From NCBI GenBank assembly GCA_017412705.1, contig JAFPWS010000079.1, positions 40,746 to 104,745 on the forward strand: DNA of 64,000 nucleotides. Direction: 5' to 3'. The notes under the pieces are model-generated. The model was given only the letters and a program-made list of their open reading frames with translations. It was not told where the DNA came from and made no database searches. The position numbers were made by a program, and so were the translations under genes. This DNA is from Prevotella sp. Lineage in GTDB: Bacteria; Bacteroidota; Bacteroidia; Bacteroidales; Bacteroidaceae. This document shows, piece by piece, positions 1 through 64,000 of this stretch (positions are counted from its first letter, which is position 1; every line of letters begins with the position of its first letter).

Positions 1-385
1 CTGCCGCATCCAGTTCCATGGGCGTCAAGAGTCGCTGGAGCTCATCCGTGAGTACATCAACAACCACCATCCCAGTGTCCGTGCGGAGTACACGTTCATG
101 GGCCATTGGAACGAGTTGCCCAAGCTTGCAGCCAACATCAGCAATGACCACATGTTCGTGGTCATCACGGCCCGTAAGGGTACCATATCGTACAAGAGCG
201 CTTTGGAGCGTCTGCCCAACGAGCTGCAACAGCACTTCTCGGGCAAGAACCTCATGATTCTGTTCCCCGACCAGTATGGCGACGCCAAGGAAGAGAGCAT
301 GACCTTCACTGCGGCCCAGCATCAGGAGGAGAGCAGCATCTACAACACCATAGCACGATGGATTAACAAAAAGAGAAGACAATGA
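1..385 (+). CDS. Cation/proton antiporter, C-terminal fragment (partial)
   Basis: The reading frame is open from base 2 to the TGA at 383-385, so only about 127 C-terminal residues are visible and the start lies outside the window. The part seen is soluble, without membrane segments, and looks like the universal-stress-like cytoplasmic tail that ends many Bacteroidales Na+/H+ antiporters ([44 protein letters not shown]). That family assignment rests on recall of similar tails and not on any transporter motif in view. Its stop overlaps the start of the following ABC ATPase by 4 bases (ATGA), so the two are probably translationally coupled. Confidence 0.6.
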
Positions 386-1167
386 TAGACATCAAAGGCA
401 TCAGGAAGAGCTTCGGCTCCTTGGAAGTATTGAAAGGTATAGACCTCCATATAGACCGCGGCGAGGTGGTCAGCATCGTTGGTCCCAGCGGAGCGGGCAA
501 GACCACACTGCTGCAAATCATCGGTACACTCGACAAGCCCGACGCCGGCACCGTCTGCGTCGACAGCATCGACACCACCCGGCTCTCCAGCAAGAAGCTC
601 TCCGACTTCCGCAATCGGCACATCGGCTTCGTCTTCCAGTTCCACCAGCTGTTGCCGGAGTTTACGGCCATTGAGAACATCATGATTCCTGCCTATATCG
701 CAGGCACGTCCACTAAGCAGGCTCGTCAGCGTGCTGACGAATTGCTGCGCTTCATGGGACTGGGCGACCGTGCCAACCACAAGCCCAACGAACTGTCGGG
801 CGGCGAGAAACAGCGCGTCGCCGTTGCCCGTGCCCTGGTCAACAGCCCCGCTGTCATCCTGGCCGATGAGCCCAGCGGCTCCTTGGACTCCAAAAACAAA
901 GACGAGCTGCACCAGCTGTTCTTCGACCTGCGTAACCAATACGGCCAGACCTTCGTCATTGTGACACATGACGAAGGTCTGGCAAGCATTACCGACCGCA
1001 CCATCAAGATGCGCGACGGCTTATTGGAAATCGAAGAGCCCCTTGACTTAGAACTCGGCACTCTTGGGAGTACGGGGGAAGGGGATGACGTCGCGGATGT
1101 TCTGCATACCGGTGACGAACAGGATGAGGCGCTCGAAGCCCAGACCGAAACCGGCATGGGGGCATGA
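382..1167 (+). CDS. lolD: LolD-type ABC transporter ATP-binding protein with extended C-terminus
   Basis: This is an ATPase of the LolD/MacB/FtsE group, which powers lipoprotein release from the inner membrane or related export. Walker [10 protein letters not shown] is near residues 34-42, the signature [14 protein letters not shown] at 138-151, Walker B VILADEPS at 158-165 and the switch His at 196. The family normally ends near residue 220. Here the frame continues about 40 residues as an acidic tail ([20 protein letters not shown] onward) that is exactly antisense to the 3' end of asnS, so the original stop has probably been lost. The start overlaps the antiporter stop. No permease gene is adjacent, so the exact substrate is unknown. 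Confidence 0.88.
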
Positions 1168-2487
1168 GCCCCAGCGGCGTGTGTCGATGTACCACCACAG
1201 GTGGGTCATGTCCATCTGACGACGCTCTATCTCACCCATCAGCTTGTCATAGCTCTCCTCACGGACGGAGCCACCGATAATCTCGCCAATCTGCGGGAAC
1301 AGCACGTCCGTACCCTGCATCGTAGGACCGGGAGCCACAGCGCCCTTGTAGCCTACTGAGCCGCCGTCGGCAGTCTCCGCGTTCTGCTTCATGTAGAACG
1401 ACTTGAAGGCACGGGGATAGTCGGTCATGATGACGGGCTTCTTGAAGTGCTCCTCCACCAGATAGCGCTCGTGCTCTGATGCCAGGTCGTCGCCCCAGTT
1501 GCAGGGGAACTCGAACTTCTTTCCCTTCTTGATGGCCTCCTGCAGGATGTTGATACCCTCGGTATAGGGCAGGCGCACGAAGGTCTCCTTCAGCACGCCC
1601 TCCAGACGCTCTATCAGCGTCTTGTCAATCATCTGGTTCAGGAACTGCAGGTCGTCCTTGCAGTTGTCCAGCGCCCAGCGCACGCAGTACTTGATGAAGT
1701 CCTCCTCGAGGTCCATCAGTTCCTCCTGCTCCAGGAAGGCCACCTCAGGCTCTATCATCCAGAACTCAGCCAGGTGTCGTGGCGTGTTCGAGTTCTCGGC
1801 ACGGATCGTCGGGCCGAAGGTGTAGATGGCACCCAGGGCCGTAGCTCCCAGCTCACCCTCAAGCTGACCACTGACGGTCAGCGAGGTCTGCTCGCCGAAG
1901 AAGTCGTCGTCGTAGATAATCTTTCCATTCTCGTCCTTCTTCAGGTCGTACAGGTTCTTGGTGGTCACCTGGAACATGTTGCCTGCACCCTCACAGTCGC
2001 TGGCGGTAATCAGCGGCGTGTGGAAGTAGAAGAAGCCGTGCTCGTGGAAATAGGTGTGGATGGCCATGGCCATGTTGTGACGGATGCGCATCACGGCACC
2101 GAAGGTGTTTGTACGCAGACGCATGTGGGCGTTCTTGCGCATCACCTCGAACGACTGGCCTTTCTTCTGCATGGGGTACGTGTTGTCGCACAGACCGTAG
2201 ATTTCCAGCGCAGTAGCCTGTACCTCTGAGGTCTGACCGGCTCCCTGGCTCTCGACCAGTGTACCGGTAGCCGCGATACACGCGCCAGTGGTAATCTGCT
2301 TCAGCAAGTCCTCGTCGAACTTCGCGGGGTCTACCACCACCTGCACATTCTTGATGGTTGAACCGTCGTTCAGGGCAATGAAGTCAACGGCCTTACTCGA
2401 ACGGTGGGTACGCACCCAACCCTTCACACATATTTCTTTCCCAAAATCCGTACTTTTCAGTACGTCAACTATCTTTGTTCGTTTCAT
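1048..2487 (-). CDS. asnS: Asparaginyl-tRNA synthetase
   Basis: This class IIb synthetase charges tRNA-Asn in the cytoplasm. The N-terminal OB-fold anticodon domain ([23 protein letters not shown]) is followed by the catalytic core with the class II motif 2 region ([25 protein letters not shown]) and the C-terminal motif 3 ([29 protein letters not shown]). The chosen start, [10 protein letters not shown], gives 479 residues, near family length; a further in-frame ATG lies 18 bases upstream at 2505. It is the last gene of the purB > rluB-like > asnS run on the minus strand. Its last 120 bases overlap the C-terminal tail of the convergent lolD-type gene. Confidence 0.96.
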
Positions 2488-2526
2488 GAAATGCTCACTT
2501 ATCACTTAACACTTAACATTTCTCAC

Positions 2527-3948
2527 TTACTCATACGCTCCCATGCGCAGGCGGTCTACCTCTTCCTCTGTCAGGTAGCGCCAGTCACCGCGACGGACGT
2601 TCTTCTTGGTCAGACCGGCAAACTGCACGCGGTCCAGCTTGGTAACCTTGTAGCCCAGACTCTCGAAGATGCGGCGTACGATGCGGTTCTTGCCAGAGTG
2701 AATCTCGATGCCGATGGACTTCTTGTCCTTCTCGTCCGTGTACTCAATGGCGTCAGCCTTGATCTCGCCGTCCTCTAACTGGATGCCCGTGGCAATCTGC
2801 TCCATGTCGTGAGCCGTCACGTTCTTGTCCAGGTGTACGTGGTATATCTTCTTCTTCAGGAACTTCGGGTGCGTCAGCTTCGAAGCCAGGTCACCGTCGT
2901 TGGTGAGCAGCAGTACACCCGTCGTGTTGCGGTCCAGACGACCTACGGGATAGATGCGCTCGGGGCAGGCTCCCTTCACCAGGTCCATGACCGTCTTACG
3001 CTGCTGGGGGTCGTCGCTCGTGGTCACATAGTCCTTGGGCTTGTTCAGCAGCACATAGACCTTCTTCTCGGGTGTCACAGGAGTGTCGTGGAACAGTACG
3101 GCATCCGTGCGCAGCACCTTGGTACCCAGCTCGGTCACCACCTCACCGTTCACCTTCACCACGCCAGCCTGGATGAACTCGTCAGCCTCGCGGCGGCTGC
3201 AGACACCTGCATTGGCCAGGAACTTGTTCAGACGGATGGGCTCGTTGGGGTCGTAGTTCTCCTCCTTATACTCTATGCGCTTCTTCAACGAATACTTCGC
3301 ATTGGGATCGTACGGACCGCGCTGCTTCTTCTTGTAGGTGTTGTAGCCGCCACCGTACGACTTGCCGCCGTAGTTGGGGTTGTAGCCGCCCTGACGTGGC
3401 TGGTAGCCGCCTTCTTGCTGCTGGCCATACTGTGGACGCGGGCGATAGCCACCCTGCTGGCGGGGCTGGTAGCCTCCCTCCTGCTGCTGTCCGTACTGTG
3501 GACGCGGACGATAGCCGCCCTGCTGACGGGGCTGGTAGCCTCCCTCCTGCTGCTGTCCGTACTGTGGACGCGGACGGTAGCCGCCCTGCTGGCGGGGCTG
3601 GTAGCCTCCCTCCTGCTGCTGTCCGTACTGTGGACGCGGACGGTAGCCGCCCTGCTGACGGGGCTGGTAGCCACCCTCCTGGTTATAGTTGTTGCGGGGA
3701 CGATAGCCGCCGCGCTGAGGAGCGCCGCTCTGCAAGCCTGCGCCAAAGCCCTCAGGACGGAAACCGCCCTCGTCTTGATGCTGATTACGATTATAACCGC
3801 CTTGCTGTGGCGTGTAGGGACGTACTGGTTGATGAATACGCGGACGTGGTGAACGACCGGGGCGGAACCCCTGATAACCATTTCCCTGCTGTTCTGTGTG
3901 CTGCTCGGCAGACTGCTCTTCGTTTTTCTTCTCGTTTTCGAAATCCAT
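2527..3948 (-). CDS. RluB/RsuA-family pseudouridine synthase with long Gly-Tyr-Arg-Gln repeat extension
   Basis: The C-terminal half (about residues 235-473) is a typical RsuA/RluB/RluE/RluF enzyme, which isomerises uridine in 23S or 16S rRNA. It has an S4 RNA-binding domain (IRLNKFLANAGVCSRREADEFI), the catalytic block PVGRLDRNTTGVLLLTNDGDL with its Asp, and the family KKIYHVHL and NRIVRRIFESLGY motifs. The first 220 residues are low-complexity: four near-perfect 22-residue units of the type GGYQPRQQGGYRPRPQYGQQ plus partial units. This resembles RGG/YG-rich RNA-binding tails. Such extensions are known in Bacteroidetes members, but the repeat number probably varies by slippage. It lies between purB and asnS. 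Confidence 0.9.
   Translation of the reverse strand: MDFENEKKNEEQSAEQHTEQQGNGYQGFRPGRSPRPRIHQPVRPYTPQQGGYNRNQHQDEGGFRPEGFGAGLQSGAPQRGGYRPRNNYNQEGGYQPRQQGGYRPRPQYGQQQEGGYQPRQQGGYRPRPQYGQQQEGGYQPRQQGGYRPRPQYGQQQEGGYQPRQQGGYRPRPQYGQQQEGGYQPRQGGYNPNYGGKSYGGGYNTYKKKQRGPYDPNAKYSLKKRIEYKEENYDPNEPIRLNKFLANAGVCSRREADEFIQAGVVKVNGEVVTELGTKVLRTDAVLFHDTPVTPEKKVYVLLNKPKDYVTTSDDPQQRKTVMDLVKGACPERIYPVGRLDRNTTGVLLLTNDGDLASKLTHPKFLKKKIYHVHLDKNVTAHDMEQIATGIQLEDGEIKADAIEYTDEKDKKSIGIEIHSGKNRIVRRIFESLGYKVTKLDRVQFAGLTKKNVRRGDWRYLTEEEVDRLRMGAYE
3395..3682 (-). repeat. Coding tandem repeat, 66-bp units in rluB-like gene
   Basis: Four full 66-bp units and flanking partial units encode the 22-residue repeat GGYQPRQQGGYRPRPQYGQQ(QE). 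The units differ by only a few bases, for example cgggcgatagcc against cggacggtagcc on the plus strand, which points to recent expansion or ongoing conversion. All copies keep frame. Confidence 0.9.
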
Positions 3949-4032
3949 GATTTTTGTCTCCTTATTATTTTATTTTAGTTTTTACCAAGGGCCTCACGGC
4001 TCCAATAGTTTACATCTTAATTCTTAACTCTT

Positions 4033-5379
4033 TTACATTCCCGTGTAGTTCATCGGCGTAATGGCCATCAGCTCCTCCTTCACCTCAGCGCTGACCTCCA
4101 GCTGCTGAATGAACTCGTGGATGGTCTGCTCCGTCATCTTCTGGTTGGTACGCGTCAGCGCCTTCAGCGCCTCGTAGGGATGCGGATAAGCCTCACGACG
4201 CAGGATGGTCTGGATGGCCTCGGCCACTACGGCCCAGGTGTTGTCCAGGTCTTGCTGCAACTTCTCTTCGTTCAGGATGAGCTTGCGCAGACCCTTCAGC
4301 GTGCTCTGTATGGCAATGGCGGCATGACCCATGGGCACACCCACGTTGCGCAGCACCGTCGAGTCGGTCAGGTCACGCTGCAAACGGCTTACAGGCAGTT
4401 TCTGTGCCAAGAACTGCAGCACGGCATTGGCAATGCCCAGGTTGCCCTCCGAATTCTCGAAGTCAATGGGATTCACCTTGTGGGGCATGGCACTCGAACC
4501 TACCTCGCCAGCCTTGATCTTCTGCTTGAAGTACTCCATCGAGATGTACATCCAGAAGTCGCGGTCCAGGTCAATGATGATGGTGTTGATGCGGCGCATG
4601 GCGTCGAAGATGGCTCCTAACCAGTCGTAGTTCGAAATCTGCGTCGTCCACTGCTCACGCTCCAGACCCAGTTTCTCTGCAACGAAGCTGTTGCCGAACT
4701 CGCGCCAGTCGTACTGCGGATAGGCCACGTGGTGGGCGTTGTAGTTGCCCGTGGCACCGCCGAACTTCGCTGTGACGGGCGTGTCCTTCAGTGCGCGCAA
4801 CTGTTCCTCCAGACGGTACACATACACCATCACCTCCTTGCCCAGACGGGTGGGCGAGGCGGGCTGTCCGTGTGTCTTGGCCAGCATCGGCACGCTCTTC
4901 CACTGCTCGGCATAGTCGTTCAGCTGTTCTATCAGCTCCTCCACCATCGGATAGTACACCTCGTTCAGCGCCTCCTTGATGGAAAGAGGTACACTGGTGT
5001 TGTTGATGTCCTGCGACGTCAGACCAAAGTGAATGAACTCCTTGTACTTCTCCAGGTTGCCAATCTTGTCCAGCTCCTCCTTGATGAAATACTCCACGGC
5101 CTTCACGTCGTGGTTCGTCGTCTGCTCAATTTCTTTTACGCGAGCCGCATTCTGCTCCGTGAAGTTACGGTAGATGTCGCGCAACGACTCGAAAAGGCTA
5201 TGGTCGAAGTCCTCCAGTTGTGGCAGGGGCAACTCACAGAGCGTGATGAAGTATTCTATCTCCACACGCACCCGATAGCGTATCAACGCATATTCCGAAA
5301 AGTATTCTGCCAACGGTTGTGTTTTACTTCTGTAACGGCCATCAATAGGCGAGATGGCTGTCAGTACATCTAATTCCAT
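4033..5379 (-). CDS. purB: Adenylosuccinate lyase
   Basis: The enzyme splits SAICAR and adenylosuccinate to release fumarate in purine synthesis, in the cytoplasm. Its 448 residues carry the fumarase/aspartase superfamily signature GSSAMPHKVNPIDFENSEGN, the TSQDINNTS substrate loop and the KTHGQPASPTRLGKE segment that holds a catalytic His. The start MELDVLTAISPIDGRY is the usual one for this family. It is first in a minus-strand run with the pseudouridine synthase and asnS. A -7-like TAATTTTG lies 60 bases upstream. Confidence 0.97.
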   Translation of the reverse strand: MELDVLTAISPIDGRYRSKTQPLAEYFSEYALIRYRVRVEIEYFITLCELPLPQLEDFDHSLFESLRDIYRNFTEQNAARVKEIEQTTNHDVKAVEYFIKEELDKIGNLEKYKEFIHFGLTSQDINNTSVPLSIKEALNEVYYPMVEELIEQLNDYAEQWKSVPMLAKTHGQPASPTRLGKEVMVYVYRLEEQLRALKDTPVTAKFGGATGNYNAHHVAYPQYDWREFGNSFVAEKLGLEREQWTTQISNYDWLGAIFDAMRRINTIIIDLDRDFWMYISMEYFKQKIKAGEVGSSAMPHKVNPIDFENSEGNLGIANAVLQFLAQKLPVSRLQRDLTDSTVLRNVGVPMGHAAIAIQSTLKGLRKLILNEEKLQQDLDNTWAVVAEAIQTILRREAYPHPYEALKALTRTNQKMTEQTIHEFIQQLEVSAEVKEELMAITPMNYTGM

Positions 5380-5438
5380 GACTTTCTTTAAATACCTTGT
5401 TTATACAATCTTTTTGCTCTATTTTCTCAAATACGCTG

Positions 5439-5446
5439 CAAAATTA
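5439..5446 (-). promoter_or_regulatory. Bacteroidetes-type -7 box for purB
   Basis: TAATTTTG on the minus strand matches the TAnnTTTG consensus of the Bacteroidetes primary sigma factor and sits 60 bases before the purB start. The assignment rests on the motif alone. Confidence 0.5.
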
Positions 5447-5534
5447 GCAATAATCGGGCAGAGTACCAAATAAATTAGGATTTATTTTGGATTTCGTCAT
5501 AAAAGAGAGAAAGGGGCACTTTGGCATAGTTATA

Positions 5535-5617
5535 GTTTCTCGGTAGGAAACCAACAGTTTCTCGGTAGGAAACTACCAGTTTCTCGGTAGGAAACTATGA
5601 GTTTGTCGGTAGGAAAC
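5535..5617. repeat. Array A: four 17-bp palindromes at 22-bp period
   Basis: Four copies of GTTTCTCGGTAGGAAAC (the last has GTTTG) begin at 5535, 5557, 5579 and 5601, an exact 22-bp period with 5-bp spacers. Each copy has inverted arms GTTTC/GAAAC around TCGGTAG. The array is 77 bp downstream of tRNA-Val(UAC) and 89 bp upstream of the purB -7 box. Related arrays are at 20850 and 62394. It fills most of the 314-base gap between purB and the tRNA; the rest of the gap holds only a promoter and a terminator. Confidence 0.9.
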
Positions 5618-5656
5618 TATGAGCGCGGAAAGTCACGGGGGTATGGCGTCAGGCAC

Positions 5657-5687
5657 AAAAAAAGTGGTCACCCGTTTGTGGATGACC
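5657..5687 (-). terminator. Intrinsic terminator after tRNA-Val(UAC)
   Basis: Read on the minus strand, GGTCATCC pairs with GGGTGACC around a 6-base loop (8 bp with one G-T), followed by AC and seven T. It lies just past the 3' end of the tRNA and fits its transcript end. Confidence 0.75.
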
Positions 5688-5693
5688 TCTCTT

Positions 5694-5771
5694 TGGTGGG
5701 CGTTGACGGATTCGAACCGCCGACCCTCTGCTTGTAAGGCAGATGCTCTAAACCAGCTGAGCTAAACGCCC
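5694..5771 (-). tRNA. tRNA-Val (anticodon UAC)
   Basis: The minus strand folds as a tRNA: acceptor GGGCGTT/AACGCCC, D-arm TAGCTCAGCTGGTTTAGAGC, anticodon stem TCTGC/GCAGA with loop CTTACAA, giving anticodon TAC, and T-arm GGTTCGAATCC. Discriminator A is followed by an encoded CCA (5694-5696). A TACCTTTG -7 box lies upstream at 5791-5798. Confidence 0.97.
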
Positions 5772-5790
5772 TTGCTTCTGAAAAGCGGTG

Positions 5791-5798
5791 CAAAGGTA
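5791..5798 (-). promoter_or_regulatory. -7 box for tRNA-Val(UAC)
   Basis: TACCTTTG on the minus strand, followed by C, is 20 bases before the mature tRNA 5' end and matches the TAnnTTTG consensus. Confidence 0.55.
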
Positions 5799-5890
5799 AG
5801 GAGTTTTTTTGAAACGGCCAAACTTTTGCACCACTTTTTTTGCTTTTCATGCAAAAAAACTGTTATTTTCAGCTTTTTGCACCCTTTCTG

Positions 5891-7045
5891 CTACTTGATG
5901 ACAACGGTAGCGCGACGGTTGTAGGGCTGAGGGTTGAGGGTGTCGACACCTCCAGCGGCTACGGTTTCTATCTGTTCGCGTGGGAAGCCCATCTTGACAA
6001 TTTCTGCGGTGAGGGCATCGGCACGCTGCTGCGAGAGCTGCTGGTTGTGCTCGGCGCTGCCTGTCTGGCTGTCGGCATAGCCGGTGACGACAAGATTGGA
6101 GCCTTGCTGCTTGGCTACGCTGACGAGGTCGGCGACGTTCTGCAGCTCGCGCTTGGAGGCGATAATGGCCTGGTTGAGGTTGAAGAAGACGCTGACGGGT
6201 GCGCTGACGAGTTCTTTCTCGACGATGCGCTGGGGCTGTGCCTGTGTTGCGCTCTGCTTGTTGAGCAGGTCCTGGAGACGGTCGTTCTCGGCCTGCATGT
6301 CGGCCAACTGTCCGTTGAGTGCGTCAATCTCGCTCTCGGTGAGCGCGTTATAGGCATCCTGTGCGGCAGTGGCTTTCCATGTGGACTTGCCCAGGCGGTA
6401 GGTGAGACCTACCTCGACGTTGACCATGCGGTCTTTGTTCTTCCAGGTGGACTGGTCGTTGAGCTTGACGTTGCAGCCGTCGAATCCTGGCTCATAGCCT
6501 CCCCAGTTGATGTCGAGGTTGATGGCAACCTTGGGTGAGATACGGAAGGTGTTGAGAAGACCTGCTGAGAGTCCCATGCCGTAGGTGGTGTAGGTCATGT
6601 TGCGTCCTATGCCTGCTCCGATGTAGGGGATAAAGTTCCACACGCGCTGCTCGTTGTAACCCATCAGCATGTTGCTGAGGTTGAAGAGCACCTGTTCCTG
6701 CAGGGTCCAGTACTTGCTGGAGTTGAGACTCTTGTCCTCGCTGATGACGGTGCGGCCCCAGGCGCCATTGAACTTGGTGCGCAGTCCGATGCCTGGAGTG
6801 AACCACTTACCGATGGCCAGGGAGAATCCGAGGTTGGTACGGTAGTCCTTGAAGAGCTTGCCGGGCTTGATGCCCTGGTTCTCCTGACTGCCCCAAAAGG
6901 AGGTGCCTACGGCGTTGGCCTGCACGAACCAGTTGGCCCAGAAGGAGTTGGTGGACACGCTGTGTTTCTCGTCGCCTATGGTGCCTTGTGCCATGGCGGC
7001 TACGGAGAGGCAGGCGAAAGTGAATAATGCTACAATCTTTTTCAT
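5891..7045 (-). CDS. OmpA-family outer membrane protein
   Basis: The protein has a signal peptide (MKKIVALFTFACLSVAAMA), a beta-barrel-like region to about residue 215, a short coiled-coil-like stretch (LTESEIDALNGQLADMQAEN) and a C-terminal OmpA domain (INQAIIASKRELQNVADLV in form, then VTGYADSQTGSAEHNQQLSQ and LSQQRADAL), which binds peptidoglycan. Its likely role is anchoring the outer membrane to the cell wall. It has 384 residues from MKKIV; ATG at 7051 is an alternative two residues upstream. The open frame continues far upstream to 7555, but that part is a shadow inside mutL and has no signal peptide. It is the last gene of the guaB-led minus-strand run. Confidence 0.92.
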   Translation of the reverse strand: MKKIVALFTFACLSVAAMAQGTIGDEKHSVSTNSFWANWFVQANAVGTSFWGSQENQGIKPGKLFKDYRTNLGFSLAIGKWFTPGIGLRTKFNGAWGRTVISEDKSLNSSKYWTLQEQVLFNLSNMLMGYNEQRVWNFIPYIGAGIGRNMTYTTYGMGLSAGLLNTFRISPKVAINLDINWGGYEPGFDGCNVKLNDQSTWKNKDRMVNVEVGLTYRLGKSTWKATAAQDAYNALTESEIDALNGQLADMQAENDRLQDLLNKQSATQAQPQRIVEKELVSAPVSVFFNLNQAIIASKRELQNVADLVSVAKQQGSNLVVTGYADSQTGSAEHNQQLSQQRADALTAEIVKMGFPREQIETVAAGGVDTLNPQPYNRRATVVIK

Positions 7046-7059
7046 AAACATACTGAGTT

Positions 7060-8943
7060 TTATTGTTTTTTGTCTAATAACTGTTCGATATCGTGTTGTG
7101 GCAGGATGGCGAGGATGGGGCGGCCGTCGGGGGTGTAGTTGACGTTGCCGCAGGCGAAGAGCTCGTTGATGAGGTTCTCCATCTCGTCGTTGGTGAGTAC
7201 CTGCCCCTGTGGGATGGCAGCATGGCGTGCCATGCCGAGAGCCAGTGCACGGTTGAGTTCCTCGGCGCTGTCGCCCTCGTGGTGGATGGCCTCGTCGACC
7301 ATGTCGTGCAGCAGCTGGACGTAGTTCATGCCCTCGATGCCTGTGGGTATGCCGTTGACGGCGTAGCTGCCCTGTCCGAGGTTGGTGAGGTCGAAGCCGA
7401 TGGCTGAGAGTCGCGGAAGGACTTTCTCGAGGATGGGCATCTGTGCGGGGGCGAACTGTACGACCTCGGGGAAGAGCACCTGCTGGGTATCGGCGTTGCG
7501 CGTCTGCAGCTGTACGAGGTATTGCTCGTAGCGTATGCGTACGTCGGCTCGGCACTGGTCGATGACCATGAGGCCGGACTTGACGGCTGTCATGATGTAA
7601 CGTCCTTTGTACTGGTAATGTACGGGTGACTTCTCGCTTAGCGAGTGTGGCGTTGCAATCTCTTCTGCCATCATGTCGCGTGTAGTCGTGCCTGTGGCCT
7701 GCTGATGTGGCGGATTGTCGAAGAGGGCAGCCCCTGCCGAGGCGGGGTTATGTGCTGTGGGCAGGTCGGCATAGAGTTTTTCCCAGTCTGGCGTGGCCTT
7801 GCGCCGCGGGGTGTCGAAGGGGTTGTATTGCGGGTTGGTGGCAACCTTGGGCGTGCTGACGGGTGTCGAGGGGTTGTAGGATGCCGACGGGGTAGGGTTG
7901 TAGACGGGAATGTCGGGCTTGCCCTCGGTGTCGAACTCGAGCTGTGGCACCTCGCAGAACTGTCCGATAGCGTCCTTGACGGCTGCCATGAGCAGTTGCC
8001 AGATGGCCTGCTCGTTCTCGAACTTGATCTCGGTCTTGGTGGGATGGATGTTGACGTCGATGTCGGCGGGGCTGACGTCGAAATATATAAAATAAGGTAC
8101 GTGCGTGCCCGTAGGTACGAGACGCTCGTAGGCCTGTTGTACGGCTTTGTGGAAGTAGGGGTGCTTCATGTAGCGTCCGTTGACGAAGAAACACTCCGGT
8201 GCGCCTTTCTTGCGTGCTGTCTGGGGCTTGGCCACGAAGCCTGTCACCTGGCACAGGGTGGTGTTGACCTGTATGGGCAGCAGCTCTTGTGCGTAGCGTC
8301 GGCCGTAGACCTCGGTGATGCGCTGCAGGAGGCTCCCTGCGCGCAGGTTCATGAGCTCCTGTCCGTTGCTGTGCAGGGTGAAACTGATGGCAGGGTAGAC
8401 AAGTACGATGCGCTCGAAGGCTGTGAGGATGTTGTTGAGCTCGGTGGCGTTGGTCTTGAGGAACTTCCGTCGTGCAGGGACGTTGAAGAACAGGTTGCTG
8501 ACGGTGAAGCGGCTTCCCACGGCACAGGAGCAGGGCTCCTGGCTCTCGACCTTGGAGCCTGACAGCTGGAGGCAGGTGCCTACCTCGTCGTCCTCGCGAC
8601 GGGTGCGCAGCTCTACCTGTGACACGGCGGCTATGGAGGGCAGTGCCTCGCCACGGAAACCCATGGTGTGGAGTGCGAAGAGGTCGTCGGCCTTGCGTAT
8701 CTTGGAGGTGGCATGGCGCTCGAAAGCCAGGCGGGCATCGGTCTCTGACATGCCACAGCCGTCGTCGATGACCTGTATGGAGGTGCGCCCGGCGTCGACG
8801 ACAAGTACATGGATGGCCTTGGCACCGGCGTCGACAGCGTTCTCCACAAGTTCCTTGATGACTGAGGCGGGGCGTTGTATGACCTCGCCGGCAGCTATCT
8901 GGTTGGCTACGCTATCAGGTAGAAGCTGTATGACATCAGTCAT
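7060..8943 (-). CDS. mutL: DNA mismatch repair protein MutL
   Basis: MutL is the ATPase that links mismatch recognition to strand removal. The N-terminal GHKL motifs are clear: ELVENAVDAGA, IDDGCGM, TMGFRGEALPSIAAVS, followed by the C-terminal dimerisation domain, with 627 residues from MTDVIQLL. An in-frame ATG two codons upstream (8949) is also possible. The start overlaps the end of the OstA-like gene by 8 bases. The spot of the endonuclease motif DQHA(x)2E(x)4E reads DQCRADVRIRYE, so the metal-binding His is Cys, while DQ and the last Glu remain. Nicking activity is therefore uncertain. Confidence 0.95.
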   Translation of the reverse strand: MTDVIQLLPDSVANQIAAGEVIQRPASVIKELVENAVDAGAKAIHVLVVDAGRTSIQVIDDGCGMSETDARLAFERHATSKIRKADDLFALHTMGFRGEALPSIAAVSQVELRTRREDDEVGTCLQLSGSKVESQEPCSCAVGSRFTVSNLFFNVPARRKFLKTNATELNNILTAFERIVLVYPAISFTLHSNGQELMNLRAGSLLQRITEVYGRRYAQELLPIQVNTTLCQVTGFVAKPQTARKKGAPECFFVNGRYMKHPYFHKAVQQAYERLVPTGTHVPYFIYFDVSPADIDVNIHPTKTEIKFENEQAIWQLLMAAVKDAIGQFCEVPQLEFDTEGKPDIPVYNPTPSASYNPSTPVSTPKVATNPQYNPFDTPRRKATPDWEKLYADLPTAHNPASAGAALFDNPPHQQATGTTTRDMMAEEIATPHSLSEKSPVHYQYKGRYIMTAVKSGLMVIDQCRADVRIRYEQYLVQLQTRNADTQQVLFPEVVQFAPAQMPILEKVLPRLSAIGFDLTNLGQGSYAVNGIPTGIEGMNYVQLLHDMVDEAIHHEGDSAEELNRALALGMARHAAIPQGQVLTNDEMENLINELFACGNVNYTPDGRPILAILPQHDIEQLLDKKQ

Positions 8944-10570
8944 TGGCAACGGTGTTTTTAGGGGCTTCGCGCCGTTTCTGCTCCTTCAGCTCGGTGCCTT
9001 CCTTCTTGGGTCGCCAGTTGAAGATGTCCTGCTTGTTGAGCGGACGGATGTAGTCGAACCAGGCATAGCGTGGAAGGAAATACTTATCGGGGGGTATCTG
9101 CGTCATGGGATAGAGGGTGCCCTTGGGCTTCTCCATCCAGATGCGTTTCATCTTCTTCTGTTCGAGGAACATCTTGAGCAACGGTGTCTCGGTATAGTTC
9201 AGGCCGATGAGCACGCTGTCGGCGTCGTCGATGGGGTAGTAGACGACCTCGACGTTGTCGATGGCCTGCACCTCGCGCATCTCGCCATCCTTGAAGAAGG
9301 ACTTCATCTCCTTGGACGACACCTGGTTGAAGTGGATGCTGTCAGGCATCTGCTCCGTGGAGAAGGCCTGTCCCACGACGTGTGTCCAATCGATGGTGGA
9401 GTCGTTCATGTAGACGCGTATCTCCTCGCCAAAGAGCTGCTGTCCCTGGTTCCACACGATGGGGTCGCGGTACATGGTCATGACGGAGTCCTTGGTGTCG
9501 TAGACCAGCGAGTCGCACACAGCCTGTACGTCGATGCGGTAGGCACGCACCTTGTTGTAGGCGTGCATCTTGCGGTAGACGGAATCGGTATTGTTGTTGA
9601 AGGTGAATATCTTCAGCGTGTCGGCATGCATGTAAAGGGTGTCTTTCTGCGAGAAGTCCATGGCCACGGCATTGTCGGTAGCCATGGCATAGCCTGTGGA
9701 GTCGTTGTACTCGCAGTAGTCGCCTGTCAGTCGGTTCTTGTTGACGGAGTCGGTGAGCACGACGTTCCAGTAGGCGTGGTTAGTGCCTGTCTGTGCGTTG
9801 CGGAACACGCTGTCGCCCACGATGGTGCGTCCCTGGTCGCGGATGACGGAGCGTCCGAAGAGCTCTGACTCCTCGGTCTTGGTATTGTAGTAGCCGTCCT
9901 CGCTGTAGATGTGGCTTGAGCCTGAGGTGATGTTCGAGGGACCTACGATGTGTGCCATGGAGGTACGCGTGTCGTAGTAGAGCGAGTCGGTGGTCATATA
10001 CATGTTCTGGTCCTTCAGGCGTACGTCGTAATAGAACATGGCCATCTTAGTGTCGGTATGGTACTCGCCCCAGTCGCTGGTCAGCGTGGTCTTGCCGTCA
10101 ATCATCTTACCTCCTTCGAAGAAGTTGCCGAAGCTATACAGACGGTCGTAGTCAAGTGAGTCGGTATAGAGGGTAGTCTTGCGGTGTTTGAGCACCACGT
10201 TGTGACGGGCCTGTGCCAGCTGGGCGTCGCCATCGTAGTAGGCATAGTCACTGACGAGGCTGAGGGTGTCGCCCTGTATCATTTTGACGTGTCCAAAGGC
10301 CTCGAAGGAGTTGGTAAGCTCGTAGAAGTGTGCGCTGTCGCAATAGAGGTTGGCACCCACGTGACGGAAGTGTACCTTGCCATGCACTATCTGTGCTCCG
10401 TCGTTGCGGAACTGGTCATAGTGCAGGTTGTCGGCATGAACAAGATAGATGCGCTTGTCCTGTTGCGCAGGCTTCGCTTTCTTGCGTGGCGTGCGCTTCT
10501 TGGCGGGCTGCATGGCAAACACCATGCCCAGCAGCACCAAGCCTATGATGACAAACAACACTCTCTTCAT
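8936..10570 (-). CDS. OstA/LptA-like lipopolysaccharide-transport domain protein
   Basis: A signal or anchor segment (VLFVIIGLVLLGMVFAM) is followed by a basic stretch and then a long beta-rich region of repeated turns (YLVHADNLHYDQFRNDGAQIVHGKVHF, FEAFGHVKMIQGDTLSLVSDY), which is the OstA-like N-terminal domain of LptA/LptD. Bacteroidetes carry such 500-600 residue proteins in the envelope, presumably in LPS transport, but the exact role is inferred. Its stop overlaps mutL, and it follows the SurA-like gene by 20 bases, in keeping with an outer-membrane biogenesis group. Confidence 0.85.
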   Translation of the reverse strand: MKRVLFVIIGLVLLGMVFAMQPAKKRTPRKKAKPAQQDKRIYLVHADNLHYDQFRNDGAQIVHGKVHFRHVGANLYCDSAHFYELTNSFEAFGHVKMIQGDTLSLVSDYAYYDGDAQLAQARHNVVLKHRKTTLYTDSLDYDRLYSFGNFFEGGKMIDGKTTLTSDWGEYHTDTKMAMFYYDVRLKDQNMYMTTDSLYYDTRTSMAHIVGPSNITSGSSHIYSEDGYYNTKTEESELFGRSVIRDQGRTIVGDSVFRNAQTGTNHAYWNVVLTDSVNKNRLTGDYCEYNDSTGYAMATDNAVAMDFSQKDTLYMHADTLKIFTFNNNTDSVYRKMHAYNKVRAYRIDVQAVCDSLVYDTKDSVMTMYRDPIVWNQGQQLFGEEIRVYMNDSTIDWTHVVGQAFSTEQMPDSIHFNQVSSKEMKSFFKDGEMREVQAIDNVEVVYYPIDDADSVLIGLNYTETPLLKMFLEQKKMKRIWMEKPKGTLYPMTQIPPDKYFLPRYAWFDYIRPLNKQDIFNWRPKKEGTELKEQKRREAPKNTVAND

Positions 10571-10590
10571 CGCTTAACACTTATCACTTC

Positions 10591-11970
10591 TCATTTCACC
10601 CAGCCTTCGTACTCAAACTTGCAGTCCCGATAACGGTCGTTGAGACGTACATAGGTAGACTTGATGCGGTTGACAACCCAGTTGTGCAGGCACTCCTGGC
10701 GACGCTTCTCTACCACGACGTCCTTCATGACCTGGAAGTCCTCGGTGATGGTGGCCTTATGTCCTTCGGTTCGGTTTTTCAGCTTGACGATGGCACATAC
10801 GGTCTTGCCGCGCTGGTTGACCATCTGGAAGGGGGCTGAAATCTCGCCTACCTGCAGTGCGTCGACTGCCTTGGCAACCTCTGAGGGCAGGTCGGCCAGC
10901 TTGAAGCGTGAGGTACGCACACCCTCGTCGGTGACGTTGAACATCAGACCGTTGTTGTTGCGGGTGTCCTTATCGTCTGAGATGAGTGAGGCACCAGCCT
11001 CGAAGGGGAACTTCTCTTCCACGATGTCGGTACGGATGGAGTCCAGGCGCAGGATGGCCTTCTGTATGGCATCGTCGCTGATGACGGGCTTGCGCAGGAT
11101 GTGGCGCACCTTGATCTTGTCGCCACGCTTGTCGATGAGCTGTATGATGTGGAAACCGAACTCAGACTCCACAATCTTCGAAACGCGCTTGGGGTCGGTG
11201 AGGCTGAAGGCTACGTTGGCAAAGGCAGGGTCGAGCATGCCACGACCAGTATAGTCGAGCTCGCCGCCACGACGTGCCGTGCCAGGGTCTTCGGAGTACA
11301 TACGTGCCAGGGTCTGGAATGTCGTCTCGCCCTTGTTGATGCGGTCGGTATACTCGCGGAGTTCTTCCTTCACGCGGTTGATTTCCTCCTGTTCGACGCG
11401 TGGCTGCTGGGTGATAATCTGCACCTCTACCTCGGTGGGGACGAAGGGCAGGCTGTCCTGTGGCACGTTCTGGAAGTAGCGACGCACCTCGGCAGGTGTT
11501 GCCGTGATGTCCTTTACCAGCTTCTGCTGCATGCCCTGTACCATCTGGCGCTCACGGTAGGAGTCGCGCAAGTCGGCACGTATCTGGCTCAGGCTCTTCT
11601 TCTGGTACTCCTCCAGCTTCTCGCGGGAGCCGATGACGGAAATCATGTTCTCGATATACTGTTCCACGCCACGGGTAATATCAGCCTCGGTGACCTCGAC
11701 ACTGTCGATGATGGCCTGGTTGAGGTACAGCTTCTGTACGGCTATCTGCTCGGGGATGGCGCAGTCGGGGTCGCCTTTCCAGCGCATGCCCTCCTGTTGT
11801 CCCTGTATGCGCAGGGCCTCGACGTCAGACTTCAGGATGGCTTCGTCGCCTACCACCCAGATGACCTCGTCTACAATGGTACCGATAGAGTCGCTCTGCG
11901 CCATCATGTGGCCAAAGATGAAAGACAGGAAAAAGAATATGCAATACCTTTTGTGGATATAAGAACTCAT
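10591..11970 (-). CDS. SurA-like periplasmic peptidylprolyl isomerase
   Basis: This is a secreted chaperone for outer-membrane proteins. After a signal peptide (YCIFFFLSFIFGHMMA) comes the SurA N-terminal region (IVDEVIWVVGDEAILKSDVEALRIQ), then a parvulin/PpiC domain (FQTLARMYSEDPGTARRGGELDYTGRGMLDPAFANVAFSL to FGFHIIQLIDKRGDKIKVRHIL) and a second, degenerate parvulin region. It has 459 residues. It lies between another PpiC protein and the OstA-like gene. Confidence 0.92.
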   Translation of the reverse strand: MSSYIHKRYCIFFFLSFIFGHMMAQSDSIGTIVDEVIWVVGDEAILKSDVEALRIQGQQEGMRWKGDPDCAIPEQIAVQKLYLNQAIIDSVEVTEADITRGVEQYIENMISVIGSREKLEEYQKKSLSQIRADLRDSYRERQMVQGMQQKLVKDITATPAEVRRYFQNVPQDSLPFVPTEVEVQIITQQPRVEQEEINRVKEELREYTDRINKGETTFQTLARMYSEDPGTARRGGELDYTGRGMLDPAFANVAFSLTDPKRVSKIVESEFGFHIIQLIDKRGDKIKVRHILRKPVISDDAIQKAILRLDSIRTDIVEEKFPFEAGASLISDDKDTRNNNGLMFNVTDEGVRTSRFKLADLPSEVAKAVDALQVGEISAPFQMVNQRGKTVCAIVKLKNRTEGHKATITEDFQVMKDVVVEKRRQECLHNWVVNRIKSTYVRLNDRYRDCKFEYEGWVK

Positions 11971-12016
11971 TTTTGCTTCCTTTTTATTTCTTGTTTTATG
12001 TAGGCCAAAGACCGCA

Positions 12017-13441
12017 CTAATGCTTGTTGACGGTCTTTAATACTTCTTCGTTAATGGTTACGGGGTATTTCTTGCGCAGGTCGGCTACCCAGAGGCGTTC
12101 CATCTCGTCCTGCAGGTCGGCAACGACGAGTCCGCGGACGTCGGTGTAGTCCTGCGGCTTCTTAAGCATCTTGCCATAGGTGGCGTCGATGGGGTAGCCC
12201 TTGACGCTGTCGACCTTGGCATCGCGTACCTTGAACTCCTCGCGGTCGATGAGGGCATTGTCGCCTTTCTTGAAAAGCCCTTTCTCCACACGGATGCGGA
12301 TGACGGAGTCGCCATTGAAGGTGGTGCGCAGGGCTTCGTTCCAGTCGTCGAACTTCAGCTTCTTGACGCACTTGGCCACAGCCTTGACGTCAGCCTCGTC
12401 CTTCACGTGGTAGGCCATGCCCTTGAAGCGGGGCTCGTCCCAGCGGTACTTCTTCTTGTTCTTCTTGAAGTAGCGCGCCAGGGCCTCTTCGTCCTTGGCA
12501 GCCTTGTCCCAGATGGTCTGGTTGCTGATTTCGTAGAGCAGCAGACCGTCGTGGTACTCCTTGATGAGGTAGCGCATCTCAGGGTTGGCTGCAGCCAGCG
12601 AGTCAGCACGCTGTTCCAGCAGATGCTCCTTGGTGACGGTATTCCCGGAGGCCTTCACGAGGGCGTCGAGCTTACGGTCTGTGATGGCGTTGCGGGCACC
12701 ACGCTGGTCGAGGAAGCGCAGGATGTTGTCCTTATGGTACTCGAAGGGTTCCAGCTGCTTGCGCTCCTTCATCTTGATGATGTGCCAGCCAAAAGGCGAG
12801 AGCACGGGTTTGCTCAACTCGTCAGGCTGGAGGGAAAAGGCGGCATCCTCGAACTCCTTGACCATCTGGTTGCGCGAGAACCATCCCAGCATGCCACCAC
12901 GCTGTGAAGAGCCCGGGTCTTGTGACACTTGCTTGGCCAGGGCCTCGAAGTCGGCACCAGCCTGCAAGGCGGTGTATACGGAGTCGATGCGACGCTTGGC
13001 GTCACGTTGCTGGGCATCGGTAGCCTTCTGGGGTATCGTGATGAGGATGTGACCAGCCATCACCAGCCCGTCAGGGCCGATGTTCTTCAGCGTCTGGTCG
13101 TATACCTCATGCGCCTCTGCCAGCATGTCGTCGTCAGTCACGAAGGTGGGACGTACTTGTTGGTCGCGATATTGGGCAAACTCAGTGAGATAGGCTGTCG
13201 TCGTGTCGATACGGGCATCCAGTGCAGCCTGCACCTTGAGCTTGTAGTTCACAAAAAGGTCGACATACTCCTCTACCGACTTCTTGTCAATGACACCGTC
13301 GGTATTGTTCTTATTGTAAGAATATTCAAACTCTGAGCGTGGAACGTCAACGCCAGCCACTGTCATGACGACAGGGTCGGACGTCTGTGCCTGCGCAGTA
13401 ACAGCTGCCACCAGCAGCATGCCAAACAATGCTTTTTTCAT
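12017..13441 (-). CDS. PpiC-type peptidylprolyl isomerase, periplasmic
   Basis: The protein has 474 residues from MKKALFGMLLVAAVTAQAQT, a clear signal peptide. A parvulin domain (AGADFEALAKQVSQDPGSSQRGGMLGWFSRNQMVKEFEDAAFSLQ to LSPFGWHIIKMKERK) is in the middle, and the rest is helical SurA-like. It probably assists folding of exported proteins. The start is 1 base after the guaB stop. Upstream open frame to 13576 lies inside guaB and is not part of the gene. Confidence 0.9.
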   Translation of the reverse strand: MKKALFGMLLVAAVTAQAQTSDPVVMTVAGVDVPRSEFEYSYNKNNTDGVIDKKSVEEYVDLFVNYKLKVQAALDARIDTTTAYLTEFAQYRDQQVRPTFVTDDDMLAEAHEVYDQTLKNIGPDGLVMAGHILITIPQKATDAQQRDAKRRIDSVYTALQAGADFEALAKQVSQDPGSSQRGGMLGWFSRNQMVKEFEDAAFSLQPDELSKPVLSPFGWHIIKMKERKQLEPFEYHKDNILRFLDQRGARNAITDRKLDALVKASGNTVTKEHLLEQRADSLAAANPEMRYLIKEYHDGLLLYEISNQTIWDKAAKDEEALARYFKKNKKKYRWDEPRFKGMAYHVKDEADVKAVAKCVKKLKFDDWNEALRTTFNGDSVIRIRVEKGLFKKGDNALIDREEFKVRDAKVDSVKGYPIDATYGKMLKKPQDYTDVRGLVVADLQDEMERLWVADLRKKYPVTINEEVLKTVNKH

Positions 13442-13442
13442 C

Positions 13443-14936
<1,494 letters not shown>

Positions 14937-14945
14937 TTAAATTTT

Positions 14946-14998
14946 ATTGCGTGCAAATTTACTGCTTTTTTCTGAGATAGCAGCCATTTGCACGCAAT
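14946..14998 (-). promoter_or_regulatory. guaB promoter region with 13-bp inverted repeat
   Basis: ATTGCGTGCAAAT (14946-14958) and ATTTGCACGCAAT (14986-14998) are perfect inverted repeats 27 bases apart. On the minus strand the proximal arm overlaps TAAATTTG (14961-14954), a match to the TAnnTTTG -7 box, 30 bases before the guaB start. It could be an operator or a leader hairpin. Confidence 0.55.
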
Positions 14999-15051
14999 AT
15001 TAACACGATTTAATAGCCAAAGGCTAACGGCTAATAGCTAACAGCACATGG

Positions 15052-17235
15052 CTAATTCGCCATTTCGCTGATGAACTTGATGCGAACCAGTCGGATTTCG
15101 TCTTCCGAGCATTCTGCACCCAGCTCCTGGATGGCATCTTCCAGCGAGTCGGTCTCGCTCTCTGCGAAGTAGTCGTAGATGTCGTCCACATGGTCCTCGT
15201 CCATCACCTCGTCAAGGAAATAGTCGATGTTGAGCTTGGTACCGCTATAGACGATGGCTTCCACCTCGTCGAGCAGTTCATCGAAGTCGAGACCCTGGGC
15301 TGTGGCAATGTCGTCAAGGGCTATCTGGCGGTCAATGGCCTGGATAATCTTCACCTTCAGGATAGACTTCTTGGCCACCGTACGGACACGCATGTCTGCC
15401 TGGCGCTCAATGTCGTTCTCGTCGCAGTAGTGCTTGATGAGGTCGACGAACTCCTTGGCATAGGGCTGGCGCACCTTGCCCTCGCCCACACCCTGGATGT
15501 TCTTTAGCTCCTCCAGATTGACAGGGAAGTCTGTAGCCATCTGCTCGATGCTGACATCCTGGAAGATGACGTATGGGGGGCGTCCCAGCTTCTTGCTGAC
15601 CTTCTTGCGCAGGTCTTTGAGCATGGCGCTAAGCGTCTGGTCAAGAGCGCTGATGGTAGCCTCGTGCTCGAGAGTCGAATCGTATTCGCCGTTGAACTCG
15701 TTATCCTCGACAATCATGAACGACGCGGGGCTCTTCATGAACTTCTTGCCGGCGGAGGTGAGCTTCAGCAGGCCATAGTTCTCGACATCCTTCTTCAGGT
15801 AGCCTGCCAGCAGGGCCTGACGAATGACGGGATTCCAGAGTTTCTTCTCGTATTCCTCGCCTGTCCCGAACAGTTCGTGGTTCTGGTGCTTGTGCGAGAG
15901 AATCTCTTCTGTCTCGCGACCTGTCACGAAGTCTATCACGTGGTCGGAACGGAAGTTCTCCTTCAGCACCTGCACGGTCTTGAGCACGATGAGCAACAAG
16001 TCCTTGGCCTCCAGCTCCTTCTTGGGGTGCAGACAGTTGTCGCAGTTGTGACAGTTCTCCTCGTGATACTCCTCGCCAAAGTAGTGGAGCAGCATCTTAC
16101 GACGACAGACGGAACTCTCAGCATAGGCAGCAGTCTCTGCCAGCAGCTGGCGTCCGATGTCTTGCTCTGCCACAGGTTTTCCCTCCATGAACTTATCCAG
16201 CTTCTGCAGGTCTTTCTGGGCGTAGAACGTGATGCACATGCCCTCGCCTCCGTCGCGACCTGCACGACCAGTCTCCTGATAGTAGCCTTCCAACGACTTG
16301 GGAATGTCGTAATGGATGACGAAGCGTACGTCGGGCTTGTCAATACCCATGCCAAAGGCGATGGTAGCCACGATGACGTCTATCTCCTCCATGAGGAAGT
16401 CGTCCTGTGTCTGAGAGCGCAGGGCAGACTCTAAACCGGCATGGTAGGGTGCAGCCTTGATGTCGTTGGCTTTCAGTATTTCCGCCAGCTCCTCCACCTT
16501 CTTGCGCGAGAGACAGTAGATGATGCCGCTTTTGCCAGGGTGTTGCTTGATGAAGCGGATGATGTCCTTGTCAACCTCAGTGGTCTTGGGGCGTACCTCG
16601 TAATACAGGTTAGGACGGTTGAACGAACTCTTGAATTCGGTGGCGTCAATGATACCCAGATTTTTCTTGATGTCGGTGCGCACCTTGTCTGTAGCCGTTG
16701 CTGTGAGGGCAATCACAGGGGCGTTCCCTATCTCGTTGATAATAGGACGGATACGGCGATATTCAGGACGGAAGTCGTGCCCCCACTCAGAGATACAGTG
16801 GGCCTCGTCGACAGCATAGAACGATATCTTGGCTTGCTTGAGGAACTCGACGTTCTCTTCCTTGGTCAGCGACTCAGGAGCGACATAGAGCAGCTTGGTC
16901 TTGCCTGCCAGGATGTCGGCCTTCACCTGGTCGATAGCTGCTTTGTTGAGCGACGAGTTCAGGTAGTGAGCTGTGCCTTCCTCACTCATGGAGCTGATGA
17001 CGTCCACCTGGTTCTTCATCAGGGCTATGAGAGGCGATATGACGATGGCCGTGCCTTCCATCAGCAGGGAAGGCAGCTGGTAGCACAGCGACTTGCCACC
17101 ACCCGTGGGCATGAGCACAAAGGTGTCCTTGCCGTCGAGCACGTTTTGCACAATGGCTTCCTGGTCGCCCTTGAACTTGTCAAAGCCGAAATATTTCTTC
17201 AGCGCTTCTGTCAGATTCTGTTTCTTTTTTGCCAT
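15052..17235 (-). CDS. recQ: ATP-dependent DNA helicase RecQ
   Basis: A 3'-5' superfamily 2 helicase for recombination and fork repair. Walker A MPTGGGKSLCYQLP, DEAH box (AVDEAHCISEWGHDFRPEY), the helicase C motif QETGRAGRDG, four zinc-binding cysteines (CRRKMLLHYF, CHNCDNCLHP), the winged-helix RQC domain and an HRDC domain are present, in 727 residues. The start MAKKKQNLTEALKKYFGFD is favoured over an upstream ATG at 17289 that lies within clpX. It is 16 bases downstream of clpX. Confidence 0.96.
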   Translation of the reverse strand: MAKKKQNLTEALKKYFGFDKFKGDQEAIVQNVLDGKDTFVLMPTGGGKSLCYQLPSLLMEGTAIVISPLIALMKNQVDVISSMSEEGTAHYLNSSLNKAAIDQVKADILAGKTKLLYVAPESLTKEENVEFLKQAKISFYAVDEAHCISEWGHDFRPEYRRIRPIINEIGNAPVIALTATATDKVRTDIKKNLGIIDATEFKSSFNRPNLYYEVRPKTTEVDKDIIRFIKQHPGKSGIIYCLSRKKVEELAEILKANDIKAAPYHAGLESALRSQTQDDFLMEEIDVIVATIAFGMGIDKPDVRFVIHYDIPKSLEGYYQETGRAGRDGGEGMCITFYAQKDLQKLDKFMEGKPVAEQDIGRQLLAETAAYAESSVCRRKMLLHYFGEEYHEENCHNCDNCLHPKKELEAKDLLLIVLKTVQVLKENFRSDHVIDFVTGRETEEILSHKHQNHELFGTGEEYEKKLWNPVIRQALLAGYLKKDVENYGLLKLTSAGKKFMKSPASFMIVEDNEFNGEYDSTLEHEATISALDQTLSAMLKDLRKKVSKKLGRPPYVIFQDVSIEQMATDFPVNLEELKNIQGVGEGKVRQPYAKEFVDLIKHYCDENDIERQADMRVRTVAKKSILKVKIIQAIDRQIALDDIATAQGLDFDELLDEVEAIVYSGTKLNIDYFLDEVMDEDHVDDIYDYFAESETDSLEDAIQELGAECSEDEIRLVRIKFISEMAN

Positions 17236-17251
17236 AGACTTTTTAAGGGTG

Positions 17252-18466
17252 TTATTGCAGATGTGACTTGTCGAGCTGCTGCTTGGCATACTCGGCTGTC
17301 ACCTCAAAGGATTTAGTTCGCTTAGAGGGTATTTCAAACATAGCGTCCATCATGATGCTCTCCACGATGGAGCGCAGTCCGCGGGCTCCCAGCTTGTACT
17401 CTACCGCCTTGTCGACAATGAGCGTCAGGGCCTCGGGGGTAAAGGTCAGCTTGATGCCGTCCATGTCAAACAGTTTCACGTACTGTTTGACGATGGAGTT
17501 CTTAGGCTCTGTAAGTATCTTTGTCAGAGCCGCTTGGTCAAGTGGATTCAGATAGGTCAGCACGGGCAGACGTCCGATAATTTCGGGGATGAGTCCGAAT
17601 GATTTCAGGTCCTGGGGAGCAATGTACTGCATCAGGTTCTCCTTGTCAATCTTACGCACGTGCTGCACGGAGTTGTATCCCACCACGTGGGTGTTCATAC
17701 GCTGTGCTATCTTACGCTCTATGCCGTCGAAGGCACCGCCACATATAAACAGGATGTTATGCGTGTCTACAGATATGTAGTCCTGGTCGGGGTGCTTGCG
17801 TCCTCCCTTGGGAGGTACGTTGACGTTGGTGCCTTCCAGCAGTTTCAGCAATCCCTGCTGCACGCCTTCGCCACTGACGTCGCGGGTGATGGAGGGATTG
17901 TCCGACTTTCGGGCTATCTTGTCTATCTCGTCAATGAAGACGATGCCTCGCTGGGCTGCTTCCACATTGTAGTCGGCAACCTGCAGCAGGCGTGTCAGGA
18001 TGCTCTCTACATCTTCGCCCACATAGCCGGCTTCCGTGAAGACGGTAGCGTCGACGATGGTGAAGGGCACATCCAGCAGCTTGGCAATGGTACGGGCCAG
18101 AAGGGTCTTGCCTGTTCCTGTCGAGCCTACCATGATGATGTTCGACTTCTCTATCTCTACCTCATTCTCCGAGGTTGGTTGCTGCAGGCGCTTATAGTGG
18201 TTGTATACAGCAACGCTGAGATAGCGTTTGGCCTCGTCCTGGCCAATGACATACTGGTCCAGGTGATTCTTGATTTCCTTGGGTTTGGGAATGCGCTTCA
18301 ACTGGAAATCCTGGTTGGGCTTCTTGGCATCAGGACCATAGCCGTTGGCAGTAGCCACCTGATAGGCCTGTACGGCACAGTCTTCACAGATACAGCCGTC
18401 CACACCCGTTATCAGGAGCTTTACCTCGCGCTCTGAGCGCCCACAGAAATTACATCTCTTTGCCAT
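17252..18466 (-). CDS. clpX: ATP-dependent Clp protease ATP-binding subunit ClpX
   Basis: The AAA+ unfoldase recognises tagged proteins and feeds them to ClpP. The N-terminal zinc-binding domain ([20 protein letters not shown]), Walker [17 protein letters not shown], Walker [12 protein letters not shown], the pore loop GYVGEDVE and an IGF-type region are consistent with 404 residues. It sits directly after clpP (10-base gap) and before recQ. Confidence 0.98.
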
Positions 18467-18476
18467 TTCCTACCTC

Positions 18477-19142
18477 TTACTTCTTTTTGAGCACTTGGTC
18501 AATCATGCCATACTCCTTAGCCTCGTCAGCCGTCATCCAGTAGTTGCGGTCTGAGTCGTTCCACACCTTGTCGTAGGGTGTGTGCGAGTGTTCGCTGATG
18601 ATGGTATACAGCTCTTTCTTGAACTTCATAATCTCCTTGGCCTCAATCTCGATATCTGAGGCCTGTCCTTGTACACCACCTAAGGGCTGGTGTATCATGA
18701 CGCGACTGTGGGGCAGGGCAGAGCGCTTGCCCTCAGTGCCGGCCACCAACAGGACAGCAGCCATCGAAGCGGCCATGCCTGTGCAGATGGTGGCTACGTC
18801 AGAACTGATGAACTGCATGGTGTCGTAGATGCCCAGACCTGCTGTGACACTGCCGCCAGGCGAGTTGAGGTAGATGCTGATGTCCTTGCCCGGGTCAGCC
18901 TGTTCCAGGAACAGCAGCTGTGCCATGATGGTATTGGCCACGTAGTCGTCAATCTGCGTACCCAGAAAGATGATGCGGTCCATCATGAGTCGTGAGAACA
19001 CGTCCATCTGCGTCACGTTCAACTGACGTTCCTCCAAGATATAAGGGTTCATGTACTGGGCCTGTGCATTCATCACGTCGTCCAGCACAAGACCGTTAAT
19101 ACCAAGATGTTTGGTGGCATATTTTCTAAAATCGTTGTTCAT
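18477..19142 (-). CDS. clpP: ATP-dependent Clp protease proteolytic subunit ClpP
   Basis: Serine protease forming the tetradecameric barrel that degrades substrates from ClpX. The catalytic triad is visible: Ser in CTGMAASMAAVLL, His in PHSRVMIHQPLGG, and Asp in the C-terminal region of WNDSDRNYWMTADEA. With 221 residues it is standard length. A -7-like TAATTTTG lies at 19179-19172, so it may start its own clpP-clpX-recQ transcript after the tig terminator. Confidence 0.98.
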   Translation of the reverse strand: MNNDFRKYATKHLGINGLVLDDVMNAQAQYMNPYILEERQLNVTQMDVFSRLMMDRIIFLGTQIDDYVANTIMAQLLFLEQADPGKDISIYLNSPGGSVTAGLGIYDTMQFISSDVATICTGMAASMAAVLLVAGTEGKRSALPHSRVMIHQPLGGVQGQASDIEIEAKEIMKFKKELYTIISEHSHTPYDKVWNDSDRNYWMTADEAKEYGMIDQVLKKK

Positions 19143-19171
19143 AATTCCTTCCTTATATTTATAAGCAGATA

Positions 19172-19179
19172 CAAAATTA
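19172..19179 (-). promoter_or_regulatory. -7 box for clpP
   Basis: TAATTTTG on the minus strand, 30 bases before the clpP start and just past the tig terminator hairpin, fits the TAnnTTTG consensus. Confidence 0.5.
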
Positions 19180-19180
19180 C

Positions 19181-19211
19181 AAAAAAAGTCAGAACGCCAT
19201 GCATTCTGACC
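19181..19211 (-). terminator. Intrinsic terminator after tig
   Basis: On the minus strand GTCAGAA and TTCTGAC form a 7-bp stem around a 9-base loop, followed by seven T. It lies 47 bases past the tig stop. Confidence 0.8.
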
Positions 19212-19257
19212 TGTTTTTTTTGGTTAAAGAATTATAAAGAGCCTGTTTCCTGCCTCT

Positions 19258-20628
19258 TTATTTCTCATTCAGCATCTTCTCGAAGGCGTCCAGCGTGATG
19301 TCCTTCTCGTTCAGCTTCACTACCTGCTTCAAGGCGGCAGTCAGCTTCACGTCGACGGCACGGTCTACCAGACCGTCTACGTTCTCGCGCTTCTTCAGCA
19401 TCTCCTGAGCGTAGTTGTCCAGATACTCGTCGGGGATGTTCGACATGCCATACTGTGCAAACTGTGCACGGGCTGCCTCCTTGGCAACAGCCTTCAGGTC
19501 GTCGTCCTCTACCTTGATGTTCTGGGCGGCAACCAGCTGCTCCTTGATGAGGTGCCAGCCAAGTTCCTTGATGCTGGCGTCGAAGTTCTTGTCTACGAAA
19601 TCGTCAACATCCTTGCGGTCCTTGTTGTTCTGCTTCATCACACGCTTCAGCAGAGCCTCGGGGAACTCCAGCTTGCCAACCTTGTTCTCCATGTGGGCGC
19701 GTACGTCCAACAGGAACTTGTAGTCTGAGTCAGCCTTGAACTGCTGGCTGATCATGTCGCTGATTCTCTGACGGAACTCCTTCTCGTCCTTCACGGTACC
19801 CTCGCCAAAGGTCTGGTCGAACAGCTGCTGGTTTACCTCAGCCTTGACAAAGCGTGAAATCTCAGTAATCTGGTAGGTGAAGTCGCCCGTGTGCTCGGCA
19901 ACCTGGTCCTTCTCTATCTTCAGCAGCGAGCTTACCTCAACGTCGCTCTCGGGATAAGCCTTGCGGGGATTCCAGGTGATGACGTCGCCCAGCTTGCAGC
20001 CGTCGAACAGCTTCTTCTGGTCGTCAACCTTCATATACTGGGGCATCAGCACAGCGTCAGCCACCTCAATGCCGCCTTCCTTGGCGTTGCCTTTCTCGTC
20101 CAGCTCACGCAGGTCTCCCTTAAGCATGTCGCGCTGCTCTGCGTCGTACTTCTCTACCTTCTCATACTGTCCGGCACGGCTCTGGTACATGTCTACCTGC
20201 TGGTCAATCAGCTTGTCGTCGACAGTGATGTTATAGTAGTCAATCTTGTCGCGACCTGTCAGTTCAGCCTTGAACTCAGGAGCTACGGCAATGTCGAACA
20301 TGAAGGTCAGGGGCTTGTCGCCCTCGAAGTCGATAGGCTCCTGCTGCTCGCTGGGCAGGGGCTCGCCCAGCATCTGTATCTTGTTTTCGCGAACATACTC
20401 ATACAGCTTCTCGCCCAGCATCTTGTTCACTGTGTCCACCTTTACAGCAGTGCCATACTGGCGCTTGATGAGACTCATAGGAGTCTGACCAGGACGGAAA
20501 CCGGGAACATTGGCGCGCTTACGATAGTCTTTCAGGGTCTTGTCAACCTCGCCCTGATAGTCTGCATTCTCCAGCGTGATAGTCATCAGACCATTCACCT
20601 TGTCAGGAGCTTCAAATGTGATATTCAT
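19258..20628 (-). CDS. tig: Trigger factor
   Basis: Ribosome-bound chaperone that first meets nascent chains. The ribosome-binding segment (RKRANVPGFRPGQTPMSLIKRQYG, with the GFRxGxxP signature) is near residue 40, and a middle FKBP-like domain that looks reduced and a helical C-terminal chaperone domain follow, 456 residues in all. It precedes clpP and clpX, the classic order. A TAATTTTG box lies at 20683-20676. Confidence 0.95.
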   Translation of the reverse strand: MNITFEAPDKVNGLMTITLENADYQGEVDKTLKDYRKRANVPGFRPGQTPMSLIKRQYGTAVKVDTVNKMLGEKLYEYVRENKIQMLGEPLPSEQQEPIDFEGDKPLTFMFDIAVAPEFKAELTGRDKIDYYNITVDDKLIDQQVDMYQSRAGQYEKVEKYDAEQRDMLKGDLRELDEKGNAKEGGIEVADAVLMPQYMKVDDQKKLFDGCKLGDVITWNPRKAYPESDVEVSSLLKIEKDQVAEHTGDFTYQITEISRFVKAEVNQQLFDQTFGEGTVKDEKEFRQRISDMISQQFKADSDYKFLLDVRAHMENKVGKLEFPEALLKRVMKQNNKDRKDVDDFVDKNFDASIKELGWHLIKEQLVAAQNIKVEDDDLKAVAKEAARAQFAQYGMSNIPDEYLDNYAQEMLKKRENVDGLVDRAVDVKLTAALKQVVKLNEKDITLDAFEKMLNEK

Positions 20629-20675
20629 TTCGTCTTTATACCTTGTTTAATGTTAAATTATGCGTTTTGAGCGTG

Positions 20676-20683
20676 CAAAATTA
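20676..20683 (-). promoter_or_regulatory. -7 box for tig
   Basis: TAATTTTG followed by CACGC on the minus strand, 48 bases before the tig start, matches the TAnnTTTG consensus. Confidence 0.5.
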
Positions 20684-20732
20684 CAAAAACTAACGCAAAC
20701 CACAAAATAAAGCCGCTACTTTTTAATGTTTA

Positions 20733-20784
20733 TTCAAGTTTGCAGGCTCAACTTCAAGGGCAAGGGGAGCTTGTGAAACTTGAA
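20733..20784. repeat. Short inverted repeat in tig upstream gap
   Basis: TTCAAGTTT (20733-20741) and AAACTTGAA (20776-20784) are perfect inverted copies 34 bases apart. They lie in the 378-base gap between tig and tRNA-Val(GAC), which otherwise holds the tig promoter and array B. No gene is supported there. Confidence 0.5.
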
Positions 20785-20849
20785 TTAAGTGACCTATGAT
20801 GGGTGAAAAACTATCAAGCGATTTTTGGTTTGGTGTAAGATGCACAATA

Positions 20850-20932
20850 GTTACATGCCGAGTAACCATGAGTTTGTCGGTAGGAAACTGCCAGTTTCTC
20901 GGCATGTAACTATCAGTTTGTCGGTAGGAAAC
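20850..20932. repeat. Array B: four 17-bp palindromes at 22-bp period
   Basis: Units begin at 20850, 20872, 20894 and 20916, exactly 22 bp apart. The first is GTTACATGCCGAGTAAC, the reverse complement of a unit in array C. The second and fourth are GTTTGTCGGTAGGAAAC, and the third is GTTTCTCGGCATGTAAC. The array is 75 bp downstream of tRNA-Val(GAC) and 167 bp upstream of the tig -7 box. Confidence 0.88.
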
Positions 20933-21006
20933 TCTTGCTTTACTTTTCTTTCTCGTTAGCCATGTCGTAAAGGTGCGAAAAGAAATTGACGCATCCTATT
21001 CTTTTG

Positions 21007-21080
21007 TGTCGACACTTGGATTCGAACCAAGGACCCCCACCATGTCAAGGTGATACTCTAACCAGCTGAGCTATGCCGAC
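21007..21080 (-). tRNA. tRNA-Val (anticodon GAC)
   Basis: Minus strand: acceptor GTCGGCA/TGTCGAC with one G-T pair, D-arm TAGCTCAGCTGGTTAGAGTA, anticodon stem TCACC/GGTGG with loop TTGACAT giving GAC, and T-arm GGTTCGAATCC. CCA is not encoded. It follows tRNA-Leu by 14 bases. Confidence 0.95.
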
Positions 21081-21094
21081 TTTTATGTTGTCTG

Positions 21095-21176
21095 TGCGCC
21101 TGACAGGACTCGAACCTGCACATCGTGAGATACTAGATCCTAAGTCTAGCGCGTCTACCAATTCCGCCACAGGCGC
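21095..21176 (-). tRNA. tRNA-Leu (anticodon UAG)
   Basis: Minus strand: acceptor GCGCCTG/CAGGCGC, class II D-arm TGGCGGAATTGGTAGACGCG, anticodon stem CTAGA/TCTAG with loop CTTAGGA giving TAG, a variable arm (TATCTCACGATGT) and T-arm GGTTCGAGTCC. CCA is not encoded. It is co-oriented with tRNA-Val(GAC). Confidence 0.95.
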
Positions 21177-21255
21177 TAATCCCTATGAAGGGACGAAGTC
21201 AATTCCTCTAAGAATCCACGGGGTCGATTCGTTTGACGGAGTTGATTTGCGGCGG

Positions 21256-21263
21256 CAAAGGTA
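21256..21263 (-). promoter_or_regulatory. -7 box upstream of the tRNA pair
   Basis: TACCTTTG on the minus strand, 80 bases before tRNA-Leu, fits the TAnnTTTG consensus and would drive both tRNAs. Confidence 0.45.
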
Positions 21264-21287
21264 CAACATTTCTTTCAGATTACCAAA

Positions 21288-22298
21288 TTATTCTGCCAAA
21301 AGTTTTCGAGCAGTCTCTATAATGAGGTCAATACCTTGTGCTGTAGCCTCGTCAGTAAGCGCTGCAGGCACGTCGGGGGCTATGCCGAACTCGGTATGCT
21401 GTCGGTTGGCGTCGTACATGGGACAGGCCGAGAAGCGTACGTTCCAGCCATTGGGTAGGGAGCTGGACATGGGCATGCCGGAGCCTCCACCAGTATGGTC
21501 GCCGACGATTTTGACGTTAGGCAAGGCATGCATCCAGACAGCAAAGGCGTTGGCAGCGCTATAGACGCTGCGATTCGTCAGCACGCAGACGGGCTTGTGC
21601 CAGCGCAGGTTGCTGCTGGGCTCCAGGTATTGGGGCTCCAGGGACGAGAAGTCGCTATGGCCCGTTCCTGTCTTGTGCTGCATATAGCCTACCAGCGTCT
21701 TCTCCTGCACAAAGCGCCCTGCCAGTCGTTCTGCAGTCGTCAGTTCGCCGCCTCCGTTGTTGCGGATGTCAATGATGAGGCCTCTGCAGAGTGCCAGATA
21801 GGAAAAGACATCGTCCAGATTGCCCTCGCCTACGGGAACGGAGAACGACTCGTAGCGCAGATAGCCTATGTTGTCGTCCAACACCCGGTAGCTGACGCCG
21901 GCGGCAATCTTATAGTCGGTACCCATATAGCGTCGCTCTAACGTGTCGCTGTAGTTCTGCGGATAGCCCTCATGCCAGGCCCAGTAGCGTCCGTAGTCCA
22001 TGGAGGTGGAGAGGTTGACGTGTCCGTCGCGTAGTTCCGAGAGCATGTCTGTCAGCACTTCGAAGAGCTGGGTCTCCGTCATCTTGTCGCTTACGCGTAC
22101 CTTATAATTATTATATACACTCTGCCAGTCGAGCCCGTATTCATGCTGCTTGTAGTCGAAGAAGCAATAGTGCTCGTCAATCACTTGCCACAGTGCCTCG
22201 AAGTTGCCTGTAGGCGTGTCCGGCCGCTCGTCGGTGTCTATGCAGGAGAACAGTAGCCAAGAGCTGAGAGCTAAGAGCCAAAAGCTGATTTTTTTCAT
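21288..22298 (-). CDS. S41-family peptidase lipoprotein (C-terminal processing protease type)
   Basis: The signal peptide ends in a lipobox (LSSWLLFSC), so the protein is probably an envelope lipoprotein. The S41 core follows without an obvious PDZ domain: [27 protein letters not shown], then [17 protein letters not shown] with the likely nucleophile Ser, and HTGGGSG. It has 336 residues from [14 protein letters not shown]. Its start overlaps the DUF3316 stop by 4 bases. The open frame upstream to 22469 lies in the neighbouring gene and is not part of it. The substrate is unknown. Confidence 0.88.
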
Positions 22299-23119
22299 AG
22301 CGTTTGTGGTATGATGGAGAAACGTTTGGTGATACCTATCAGCACGCGGTGGGTATAGATGTGCTGGCGCAGGTTGTTGACTTTGGCCTGCTGCATGTTG
22401 CCCAGATAGCCCAGGCGCAGCGTCAGCTTCTTGCTGAGCTGGGCGTCGATGGTCAGCATGTGGCGCCATTCGGGGGCCGATACGAAGGTGGTGGGCACGA
22501 TGTTATGGTCGTAGTTTCCTCGCGAGAAGATTTCGTAGTACGACTGTCCGTAGTTGGGCGAGAACCTCACTCCCACCAGGGGCAGGGCCAGTTCGTAGCG
22601 TGCCGTCAGTGGCGTGCGCCACAACTTGAAGTGGTAGGTAGCCACACCCGTAGGCATCAGGTTCAGGTGGAACCGGGCCTGTGCGGGATTGTTCGAGTTG
22701 GAGGTGTTGTAGATGAATCCTGCCGAGGCGTTGACGAGTCCGCCCGCCTGCAGCTTCAGCCGTCCGTCCAACAGAGGCCAGCTGTAGAGCTTGCCCCAGT
22801 AGAAGTTATAGGCACCCTCCAGTTCCTGCTTGTTGTCAGCGCGGTCCTTGACGCTTGAGAAGTTGGCCTCGTGCTCTATGAGTGTCGACCAGTGGCGTCC
22901 TTGGCGTTGGCGCTCTGCCGTGGCAAGGAACGACAGGCCAAATCCGCTGAAGTGCTCCTGCGACAGATAGGTGTCCAATACTTTTGTGCCACCCAAGCCC
23001 ACCATGTGACTACGGGTAATGACCTTCAGCGAGTCATTCTGGGCCTGTGCTGTCAGGCACGACGTGCTGAATAGGGCGAGGCCTGCCACGAGACCCCATA
23101 TCTTACTTGTAATCTTCAT
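22295..23119 (-). CDS. DUF3316-type secreted protein, likely outer-membrane barrel
   Basis: A signal peptide ([16 protein letters not shown]) is followed by 250 residues rich in alternating aromatic beta strands ([52 protein letters not shown]), as in small outer-membrane barrels. It resembles the Bacteroidetes DUF3316 family by recall. Function is unknown. It overlaps parC by 17 bases and the S41 peptidase by 4, so the three are co-transcribed. Confidence 0.75.
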
Positions 23120-25832
23120 CGCTAAAAAGGTTTTGTTGTCCAGTCAGTTCGTCCATGACCTGCTGCTGGCTCTTGCCGGCGTCAGGGTCCAGGTTCTCTT
23201 CCTCCTCGGTGTCCTCTGCGTTCTCGGGCTCCTCCGGGGGTTCGGGGAAACGGGTGGGCTCCAGCTCGACGATGCTTTCCACCTGCCACGTGGTGAGACG
23301 CTTACCCTTGGCCTTGAAACCCTTGACGCTGATAAACTGCTCCACGTCAATCTCCTCTTGTCCTCGGAACTCATCGTTGCCGCCATACGTCACCTGCAGT
23401 CGCGGGTAGGCGGTGTCCGTCAGCAGTATCTGTTGCGAGTCAGGATTCTCGCCCAGGTAGTTCTGCTTGCGCTTCGAGGCTTCCATGAGGAAGCGCTTGA
23501 CGTAAGGATAGCCTTGGTTGTCAGCATCGAAGAGCACACAGCTCCACACCTTGTCGCTGGCGTACTTCTCCAGTCGGGCTACGTTGTCCTCGAAGTGTAC
23601 GTTGGCGTCGAAGCCCGAGAGGTAGTAGTCGCCATTCTTGAGGATGACCAGTATCTGGTCGCCGTCGTTGAACTCACCCAGCAGGCGTCCGTGCTCGTCG
23701 TAGTTCAGGCGGTTCACGTCGGGGTCGTACCACACCTTACGGCCTCCCAGCGTAGAGTGGCCGTGGCTCTTCAGCCCGATGCGGTGTATCTGGAACTTGG
23801 TGAGCAGGTTACCCTTGGCACCACGTCCCTTGATGTTGACCTCCGAGAAGTCCTTGTCGAAGAAGATACGCCTCAGTTTGGGTGCCGGGTCCAGCGTCAC
23901 CTTGATGACCTCTGCCTCGCCGTTGGGGTTGGCAGTGAAGTAGATTACTCGCGAGCCCTTGGTGCCTGCCGTGATGTCGTACTCGCGGTCACGGGTGATG
24001 GCAGGAACGTTGAAACGCTTGATATAGTAGTAGCCCTTCGGACCGTCACGGTAGACGGCATTATAGATGGTGCGCTGGTCGTTCTTCTTGAAGACGCCCA
24101 GCCACAGGACATTCTTGCCTACAAACAGCTTGTCAGCCACACGCACCACCTTGAACTTGCCGTCGCGGTAGAAGATGATGATGTCGTCAATGTCGGAGCA
24201 GTTGCACACAAACTCGTCCTTCTTCAGGCCTGTGCCTATGAATCCGTCACTCCTGTTGATGTAGAGCTTCTGGTTGGCCTCTACCACCTTTGTGGCCTCA
24301 ATGGTGTCGAAGTTGCGAATCTCCGTCAGGCGTGGATGGTCTTTGCCGTATTTGTCTTTCAGGAACTGGAACCAGTTGGCTGTCACCTCCACGAGGTTCG
24401 CCAGGTCGCGGTCTATCTCATCAATCTCTGCCTTGATGCGGGCCATAAGCTCGTCGGCCTTGTCCTTATTGAACTTCAGGATGCGCTGCATCTTGATTTC
24501 CAGTAGCTTCAAGATGTCGTCCTTGGTCACCTCACGCACCATCTGCGGGTAGTAGGGCGTCAGTCGTTCGTCAATATGCTCGCAGACAGCGTCAATATTG
24601 GGAGCCTGCTCGAACTTCTTGTCCTTGTAGATGCGCTCCTCTATGAAGATTTTCTCCAGCGAGCAGAAGTGCAACTGTTCCAGCAGTTCGCCCTTGCGAA
24701 TCTCCAGCTCCTGCCGGATGAGGTCCTTGGTGCGCTCTACGCTGTGGCGCAGCACGTCGCTGATGGTCAGGAACTGAGGCTTGTTGTCCTCGATGACACA
24801 GCAGTTGGGCGAGATGTTAATCTCGCAGTCCGAGAAGGCATAGAGGGCGTCGAGGGTCTTGTCTGACGATACGCCAGGAGCCAGCTGCACCTGTATCTCT
24901 ACCTTGGCGGCAGTCAGGTCTTCCACGTGGCGTGCCTTGATCTTACCCTTGTCAATGGCCTTCAGTATGCTGTCGATAATGGTCTCGGTAGTCTTCGAGA
25001 ACGGTATCTCGCGGATGACCAGCGTCTTCGGGTCCAGCTTCTCTATCTTGGCACGTATCTTCAGCGTGCCGCCGCGCTGTCCGTCGTTGTACTTCGACAC
25101 GTCGATGGAGCCACCCGTCGGGAAGTCAGGATAGAGCTGGAAAGGTTGGTCGTGCAGATAGCTGATGGCGGCATCGCATATCTCCACGAAGTTATGAGGC
25201 AGTATCTTCGACGACAGGCCTACGGCAATGCCCTCTGCGCCCTGTGCCAGCAGCAGGGGGTACTTCACAGGCAGGGTAATGGGTTCCTTGTTGCGTCCGT
25301 CGTACGACATCTGCCACTCCGTAGTCTTGGGGTTGAAAACGGTGTCCAGGGCAAACTTCGACAGGCGGGCCTCGATGTAGCGGGGGGCTGCTGCACGGTT
25401 GCCCGTCAGGATGTTACCCCAGTTGCCCTGTGTGTCTATGAGCAGGTCTTTCTGCCCCATCTGCACCAATGCGTCGCCGATAGAGGCATCGCCGTGGGGG
25501 TGGAACTGCATGGTGTGACCTACGATGTTGGCCACCTTGTTATAGCGTCCGTCGTCCATGCGCTTCATGGAGTGTAGGATGCGTCGCTGCACGGGTTTCA
25601 GACCGTCCTCAATATGGGGGACGGCACGCTCCAGAATCACGTATGAGGCATAGTCCAGAAACCAGTTCTGGTACATGCCGCTCAGGTGGTGTACGGCTGC
25701 TGCGTCGAAGCGGTTTACGGGCTTGTAGTCTGAATGAGCTTCTGAGCTCTCGGAGCTTTCAGGGTTTTCTAAGTTCTCTGGGTTCTCGGAGCCCTCTGAG
25801 TTAATGATGTCGTCCTTTATTTCGTCGTCCAT
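23103..25832 (-). CDS. parC: DNA topoisomerase IV subunit A
   Basis: Type IIA topoisomerase cleavage subunit. The winged-helix active site reads [15 protein letters not shown], with the catalytic Tyr. The N-terminal [14 protein letters not shown] region, the coiled-coil tower and a reduced C-terminal domain follow (909 residues). The early domain [20 protein letters not shown] is typical. The Bacteroidetes pattern and divergence from GyrA favour ParC, but this is by recall. An acidic SENPEN/SSE-rich stretch sits at the N terminus. A TATCTTTG box lies 25 bases upstream. Confidence 0.93.
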
Positions 25833-25856
25833 ATTATTTTAGTAATTTCGCCACTG

Positions 25857-25864
25857 CAAAGATA
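25857..25864 (-). promoter_or_regulatory. -7 box for parC
   Basis: TATCTTTG followed by C on the minus strand, 25 bases before the parC start, fits the TAnnTTTG consensus. Confidence 0.5.
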
Positions 25865-25897
25865 CTAAAAAAAGTTGAAAAGGCTGTAAAACATACA

Positions 25898-28534
25898 TTA
25901 TTTAACGAAAAAAGCCCCTTTATTCGTTACGGTGAGGTGCTGTAGGGCGCTGTCTGCAGAGCTGGTGCCGTAGAGTAGTTCGTAGTTGCCATCCTTGGTG
26001 CGCATGGTGTTGGTGTCGGCATCGAAGAACTCGAAGGTCTCACGCGTCAGCGGTAGGGTGACGACAGCGGTCTGCCCTGCCTTGACGTCGACGCGCTGGA
26101 AGGCACGGAGGGTCTTCAGGGGCGCCTCGGGGTCATCGGTGTTGCGCACATAGAGCTGTACGACCTCGGCTCCGTCGCGATGGCCGGTATTGGTGACCTT
26201 GACGGTGAGGTGGCCATTGCCTTCTGCATCAAGTGTCAGTTGGGCGTCGTGGATGCGGAAGGTGGTGTACGACAACCCGTAGCCGAAGGGGTATAGGGCG
26301 TCGTTGAAGTAGCGATAGGTACGGCCTCGCATCGTGTAGTCCTCGTAGTCGGGCAGCTGGTCGGTACGCTTATAGAAGGTGACGGGGAGCTTGCCGGAGG
26401 GGTTGACGTCGCCAAAGAGGATGTCGGCGACGGCAGTTCCGCCTTCCTCGCCAGGATACCATGCCTGTAGGATGGCGTCGCAGGTCTGCGTCTCAGGTTC
26501 CAGGGCGATGGCCGACCCGGAGCAGTTGACGAAGATGACTGTCTTTCCTGTGTCCTTAAGGGCTCGCAGAAAGTCGCGCTGCACACGAGGCAGCTCGATG
26601 TTGGTACGGTCGCCTCCCTTGAAGCCCTCGATGTTGACGGGCATTTCCTCGCCTTCGAGGCCGGCAGAGATTCCTCCGACAAAGATGACCTTCTGGATGT
26701 CCTGCAGTTGGGCAATGATGGCTTGGTAGTCAATGGGATGCTCGCGGGCGATGTTGACCTTGAGGTTTGCACCCCACGTTTTGACATACTGGAAGCGTAC
26801 CTCGATGGTGTATGGCTGTCCCTTGACGCCCTGGATGGGGGTGCGTGTGGGTGTGGTGCGCCAAGAGTGGACCTTTTGTTTCTGCTCTCCGTTGACGTAG
26901 ACCTCGAAGTGGCCGCAACCCTCGACATTGACGACGAACTCGCCATCCTCCGTGGGGGTGTACTGTGTCTCGTAGCGGGCAGAGAAGTCTTCTATCCTGA
27001 CGCCAGGGGCGAACTGGTGCATGCCGGCTGTGGTGACAGCCAGCGGAGAGGTGTAGTGCTGGGTGGTGGCTGCCTTGCCCTCCATGGCGGTATTGTTCCA
27101 GAAGGTGCCTTTCAGCCCTTTCCTGCCGTCGGCCTTGCACAGGGGCAGCAGGCACTCGGGCACCATACTGTCGGTGAGGTCGCAGCCTTTGAGGTAGGTG
27201 AGTTTTTTGCTGTTTGCTTTTAGCTTTTGGCGGATGCCGTCGAGGATGGTGACGGTGTGGTTGGGTACGCCATTGTAGTTGCCCCACATGAGGGGTTCGT
27301 CAGTAGCATTGGGGCCGATGACGGCCAGTTTCTCCCCATCATTCCTCAACGGAAGAGGGAGTGTGGACGACGTAGCGTCGCCATTCTTCAGCAGGACGAT
27401 GCTCTGGCGTGCCATGTCGAGGGCAAGCTGGCGGTGAGCCTTGGCGTCCATGACGGAGTAGGGGATTGAAGACCATTCCACCAGTGCAGGGTCGTCCATC
27501 TCGCCCAGGTCGAAGCGTCCTTCGAGCAGGCGCAGCACATGCTGGTCAACCTCTGCCTCGGTCATCAGACCACGGCGTACCGCCTCAGGGATGGAGGCGT
27601 AGGTGTAGCCGTAGGCACATTCCACATCGGTGCCGGCACGGGAGCCCACGACAGCGGCATGGACAGCGTCGCTGGACGATTTATGGGTGGTGTAGAAATC
27701 GGTGATGGCACCACAGTCGCTGACAACGAGGTAGGGGAAGTGCCACTCCTGGCGCAGAATCTGTTGCAACAGGCGCTGCGAGCCACAGCAGGGCTCGTCG
27801 TCGAGTCGCTGGTAGGCACACATGACCTCGCGTACCTTACTCTTTTCCACAAGGTATTTGAAGGCTGGCAGGTAGGTCTCCCACAAGTCACGGGGCGATA
27901 CATCGGTGAGGTTGGCGGTATGGCGGGTGTACTCAGGACCGCTATGTACGGCATAGTGCTTGGCGCAGGCCCACAGCTTGCGGTATTTGGCGGTCTCGGG
28001 GCCTTGAAGGCCACGCACTGCGGCATCGCCCATGAGGCTGGTGAGGTAGGGGTCCTCGCCATAGGTCTCCTGGCCACGCCCCCAGCGAGGATCGCGGAAG
28101 ATGTTGACGTTGGGTGTCCAGACGGAGAGGCTGTGGAACTTCTCATCCTCGCCAGAGCCGCGATACATGCGCTCGTTATACTGGGCGCGGAACTCAGTGG
28201 ATGCCACGTCGAAGACACGATAGAGCAGGGCTGGGTTCCACGACGACGCCATGGCCACAGGTTCGGGGAATACGGTGACATTGCCCATGTTGGCAGCGCC
28301 GTGCAGGGCCTCGCTCCACCAGAAGAACTTCTTGATGCCCAGTCGGGAAATGGCTGGCGACTCGTCCTGCATGAGCAGGGCTTTCTCTTCTAACGTCAGT
28401 CGGCTGCACAGGTCGGCAGCACGCTCACGGGCTGACAGGTTGGGGTTCTGATAGGGCAGTACCAAGCTGCTGCCTTGCGCTGCAATGCCCAAGGTAGCGT
28501 GTAACAGGAGGGCTGTGAACAGTTGTCTCATCAT
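25898..28534 (-). CDS. xyl3A: GH3 beta-xylosidase with PA14 insertion
   Basis: Glycoside hydrolase family 3 enzyme that removes xylose from the non-reducing end of xylo-oligosaccharides. The N-terminal barrel carries WWSEALHGAAN, typical of the xylosidase branch, and the nucleophile Asp near residue 273 in VVSDCGAITDFY. A PA14-like domain (about residues 460-610, GTFWNNTAMEG, GCGHFEVYVNGEQKQ) interrupts the second domain, and a fibronectin III-like domain closes the protein. The signal peptide starts at MMRQLFTALLLHATLGIAAQ (878 residues). Upstream open frame to 28633 lacks support. It is divergent to the GH5 gene. The name follows the P. ruminicola xylosidase by recall. Confidence 0.9.
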   Translation of the reverse strand: MMRQLFTALLLHATLGIAAQGSSLVLPYQNPNLSARERAADLCSRLTLEEKALLMQDESPAISRLGIKKFFWWSEALHGAANMGNVTVFPEPVAMASSWNPALLYRVFDVASTEFRAQYNERMYRGSGEDEKFHSLSVWTPNVNIFRDPRWGRGQETYGEDPYLTSLMGDAAVRGLQGPETAKYRKLWACAKHYAVHSGPEYTRHTANLTDVSPRDLWETYLPAFKYLVEKSKVREVMCAYQRLDDEPCCGSQRLLQQILRQEWHFPYLVVSDCGAITDFYTTHKSSSDAVHAAVVGSRAGTDVECAYGYTYASIPEAVRRGLMTEAEVDQHVLRLLEGRFDLGEMDDPALVEWSSIPYSVMDAKAHRQLALDMARQSIVLLKNGDATSSTLPLPLRNDGEKLAVIGPNATDEPLMWGNYNGVPNHTVTILDGIRQKLKANSKKLTYLKGCDLTDSMVPECLLPLCKADGRKGLKGTFWNNTAMEGKAATTQHYTSPLAVTTAGMHQFAPGVRIEDFSARYETQYTPTEDGEFVVNVEGCGHFEVYVNGEQKQKVHSWRTTPTRTPIQGVKGQPYTIEVRFQYVKTWGANLKVNIAREHPIDYQAIIAQLQDIQKVIFVGGISAGLEGEEMPVNIEGFKGGDRTNIELPRVQRDFLRALKDTGKTVIFVNCSGSAIALEPETQTCDAILQAWYPGEEGGTAVADILFGDVNPSGKLPVTFYKRTDQLPDYEDYTMRGRTYRYFNDALYPFGYGLSYTTFRIHDAQLTLDAEGNGHLTVKVTNTGHRDGAEVVQLYVRNTDDPEAPLKTLRAFQRVDVKAGQTAVVTLPLTRETFEFFDADTNTMRTKDGNYELLYGTSSADSALQHLTVTNKGAFFVK

Positions 28535-28576
28535 GTTCTGAATAGTTTTTGGTGATAGTATTTCGTGTTTATGTTG

Positions 28577-28653
28577 CAAAGATAGGAAAAATTTTCGGAA
28601 TGTCCACGCCCGATATTTGCGCCAGTGTAACAAAACGCTTTTGCTGTGTAAAG
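28577..28653 (-). promoter_or_regulatory. GH3 promoter with upstream TTACA boxes
   Basis: On the minus strand TATCTTTG (28584-28577) is the likely -7 box. Upstream lie TGTTACA (from 28632) and CTTTACA (from 28653), 21 bp apart, like the plus-strand operators nearby, but the proximal box is 48 bp from the -7 box and not 37. Confidence 0.4.
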
Positions 28654-28664
28654 CGTGTTGGGTG

Positions 28665-28730
28665 CGTTACATGACGAAAAGTGCATGTTACACGACGCAA
28701 AGCCATATACTTTTATTATATATACCTTTG
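28665..28730 (+). promoter_or_regulatory. GH5 promoter with two direct TTACA boxes
   Basis: CGTTACATGACG (from 28665) and TGTTACACGACG (from 28686) are direct repeats 21 bp apart. The proximal one starts exactly 37 bp before the -7 box TACCTTTG (28723-28730). The same geometry occurs at the SusC/SusD operon. The 372-base gap between the divergent genes otherwise holds only the GH3 promoter and a 5' leader of about 170 bases, whose only visible feature is a G/C-rich block near 28840. Confidence 0.6.
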
Positions 28731-28906
28731 CACTCGAAACAAGAAGACTTTTTCATAAATCAACTTAAAAGTCATACAAGCTTTATTGGTTACTAAAGGT
28801 TAGTAGTTTTGGTATGTAAGATTATTATTTGAATGGGGGCCGGCGTGAGTCTCCCCCCTCCTTTGAAGACAACATTGTAAAGAACTAAAAATATAAACGC
28901 AAAAGT

Positions 28907-30772
28907 ATGTATTATCAACTGAAGCAATCGAAACTGATTTTGTTCTTGCTGTTCATGATGCTGGGCGGCAAGGCGGTGCATGCTGAGGGCACACTGTCGC
29001 CCCTGCATGTGGAGGGTCCCTTTCTGGTGAATGCAGAAGGCAAGCGTGTGAACCTGCATGGCTTTGCCCAGACCTTCAGCCCCTGGTTTAACGAACAGGG
29101 CACGAAGTGGACCAACTACAATGTCAACGGCTGTCTGAGCTACAACAAGGGCATCATCGACGGTATCATGAATGCCGGCTGGAAGATGACCTTCGTACGC
29201 CAGCACATGGACCCCTACTGGAGCAACACCCCTGGAGCATCGCAGGCCTACGGCAACAGCTGGAAGGGCGAGGCTGACATACGGGCCTTCGACTTTGAGC
29301 GGTTCAAGACCTATCTCGACCTGGTGTTTATCCCCATGGCCGAGTATGCCATCTCGAAAGGACTCTACGTCGTGATGCGTCCGCCGGGCGTATGTCCTGA
29401 AACCATCTCCGTGGGTGGCGAGTATCAGCAATATTTAATAAAGGTGTGGGAGTATGTGGCCCAACACCAAAAGTTGAAGAATAATGGCGCCGTGCTCTTC
29501 GAGTTGGCCAACGAACCTGTCAATATCACTGGTGAAGGGAGTAGGGAAGAGCTTATTGCGAAGTTTTTCCAGCAGATAGTCGATGTGATGCGTAAGCATT
29601 GCAACAATGTCTTGCTTGTCCCCGGACTGGGTTACCAGTCGCAGTATGCCGGTTTTGCCAAATATCCTGTTCAGGGCGAAAACATAGGCTATGCTGTTCA
29701 TTGCTACCCCGGTTGGTACAATAGCGGTCATGAAGGCGAGGTCAATACCACCTATCGTGAGTTTAAGAGAGGTTGGGAGTCGCAGATTGGCCCTATTGCC
29801 GAAAAGGCACCTATCGTGGTGACTGAAATGGACTGGGCACCTAAAAAGTACAGCCCTTCTCATAAAGACGCCAATGGCAATGAGGTCTTTGACACCCGCT
29901 GCTCTTTTGCCTTTGCCTATACAGGTACGGCAGGTGGCGAAGGCTTTGGAGCTAATTTCCGACGTATCGTGGACGAAACCTGTAATGTCAGCTGGCTCCT
30001 TTTTACAGGTGGAGAACTCTTGGCGAAATACAACGATGCAGTCCCTGACGGCCAGACCTTCCTGACCGACCCTGAGGCCTGTCCGCGTCCCTGCTATCGC
30101 TGGTACCAGGAATATGCCACCCAGGCGTATAGCGATAAGATCAACGACCCCGACTATGGCTACCATCATGAGGAAGAGCCGTTGTTCTCGTTGTCAGAAG
30201 AGTGGTTCAACCCCAGCATTTACGCGAGTGGCACATACGAGGAGGCTACAGGCAAACTGCAGACGGGTCAGTGGGGCTTTGGCGGCTGGCAATACGCGCA
30301 AGGTGTTGACCTGTCTGCTTATAAGTATCTTGTTGTTGAGTTGAAACAGGCTCAGAATGCAGGTGCGTCTTTCCGTCTGTTTGACATCAACAATTACTGG
30401 TCGTCTCCCTCCAGGAGCAACTTTACTGGAAGCCAGACCAGGCTGGTAATAGATTTGCATAATCTGAAAGCCTACAAGGACGACAACTGTACGCAGTTTG
30501 ACCACAATATTGACCCTTCTCACATTTATATCGCTGGTTTTTGGACAACAGGCGGTTCGCCTATATATATAAATAAGGTGTTCCTTAGCGATGACGGAGT
30601 CAATCCGACTGGTATTTTTGAGTTCGAGAATGGTACTTTTGATGAAATCTCTCGTGAGTACTATTCGTTAGATGGCCGTCGTTTGACTTCAGCTCAGCCT
30701 GGAATGAATATTGTAAAAGTAACCGAAACCAACGGAAATACAAAGATTGTGAAGGTATGTTACAGAAAATAA
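28907..30772 (+). CDS. GH5-family secreted glycoside hydrolase
   Basis: A signal peptide (LILFLLFMMLGGKAVHA) precedes a GH5 catalytic barrel: acid/base Glu203 in FELANEPVN and nucleophile Glu307 in VVTEMDW. Residues about 425-580 form a beta-sandwich-like C-terminal module (KYLVVELKQAQNAGASFRLFD), perhaps carbohydrate-binding. The last 45 residues (YYSLDGRRLTSAQPGMNIVK) resemble a Bacteroidetes C-terminal sorting or anchor tail. The place in the locus suggests an endo-acting xylanase or beta-glucanase; the GH5 subfamily was not determined. Promoter boxes match those of the following operon. Confidence 0.85.
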   Translation: MYYQLKQSKLILFLLFMMLGGKAVHAEGTLSPLHVEGPFLVNAEGKRVNLHGFAQTFSPWFNEQGTKWTNYNVNGCLSYNKGIIDGIMNAGWKMTFVRQHMDPYWSNTPGASQAYGNSWKGEADIRAFDFERFKTYLDLVFIPMAEYAISKGLYVVMRPPGVCPETISVGGEYQQYLIKVWEYVAQHQKLKNNGAVLFELANEPVNITGEGSREELIAKFFQQIVDVMRKHCNNVLLVPGLGYQSQYAGFAKYPVQGENIGYAVHCYPGWYNSGHEGEVNTTYREFKRGWESQIGPIAEKAPIVVTEMDWAPKKYSPSHKDANGNEVFDTRCSFAFAYTGTAGGEGFGANFRRIVDETCNVSWLLFTGGELLAKYNDAVPDGQTFLTDPEACPRPCYRWYQEYATQAYSDKINDPDYGYHHEEEPLFSLSEEWFNPSIYASGTYEEATGKLQTGQWGFGGWQYAQGVDLSAYKYLVVELKQAQNAGASFRLFDINNYWSSPSRSNFTGSQTRLVIDLHNLKAYKDDNCTQFDHNIDPSHIYIAGFWTTGGSPIYINKVFLSDDGVNPTGIFEFENGTFDEISREYYSLDGRRLTSAQPGMNIVKVTETNGNTKIVKVCYRK

Positions 30773-30823
30773 AAACCGTGTTACACATCGAAAAAGACAT
30801 TCCAGTCAAAGCACGTATCTTTG
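30758..30823 (+). promoter_or_regulatory. Xus operon promoter with two TGTTACA boxes
   Basis: TGTTACA at 30758 and 30779 (21 bp apart) precede TATCTTTG (30816-30823), with 37 bp from the second box to the -7 box, identical to the GH5 promoter layout. The distal box overlaps the last codons of GH5. The leader to the SusC start is about 57 bases. Confidence 0.65.
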
Positions 30824-30886
30824 CAGCAAAAATCGATAAAATATATAAATATAATGTAAAACAACGATGAATCAAAATCTGTCAAA

Positions 30887-33800
30887 ATGAAGAATCTAAA
30901 GCAATTGATCAGACAGACCGTTCTCATGACGATGATGCTCCTTGGCTGCGCCACGATGCTGCATGCCCAAGGGGGAATCACTGTTAAGGGTACGGTTTCG
31001 GACGGAGCTGGGGAGCCTTTGATTGGTGCCTCAGTGGTGGTGAAGGGCAACACTTCACTCGGAACGGTGACTGACTTTGACGGCTTCTACACCTTGAAGG
31101 TGCCTTCAGAGTCGAGTGTCTTGGTAATCTCCTATGTGGGCATGACTACCCGCGAGATTCGTGTCGGCAAGCAGCGCACCATCAACGCTACGCTGCAGGA
31201 CGACACCCAGCTGGAGGAGGTTATTGTCGTAGGTTACGGCCAGCAGAAGAAAGCCTCAGTGGTGGGTGCTATCACGCAGACCACAGGTGAGGTGCTGGAG
31301 CGTGCCGCAGGTATTACCGACATCGGCTCGGCCCTGACGGGTAATCTGCCTGGTGTCGTGACAACAGCTTCGTCAGGTATCCCTGGCGAGGAAGACCCGC
31401 AGATTATTATCCGTGGACAGTCGTCATGGAACAACTCCAGCCCACTGGTCCTGGTGGATGGTATTGAGCGCCCCATGTCGAGCGTAGACATCCAGTCCGT
31501 GGCAACCATCTCGGTGCTGAAGGATGCCTCGGCAACGGCTGTGTATGGTGTAAAGGGTGCTAACGGTGTTATCCTGATTACCACTAAGCGTGGTTCTGAG
31601 GGCAAGGCTCAGATTAGCGTATCGGCCAATGCCGTGATGAAGATTCCTTCCATGCTGCCCGACAAGTACGACTCTTACGATGCTTTGGCAGCTCGCAACG
31701 TGGCTATCGAGCACGAGTTGAACCTGTATCCCGAGAGCTTCTCGAAGATGTTGCCCATGAGCTTCATCGAGAACTACCGCAACCAGACCACTGTTGAGCA
31801 GCAGGAGCGCTACCCGAATGTTGACTGGCAGCGTGCTATGTTCAAGAAATCCACCATGTCGTACAATGCCAACCTGAACATCTCGGGTGGTACGAAGTTT
31901 GTGAAGTACTTCGCCTCGGTGGACTTCGCTAATGAGGGAGACCTGTTCAAGTCGTTCGACACAGGTCGCCACTACGATCGTTCTATTTCTTATAACCGCG
32001 TGAACGTGCGTTCTAATCTGGATTTCCAGATTACCAAGAGCACTGTCTTCAAAGTGAACATTGCCGGTTCTAACGGTAAGCAGACCAACCCCTGGGAGCG
32101 TGGTCACGAGTGGGACGGCGGTGGTAGCCTCGGCTGGCAGATGTCGCAGATGTGGGCTGGTGTGTACAACATCTCACCTGACGCCTTCCTGCCCCAGTAC
32201 AGCGATGGCTCATGGGGTTTCCTGCCTGGCTCCACCAACGTGTCGAACTCGGCTCTGACTTCGAGCATCGGTGGTGTACAGACTATTACCACCACCCGTA
32301 TCAATACCGACTTCGTGCTGGAGCAGAAGCTCGACTTCATCACCAAGGGTCTGTCGCTGCGCGGCATGATTTCTTGGGACAACGTGTTCCTTGAGGACCG
32401 TCGCGGTATTTCCGACCTGTATAACGACCCCCAGCTGAAGAGGATTGACCCCGAGACGGGCATTGCACAGTATAAGCAGCCCTACGAGCAGTACGACCGC
32501 TTCGACTACACCATGGGTAACAAGTGGTCCACCCAGGGCGGTGAGGTTCAGGATAAAGAAACCCAGCGCAACTTGAACTACCAGCTGCAGCTCAACTGGG
32601 CCCGCCAGTTCGGACTGCACGACGTTACGCTGATGGGTAACTTCGGCCGTCAGGAGTATGCTAAAGGTTCCGAGATTGCCCACTACCGCGAGGACTGGGT
32701 ATTCCGTGCCACCTACAGCTGGGCCAACCGCTACAACGTAGAGTTCAACGGTGCCTACAACGGCTCAGAGAAGTTCTCCAAGGACAATCGCTTCGCCTTC
32801 TTCGCATCAGGAGCCTTAGGATGGACCATCAGTGAGGAGCCTTTCATGGAGAAGCTGCGCGAGAAGCACATCATCGACATGCTGAAGTTGCGTGCTTCGT
32901 ATGGTGCCATCGGTGACGACAACGTCGGTAAGCGCTGGATGTATATGACACAGTGGGCCTATGGCGGACACACCTCTCTGGACGTGACACAGGGTTCCTC
33001 TCTTTACGAGTGGTATCGTGAGGATGCTGTAGGTAACGAGAACGTACACTGGGAGAAGGTGAAGAAGTTCAACTTCGGTATCGATTACGGATTCTTAGGT
33101 GGACTCATCGCCGGTTCGTTCGATATCTTCAGCGACCGTCGTACAGACATTCTGGTAGGCGGCTCGCAGCTCGTTCCCTCTTACTTCGGCCAGAGCCCTG
33201 CCTGGGTGAACCTGGGTGAGGTAAAGACCAATGGTTATGAGTTGGAGGTACGCTTCAATAAGGTATTCCCCAATAAGATGCGCCTGTGGGCCAACATGAA
33301 TATGACGCATGCCGTGAACGAGGTGGTTAAGCGCGACGACCCCGATCTGCTGCCCAGCTATCGTAAGGCAGCGGGCTATGCCATCGGCCAGACCCACTCC
33401 TTCATCGACAAGGGTATGATGCAGACCTACGACGACATCTACGGCTCGCCAAAGCACGATACCAGCGACGACCAGAAGCTACCTGGCGATTACTACCTCG
33501 TAGACTTCAACGGCGATGGTGTGGTAGACAACACCAACGACAACGTTCCTTACGGCTACACAGGCAGTCCTCAGAACACTTACAACGCCACCATCGGCTT
33601 CGAGTATAAGGGCTTCAGCTGCTTTGCCCAGTTCTATGGCGTGACCAACGTGACGCGCGACGTCACCATGATTAGCTTTTCCGACACCATGCTGGCCAAC
33701 GTCTACGACCAGGGTACTTGGTGGAGTGTAGACCATTTGGGCGCAGATGTGGTGACACCACGCTTCAATACGAAGCCCAGCTACTATTACGGTACACAGT

Positions 33801-34039
33801 ACCTGTGCGACGGTAGTTACATCCGTCTGAAGAACGTCGAGGTAGCCTATACCTTCACACAGCCCTGGATTCGCAAGATTGGTATCCACGACATGAAGGT
33901 CTTCGTCAGCGCCAACAACCTGTGGCTCTGGACCCGCATGCCTGACGACCGCGAGTCGAACTTCTCTTCAAGCGGTGGTGCTACGGGTGCCTATCCTACT
34001 GTCAAGCGTATTAACTTCGGTGTAAAGTTCAATCTTTAA
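30887..34039 (+). CDS. xusA: SusC-like TonB-dependent transporter, first pair
   Basis: Outer-membrane importer for xylo-oligosaccharides in the inferred pathway. A signal peptide (LMTMMLLGCATMLHAQ) is followed by a CarboxypepD_reg-like domain (VKGTVSDGAGEPLIGASVVVKG), the TonB plug (LVLVDGIERPMSSVDIQSVATISVLKD, the SusC/RagA signature) and a long barrel ending in a Phe/Leu terminus (INFGVKFNL). It has 1050 residues. It is the first gene of a six-gene run with gaps of 12-41 bases. Gene names follow the Prevotella Xus nomenclature from memory. Confidence 0.95.
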   Translation: MKNLKQLIRQTVLMTMMLLGCATMLHAQGGITVKGTVSDGAGEPLIGASVVVKGNTSLGTVTDFDGFYTLKVPSESSVLVISYVGMTTREIRVGKQRTINATLQDDTQLEEVIVVGYGQQKKASVVGAITQTTGEVLERAAGITDIGSALTGNLPGVVTTASSGIPGEEDPQIIIRGQSSWNNSSPLVLVDGIERPMSSVDIQSVATISVLKDASATAVYGVKGANGVILITTKRGSEGKAQISVSANAVMKIPSMLPDKYDSYDALAARNVAIEHELNLYPESFSKMLPMSFIENYRNQTTVEQQERYPNVDWQRAMFKKSTMSYNANLNISGGTKFVKYFASVDFANEGDLFKSFDTGRHYDRSISYNRVNVRSNLDFQITKSTVFKVNIAGSNGKQTNPWERGHEWDGGGSLGWQMSQMWAGVYNISPDAFLPQYSDGSWGFLPGSTNVSNSALTSSIGGVQTITTTRINTDFVLEQKLDFITKGLSLRGMISWDNVFLEDRRGISDLYNDPQLKRIDPETGIAQYKQPYEQYDRFDYTMGNKWSTQGGEVQDKETQRNLNYQLQLNWARQFGLHDVTLMGNFGRQEYAKGSEIAHYREDWVFRATYSWANRYNVEFNGAYNGSEKFSKDNRFAFFASGALGWTISEEPFMEKLREKHIIDMLKLRASYGAIGDDNVGKRWMYMTQWAYGGHTSLDVTQGSSLYEWYREDAVGNENVHWEKVKKFNFGIDYGFLGGLIAGSFDIFSDRRTDILVGGSQLVPSYFGQSPAWVNLGEVKTNGYELEVRFNKVFPNKMRLWANMNMTHAVNEVVKRDDPDLLPSYRKAAGYAIGQTHSFIDKGMMQTYDDIYGSPKHDTSDDQKLPGDYYLVDFNGDGVVDNTNDNVPYGYTGSPQNTYNATIGFEYKGFSCFAQFYGVTNVTRDVTMISFSDTMLANVYDQGTWWSVDHLGADVVTPRFNTKPSYYYGTQYLCDGSYIRLKNVEVAYTFTQPWIRKIGIHDMKVFVSANNLWLWTRMPDDRESNFSSSGGATGAYPTVKRINFGVKFNL

Positions 34040-34051
34040 TCATACAACGCA

Positions 34052-36016
34052 ATGAAAAAAGTAATTTATCAATATATCATGATGGGCGTTGCAGCCTTGT
34101 CGCTCTCATTCGGAGCCACTTCGTGCACCGACTATCTGGACAAGACCGCCGACTCTGACGTGAACCCTGAGATGGCGTTCATGAACTTCACGAACTTCCA
34201 GGGTTTTGTAGAGGAGGCTTACAACTGCATTCCCAACAAGGAGTCGAACTATTGGTGCTGCACCTTCAACTGGGGTGAGGACGAGCTGATGAATACCGGC
34301 GGTGGCGACACACACGTGACAGCACACTTCGACCTGGGCGACTACCGTAACTGGTACGACAACGACCAAAGCTATCTGCACCGCAGTGCCGCCAATCTGA
34401 ACCCGACCTCTACCGACAAGTTTGCCCACTCCTTGGAGCATGCCTGGTACGTCATCCGTAAGATGAATCTCGGTCTGGAGAATATCGACAAGCTGACCAA
34501 TGCTACCCAGGAGGAGAAGAACCTCATCAAGGGCCAGCTGTTGTTCATGCGTGCCTGGTGGCACCTGGAGCAGATGATCTACTTCGGCGGACTGCCCTAT
34601 GTAGACCATGTCATTGCTGCCGACGGTCCCTTCGACCTGGCCCGTCTCTCTTTCCAGGAGGCTGCTCAGAAGGCTGCTGAGGACTTCCGTGCCGCTGCCG
34701 ACCTGTTGCCTGACAACTGGGACAACACCACAGTCGGTAAGCGTACCTTGGGCAAGAACGACCTCCGCATCACGAAGGTGTGTGCCTTGGCCTATATGGG
34801 CAAGGCCCTGCTGTGGGCTGCCTCTCCTCTGAATGAGCTGGGTGCACAGGTAGGTGCCTCGAAGAATGGCAATACTTATAAATATAATACGACGCTGGCT
34901 ACACAGGCTGCCGACGCCTTAGGTGAGGCTATTGCCGCACTGGCCAAGTCGCCCTACGAGCTGGCTGAATACAAGTACAGCAACATTTACGACCACGAAG
35001 CCGACAAGAGCTCGAACAACAACTACTCTGACATCTTCCGTACAACGGGTCAGAGCTGGCGCATGCCAGGCTCGGTAGAGGCTGTCATGCGTGGCCCAAT
35101 GCCCGACATCAATGGTTCGAACTGGAACTTCGCCAAGCTCTGGGGTCCCAAGGTCAACAACCTGGTGGAGCACGACGCTATCATCCACATGCCTACGGCC
35201 AACTACATCAACTACGCCTACGGTATGGAGAACGGTCTGCCTATCACCGACCCGGAGTCTGGTTTCGACCCCACTCATCCTTTCAAGAACCGTGACCCGC
35301 GCTTCTACCACGACATCATGTTCGACGGCTTTAAGTTCCTGAACACAACGCCAGGTTCTGCCGATGCCAAGTTCCAATACTTGGAGATGTTTACGGGTGG
35401 CAACATGGTTCCTACGGGCGACCCTGCACGCTCTGCCGACGGCAGCCGCACAGGCTACTTCTGCCAGAAGCTGGTGCCTCACCAGTGCAACAAGTACGAC
35501 GGAATGTACAACTGGGGCGGTGCCCTGCAGACCTATCTGCCTTACATGCGCGTAGCCGACATTTACTTGATGTATGCTGAGGCTTGTGCCGCTGCCGGTG
35601 GTGCTACCCACAAGAGCAGCCGTTGTAACCTGAATGGCGCCGATGCCATCAATACGCTACGCGACCGCGTAGGTGCCGGCCATGTGGCCCAGAAGTTCCT
35701 GGGCGACCGCAACAAGTTCATGGACGAGGTTCGTCGTGAGCGTGCCTGCGAGCTGGCTTTCGAGGGCTTCCGCTGGAACGACCTGCAGCGCTGGCTACTA
35801 CTGACAGAGGCTCCCTACAACATCAAGACCCGTCAGGAGTTCAAGCGTGTGGGCAACTTTGACTACTCCAAGAACGATCCTCGCGACGCTGAGGTTACTG
35901 GCTGGAACGAGACAGTCATCGTAGAACGCGCCTTTGGCACCAAGCACTACCTGCTGCCTCTGAAGGAGACCGAAGTCTATCTGTACGACGAGTACCGTCA
36001 GAATCCAGGGTGGTAA
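34052..36016 (+). CDS. xusB: SusD-like glycan-binding lipoprotein, first pair
   Basis: Surface lipoprotein that caps the SusC pore. The signal peptide ends in a lipobox (LSFGATSC), and the protein shows RagB/SusD features: helical TPR-like repeats (NLIKGQLLFMRAWWHLEQMI), a variable binding region, and the C-terminal RRERACELAFEGFRWNDLQRW motif. It has 654 residues and sits 12 bases after SusC. Confidence 0.94.
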   Translation: MKKVIYQYIMMGVAALSLSFGATSCTDYLDKTADSDVNPEMAFMNFTNFQGFVEEAYNCIPNKESNYWCCTFNWGEDELMNTGGGDTHVTAHFDLGDYRNWYDNDQSYLHRSAANLNPTSTDKFAHSLEHAWYVIRKMNLGLENIDKLTNATQEEKNLIKGQLLFMRAWWHLEQMIYFGGLPYVDHVIAADGPFDLARLSFQEAAQKAAEDFRAAADLLPDNWDNTTVGKRTLGKNDLRITKVCALAYMGKALLWAASPLNELGAQVGASKNGNTYKYNTTLATQAADALGEAIAALAKSPYELAEYKYSNIYDHEADKSSNNNYSDIFRTTGQSWRMPGSVEAVMRGPMPDINGSNWNFAKLWGPKVNNLVEHDAIIHMPTANYINYAYGMENGLPITDPESGFDPTHPFKNRDPRFYHDIMFDGFKFLNTTPGSADAKFQYLEMFTGGNMVPTGDPARSADGSRTGYFCQKLVPHQCNKYDGMYNWGGALQTYLPYMRVADIYLMYAEACAAAGGATHKSSRCNLNGADAINTLRDRVGAGHVAQKFLGDRNKFMDEVRRERACELAFEGFRWNDLQRWLLLTEAPYNIKTRQEFKRVGNFDYSKNDPRDAEVTGWNETVIVERAFGTKHYLLPLKETEVYLYDEYRQNPGW

Positions 36017-36017
36017 T

Positions 36018-36056
36018 CTTTTAAGTTTTAAGTTAAAAGTAAAAAGTAAAAAGATT
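36018..36056. repeat. Low-complexity stutter tract between SusD and SusC genes
   Basis: The 41-base gap is built from near-repeats of AAGT and AAAAAGT words (ttaagttttaagttaaaagt), running up to the start codon. Confidence 0.6.
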
Positions 36057-36057
36057 T

Positions 36058-38901
36058 ATGAAACACAAGATATTATATATGTCAGCTCTCTTGGCAGTCA
36101 CGTCAGTCACACCTGCTGCTGCCCAGATAGAGACCGGACAGGACTCGCTCGTCAACGTAGCCTTCCGCAAGGTTGCCGCAGACGATGTGTTGGGTGGTGT
36201 CTCGTCAGTCAACTACCGGGAGCTGATGAAGAAGAACTACAATACATACAGCCTTGACAACCTGCAGGGCTATGTGGCCGGTTTCAACGGCAACGGTTTG
36301 TGGGGCTTGGAAGGTTCGTCGGATTTCTCTGCCGACAACATTCCGAATGGTATGCTGGTCCTGATTGACGGTGTGCCCCGTGCTGCCAACAACGTGAAGC
36401 CCGACGAGATTGAGGAGGTGACCTTCCTGAAGGGAGCCCAGGCCGTAGTGCTCTATGGCAGCCGCGCTTCCAAGGGTGCTGTGCTCATCACCACCAAGCG
36501 TGGTCTGGTGACCGACGGCCTGAGAGTCAACGTACGTGCCAACACGGGTTGGAACGTCGCCAAGAGCTATCCCGAGTACTTAGGTTCGGCCGAGTACATG
36601 ACCCTCTACAACGAGGCGAGTGCCAACGATGGCCATGGTGCCGCCTACTTGCCGGAAGAAATCTACAACACAGCCACGGGACTGAACCCTTATCGCTATC
36701 CGAACGTCAACTTCTACTCGAAAGACTACATCAAGAAAGCCTACAACCGCAGCGATGTAACTGCCGAGATTGAAGGCGGCAACGAGCGTGCCAAGTTCTA
36801 TGCCAACGTGAGCTACTACCGTCAGGGCGACTTCCTGGACTTCGGCGAGGCAAAGAACAACTATACCGAGCGCTTCAATGTGCGTGGTAATGTGGATATG
36901 AAGATCAACAACTACATCTCTGCCTACGTCAACGCCAATGCCACCTATTATAATTCACGCGGAACCAACGGTGACGGTTTCTGGTCGACAGCTGCAACGC
37001 TGCGCCCCAACCGACTGAGTCCGCTGATTCCCCTGAGCTACGTCGACCCGAACGCTGCCGCTGCCCTGGTCATGCTGGACAATACGACAAACCTCATCGA
37101 CGGTCAGTTCCTGGCTGGAAGCCTGACAGACAAGACCAACGTCTTCGGCGACATCTATGCCGCAGGCTACAACAAGTGGACCTCGCGCCAGTTCCAGTTC
37201 GATGCCGGCGTCAATGCCGACCTCAGCTCGCTGCTCAAGGGTCTGAGCTTCCATGCAATGATAGCTGTCGACTATGCTACCACCTATTCAACTGCATTCA
37301 ACAACACCTACGCCACCTTCCAGCCCACGTGGAGCACCTACAACGGCCAGGATGTTATCGTAGCACTGGACAACAACGATACTGTTGACAAGAAGTCGGG
37401 TGTGCAGAACATAAGCGGTTCTACCGACAACCAGACCATTGCCTTCAATGCCCACTTCGACTACAACCGCACCTTCGCCGACGTGCACAACGTCAGTGCC
37501 ATTGCCGTCGTCAACGGCTACCAGCAGAGCGTGTCGGGAGTCTACCACAAGTTGAGCAATGCCAACCTGGGTTTCCAGGCCGACTACAACTACGACCGCC
37601 GCTACTATGCATCGCTGGCTCTCGCCCTGCCTTGGTCAGCCCGCTTGCCTGAAGGCCACCGTGCCGGTGTGTCTCCCTCGTTCACCTTAGGTTGGAACAT
37701 CGCCCGCGAGCAGTTCATGCAGAACCAGAACGTCTTCGACGAGCTGAAACTGAGTGCCAGCTACAGCGACCTGAAGACCGACATGGGAATCGACGAGTAC
37801 TATATGTACCAGGCTACCTACGAGAGCGGTGGCTGGTGGGACTGGAACGGTGAGACCGGCCACTCGGCAGTACAGTCGAAGCGTGGCGGCAACGACGACT
37901 TCTCGTTCCTGCACCGTAAGGAGTTCTCGCTCAGTCTGCATGCAGCTTTCCTGAAGAAGGCGCTGACCGCCGACTTCTCGTTCTTCACCAACAAGATTAC
38001 CGGCGGCATCATCACTGACTCCAACCAGATGCCCAGCTACTTCAAGGTTTACTATCCTTCGTCTTCGTTCCTGCATTACATCAACTACAATGAGGACAGC
38101 CGTACAGGTTTCGACCTCGCCCTGAAGTATAAGAAGGACTTTGGCGACTTCGGCCTGCAGGTGGGTGCTAACCTGAGCCACTACACCACCAACGCTGCCA
38201 AGCGCGACGACACCGCCTATGCTGACAGCTATCAGTATCGTCAGGGCAAGCCCCTGGACACCATCTGGGGCTATGAGTGCCTGGGATTCTTCCAGGACGA
38301 GGCTGACATTGCCAACTCGCCCGTTCAGAAGCTTGGCGGTACCACCGTTCGTCCCGGCGACCTGAAGTACAAGGACCAGAACGGCGACGGCGTCATCGAC
38401 ACGAAGGACCAGGTGAACCTGGGCAAGGGCGGCTGGTATGGCGCTCCCACCACACTGGGCATCAACCTCACCATGAAGTACAAGAACTTCACGCTCTTCA
38501 TACTTGGTACTGGCGGTTTCGGCGGCAAGGCTGTCAAGAACAACAGCTACTGGTGGATTGACGAGAACGACAAGTACTCTGCCGTGGTTCGCGGCCGCTG
38601 GACTCCCGAGACAGCTGCTACAGCCACCTATCCCCGTCTGACCACGGGAAGCGGTGCCAACAACTTCACCACTTCTGACTTTTGGATTTACTCTACCTCT
38701 CGCTTCGATTTGGCCAAGGTACAGCTGACCTACGACTTCCCCAAGTCCATCATCGGCAACGGCATCGTCAAGGGCCTCTCTGTCTATGCCAGCGGCAACA
38801 GCCTGCTGACCATTGCTAAGGAGCGCGAGCTGTTGGAGATGAGTGTCGGCAGTGCACCTCAGGCTCGCTTCTACAACCTCGGTGTTCAAGTAGCGTTTTA
38901 A
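36058..38901 (+). CDS. xusC: SusC-like TonB-dependent transporter, second pair, without the N-terminal accessory domain
   Basis: The 947 residues begin with a signal peptide (SALLAVTSVTPAAAQ) and a short linker that enters directly into the plug (YSLDNLQGYVAGFNGNGLWG, MLVLIDGVPRAANNVKPDEIEEVTFLKGAQAVVLYGSRASKGAVLI). The CarboxypepD_reg-like domain of about 80 residues seen in the first SusC protein is missing. The barrel ends in ARFYNLGVQVAF, with a terminal aromatic residue. The same gene order (two SusC/SusD pairs) is reported for P. bryantii, by recall. Confidence 0.93.
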   Translation: MKHKILYMSALLAVTSVTPAAAQIETGQDSLVNVAFRKVAADDVLGGVSSVNYRELMKKNYNTYSLDNLQGYVAGFNGNGLWGLEGSSDFSADNIPNGMLVLIDGVPRAANNVKPDEIEEVTFLKGAQAVVLYGSRASKGAVLITTKRGLVTDGLRVNVRANTGWNVAKSYPEYLGSAEYMTLYNEASANDGHGAAYLPEEIYNTATGLNPYRYPNVNFYSKDYIKKAYNRSDVTAEIEGGNERAKFYANVSYYRQGDFLDFGEAKNNYTERFNVRGNVDMKINNYISAYVNANATYYNSRGTNGDGFWSTAATLRPNRLSPLIPLSYVDPNAAAALVMLDNTTNLIDGQFLAGSLTDKTNVFGDIYAAGYNKWTSRQFQFDAGVNADLSSLLKGLSFHAMIAVDYATTYSTAFNNTYATFQPTWSTYNGQDVIVALDNNDTVDKKSGVQNISGSTDNQTIAFNAHFDYNRTFADVHNVSAIAVVNGYQQSVSGVYHKLSNANLGFQADYNYDRRYYASLALALPWSARLPEGHRAGVSPSFTLGWNIAREQFMQNQNVFDELKLSASYSDLKTDMGIDEYYMYQATYESGGWWDWNGETGHSAVQSKRGGNDDFSFLHRKEFSLSLHAAFLKKALTADFSFFTNKITGGIITDSNQMPSYFKVYYPSSSFLHYINYNEDSRTGFDLALKYKKDFGDFGLQVGANLSHYTTNAAKRDDTAYADSYQYRQGKPLDTIWGYECLGFFQDEADIANSPVQKLGGTTVRPGDLKYKDQNGDGVIDTKDQVNLGKGGWYGAPTTLGINLTMKYKNFTLFILGTGGFGGKAVKNNSYWWIDENDKYSAVVRGRWTPETAATATYPRLTTGSGANNFTTSDFWIYSTSRFDLAKVQLTYDFPKSIIGNGIVKGLSVYASGNSLLTIAKERELLEMSVGSAPQARFYNLGVQVAF

Positions 38902-38932
38902 CATGTAAATTGAAAAAAGAAAATAGAATATT

Positions 38933-40756
38933 ATGATGACCAAGAATATCATAAAGTTTGCTTCGTATCTGGCAACAACGCTCGTAGGCGGGAGTCTGCT
39001 CACTTCGTGTGACGACCTCATAAAACCGGCGCTGGAGAACGTGCAGGATATTTCGGAGATGTACAACGACCCGCAGTTTGCCCGTGGCCTGATAGACAAT
39101 GCCTTCCTGGTACTGCCCTACGACGGTTCGTCAGTCAGCGATGTGGCAACCGACGATGCTGTCAGCAACGACAACAGCAATAGCTACAAGATGATGGCCA
39201 CCGGCAACTGGACATCAGAGTCGAACCCTGTTAACCAGTGGGAGACCCGCTACCACGCCATTCAGTATTGTAACCTGTTCCTTGAGAATATCGACAAGGT
39301 ACGCTGGGACTACACCAGCGAGGCCCTCAACCAGATGCACATGGACCTGTATCGCGGCCAGGCCTACGCCCTGCGCGGACTGCACATGTTCTATCTGCTG
39401 CGTGCCCACTGTGGCATGGTGGGCAACGACCTGATGGGTGTGCCCATCCATTTGGAGTCCGAGGGCAAGTCTTCTGACTTCAACCTGCCCCGCAACACCT
39501 TCAAGGACTGCATCGACCAGATTATGGCCGACTTTGACGAGGCCCTGAAGTATGTTCCTGCCGAGTATGGCGACGTCAGTTCCGGTAACGTACCTCAGAA
39601 GTATGCTTCCATCGGTGCTACCGACGCAGAGTACAACCGCGCCTTCGGAAACATGCAGCGCGGTAAGATTGACGGCAACATCATTGCTGCCTTCAAGGCC
39701 CAGGTAGCCATCTTCGCTGCCTCACCCGCCTATACTGCAGGTGGTGCCATGACCTACGAGCAGGCTGCCAAGTATGCTGCCGACTATCTGAAGCTCCGTG
39801 GCGGCCTGGCCGCTGTAGACCCCACAGGATGGAAGTGGTTTGCAGAGAAGAGCTTTATTAATAATTATAAGTTCACCGACCCCGACCCCGTAGAGGTGGT
39901 ATGGCGCGGCACGGTAGGCGACAGCCACTCCATGGAGTCCGACTGCTTCCCGCCGTCACTCGAAGGCAACGGCCGTATCAACCCCACCCAGAACCTGGTA
40001 GATGCCTTCCCTATGGCCAATGGCTATCCCATCAGCGATGCTGCATCAGGCTATGATGCCGCGAACCCCTACGAGAACCGCGACCCCCGTCTGCGTACGT
40101 ACATCCTGGTCAATGGCGACCCCATGGGTGTCAACAGCACGCCTATCAACACGCAGGCAGACTCTGACCCCAAGAAGCTGGACGGTCTGAACAAGGAGGT
40201 AGGCCGCTCTACCACTACGGGCTACTACATGCGTAAGCTGTTGCGCGACGACGTCAACCTCAACCCCTCGAGCACGACCGACCAGCGCCACTTCGGTATC
40301 CGCATCCGTACCACGGAGATTCTGCTCGACTATGCCGAGGCTGCCAACGAGGTCAGTGGTCCGCTGGCCAACGTGGGTGGAGCCAATTTCTCAGCCTACG
40401 ACATTATCAAGGCCATCCGCGCCCGCGTACACAGTGGCGAGGATTGGGCCGACGCCTATCTGGAGAGCATCAAAGGCGACCAGGCCAAGATGCGCGAGCT
40501 CATCCGCAACGAGCGTCGCCTGGAGCTGTGCTTCGAGAACCACCGCTTCTGGGACCTGCGCCGCTGGAAGGCCAACCTCACCGAGGGAGCCAAGGGTGTC
40601 AGCATCACCACCTCTGCCGCCGGTGTCACAAACTATCAGAAGATTGATGTGGAGTCCCGACAGTATCAGGAGTATATGATCTATGGTCCTATTCCCTATT
40701 CAGAACTGCTCAAGTGGAGCAACTTGCAGCAAAACAACGGATGGTCAAGTAACTAA
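38933..40756 (+). CDS. xusD: SusD-like glycan-binding lipoprotein, second pair
   Basis: The signal peptide has a lipobox (LVGGSLLTSC) and SusD-like features: MHMDLYRGQAYALRGLHMFYLLRAH, FRWxL-type C-terminal motif RNERRLELCFENHRFWDLRRWK. It has 607 residues. It pairs with the SusC gene upstream (31 bases) for oligosaccharide capture. Confidence 0.94.
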   Translation: MMTKNIIKFASYLATTLVGGSLLTSCDDLIKPALENVQDISEMYNDPQFARGLIDNAFLVLPYDGSSVSDVATDDAVSNDNSNSYKMMATGNWTSESNPVNQWETRYHAIQYCNLFLENIDKVRWDYTSEALNQMHMDLYRGQAYALRGLHMFYLLRAHCGMVGNDLMGVPIHLESEGKSSDFNLPRNTFKDCIDQIMADFDEALKYVPAEYGDVSSGNVPQKYASIGATDAEYNRAFGNMQRGKIDGNIIAAFKAQVAIFAASPAYTAGGAMTYEQAAKYAADYLKLRGGLAAVDPTGWKWFAEKSFINNYKFTDPDPVEVVWRGTVGDSHSMESDCFPPSLEGNGRINPTQNLVDAFPMANGYPISDAASGYDAANPYENRDPRLRTYILVNGDPMGVNSTPINTQADSDPKKLDGLNKEVGRSTTTGYYMRKLLRDDVNLNPSSTTDQRHFGIRIRTTEILLDYAEAANEVSGPLANVGGANFSAYDIIKAIRARVHSGEDWADAYLESIKGDQAKMRELIRNERRLELCFENHRFWDLRRWKANLTEGAKGVSITTSAAGVTNYQKIDVESRQYQEYMIYGPIPYSELLKWSNLQQNNGWSSN

Positions 40757-40779
40757 CAATGTAAAATTCTAAAAAAACT

Positions 40780-41838
40780 ATGAATAAGAAAATATCATAT
40801 ATGCTCAGCATGCTGCTGGCCACTGCCCTGTTCACCTCGTGCAAGAATGGCGATGCAGATTTCCCCGACTACGAGGGTGGCACAACCGTCTACTTTGCCT
40901 ATCAGTATCCCGTACGCACCATCGTGCTGGGTGACGATGAGTATGACGTCACACTCGACCACGCCCACAAGTGCCAGATCAAGGCCACCTTCGGAGGCTC
41001 TTACAATGGCTCTAACGGCAGCGTGACGGTGGCTGTGGACCCCACGCTTTGTGACAACCTGACCTTCGAAGACGGCACGCCCGTCAAGGTTATGCCCAAA
41101 GAGTTTTATGAGCTGTCGCCCACCACGCTGCCTTTCAACGGCACCATGAACGGCACTGCCGAGGTACAGCTTACCGACGAATTCTTCAAAAACGCTGATG
41201 CTGTCAAGAATACCTACGTCATCCCTCTGGTCATCGTTGACCAGACGGGTTTCGGCAAGGTTCTGTCAGGTACGCTGAAGGAAGGTGGAAGCCCCGTCCG
41301 TACCGATGCCTCGCAGTGGGAAATCCTGCCCATGGACTATGTGCTCTACTGTGTCAAGTTCCAGAACAAGTACAGTGGCTACTGGCTCACTCACGGCACT
41401 ACCTCTATCGATAACATCGAGAAGGCCCAGACACGCCAGATTGAGAGCACTTCGATGACTGGTTGTATCTACCATGCCACTTGGACTACCAACGATTACT
41501 GGCGGTACAAACGCGACGATAAAGGCAACAAGACCACAGAGACTGAGAAGGTGTCGATGACCTACAACATCGACCTCACGCTCACCTTTGATGCTGCCGA
41601 CAAATGTACTATTACAGCCACGGGTCTCAATGCCACGGGTTCAGGTACATGGACCGACAGCGGTGCCAAGGCATCGTGGGGCAACAAGGACCGCGACCTT
41701 CTGGAGGTCAGCTACCAGATACCGGCTATCGACACTGACGAACTGGGTAACATCATCAATGTTAATGTCAGCGAGAAGCTGGTATGGCAGCGCAGTGGCG
41801 TGGTAAGAGAAGAGTTCTCTCCCATCTACACAAAGTAA
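40780..41838 (+). CDS. xusE: Surface glycan-binding lipoprotein (XusE-like)
   Basis: The 352 residues have a lipobox (LATALFTSC), then DUF1735-like (DEYDVTLDHAHKCQIKATFGGSYNG, DQTGFGKVLSGT) and further beta-sandwich regions. Proteins at this place after SusD in Bacteroidetes loci are usually surface glycan-binding proteins. No catalytic motif was recognised. It lies between the second SusD and the GH10 xylanase, as XusE does in the Xus operon by recall. Confidence 0.75.
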   Translation: MNKKISYMLSMLLATALFTSCKNGDADFPDYEGGTTVYFAYQYPVRTIVLGDDEYDVTLDHAHKCQIKATFGGSYNGSNGSVTVAVDPTLCDNLTFEDGTPVKVMPKEFYELSPTTLPFNGTMNGTAEVQLTDEFFKNADAVKNTYVIPLVIVDQTGFGKVLSGTLKEGGSPVRTDASQWEILPMDYVLYCVKFQNKYSGYWLTHGTTSIDNIEKAQTRQIESTSMTGCIYHATWTTNDYWRYKRDDKGNKTTETEKVSMTYNIDLTLTFDAADKCTITATGLNATGSGTWTDSGAKASWGNKDRDLLEVSYQIPAIDTDELGNIINVNVSEKLVWQRSGVVREEFSPIYTK

Positions 41839-41858
41839 ACATCTAAAAACTCGAGACA

Positions 41859-43985
41859 ATGAAAAAGCAATTCATCATATTAGCACTCGGAGCCGCCATG
41901 GCGGCTTCCTGTGCCGACGAGTTCAACACCAGCAACTATGCGGTGGACCGTCCTGCCAAGACGGCGGAGTACGCCTACCTGAACGACTACATGCCGCTGA
42001 AGCAGTATGTGTCCAACCCCGACTTCAAGTTAGGTATTGGTACTACCGTCAGCGACTACCTGCAGAAGGAACTCGTCTATGCCCTGACCAACTCCAACTT
42101 CAACGAGACGGTGGCTGGCAATGCCATGAAGATGGCATCGTGTGTCAACTCTGATAACGGCAGCATGGACTTCAGCACCGTTTCCGAATACGTCAACACC
42201 GCCACCGAGGCCGGCCTCAGCGTCTATGGACACACCCTGGCCTGGCATGCCCAGCAGCCCGTCAAGTGGCTCAACAGCCTGCTCAAGGACAAGGAGCTTG
42301 ACATCGACCCCGATGCCAAGATAGAGACCCTTATCAACACCATGGACTATGGCACGATGGCCGACGGCCCGTTCCCCCACTATCCCATGGGTTGCGAGCC
42401 TCCCATCATCAACGGAGCCCTGCACTTCGTGCCCACAGGAGCCTGGAGCCAGTTCTTCATCTTCCCCGGCGGACAGAATCCGCTGGCCGAGGGCGACTAC
42501 CTCTGCCGCCTCTACATGGCTTCCGACAAGGAGGCTGGCGGTGTGCAGCTGACCATCCAGAACGGATGGGGCGGCGACGCTGACAACAAGACCGTTGCCA
42601 TTCCCCTCGAGGCTGGCGACGTGGTGTACGAGCTGCAGTTCCCCGGTGTCGTCGGCGGCAACTACGACTGTATCCTGAAGCCCCAGACTGCTGACGCCAC
42701 CCTCGACGTGAAGAAGATTGAGTTCTACAAGCTCGAGAGCCCCGCTGTCGAGGTCGAGGTGGAAGTCAACTTCTACACCTATGAGACGAAGGCCGACGGC
42801 CCCTTCCCCCACTATCCCATGGGTTGCGAGCCTCCCATCATCAACGGAGCGCTGCACTTCGTGCCCACAGGAGCCTGGAGCCAGTTCTTCGTAGTGCCTG
42901 GTGGTGACAACCAGCTTGACGAGGGCGACTATGTCTTCTATGTTGACATGGCAGCCGACAAGGATGCCTCTGGCGTGCAGCTCACCGTCCAGAACGGCTG
43001 GGGTAACGATGCCCAGAACTTCTCTGCCGCCGTCCCCGTCGAGGCAGGCCGCCACACCTACGCACTCAAGTTCCCGGGCATCACGGGTTCGCCCAGCAAG
43101 GGCTACGACTGTATCCTGAAGCCTCAGACCGCCGATGCCACGCTCGACTTCTACTCACTGCGCGTATGCAAGATTGAGAAGCTCAACTCCATACCTCTCA
43201 CTCCCGAGGAGAAGAAAGACACCCTCACATGGGCCATGGACCGCTGGATTGCTGGCATGATGGAAGCCTGCGACGGCAAGGTCAAGGCGTGGGATGTCGT
43301 CAACGAGGCCATCTCTGGTGGCAATGCCGACAGCGAGGGCGTCTATGCCCTGCAACACGGCTCGGAGGGGAATACTACCGACTTCTTCTGGCAGGACTAC
43401 CTTGACGACTACGACTATGTACGTACCGCCGTTCGTCTGGCCCGCCAGTACGGCCCCGAGGATATCAAGCTCTTCATCAACGACTACAACCTCGAGAGCG
43501 ACTGGGACCAGAACGGCAAGCTGCGCTCGCTCATCGCCTGGATCAAGCGTTGGGAGTCCGACGGCCAGACCAGGATTGACGGTATCGGCTCGCAGATGCA
43601 CATCTCGTGCTATGCCGACGCCAAGACCCAGGAGTCGAAGAAGAACGCCATCACCAACATGTTCAAGCTGATGGCCGCCTCAGGAAAGCTCTGCCGAATC
43701 AGCGAGCTCGACATGGGTTATGTCGATGCCAACGGCAACAGCGTTGCCACGGGCAACATGACGGAGGAGCAGCACAAGCAGATGGCCGAGCTCTACAATT
43801 TCGTCATCAAGTCGTATCTCGAAATCATCCCTGCCGCACAGCAGTGGGGCATCTGCCAGTGGTGCGCTACCGACGCTCCTACCGACAGTGGCTGGCGTGG
43901 TGGCGAACCCGTCGGACTCTGGGATATCAATTATTATCGCAAGCACACCTATGCAGGTTTTGCAGACGGTCTGGCTGGTGAATAA
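41859..43985 (+). CDS. xyn10C: GH10 endo-xylanase lipoprotein with two CBMs inserted in the barrel
   Basis: This is the surface endo-xylanase that cuts xylan for uptake. The lipobox ends at Cys18 (MAASC). The GH10 barrel opens (SVYGHTLAWH), is interrupted at about residues 160-440 by two CBM4/22-like modules with nearly the same sequence (PMGCEPPIINGALHFVPTGA in each), and resumes (DTLTWAMDRWIAGMM). Acid/base Glu483 (WDVVNEAI) and nucleophile Glu616 (RISELDMG) are both in the second half. CBMs inserted in GH10 are known for the PUL xylanases of this clade. It ends the six-gene operon. Confidence 0.95.
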   Translation: MKKQFIILALGAAMAASCADEFNTSNYAVDRPAKTAEYAYLNDYMPLKQYVSNPDFKLGIGTTVSDYLQKELVYALTNSNFNETVAGNAMKMASCVNSDNGSMDFSTVSEYVNTATEAGLSVYGHTLAWHAQQPVKWLNSLLKDKELDIDPDAKIETLINTMDYGTMADGPFPHYPMGCEPPIINGALHFVPTGAWSQFFIFPGGQNPLAEGDYLCRLYMASDKEAGGVQLTIQNGWGGDADNKTVAIPLEAGDVVYELQFPGVVGGNYDCILKPQTADATLDVKKIEFYKLESPAVEVEVEVNFYTYETKADGPFPHYPMGCEPPIINGALHFVPTGAWSQFFVVPGGDNQLDEGDYVFYVDMAADKDASGVQLTVQNGWGNDAQNFSAAVPVEAGRHTYALKFPGITGSPSKGYDCILKPQTADATLDFYSLRVCKIEKLNSIPLTPEEKKDTLTWAMDRWIAGMMEACDGKVKAWDVVNEAISGGNADSEGVYALQHGSEGNTTDFFWQDYLDDYDYVRTAVRLARQYGPEDIKLFINDYNLESDWDQNGKLRSLIAWIKRWESDGQTRIDGIGSQMHISCYADAKTQESKKNAITNMFKLMAASGKLCRISELDMGYVDANGNSVATGNMTEEQHKQMAELYNFVIKSYLEIIPAAQQWGICQWCATDAPTDSGWRGGEPVGLWDINYYRKHTYAGFADGLAGE
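42359..42890 (+). repeat. Near-identical 100-bp DNA repeat in the two CBM modules of xyn10C
   Basis: Bases 42359-42458 and 42791-42890 are 98% identical (two differences), 432 bp or 144 codons apart. The flanks of the two modules are more divergent. This points to recent gene conversion or a young duplication. Confidence 0.9.
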
Positions 43986-44033
43986 TACCCCATTACCCGC
44001 CCAAGGGTAATTTTTAGAACTTTACATGTGAAA

Positions 44034-44064
44034 GTGTCGGGCTCGTGAGAGTCCGACACCTTTT
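44034..44064 (+). terminator. Terminator after the Xus operon
   Basis: GTGTCGGGCTC and GAGTCCGACAC (11-bp stem with one G-T) enclose loop GTGA and are followed by C and four T. It lies 49 bases past the xyn10C stop. A partial copy of this hairpin's right half (GCTCGTGAGAGTCCGACACC) recurs at 44112. Confidence 0.8.
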
Positions 44065-44073
44065 GTAAGGAAG

Positions 44074-44096
44074 TGTCGCAACGCGACAACTTTTTT
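44074..44096 (+). terminator. Second terminator after the Xus operon
   Basis: TGTCGC and GCGACA pair around a 3-base loop, followed by AC and six T. Confidence 0.7.
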
Positions 44097-44152
44097 CAGA
44101 AAGGGGGCGTAGCTCGTGAGAGTCCGACACCTTTTGTGTTCTCTCTCGTCAC

Positions 44153-44170
44153 CTCCCCCTTCGGGGGGAG
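44153..44170. other. UUCG-loop hairpin in intergenic DNA
   Basis: CTCCCCC and GGGGGAG form a perfect 7-bp stem closed by TTCG. It is part of the 515-base gap between xyn10C and the CE6-CE1 gene, with the terminators, a 22-bp tandem repeat and the promoter. No gene is supported in this gap. Confidence 0.6.
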
Positions 44171-44196
44171 AAAGGGAGGGGGCTGAAGGGAGTCTT

Positions 44197-44276
44197 GCCC
44201 CGTCCTCTGTCAAATCGCGCCCCGTCCTCTGCCAAATCGTGCCCGGCTTGCTGCCAGATCGCGCCCGGTCCGCCAG
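44197..44276. repeat. 22-bp tandem repeat, GC-rich
   Basis: Three full copies and a partial fourth begin at 44197, 44219, 44241 and 44263 (exact 22-bp period). The consensus runs from GCCCCGTCCTCTG to CCAAATCGC. It is not palindromic. Confidence 0.8.
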
Positions 44277-44390
44277 CCCCTTCGGGACACTGCAAAGGTA
44301 CGAAGGGGTTCCGGCTTGTCTCAGGATGGGCGTTCTTGTTGCGTGCAGCGTGTGAAGATTACGAGCATTTCGCCCTCGTGTGGGGCACGA

Positions 44391-46423
<2,033 letters not shown>

Positions 46424-46432
46424 CAACATAAA

Positions 46433-46464
46433 AACCAAGAAAAACCTGTTTTTCTTGGTTTTTT
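46433..46464 (+). terminator. Terminator after the CE6-CE1 gene
   Basis: CCAAGAAAAA and TTTTTCTTGG form a 10-bp stem with loop CCTG followed by six T, ten bases past the stop. A partial copy of its right half lies at 46531-46556. Confidence 0.85.
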
Positions 46465-46556
46465 GCTCGCTGTCGTTAACTTTCTCCCAAGGGAGAAGTT
46501 ACTCTCGCTCGAAAACAAAAGAAAATTCTGTGTTTTTTCTTGGTTTTTTGCTCGCT
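46447..46556. repeat. Duplicated terminator half flanking a small hairpin
   Basis: TG-T5-CTTGG-T6-GCTCGCT (46447-46471) recurs with one extra T at 46531-46556. Between them CTTTCTCCC and GGGAGAAG form a hairpin (46481-46499). Confidence 0.6.
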
Positions 46557-46578
46557 TATTCGTAATTTTGTCGGCAAG

Positions 46579-48033
46579 ATGAACGTATTCACCAAAGTCA
46601 TCCATCGAACCTTGTCCGCAAAACTCAGCTTTTGGGTGCTGGCGATAGTGTCTATGCTGTTCGTAGTCACACTGTCCGTCATGTTCTACTACGCCCGTGA
46701 GGCCATCAGGAAGGAAGCAATGGATGAGGCCCGCCAGGCCTTGGAGTCGACAGCGCTGAACATTGACAATACGCTGAAAAAGGTGGAGGTGGCCGTCACC
46801 AACATGCAGTGGAACGTGGAGAACCACTTGGACGAGCCGGAGCGGATGATGGTGTACACGCGAAAAATAGTGGAGACGATGCCTGACATTACAGGGTGTG
46901 CCATAGCCTTCGAGCCCGACTTCTATCCGAAGAAGGGACGCCTGTATATGGCTTACCACTTCCGTCAGGGCGACAGCATCGTGGAGGCTGACCATTTCGG
47001 GAATACTCCCTATGTGGAGCAGAAATGGTTTACGGAGCCCATCAGGAGTGATGCCCCCGCATGGATAGAGGATGGCAAGGAGAATATTGGAAGCGGCATG
47101 CCCGTTGCCTCGTATAGCGTGCCCATCCATCACAAAGGCAGGGCGGTGGGCGTGCTGGCCTTCGACGTGTCGCTGGTGTGGCTGTCGAAGATGGTGCAGG
47201 AGACGCGTCCCTTCCCCAATACGTTCTGCGCTGTGATGGCCAGGGACGGCTCCTTCGTAGTGCACCCTGACACAACGCAGTTGGTGGCCGGCGCTGTGTA
47301 CAACCAGATAAAGTACTGGCCTGGCGACCAGCAGCAGTACAAGCAGCTGGCCGAGGCCATGATGAGCGGGCAGAGCGGCGAGATGAAGGTCAACTTCTTC
47401 GGTTTCGACAACTGGGTGTTCTTCAAGCCATTCAAGAATACGGGGTGGAGCATCAATATCGTGTGCCCAGAGTACGAACTTCTGGCCGACTACCACACTC
47501 TGCAGAGATTCACCCTGATACTAATTGGTGTCGGCCTGCTGGCGTTGCTCTTGTTCTGCCTGCTGTATGTCATGCTGCAGCTGCGTCCTTTGCGTGTGCT
47601 GTCCATGAAGGCCCGGCGCATTGCCGAGGGCCACTATGACACACCGATAGAGGAGACGCGTCGGCAGGACGAGATAGGCAGTCTGCAGAACAGCTTCGCC
47701 TCCATGCAGCGTTCGCTGGTGGACCATCTGGCAGAGACGGAGCGCCAGACCAAGCGTCTCATGGAGCGTAAGGCGTCGTTGGAGGCAGCCTACGAACAGG
47801 TGCAGGAGGCCAACCGAGTGCAGTCGGACTTCCTGAGTAACGTAACGGACCAGATGAACCAGCCTCTGAACGACATCAGCGCGTCAGTCGCTGACATCAT
47901 GAAGCACCATAAGGAGATGACGCAGGATGACATCCAGCGGCATGCCGACCGGATACAGCAGCATACTTTTACCGTCATCAACTTGCTGGACCAGATTCTG
48001 CAGGTGACAATGAAGAAAGGAGGTGGGAGATGA
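46579..48033 (+). CDS. Cache-HAMP sensor with a degenerate, His-less kinase domain
   Basis: The 484 residues contain a membrane segment (FWVLAIVSMLFVVTLSVMFYY), a double-Cache-like extracellular sensor (about 40-300), a second membrane segment (LILIGVGLLALLLFCLLYVML), a HAMP domain (LRPLRVLSMKARRIAEGHYD), a coiled coil and a HisKA-like end. The position of the phospho-acceptor reads NVTDQMNQPL where the family has MSHELRTPL, so Asp424 replaces His. No ATPase domain follows. It therefore cannot autophosphorylate by the usual route. It is similar to the next protein throughout the sensor and overlaps it by 4 bases. It may act as a sensory partner. Confidence 0.85.
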   Translation: MNVFTKVIHRTLSAKLSFWVLAIVSMLFVVTLSVMFYYAREAIRKEAMDEARQALESTALNIDNTLKKVEVAVTNMQWNVENHLDEPERMMVYTRKIVETMPDITGCAIAFEPDFYPKKGRLYMAYHFRQGDSIVEADHFGNTPYVEQKWFTEPIRSDAPAWIEDGKENIGSGMPVASYSVPIHHKGRAVGVLAFDVSLVWLSKMVQETRPFPNTFCAVMARDGSFVVHPDTTQLVAGAVYNQIKYWPGDQQQYKQLAEAMMSGQSGEMKVNFFGFDNWVFFKPFKNTGWSINIVCPEYELLADYHTLQRFTLILIGVGLLALLLFCLLYVMLQLRPLRVLSMKARRIAEGHYDTPIEETRRQDEIGSLQNSFASMQRSLVDHLAETERQTKRLMERKASLEAAYEQVQEANRVQSDFLSNVTDQMNQPLNDISASVADIMKHHKEMTQDDIQRHADRIQQHTFTVINLLDQILQVTMKKGGGR

Positions 48034-49937
48034 GAAATCCCATCCAGCGCATCCGTCAGTCGCTGACGCTCAAACTGACCATAGGCATCCTGGCGTTTGT
48101 CGTGACGCTCTTCGTGGTGAGCCTCGGCTTCCTGTTCCTGCAGTCGCGTCAGATGCTGAGGGGTGAGGCCATGGACCATGCGGAGCGCGTGCTGGACAAT
48201 ACGGCCCTGAGGGTTCGCAACTGTCTGGACGAGGTCGAGGTGGCCACACAGCATGCAGAATGGCAGGTGTATGCCCATCTTGAGCCTGACTCGCTGCTGG
48301 CGTTCACCCACCGGGTGGTAGCGCTGAACCCCAACATCAATGGCTGTTCCATCACCACCGAGCCCTACTTCTTTACGCAGTTCGGGCGTTACTTCTCGGC
48401 TTACTCCGTCAGGCAGAACGACTCTGTCAAGACGGTGCGCGAGGGCGAATACGAATACTTCGACAAGGTGTGGTACAGCACGCCGCGAGTGAAGGGCAAG
48501 GCAGTGTGGGTGGACCCCTTCGACGACTACAACGAGGGTACGCTGTCGTCGGAAGAGATAATAGCCTCGTATTGCAAACCGCTGTATAACGAGCGTCACC
48601 AGCTGATAGGAGTGCTCTCCACGGACCTCTCGCTGACCAAGCTCTCGCGTACCATCACGGCGGAAAAGCCCTTCCCTAACTCCTACACGATGATGTTAGG
48701 TCACAGGGGACACTACTTTGTGCACCCCGACACTACGAAACTGCTGCATACCACGATACTGGACGGCATAGACCCCAAGGCCCATCTGGACATCGTCGAG
48801 CTGGCCCTGCAGATGATGGAGGGCAAGACGGGCAACGTGTATGCAAACATTGACGGACAGCGCTGCATCGTGTTCTACCAGCCATTGGAAGGAACGGACT
48901 GGAGCATCGCGCTGGTCTGCATGGAGAGCGACATCCTGGGCGCCTACCACCAGTTAGGCTTCATCGTCATTCCGCTGTTAGTGGTGGGTCTGCTGATTAT
49001 CCTGCTGTTCTGCCGCAAGACCATCAAGCACTTCATACAGCCTGTCAACGAGCTGGTAGACCAGTCGCGACATATTGCCGACGGACACTTCGACGAGCAG
49101 ATGGCCCTAAGCTCGCGCAAGGATGAGATAGGACAGTTGCAGAACAGTTTTGTGCACATGCAACAGTCTATCAACCAGCATGTCACCAGGCTGCAAAGCG
49201 TGAACCAGGAGGCGGAGCAGTGTAACTGCGAGCTGTCCAAAGCCAACGTGCTGGTGGCCGAGGCCGAGCAGAAGAAGACGGAGTTCATACAGGATGTGCT
49301 CCACCAGATACGTACGCCGCTGAACATCATACAGGGCTTCGTACAGGTGTTGCGCGACGGCTATGGCGTCATTCCTGACGGCGAGACGAATCGCATACTG
49401 GAAACCATGCAGCACAATGCCATCAGCGTCACACGCATGGTCAACATGCTGGTGACGGCATCCACCTTCAACGGCTATACGGTGGTAGAGCGCAACGACT
49501 TTGTCAGATGCAACAAGATAGCCCACGAGGCTGCTGTTGTCTACCACCAGCGCCCTCCCGAGACGATAGACCTGCGTGTGGAGACGGAGGTGCCTGACAG
49601 CCTGCGCATCCATACGAACAAGAGCTACCTGACGAAGACGCTCAACGAGTTGCTCTACAATGCCAAGAAGTTCACCAACGAGGGTGTTGTCGTGCTGCGT
49701 GTGAAGGCTACAGACGAGAAGGTGCAGTTCGTCGTCGAGGATACGGGTTCTGGTATTGCCGAGGCTGACCGCGAGCGCATCTTCACCCAGTTCTTCAAGC
49801 ACGACGGCTTTACGGAGGGCCTGGGCCTTGGCCTGCCTGTCTGTAAGCAGCATGCCAGGCAGCTGGGGGGTGACCTCATCTACGACGATACCTATGAACA
49901 CGGCTCGCGTTTCATATTGGAACTTCCCAAAAGCTGA
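48030..49937 (+). CDS. Cache-HAMP sensor histidine kinase
   Basis: The 635 residues have the same layout as the preceding sensor (LTIGILAFVVTLFVVSLGFLF, Cache-like domain, LLVVGLLIILLFC, HAMP), but the HisKA motif VLHQIRTPL keeps His425. A full ATPase domain follows: N box NELLYNAKKFTNE, G1 VEDTGSGIAE, G2 FTEGLGLGLPV. No response regulator is adjacent. The nearest receiver is in the HTCS 4 kb downstream. Start ATG overlaps the previous stop (ATGA). Cache sensing in the xylan locus suggests a soluble sugar or acid ligand, but this is inference. Confidence 0.9.
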   Translation: MRNPIQRIRQSLTLKLTIGILAFVVTLFVVSLGFLFLQSRQMLRGEAMDHAERVLDNTALRVRNCLDEVEVATQHAEWQVYAHLEPDSLLAFTHRVVALNPNINGCSITTEPYFFTQFGRYFSAYSVRQNDSVKTVREGEYEYFDKVWYSTPRVKGKAVWVDPFDDYNEGTLSSEEIIASYCKPLYNERHQLIGVLSTDLSLTKLSRTITAEKPFPNSYTMMLGHRGHYFVHPDTTKLLHTTILDGIDPKAHLDIVELALQMMEGKTGNVYANIDGQRCIVFYQPLEGTDWSIALVCMESDILGAYHQLGFIVIPLLVVGLLIILLFCRKTIKHFIQPVNELVDQSRHIADGHFDEQMALSSRKDEIGQLQNSFVHMQQSINQHVTRLQSVNQEAEQCNCELSKANVLVAEAEQKKTEFIQDVLHQIRTPLNIIQGFVQVLRDGYGVIPDGETNRILETMQHNAISVTRMVNMLVTASTFNGYTVVERNDFVRCNKIAHEAAVVYHQRPPETIDLRVETEVPDSLRIHTNKSYLTKTLNELLYNAKKFTNEGVVVLRVKATDEKVQFVVEDTGSGIAEADRERIFTQFFKHDGFTEGLGLGLPVCKQHARQLGGDLIYDDTYEHGSRFILELPKS

Positions 49938-49939
49938 GA

Positions 49940-50005
49940 TGTAACAAAGACAAAAGAATAGGAGACATGCACAAAAGCCTGTCTCCTTTTTTCTTCGTAT
50001 CTTTG
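49940..50005 (+). promoter_or_regulatory. Promoter of CE6 and xyn10D-fae1A with possible TTACA-type boxes
   Basis: The -7 box TATCTTTG is at 49998-50005. TGTAACA lies at 49940 (58 bp before it, as in the GH5, Xus and CE6-CE1 promoters). The 37-bp position holds GGAGACA, a weak match that also forms part of a terminator stem. Support is therefore partial. Confidence 0.4.
49961..49992 (+). terminator. Terminator after the histidine kinase gene
   Basis: GGAGACA and TGTCTCC pair in a 7-bp stem around a 12-base loop and are followed by six T, starting 24 bases past the stop. Confidence 0.8.
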
Positions 50006-50051
50006 CAGCGCTATCTGACAGCTAACTCGGAACAGACATCATATTATTAGA

Positions 50052-53991
<3,940 letters not shown>

Positions 53992-54006
53992 GACTTTTCT
54001 TACAGA

Positions 54007-54072
54007 TGATACAAATTCGAAAACTTCTGAAACTTCGTGCAATGCCTGTTTCCAGAAATCTTCGTACCTTTG
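54007..54072 (+). promoter_or_regulatory. Additional promoter upstream of the HTCS gene
   Basis: TACCTTTG (54065-54072) is followed by C. TGATACA at 54007 lies 58 bp before it and TGAAACT at 54028 lies 37 bp before, at the same spacing as the other xylan promoters but with weak matches. The transcript would start 250 bases before the HTCS and pass through the hairpin at 54150-54181. Confidence 0.35.
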
Positions 54073-54149
54073 CACCAAGAAACCCGGGAGGGCTCTTCGG
54101 AAAAGATTTGTTTTAGCAATATTATCATTAGTAGTTTGTTTTGTAACTT

Positions 54150-54181
54150 CAGGGTTGCCGGATAGCGTTCCGGCAACCCTG
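54150..54181 (+). terminator. Strong hairpin between xyn10D-fae1A and the HTCS
   Basis: CAGGGTTGCCGGA and TCCGGCAACCCTG form a perfect 13-bp stem with a 6-base loop (TAGCGT). Only scattered T follow (TTGCTTTG), so it may be a terminator or an attenuator. It is in the 343-base gap that also holds two promoters; no gene is supported here. Confidence 0.6.
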
Positions 54182-54230
54182 TTGCTTTGTCGATGCGCCT
54201 TAGAGGGAAAAGTAACGAAAACTTTGCCAA

Positions 54231-54295
54231 ATGTAACATTATGCGATGTTACATGAAATAAAGTTTGGAGGGAAGGGCAAAAATGCCTACCTTTG
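54231..54295 (+). promoter_or_regulatory. HTCS promoter with a TGTTACA inverted repeat
   Basis: ATGTAACAT (54231-54239) and ATGTTACAT (54246-54254) are perfect inverted 9-bp arms, 6 bases apart. The -7 box TACCTTTG is at 54288-54295 and TTTG occurs 20 bases before it. The same TGTTACA word as at the other promoters appears here, but inverted, so self-control is possible. Confidence 0.5.
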
Positions 54296-54334
54296 CATCA
54301 GTCTAACAAACTTACTAACCGATCTTGCATTATC

Positions 54335-57300
54335 ATGACATGTAAAGGACTAACACTTTTTCTGACACTATTCGTATGGATTCTGGGCGCGAAAGCCCAG
54401 ATGGGTCAGTTGTTTGATGCCGACAAGCAGATGTCGAGTAGTTTCACCACACAGATTTACATGGACCGTGACGGGTTCATCTGGGTTGCCACGCGTAACG
54501 GACTGAACCGCTACGACGGCTATCAGTTCCGCATCTTGAAGAAGGAGTCGAGTCAGGACATGGGAATGGCCAGCAACTATGTGAACTGCTTGACGCAAGA
54601 TAGCAACGGTTTGTTTTATATTGGTATGTATGGCGCCCTGCAGACCTACGACGGAGAGCGTTTCCATGACATCAAGACCTACGACCTGGATGGGCACGAC
54701 ATGCCCTCGTTCATCACCTGTCTGCTGGAGCGCCGGAACGGCGACATGCTGGTGGGCACTTCGGGGCGCGGACTGATGCGCATGACCGGCAAGCAGGAAG
54801 CCCGACAGATGGGCGGGGTGCTGAAAGAGCTGGTGACCGTTCACCGCATGATGGAAGACGACAGGGGCAACCTCTGGATAACCACCGAGAACATGGGACT
54901 GCTGCGCTACGACGGTAAGACGCTGCACCGCTATTTCCAGCGCGACGATGAGCGGAGCACCGTGCTGGACGTGTGTCAGGACCGCAAGGGACACGTCTAT
55001 GTAAGTACCGCCAACAGCGGACTGTTCCGCATGGACGGCGACAGCCCCGTACACATAGAGAGCACCGGACAGAAACACATCTCCGTGCTCTACGTCAACC
55101 AACAGGGCGACATCATGCTGGGTTACGACGGCGAAGGTGTGGCCATCTATAACCCCACGACGGGTACGCTGAAGGACAATCCCTACTACAGTCGCGATGT
55201 GGACCTGAGCACGGCCAAGGTGTACTCCATCTGCGAGGACCGCAATGGCAACACGTGGCTCGGACTGCTGCAGAAGGGCATCTACATGCACCCAGCCAAG
55301 ACCACGGGTTTCCACTATATGGGCTACAAGCTGGGCGCCCGCAACCGCATAGGCTCGGCCTGCGTCACCAGTGTGCTGGTGGGTCGTAACGGCTACAATT
55401 GGATAGGTACTGACAAGGATGGACTCTACTGCCTTGACCAGAGCTTTAGGGTGGCAAAGCACTTCAAGGAGCACTTCCCCGCCACCATTCTCGGCATGGC
55501 TGAAGACGGGCAGGAGCGTGTCTGGATAGGCAGCTATAAGGAAGGCTTCGGATGGATTGACACGCAGACGCTGACCTACCACCCCCAGACGCTGCTGCAG
55601 AGTGGCAGCCTCAGCGTGTTCGACATTGAGGTCGACGCGAAGGGACAGCTGTGGCTGGCAACGATGGGACAGGGCCTGCTGCGCTATGACCCCCAGACGG
55701 GGCAGGTGAAGCAATATGTGATGGCGCAGAACGCCGCCGTGGACAGGAAGGTGAACAGTCTGACCAACAACTATATCTCGCAAATCGCCCTCTCGCCCGA
55801 CGGCAAGCGTATCTATGTAGCCACCACGATGGGCGTGTGTGCCATGGTCATAGAGACGGAGGACTGGCTCGGCACCTTCAACGGACAGAACACCCCGAAC
55901 TACGGCGTCGCCGTGCGCATTGCCCGCGAATATGGCGGCAAGTTGCGCATAGGCACCAACGACGGCCTGTACTGCTACGACCTGAAGAAACATCAGTTGG
56001 ATCACCACAGCGTAAACAGCGGCATGGCCGACAACGGCATCTCGAGCATCGAGGAAGACAAGCTGGGCAATCTCTGGATAGGCACCGACCACGGACTGTG
56101 CCGTGTGGACACCAAGACGCAGGTGGTGAGCAACTACTTCGTCGACAACGGCCTGCAGTCCAACGAGTTCAGCGACGGCGCCTCGTGGGTGGCACCAAAC
56201 GGTAAGCTGGTCTTCGGAGGACTGGGTGGCGTCACATGGTTCGACCCCAAGGACATCAAGGAGCGGGAGTGGAAAGCCGAGGTGAAGCTGACGGGATTCT
56301 CCGTCAACGGTGAGGCCGTCACCACAGCCACCATGTCGGGCTTCTGGAAGATTACCGATGCGCCCGTCATCTCTTCGGAACGCTTTGTGCTCAGCCATAG
56401 CGACAACACCTTTGCCCTGCAGCTGTCGACGCTCACCTTCGACAATCCCGAGCACATCGTCTATAGCTACCGCATCAATAGCGAGGCGTGGGTGCGCATG
56501 CAGCCCGGCGTCAACGAGATAACCTTCAGCCATCTGCCCCCCGGCGACTATAAATTCTGCGTCATTGCCGAGCAGAACGGCATCACCACCCCTGAGCGCT
56601 GCTTCACGGTAGTCATCCATGCCCCCTGGTATCGCACGCCACTGGCCTATCTGTTCTATCTGCTGGCCCTGGTGGCTGTCGCCTGGCGTTACCTGCGCCT
56701 CCGTCGCCGCAAGGAGCAAGACCGTCTGCGCCTGCAGGAACACATCCATGCCGAGGAGATGGCCGACGCCAAACTCAAGTTCTTCATGAACATCTCGCAC
56801 GAGATACGCACCCCTATGACGCTTATCGTCACACCCCTGCTGTCGCTCATCAAACAAGACGAAGACCCCCATCGCCGCAGCGTCTACGAGACCATCCGCC
56901 GCAATGCCGAGCGTATCCTCGGACTCATCAACCAGATGATGGACCTCCGTAAGATTGACAAGGGCCAGATGCAGATGCACATGTACGAGACGGAGCTCAT
57001 CTCGTTCCTGGGCGACATCCACACCCTCTTCGGCCAGCAGGCCAAGGCCAAGAACATCAGCTTCCCCTACGAGCACGACACACAGATGCTGCCTGTCTGG
57101 GTTGACCGCGGCAACTTCGACAAGGTCGTCGTCAACCTGCTCAGCAACGCCTTCAAGTTCACGCCTGCGGGTGGCGAGATACGCATGGGAGTCACTCACG
57201 ACGCCCGGCAGGTACACATCAGCATCAAGGACACGGGCGAGGGCATTCCCGAAGACAAGCTTGGCCGCATCTTCGAACGCTTCTACCAGTCTCCTTCTCA

Positions 57301-58336
57301 CGTCAACGACCGCAAGACGGGCACAGGTATCGGACTCGACCTGACGCGCTCGCTTGTCGAGCTGCACCATGGCACCATTGAGGCCCGTAACAACAGCGAC
57401 GGCAAGGGTTGCGAGTTCATAGTCACCATTCCCCTGGGCAACGAGCACTTGAAACCCGAGGAGATGATAGTCGACAAGGAGGACGTCTCGCACACCAACC
57501 GCCTCATTGACGAGGAACTCATGGCAGAGACACCTGCCGACGCCCCCACCGAACTGCCTAAGGTGGGTTGCCGCCAGCGCATAGTCGTCGTCGAGGACGA
57601 TGCCGAGATTCGCGACTATCTGGCCTCCGAGCTGTCGTCCCACTATGAGGTCAGCACTGCCGAGAACGGACGTGCCGGACTGGGCGAGGTGCTCAGGAAG
57701 ACCCCCGACCTGGTCATCAGCGACATCATGATGCCCGAGATGGACGGCAACGAACTCTGCTCCAAGATAAAGGGCAACCCCGCCACCAGCCATGTTCCCG
57801 TCATCCTGCTCACGGCCAAGAGTCGCGACGAGGACCAGCTGGAAGGTCTCGAGATGGGAGCCGATGCCTACGTCATGAAGCCTTTCAACATGGACATCCT
57901 GCGCCGCACCATCGTCAACCTCATCCATACGCACCAGATGCTGCGCCTGAAGTATGGACGCAACGACCAGTTGGAGGAACAGGTCGACGACGTGAAGATG
58001 AAGTCGCCCGACGAGCAGTTGCTGGATCGTGTCATGAAGGTCATCAACAAGAACATCAACAACTCCGACCTCAGCGTCGACGCCATTGCCGAGGAGGTGG
58101 GCATCAGCCGCGTTCACCTGCACCGCAAGATGAAGGAGCTGACGGGCCAGACGCCTCACGACTTCATCCGCAACATCCGTCTGAAGCAGGCTGCACACCT
58201 GTTGGCGTCGCAGAACATGAACATTACCGAGGTCATGTACGCCTGTGGCTTCAACAATGCCGCCTCCTTCTCCACCATCTTCAAGAAGTTCTACGGCATG
58301 TCGCCCCGCGAGTACATGTCCGAGCATCGCAAGTAG
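54335..58336 (+). CDS. Hybrid two-component system regulator (HTCS), XynR-like
   Basis: The 1333 residues run: signal peptide (TLFLTLFVWILGAKA), a periplasmic two-part beta-propeller (Reg_prop repeats such as DGFIWVATRNGLNRYDG, NLWIGTDHGLCRVD), a Y_Y_Y domain, a membrane segment near 770-790 (LAYLFYLLALVAVAWRYL), HisKA with His near 822 (NISHEIRTPMTLI), ATPase (NLLSNAFKFTP near 933), receiver domain with Asp near 1130 (DLVISDIMMPEMDG), and a C-terminal AraC helix-turn-helix (about 1229-1330). It presumably senses xylo-oligosaccharides and activates the locus. Its closest known relative is XynR of P. bryantii, by recall. Its start follows the -7 box by 40 bases. Confidence 0.94.
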   Translation: MTCKGLTLFLTLFVWILGAKAQMGQLFDADKQMSSSFTTQIYMDRDGFIWVATRNGLNRYDGYQFRILKKESSQDMGMASNYVNCLTQDSNGLFYIGMYGALQTYDGERFHDIKTYDLDGHDMPSFITCLLERRNGDMLVGTSGRGLMRMTGKQEARQMGGVLKELVTVHRMMEDDRGNLWITTENMGLLRYDGKTLHRYFQRDDERSTVLDVCQDRKGHVYVSTANSGLFRMDGDSPVHIESTGQKHISVLYVNQQGDIMLGYDGEGVAIYNPTTGTLKDNPYYSRDVDLSTAKVYSICEDRNGNTWLGLLQKGIYMHPAKTTGFHYMGYKLGARNRIGSACVTSVLVGRNGYNWIGTDKDGLYCLDQSFRVAKHFKEHFPATILGMAEDGQERVWIGSYKEGFGWIDTQTLTYHPQTLLQSGSLSVFDIEVDAKGQLWLATMGQGLLRYDPQTGQVKQYVMAQNAAVDRKVNSLTNNYISQIALSPDGKRIYVATTMGVCAMVIETEDWLGTFNGQNTPNYGVAVRIAREYGGKLRIGTNDGLYCYDLKKHQLDHHSVNSGMADNGISSIEEDKLGNLWIGTDHGLCRVDTKTQVVSNYFVDNGLQSNEFSDGASWVAPNGKLVFGGLGGVTWFDPKDIKEREWKAEVKLTGFSVNGEAVTTATMSGFWKITDAPVISSERFVLSHSDNTFALQLSTLTFDNPEHIVYSYRINSEAWVRMQPGVNEITFSHLPPGDYKFCVIAEQNGITTPERCFTVVIHAPWYRTPLAYLFYLLALVAVAWRYLRLRRRKEQDRLRLQEHIHAEEMADAKLKFFMNISHEIRTPMTLIVTPLLSLIKQDEDPHRRSVYETIRRNAERILGLINQMMDLRKIDKGQMQMHMYETELISFLGDIHTLFGQQAKAKNISFPYEHDTQMLPVWVDRGNFDKVVVNLLSNAFKFTPAGGEIRMGVTHDARQVHISIKDTGEGIPEDKLGRIFERFYQSPSHVNDRKTGTGIGLDLTRSLVELHHGTIEARNNSDGKGCEFIVTIPLGNEHLKPEEMIVDKEDVSHTNRLIDEELMAETPADAPTELPKVGCRQRIVVVEDDAEIRDYLASELSSHYEVSTAENGRAGLGEVLRKTPDLVISDIMMPEMDGNELCSKIKGNPATSHVPVILLTAKSRDEDQLEGLEMGADAYVMKPFNMDILRRTIVNLIHTHQMLRLKYGRNDQLEEQVDDVKMKSPDEQLLDRVMKVINKNINNSDLSVDAIAEEVGISRVHLHRKMKELTGQTPHDFIRNIRLKQAAHLLASQNMNITEVMYACGFNNAASFSTIFKKFYGMSPREYMSEHRK

Positions 58337-58364
58337 GGCTGAGTCGCCCCCAATGACACAAGAA

Positions 58365-58401
58365 AGAGAGAAGCATCGCCCTGAAAGCGGTGCTTCTCTC
58401 T
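58365..58401. terminator. Bidirectional terminator between HTCS and convergent gene
   Basis: AGAGAGAAGCATCGC pairs with GCGGTGCTTCTCTCT (15 bp with one G-T) around a 7-base loop. The genes on both sides end here, so it probably serves both strands. Confidence 0.75.
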
Positions 58402-58426
58402 GATGTCCTGTGTATGCGGGTTGTGC

Positions 58427-59320
58427 TTACTTCAGGGTTACGGTAGCTTTCATCGTGATGTTCTGACCCATGCTCTCGTTGGTGGTCTCGCTGGTGATGT
58501 TCTTCACCCAACCGTCGTCCTGCAGGTCGTAGACAGCGGTCTCTTTCATGTCAATCTTCACCATGCCGCTGGCCATCACCTGGTCAATGTTCTGCTTGAT
58601 CATCTCGGCCTGGTCGGGAGCCATCTTGGTCACCTGGTCAATGATGAGCTGCTTCATCTCGTCCTTGCTCATGTTCAGGGTCGAGTTGGTGGTCACCTTG
58701 TTGCCGTTGACGAAGTACATGCGCTTCATCTTCAGACCCTGTTCGTTCACGTACTCGTCCTGGGCACCCGTCATGATGGTCTTGCCGTTCAGCGCCAGCG
58801 GACTGGCACCGTTCGTCAGGCTCTTCAGGATGTTCTCCTCGGTGGCGTTCTCCGTAATCTGTGTCTTCAGCATGTCCTTTGGCATCTGGGCTATCTGGGG
58901 AGCGGTCTTCAGCAGCTTGTCGATGAGGACGTCAGCGCCGGCAGCTACCTTCTTCTTCACGTCGTCGAAGTTCAGGATGCGCTGGGGAACACCTTCCATG
59001 TTGGTGGCAATGCGAATCTCCACACCCATCATCAGCTCCTGTGTGGCGGCGATGAGCTGGCCTGCCACGTTGTCGGCTGTGGCGTCAGAGGTCACCTTCG
59101 TGTTCTCTACGCTCAGCACGCAACCCTCCGACAGCACCTCGGCGACCTTGTAGGTTGTCTCCTCGGTGATGGTCACGGGCTTCTGTCCGGGCATGTTGAC
59201 AACGCTGGTGGTTACGTAACTCTTCTCGTCGTCCATCAGGATTTTCGGAGCTACTTTCAGTTGGGCTTTTGCAGCAAAGGCTGCCATCAGCATGACGCTG
59301 AGTAAAATGGTCTTTTTCAT
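58427..59320 (-). CDS. Secreted protein of unknown function
   Basis: 297 residues with a clear signal peptide (TILLSVMLMAAFAAKAQ) and a predicted beta-rich, periplasmic or secreted body (MDDEKSYVTTSVVNMPGQKP, VYDLQDDGWVKNITSETTNE). No catalytic motif was recognised. The pattern is of a thermostable beta protein with repeated Met/Asp stretches (MSKDEMKQLIIDQVTKM). The gene follows the phosphatase-GH28 fusion by only 12 bases, so it is probably its operon partner. I do not recognise its family. Confidence 0.8.
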   Translation of the reverse strand: MKKTILLSVMLMAAFAAKAQLKVAPKILMDDEKSYVTTSVVNMPGQKPVTITEETTYKVAEVLSEGCVLSVENTKVTSDATADNVAGQLIAATQELMMGVEIRIATNMEGVPQRILNFDDVKKKVAAGADVLIDKLLKTAPQIAQMPKDMLKTQITENATEENILKSLTNGASPLALNGKTIMTGAQDEYVNEQGLKMKRMYFVNGNKVTTNSTLNMSKDEMKQLIIDQVTKMAPDQAEMIKQNIDQVMASGMVKIDMKETAVYDLQDDGWVKNITSETTNESMGQNITMKATVTLK

Positions 59321-59332
59321 TGTTCTGTTGTT

Positions 59333-62017
59333 TTATTGTTTTATGAGTTTAACATTGGATATGTTCATCTTTGTCGTCTCTTCGTCTGTCACCTGTCCGG
59401 CCTGGCGGTAGACGAAGGTGCTGTTCTTGATGTCTATGTCGTGCACGCAGTCCAGCCCTGTCAGTCCGGCAGCCTTGATGGCCGTCTGGGCGCCCAGGCA
59501 GGTGATGATCTCGATGTGGATGTCCTGGAAGTCGGGCGTCCGCTTACGCTCCTCGGGGGTAAACTGCTCCATGTACTTCTTCTGCTTGTACAGGTCGGTG
59601 GTCTCGTTGGGGGCCTTGCCTGCATAGTCGCACTGGAAGATGATGGCCTCGTGGGCAATGTTCGTCATCATGATGTCCGAGATGTATAGCTGCTCCGTCT
59701 TGCCTCCGCGTCCTATGCCGCTCTTGAAGCGCAGGCCAGTGTCTGTGTCCGAGAAGGTGTTGTTGCGCACCACCATGCGGCGCATGCCGCTGCTGGTGTT
59801 GCTGCCCAGCACGAATCCGCCATGGGCGTGACGCACGAAGTTGTCTTCCACCACGATGTCCTCGTTGCCGCTGATGAGTCCTGTTCTTGGCGGGTCGCTC
59901 TTGAAGCACATGCCGTCGTCGCCCACGTCGATGTTCGAGCGTACCAGCAGCACCTGGTGGCAGTCGGTGACGTCGATGCCGTCGCCGTTCTGGGCGTTCC
60001 AGGGACAACGCACGTTGATGCCGTCAATAATCAGGTTCTTGCAGTAGAAGGGGTGTATGTGGAAGCGGGGCGAGTTCTGGAAGGTGACACCCTCCAACAG
60101 CACGTTCTCGCAGTTCCACAGCCTCACCAGGTCGGCGCGCATGTGCTCCTGCTTCTCTGCTGTCGGCGCTATGTCGCCATACGCCGACTTCAGGTTCCAC
60201 GGATACCACTTCGAGCCCTTCTCGGCCAGCTGGCCGCCACGCTCCAGACGCGCCTTCCACTCGACGTCGCTCAGCTTGTCGCGCTTCACGTAGTACCAGT
60301 CGGCGCCGTTGCCGTCCACGACACCCTTGCCGGTGATGGCCACATTCTTGCAGTCCGTGGCGTTGATGCCCGAGAAGCACTTGCCCTGCGGGTCGTCAGG
60401 ATTGACAAACAGCTGCTTGTCGGGCGACATGTAGATGACGGCGTTGCGCTCTAAGTGCAGCTCTATGTTGCTCTTCAGGTGGATGGGACCCGTCAGCCAG
60501 ATGCCCTGGGGCACCACCAGACGTCCGCCACCCTCAGCCGCCAGCTTGTCAATAGCCTTGCTGAAGGCCTCTGTGTTCAGCGTCACGCCGTCGCCTACGC
60601 CACCCACATCCTTCAGGTTCACCTTGTACTTCGGAATCGACGGACGCTTCACAGGCTCCACCGCTACAGGCAGGTTCTTGTAGTATTTCGTGTATTGCTC
60701 GTCCACCTCCTTCACCTTGGGCATGGCAGCCTCCTTGGCATCGTAGGCGGCCAGCTTCTGCAGGTAGTAGGCGCGCAGGTCGCTCCACTTATAGTAGGGA
60801 TACGTCGTCGTCTCCGCAGGCAGCGTCATCTCGCGCTCGTTCAGCAGCGCCTTCACCAGAATGTCCTGCTGGCCCTTTGCCCCAGCCTTTCTGTAGAACA
60901 CCAGCTGGATGTTGCTTGCCATGGGGAAGATGTCGTAGTTGCGCCATTGCTCGTCCAGCTCCTTCAGGTCAGCCACCTGCACACCGCAGTTGCCCAGCTC
61001 CAGCAGGCACGCCAGCGGCATCACGCACACCTCGTGGCCGAAGCGCAGCGCAGCCTGCGTCTGTGTCACCGTGTCCGCCGTCTCAATGATGTTGCGCAGC
61101 AGGTTACGCTGGGTGAACGGCATGATGGCATCCGTCTGGGGCGCAGCAGCGTAGTCTATGTACCAGCCCAGGTTGCGCATGTGCCACTGCTCGTACAGCT
61201 CGTCCTCTGTAAACAGCCAGTACAGGTCGGCACCGTCGTCGTGGCTCTGCATGTTCGTCGTTATCTCAAACAGGTTCGACATCAGCGGCCATGCGTTGAT
61301 ATGCTCCTTCACCCATTGCTGGTCGTTGAACAACACGCCCATCAGACGGTCCGGCGTAATGTTGTCGCCCATCTTCCTGCGCACGTCGCGGCCCTTGCGG
61401 CCCAGTGACTTCACCAGACCTGAGCGCTCCTGGTTCAGGTAGTACTGCAGCGACTTGCTCACGTCGTTGTGGATGCGTGCCGAGGGGTTCGCCGCAGCCA
61501 GCTCCTCACACTCTGCCGTCATCGACAGTATGCAGCGGTTCACCGTTGTCGAGCGTGCGTCAATCTGCACCCCCTTCGTCTTGAATATCTCGGGGAAGTT
61601 CTGCACCATGCGCTTGGCGATGCCGTGGTGCTGGCGCTCGCCCACCGTCGTCAGGTCGCCCAGACGGCCTATCGTCGTAGGCAGAAATGCCTCCAGTACC
61701 TTCAGCACCTCGGTGCCCGTAGCTGTCAGCTTGCCTGCCTGCCGTGCCTTTTGCAGCGGTTCCGTCACACTTGTGTAGCTGTCATCGCTAATCAGCCAGC
61801 GTGAGCCATGACGCCCGTAGTGCGACATGTAGAAAGGCACATATCCCTTCGGGGCCGGTGTCAGCGCCTTGTCAGACCGATGGCGGTCGTAGTCCAGGTA
61901 GTTCGAACCAGCCAAATACTTGTTGGCCTTGATCTCCTCGCGTGCTGTCTGGGCCGTCACCGTCCCAGCCCATGCTGTCGATAGCAGCACCACACCCAGC
62001 AGAAACACTCTCTTCAT
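59333..62017 (-). CDS. Histidine acid phosphatase - GH28 fusion protein
   Basis: The 894 residues start with a signal peptide (MKRVFLLGVVLLSTAWAGTV). Residues about 30-440 are a histidine-type acid phosphatase (phytase/MINPP-like): SHYGRHGSRW with the RHG motif at 69-71, and RFGHEVCVMPLA with the HE pair near 326. Residues about 455-894 are a GH28 pectinase-type beta-helix: IWLTGPIHLKSNIELHL, NGDGIDVTD near 677, NIDVGDDGMCFKSD near 700, HGGFVLGSNTSSG and LRFKSG. The GH28 aspartates and the RxK-type residues are present, so both domains look active. Such a fusion is unusual. A TACCTTTG box lies at 62061-62054. Upstream open frame to 62128 has no signal peptide. Confidence 0.88.
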   Translation of the reverse strand: MKRVFLLGVVLLSTAWAGTVTAQTAREEIKANKYLAGSNYLDYDRHRSDKALTPAPKGYVPFYMSHYGRHGSRWLISDDSYTSVTEPLQKARQAGKLTATGTEVLKVLEAFLPTTIGRLGDLTTVGERQHHGIAKRMVQNFPEIFKTKGVQIDARSTTVNRCILSMTAECEELAAANPSARIHNDVSKSLQYYLNQERSGLVKSLGRKGRDVRRKMGDNITPDRLMGVLFNDQQWVKEHINAWPLMSNLFEITTNMQSHDDGADLYWLFTEDELYEQWHMRNLGWYIDYAAAPQTDAIMPFTQRNLLRNIIETADTVTQTQAALRFGHEVCVMPLACLLELGNCGVQVADLKELDEQWRNYDIFPMASNIQLVFYRKAGAKGQQDILVKALLNEREMTLPAETTTYPYYKWSDLRAYYLQKLAAYDAKEAAMPKVKEVDEQYTKYYKNLPVAVEPVKRPSIPKYKVNLKDVGGVGDGVTLNTEAFSKAIDKLAAEGGGRLVVPQGIWLTGPIHLKSNIELHLERNAVIYMSPDKQLFVNPDDPQGKCFSGINATDCKNVAITGKGVVDGNGADWYYVKRDKLSDVEWKARLERGGQLAEKGSKWYPWNLKSAYGDIAPTAEKQEHMRADLVRLWNCENVLLEGVTFQNSPRFHIHPFYCKNLIIDGINVRCPWNAQNGDGIDVTDCHQVLLVRSNIDVGDDGMCFKSDPPRTGLISGNEDIVVEDNFVRHAHGGFVLGSNTSSGMRRMVVRNNTFSDTDTGLRFKSGIGRGGKTEQLYISDIMMTNIAHEAIIFQCDYAGKAPNETTDLYKQKKYMEQFTPEERKRTPDFQDIHIEIITCLGAQTAIKAAGLTGLDCVHDIDIKNSTFVYRQAGQVTDEETTKMNISNVKLIKQ

Positions 62018-62053
62018 ACGTTCAAAAGTTGTTAATGTTTGTGATTTCGTTGG

Positions 62054-62061
62054 CAAAGGTA
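62054..62061 (-). promoter_or_regulatory. -7 box for the phosphatase-GH28 gene
   Basis: TACCTTTG on the minus strand, 36 bases before the start at 62017, fits the TAnnTTTG consensus. No TTACA boxes lie at the xylan-promoter spacing, so the gene is outside that regulon. Confidence 0.5.
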
Positions 62062-62221
62062 GTGAAAACCGAGCGAAATGCAAAGAAAAAAAACATTTTT
62101 CTTTTATTTCCAAGGTGCATCTTATCATTAATTAGGAAGTACGAAGTTGGAAGTACGATGTATCGGGCTTTGCCCGAGGGAGAAGTACGAAGGATGAAGT
62201 ACTTTAAACATCGTACATCGT

Positions 62222-62352
62222 ACATCAAACATCATCCTCGCCGAAGGCGACACATCGAACTTCGTAATTCGTACATCGTACATAGTACATCAAACATCAA
62301 ACATCATCCTCGTCGAAGGCGACACATCGAACTTCGTAATTCGTACATCGTA
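62222..62352. repeat. 59-bp direct repeat in stutter-type intergenic DNA
   Basis: Bases 62222-62280 and 62294-62352 are identical except one base (ACATCAAACATCATCCTCG then CCGAAGG or TCGAAGG). Each contains the small hairpin TCGCCGAAGGCGA, or its variant. The flanks repeat short words (acatcgtacatcgtacatc). This is the start of a 1.3-kb stretch without a confident gene. Confidence 0.85.
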
Positions 62353-62393
62353 ATTCTTAATTCTTAGACGTTATGGTTCTCTCACGACGCGGA

Positions 62394-62476
62394 GTTTCTC
62401 GGTAGGAAACTACCAGTTACTCGGCATGTAACTACCAGTTTGTCGGTAGGAAACCCTTGCTTTGTCGGTACCAAAC
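62394..62476. repeat. Array C: four 17-bp palindromes at 22-bp period
   Basis: Units begin at 62394, 62416, 62438 and 62460 (exact 22-bp period). They read GTTTCTCGGTAGGAAAC, GTTACTCGGCATGTAAC, GTTTGTCGGTAGGAAAC, and a degenerate CTTTGTCGGTACCAAAC. The second is the reverse complement of the first unit of array B. Confidence 0.88.
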
Positions 62477-62687
62477 TTCAGCTCAGGCCGCCGCTCCCTC
62501 GTTGTCAGTGCAAAGGTAGGGCATTCTGACCCCCGATTTCCGTTTCCTCCCGTTTCCCCCCGCATTCTTCCCACTGTTTCCCAATGCTACAAATATTTCT
62601 GTCGTCAAGAGAGCGATATCCTCACTCCTCCACGTCGATGCAGAACTTTTCGGTGATGATCTTCATTTTTCACTTTTACATGACGGA

Positions 62688-62807
62688 TGACGGATATGAC
62701 ACATGGTTTCCTGATTTCTCTCGCGTGTACGCGGGAAGTGTTGACACTGCCAAGAGTTCCTGCGTACACGCGCGAGGGATTCCTGTTTTTATCCGTCATA
62801 TCTGTCA
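62688..62807. repeat. Long imperfect inverted repeat
   Basis: The arms TGACGGATATGAC (62688-62700) and TGACAGATATGAC (reverse of 62795-62807), and CTCGCGTGTACGCGGGAA (62718-62736) against CTCGCGCGTGTACGCAGGAA (reverse of 62757-62776), make a hairpin-forming pair about 120 bp long, centred near 62747. Confidence 0.75.
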
Positions 62808-62930
62808 TGTGTCATTGACCATTAAATATGGTGCTTCATCTTCGAACTCGATGCCGTCACCAGCGGCAAGCATCCGCTGACGGGCCTTGATTTCATCTGA
62901 TGTCCGGCATACGACGACATAGCCGCTACC
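62805..62930 (-). pseudogene. Possible gene remnant, 41-residue open frame without a start
   Basis: The minus strand reads GSGYVVVCRTSDEIKARQRM then LAAGDGIEFEDEAPYLMVND and ends with TGA at 62805. A TAG stands directly before the first codon (62931-62933) and there is no ATG or GTG except a late Met. The composition looks coding, but the family was not recognised. It overlaps the right arm of the inverted repeat only at its very end. Confidence 0.3.
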
Positions 62931-62972
62931 CTAACAGGTATCTTGTGTTTTTAAAAATTATGGTCTCATAGA

Positions 62973-63197
62973 TCAGGGGGACTCTAATTTAAATTGCATC
63001 TTGCCTTCTAATCTTGAATCTGTTTCCAATTTGTTTCTATTTTTTTTAACAAATAGGGGGAGGTAATTTTTAGTCATGTCATCCTTTACAGATGATGTCA
63101 GCTCTTTCAGATAGTCGGTATAACTTATGTCTTTATAATATAATTCTGCAGCTATTAACAAAGCATATTTTTCCGAGATATCAGAGTGTAGGCTAAA
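62973..63197 (-). pseudogene. 5'-truncated gene remnant, 74 residues
   Basis: The frame runs from just after a TAA (63198-63200) to a stop at 62973. It has no ATG or GTG start; only a TTG at 63161. It reads SDISEKYALLIAAELYYKDI and continues with a lysine-rich end (LPLFVKKNRNKLETDSRLEG). Composition is AT-rich, unlike the rest of the window. It looks like the C-terminal piece of a protein, family unknown. Confidence 0.35.
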
Positions 63198-63335
63198 TTA
63201 TACGTGTATTGGTGTATAAATTTTCTGAAACTATACTTTTCAATACGCTTATAGGTGGCTCGTTTGTGGTAATTTGGGAAAAGCATAAATGACAAATACC
63301 TAGCAATATACTTTGTATAAATAATCGTTTCATAA

Positions 63336-63785
63336 TTAGCTTTGTATCAATGTTAATTCAAAATACTCATCAATTGAATAATATAATCTGAGGTTTCCCT
63401 TTTTTGTGAAGCTATATTTCGTAACATTTCTTAAATTCTCTTCAAAAAAATAGTCTTCTTCGTTTGTGTAACCAATCTTTGTAGTAGCATAATCCATCTC
63501 AATTTTATCACCTTGGCAGACATAATGACCATATATCTGGTTCCTTTTACCTTTGGCTGTTAATGTTCCATCGGAAGAAAATGTGAGATAACCATTTGTA
63601 TATGTTGTGAATAAAATATCGTTCCCCCAGCCTTTTAATTCCCATGTTCCAACGATATTTTCTTTTTCTATAACCAATGAATTATTTTCATTATCATCAC
63701 TCGAGCACGATACAACTGTAAACGACAAGCCCATAGCCATGAGCATAAGGGCAAAGATTAAGAAATACTTTTTCATACGCTTCAT
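63336..63785 (-). CDS. Lipocalin-like lipoprotein
   Basis: The 149 residues have a lipoprotein signal (LMLMAMGLSFTVVSC, followed by SSDD), then a lipocalin-like core starting VGTWELKGWG, with YLTFSSDGTLTAKGKRNQIYGHYVCQGDKIEMDY, as in Bacteroidetes DUF-type lipocalin domains. It is surface or periplasmic; ligand unknown. Start may be the second Met (63776). The gene is AT-rich compared with the xylan locus, which suggests a different origin. No operon partner is visible. Confidence 0.8.
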   Translation of the reverse strand: MKRMKKYFLIFALMLMAMGLSFTVVSCSSDDNENNSLVIEKENIVGTWELKGWGNDILFTTYTNGYLTFSSDGTLTAKGKRNQIYGHYVCQGDKIEMDYATTKIGYTNEEDYFFEENLRNVTKYSFTKKGNLRLYYSIDEYFELTLIQS

Positions 63786-63881
63786 ATTTAAGTTACTATC
63801 TACTTTTATAAACTACAAAGAAAGTTGAATCCTGCATGCGACAGGATGTATTTAATAAATATTAACTGTTTCTGTTACATT

Positions 63882-64000
63882 TTATTTGATGGTCATTTTC
63901 TGTGTTGCTACTATCTGACCATTCCTTCTGACAAGGGCTGCATATATGCCCGACTGCCAGTTAGAGGTCCTTACCGTTTGTGATGCATTGTCAGTAGTAC
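63882..64000 (-). CDS. C-terminal tail of a secreted protein (partial)
   Basis: The minus strand is open from the window edge to TAA at 63882 and encodes about 38 residues: TTDNASQTVRTSNWQSGIYA then ALVRRNGQIVATQKMTIK. The form (W-x-SGIYA-L-RRNG, then a short strand and Lys end) resembles the type IX-like sorting tail of Bacteroidetes secreted proteins. The rest lies outside the window. It is upstream of the lipocalin-like gene on the same strand. Confidence 0.55.
   Translation of the reverse strand, partial: TTDNASQTVRTSNWQSGIYAALVRRNGQIVATQKMTIK

What the first reader, a model, noticed from the sequence alone, without database searches (positions are those of the whole stretch)
5535..5617. 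Tetrad arrays of 17-bp palindromes at an exact 22-bp period (three copies in the window)
Arrays at 5535, 20850 and 62394 each have exactly four units at exact 22-bp spacing, although units differ in sequence and one is reversed. Period and number are conserved more strongly than sequence, which suggests binding of a protein on one DNA face (22 bp is close to two turns). The GTTTC/GAAAC arms recall parS (GTTTC-ACGT-GAAAC), but the centre is 7 bases. Mobile short palindromes or a chromosome-organising site are possible.
Basis: partly seen in the sequence, partly recalled or inferred. Interest (0 to 1): 0.8.

Follow-up and report, generated by a model that had tools for sequence, protein, structure and literature searches.

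The report
Phased palindrome arrays in Prevotella relatives
Short mirror-image DNA sequences sit in groups of about four at an exact 22-base step in the gaps between genes of many Prevotella-like bacteria; the step is kept while the letters differ from species to species, which points to rows of docking sites for a still unknown DNA-binding protein.

Summary
All three window arrays have four 17-bp units at exactly 22 bp. In the own genome the unit family has 153 copies, reversed-pattern control 0; 103 of 103 neighbour spacings are 22 bp, and 23 of 42 fetched arrays have four units.

Arrays with this geometry but unrelated letters occur in 170 of 398 genomes of the genus, against 8 of 296 across the phylum. 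A scan blind to sequence finds 19 arrays at period 22 in 400 kb of a relative, 0-3 at other periods. Between own genome and a sister species the 17-mers change 5 to 7 times less than spacers or flanks. Yet the purB and tig arrays of the window are absent from that sister. Arrays recur about 280-360 bp upstream of VapE-like genes: 11 of 27 loci, against 5 of 58 control loci.

Best reading: cooperative, helically phased sites for a dimeric DNA-binding protein whose recognition sequence changes between species. The protein is not identified. Tests for parS, REP, CRISPR and iteron fail.

The parts
5535..5617 (+). Array 1: four 17-bp units (5535-5551, 5557-5573, 5579-5595, 5601-5617), all the same way round, 5-bp spacers; between a tRNA gene (5697-5771, -) and an adenylosuccinate lyase gene, purB (4033-5379, -)
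20850..20932 (+). Array 2: units 20850-20866 (reversed), 20872-20888, 20894-20910, 20916-20932; between a tRNA gene (21007-21080, -) and a trigger factor gene, tig (19258-20628, -)
20850..20866 (-). the reversed unit of array 2, GTTACTCGGCATGTAAC on the - strand, kept in the 22-bp register
62394..62476 (+). Array 3: units 62394-62410, 62416-62432, 62438-62454, 62460-62476 (last one CTTTGTCGGTACCAAAC); upstream of an ORF with a GH28 match (59333-62128, -); the sister species G119 carries the identical array
44197..44271 (.). A second, non-palindromic 22-bp-period array (GCCCCGTCCTCTGCCAAATCGC, 3.4 copies); a similar 22-bp repeat stands at the right end of the ~500-bp dispersed element. Possibly related by its period; kinship not shown

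Best explanation
The arrays are rows of about four adjacent, dyad-symmetric binding sites for a dimeric DNA-binding protein. One dimer sits on each 17-bp palindrome; the 22-bp step (two helical turns of 11 bp) keeps neighbouring dimers on the same face, so that they bind cooperatively as a block of about 88 bp in intergenic DNA. The recognised letters differ between species while the spacing needed for contact between neighbouring dimers does not, so geometry outlives sequence. Arrays gain and lose whole 22-bp units and whole arrays. SHOWN: geometry, slow change of the units, free spacers of fixed length, intergenic placement, turnover, preference for VapE-like gene leaders. INFERRED: that a protein binds, that it is a dimer, cooperativity, co-evolution. 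UNKNOWN: the protein, and whether the output is gene regulation, nucleoid structure or silencing.
For: 103 of 103 spacings are 22 bp; the mode of four units (23 of 42) exceeds a geometric (slippage-like) expectation of 4.4. Blind scan of 400 kb of G085: 19 arrays at period 22, 0-3 at each other period from 16 to 30; with a simpler score 19 against 0-6. Genus 170 of 398 genomes, phylum 8 of 296, own genome included in both. Arms covary across 410 units (pair 5/13: 255 standard pairs, 141.8 expected; pair 4/14: 340 against 270; pair 0/18: 268 against 120). G000 against sister G119, the 9 of 13 orthologous pairs with equal unit number: substitutions 8/527 in 17-mers, 9/110 in spacers, 117/1064 in 60-bp flanks, no gap inside these 9 arrays. 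18 of 18 placed G085 arrays are intergenic although 83% of the stretch is called coding. Units mix orientations inside arrays, which suits a symmetric, double-stranded reader. At VapE-like genes the arrays of different letters stand at one distance, -284 to -357. RNA folds are inconsistent (z from -0.45 to -5.9).
Against: No binding protein was found. Within some genomes the interiors differ from unit to unit (for example Bacteroides timonensis L044), which a single strict specificity does not explain. Arrays at one locus can be replaced wholesale or absent in a sister species. 19 of 40 own arrays share at least 40 bp of flank with another array, so part of them came by duplication of longer DNA. 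The constraint estimate is conditioned on G119 arrays being recognisable, 4 of 13 pairs were left out of it, and gene conversion among arrays could mimic constraint.
Confidence: 0.5

Rival explanations
1. Selfish short palindromic repeats (REP- or MITE-like), spread by a transposase acting in trans; the 22-bp step is a product of how units are copied.
For: Many near-identical copies per genome, letters specific to the species; window arrays at purB and tig absent from the sister whose purB and tig products are 100% and 98% identical; 19 of 40 own arrays share flank with another; 8 copies of a ~500-bp element with inverted ends and 11-bp repeats carry an array; one Y1 transposase in the genome.
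Against: No unit (up to 2 mismatches) and no blind array in the 3360 bp round the Y1 gene; 21 of 40 own arrays share no flank of 40 bp with another; 13 of 20 G119 regions are orthologous to own array regions and the 17-mers change slowly; REP partners are 20-100 bp apart (PMC3733652, passages).
Confidence: 0.27
2. Iteron-like sites: origin or control region of VapE-type islands, later dispersed.
For: With one score and one 600-bp window, 11 of 27 VapE-like loci have an array upstream, against 5 of 58 purB and tig loci, Fisher p 0.0009; own rows excluded 10/26 against 4/56, p 0.001; the 11 lie at -284 to -357. In the own genome 4 of 6 distinct VapE loci carry the own-type array.
Against: Most arrays are not next to VapE (8 of 163). 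G085 (19 arrays in 400 kb) is not among the genomes with a VapE match, and G082 (252 three-unit matches) is listed there without one. Units are mixed in orientation. Paralogues 32-64% identical to the query share one unit family in the own genome.
Confidence: 0.1
3. RNA-level hairpins (leaders, 3' ends, attenuators).
For: Arms covary; array 2 folds well on both strands, z -5.7 and -5.9, and array 1 moderately, z -2.5 and -3.2.
Against: Array 3 folds no better than shuffles (z -1.4 and -0.45); mixed orientation; arrays occur in convergent, divergent and tandem gaps with no clear preference; common units have a mismatched stem; a constant 22-nt step is not needed for hairpins; no Rfam match in the window other than tRNAs.
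Confidence: 0.08
4. Neutral satellite-like tandem repeats kept alike by slippage and gene conversion; period inherited from a founder.
For: Whole-unit gain or loss (L170 with 4 units, L364 with 5); other 22- and 23-bp tandem repeats exist in G085.
Against: Size peaks at four instead of falling off; slow change in the 17-mer but not in the spacer; arrays of unrelated letters at one locus in different species.
Confidence: 0.07

Closest known systems
REP / BIME elements with RAYT (GTAG- and CGTC-tagged palindromes; PMC3733652, passages read)
   Same: short dispersed intergenic palindromes, families particular to a species, clustered
   Different: there partners mostly lie 20-100 bp apart and carry an end tag; here a constant 22-bp step, no end tag, and no array in the locus of the one Y1 gene
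BrickBuilt MITE of Porphyromonas gingivalis (PMC4596501; abstract, outline and one section read)
   Same: dispersed intergenic elements built of short tandem repeats (23 nt, no spacers); Porphyromonas is of the same order (recalled)
   Different: there direct repeats with 0 to 6% indels and 1 to 22.8 copies, many with leader and tail; here palindromes with spacers, exact 22 bp, mostly 3-5 units, and 21 of 40 own arrays without shared flank
Plasmid iterons (for example of F, RK2, R6K; recalled, not tested)
   Same: 17-22-bp sites repeated at about two helical turns for a protein on one face
   Different: iterons are direct repeats beside a rep gene; these are palindromes of mixed orientation, dozens per genome
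Lambda-type operators (17-bp dyads in tandem; recalled)
   Same: adjacent 17-bp dyads for cooperative dimers
   Different: one regulatory region instead of dozens of loci
parS / ParB
   Same: GTTTC..GAAAC arms
   Different: 7-base centre, exact arrays, dozens of dispersed copies; no parS core found in the window or loci

Membership tests
parS | GTTTC-ACGT-GAAAC type core | tested here: not met
   0 matches to GTTNCNCGNGNAAC in the window, 0 of TGTTTCACGTGAAACA in 430 loci
parS | few sites near the origin (recalled) | tested here: not met
   42 fetched own arrays on many contigs; G085 arrays spread over at least 2.2 Mb. Origin position itself not tested
REP/BIME | GTAG or CGTC tag at one end of the stem-loop | tested here: not met
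   units begin GTT (or CTT) and end AAC; GGTAG is interior
REP/BIME | associated Y1 (RAYT) transposase flanked by the repeats | tested here: not met
   one Y1_Tnp in the genome; 0 units with up to 2 mismatches and blind score 11 (background) in its 3360-bp locus
REP/BIME | variable spacing between partners | tested here: not met
   103 of 103 spacings 22 bp
MITE | terminal inverted repeats and target-site duplication round each copy | tested here: inconclusive
   21 of 40 own arrays share no flank of 40 bp with another, 19 do; 8 copies of a ~500-bp element with inverted near-end sequence carry an array; target-site duplication not examined
CRISPR | direct repeats with unique spacers of about 20 bp or more | tested here: not met
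   5-bp spacers, mixed unit orientation
iterons | direct repeats, one orientation | tested here: not met
   orientations mixed within many arrays, although others, such as array 1, are uniform
iterons | next to a replication-initiator gene | tested here: inconclusive
   VapE-like genes enriched, but 155 of 163 arrays are not next to one; that these VapE proteins initiate replication is not shown
cooperative operator array | a protein that binds the sites | not testable with these tools
   no binding data; only slow change and geometry

The most novel reading that the evidence does not exclude
Prevotella and its relatives have a genome-wide, sequence-agile DNA-binding system: one protein (or family) reads phased palindrome arrays every few tens of kilobases, its recognition letters turn over between species by concerted change of the protein and all arrays, and the 22-bp lattice is the conserved part. 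It would be a bacterial counterpart of fast-evolving site-and-reader pairs such as satellite arrays or PRDM9 hotspots, possibly with a nucleoid or silencing role and a special link to VapE-like genes.
Probability: 0.3. Interest if true: 0.92.

Novelty: categorically new. Interest (0 to 1): 0.77.

Why it matters
A DNA element defined by its lattice and not by its letters escapes ordinary repeat and motif searches, and seems common in a large genus of gut and rumen bacteria. If a protein reads it, it is a candidate global regulator or nucleoid factor of this group, and a system in which site and reader change together often enough to compare sister species. It can be tested directly in cultured carriers such as Prevotella lacticifex, Bacteroides cellulosilyticus and Bacteroides xylanisolvens (loci, titles).

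Tried and rejected
Rejected: parS; Rfam family (tRNAs only); CRISPR (5-bp spacers); REP/RAYT; 3'-end or terminator role (no clear preference for convergent gaps: 4 of 18 observed, about 2.3 expected by placeable length); VapE-like protein as the general binder (G085 and G082 have many arrays but no VapE match; VapE paralogues of the own genome share one unit family).

Led nowhere or weak: plasmid search with array 1 (no match); viral contigs (45 stretches, some truly palindromic; no VapE match by tblastn in the fetched parts); regular spacing (CV 0.60, random 0.94, P 0.014 in 400 kb; an incomplete chromosome-wide list of 56 gives 0.85); the reversed-pattern 'control' is no control, since CAA-N11-TTG arrays are real in other genomes; RNA folding. 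With the simple three-unit score over the window itself, period 22 gives 2 arrays and other periods 0-1, so array 3 escapes that score and single-window power is low. One search stopped with an error at the nineteenth array; the gap analysis was redone on 18 arrays. In one search three of 13 pair alignments failed and two were cut at the array; the arrays were read again by unit. One search lists only the first 100 places; arrays known only from one-mismatch units were not fetched, and one search shows further array-like matches. The first VapE comparison (11/30 against 6/60, p 0.004) used unequal windows and thresholds, and four purB loci were read at a wrong offset; one search repeats it with one rule. 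There 2 purB and 3 VapE loci with under 250 bp upstream were dropped; at the looser threshold of 13 the counts are 13 of 27 (VapE) and 8 of 58 (controls), of which one purB hit is the stems of a tRNA gene and one tig hit (L302) looks like chance. After this check I raised the mobile-repeat rival from 0.25 to 0.27, because 19 of 40 own arrays share flank, more than I had written.

Literature: 8 searches showed no description of such arrays in their listings; the library holds open-access papers only. Papers seen: PMC5771137 and PMC3733652 passages only; PMC4596501 abstract, outline and section 5; all others search listings only.

Full report
WHAT IS THERE. The three window arrays are as described: four 17-bp units each, starts at 5535/5557/5579/5601, 20850/20872/20894/20916 and 62394/62416/62438/62460, always 22 bp apart, the first unit of the second array reversed. 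Shuffles give 0.09 to 0.45 matches where 10 to 13 are seen. Arrays 1 and 2 lie between a tRNA gene and, respectively, an adenylosuccinate lyase gene (purB) and a trigger factor gene (tig); array 3 lies upstream of an ORF with a GH28 match.

GENOME-WIDE. In the own genome (3.42 Mb, 96 contigs, 86% complete) the unit pattern with up to one mismatch occurs 89 times forward and 64 reverse, and its reversed control 0 times. I fetched the surroundings of the arrays in the listed part of that output (the first 100 places) and had the window. Over 42 arrays (one duplicate contig and a lone match in the window left out) the sizes are 1:2, 2:6, 3:8, 4:23, 5:3, and 103 of 103 neighbouring spacings are 22 bp. 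A geometric size law with the same mean would give 4.4 arrays of four units. Outer units can belong to another palindrome family in the same register, for example TTCAATCGTAATACGAA with GGCCC-like spacers. So period holds strictly, number loosely. Of 40 arrays tested, 19 share at least 40 bp of flank with another array and 21 do not; arrays 1 and 2 share theirs where each has a tRNA gene.

ACROSS SPECIES. The particular letters stay near background in the 59 relatives, a sample that did not hold the sister species G119. The bare geometry GTT-N11-AAC-N5, three times, up to one mismatch, is in 170 of 398 genomes of the genus, up to 252 matches per genome, with interiors that differ from genome to genome. 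CAA-N11-TTG arrays at the same step are common in other genomes of the genus. Across the phylum only 8 of 296 genomes match, own genome included; two more of the eight are of the same family. To avoid depending on letters I scored palindromes alone: in a contiguous 400 kb of relative G085, 19 arrays stand at period 22 and 0 to 3 at each other period from 16 to 30, or 19 against 0 to 6 with a simpler score. Period 33, 1.5 times 22, also stands out, which fits dyads every 11 bp. In the 87 relatives' loci fetched for other reasons the same simple score gives 23 at period 22 and 0 to 8 elsewhere.

SYMMETRY. Over 410 units of the 116 loci, arm positions that the search pattern did not fix covary: pair 4/14 340 of 410 standard (270 expected if independent), 5/13 255 (142), 6/12 182 (104), and the bases just outside the unit 268 (120). 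The inner spacer positions do not (89 of 293, 84 expected). Units of both orientations occur in one array without loss of register, so what is read is most simply double-stranded and symmetric.

CONSTRAINT. Genome G119 is a sister species (purB product 100%, tig product 98% identical) with the same unit family (33 forward and 17 reverse matches to a looser pattern, reversed control 1 and 0). Of 20 G119 regions fetched, 13 are orthologous to own array regions. In the 9 pairs with equal unit number, substitutions are 8 of 527 sites in the 17-mers, 9 of 110 in the spacers and 117 of 1064 in 60-bp flanks; unit against spacer p = 0.0007, unit against flank p = 2e-13, spacer against flank p = 0.42. 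These 9 arrays have no gap inside. The 4 pairs with unequal unit number were left out; one shows a clean gain or loss of one 22-bp unit (L170, L364). Caution: an array had to be recognisable in G119 to be counted, and gene conversion could homogenise units; but the rule allowed up to 3 of 17 mismatches and the observed 1.5% is far inside it.

TURNOVER. The purB and tig arrays of the window are missing in G119, where other sequence stands in the place. Before tig four relatives (G078, G089, G093, G102) have arrays, each of other letters; before purB none of the relatives that could be read has one. In G106 the purB stretch holds about ten copies of an 11-bp repeat. At the L362 locus G119 has a six-unit array where the own genome has a ~500-bp dispersed element. 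That element has at least 8 copies in the own genome, seven of which were aligned through the array; its centre is a palindrome array, flanked by 11-bp repeats in opposite directions and by inverted GAAATCGTCCTTCATCCTTCACT.

GENE CONTEXT. All 18 G085 arrays that could be placed are intergenic in a stretch called 83% coding. Contexts are 4 convergent, 4 divergent, 10 tandem, not clearly different from placeable length. Among ORFs beside 163 arrays the largest recurrent cluster is a VapE-like protein with a BT4734-like N-terminal domain (8 arrays), and the next is DUF6078 (6). As this came from the data, I tested it anew on loci from a 120-genome search. With one score (threshold 14) and one 600-bp window, 11 of 27 usable VapE-like loci have an array upstream, against 1 of 28 for purB and 4 of 30 for tig; Fisher p = 0.0009, and without own rows 10/26 against 4/56, p = 0.001. 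At other periods from 18 to 26 the VapE loci give 0 or 1 and the control loci 0 to 2. The tig array of the window scores 13 and is not among the 4. The first dyads of the 11 VapE arrays lie between -357 and -284 from the gene start although their letters differ, a conserved place with unconserved letters. In the own genome 4 of 6 distinct VapE loci have the own-type array upstream.

MECHANISM. The most economical account is cooperative binding of a dimeric protein to about four dyads on one face. Fixed spacer length with free spacer letters, slow change of the 17-mer, symmetry, mixed orientation and a preferred size of four all follow from it. That the protein exists, that it is dimeric and that its specificity evolves with the sites are inferences. 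Transposition by an enzyme in trans may be how arrays travel; that can be true together with a host function. RNA hairpins are unlikely as a common role because arrays fold inconsistently (z from -0.45 to -5.9). Iteron, lambda-operator and Lrp-type wrapping are analogies recalled from general knowledge.

NOVELTY. No listed family fits: parS, REP, CRISPR and iterons each fail a tested defining feature, and the MITE test is inconclusive. Eight literature searches in an open-access library listed no description; a subscription paper could have been missed. I therefore rate the element as categorically new, with the mechanism open.

Noticed in passing
window 44197-44271: Non-palindromic 22-bp direct repeats (GCCCCGTCCTCTGCCAAATCGC, 3.4 copies) outside the longest ORFs; a similar 22-bp repeat ends the ~500-bp dispersed element.
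   Followed up: partly
L384-L391 (own genome contigs C53, C44, C34, C88, C66, C52, C13, C55): A ~500-bp dispersed element in at least 8 copies with inverted near-end sequence, 11-bp repeats of AGTGAAGGAWA type and a central palindrome array; gene content and target-site duplications not examined.
   Followed up: partly
L272:1198-1303 (G106, upstream of purB): 11-bp direct repeats (CTCTATCCGAA, 9.6 copies) near the place where the own genome has a 22-bp palindrome array.
   Followed up: no
L076, L101, L111, L127; L048, L081, L116: Treponema or Spirochaetales contigs, and some contigs titled as archaeal, also carry palindromes at a 22-bp step.
   Followed up: no
own contigs C61/C95, C65/C47, C5/C63: Near-identical stretches on pairs of contigs suggest redundancy in the assembly, which would inflate copy counts slightly.
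   Followed up: partly
window 62208-62352: A 72-bp tandem repeat, 2 copies, just left of array 3, with 7-bp sub-repeats.
   Followed up: no
own contigs C4:539-803, C49, C88, C64 and others: A separate dispersed repeat of about 47 bp, in C4 at steps of about 73 bp.
   Followed up: no
window 54293-58336 and 54368-58327: Two very long ORFs (1347 and 1319 aa) on opposite strands over the same DNA; not examined.
   Followed up: no
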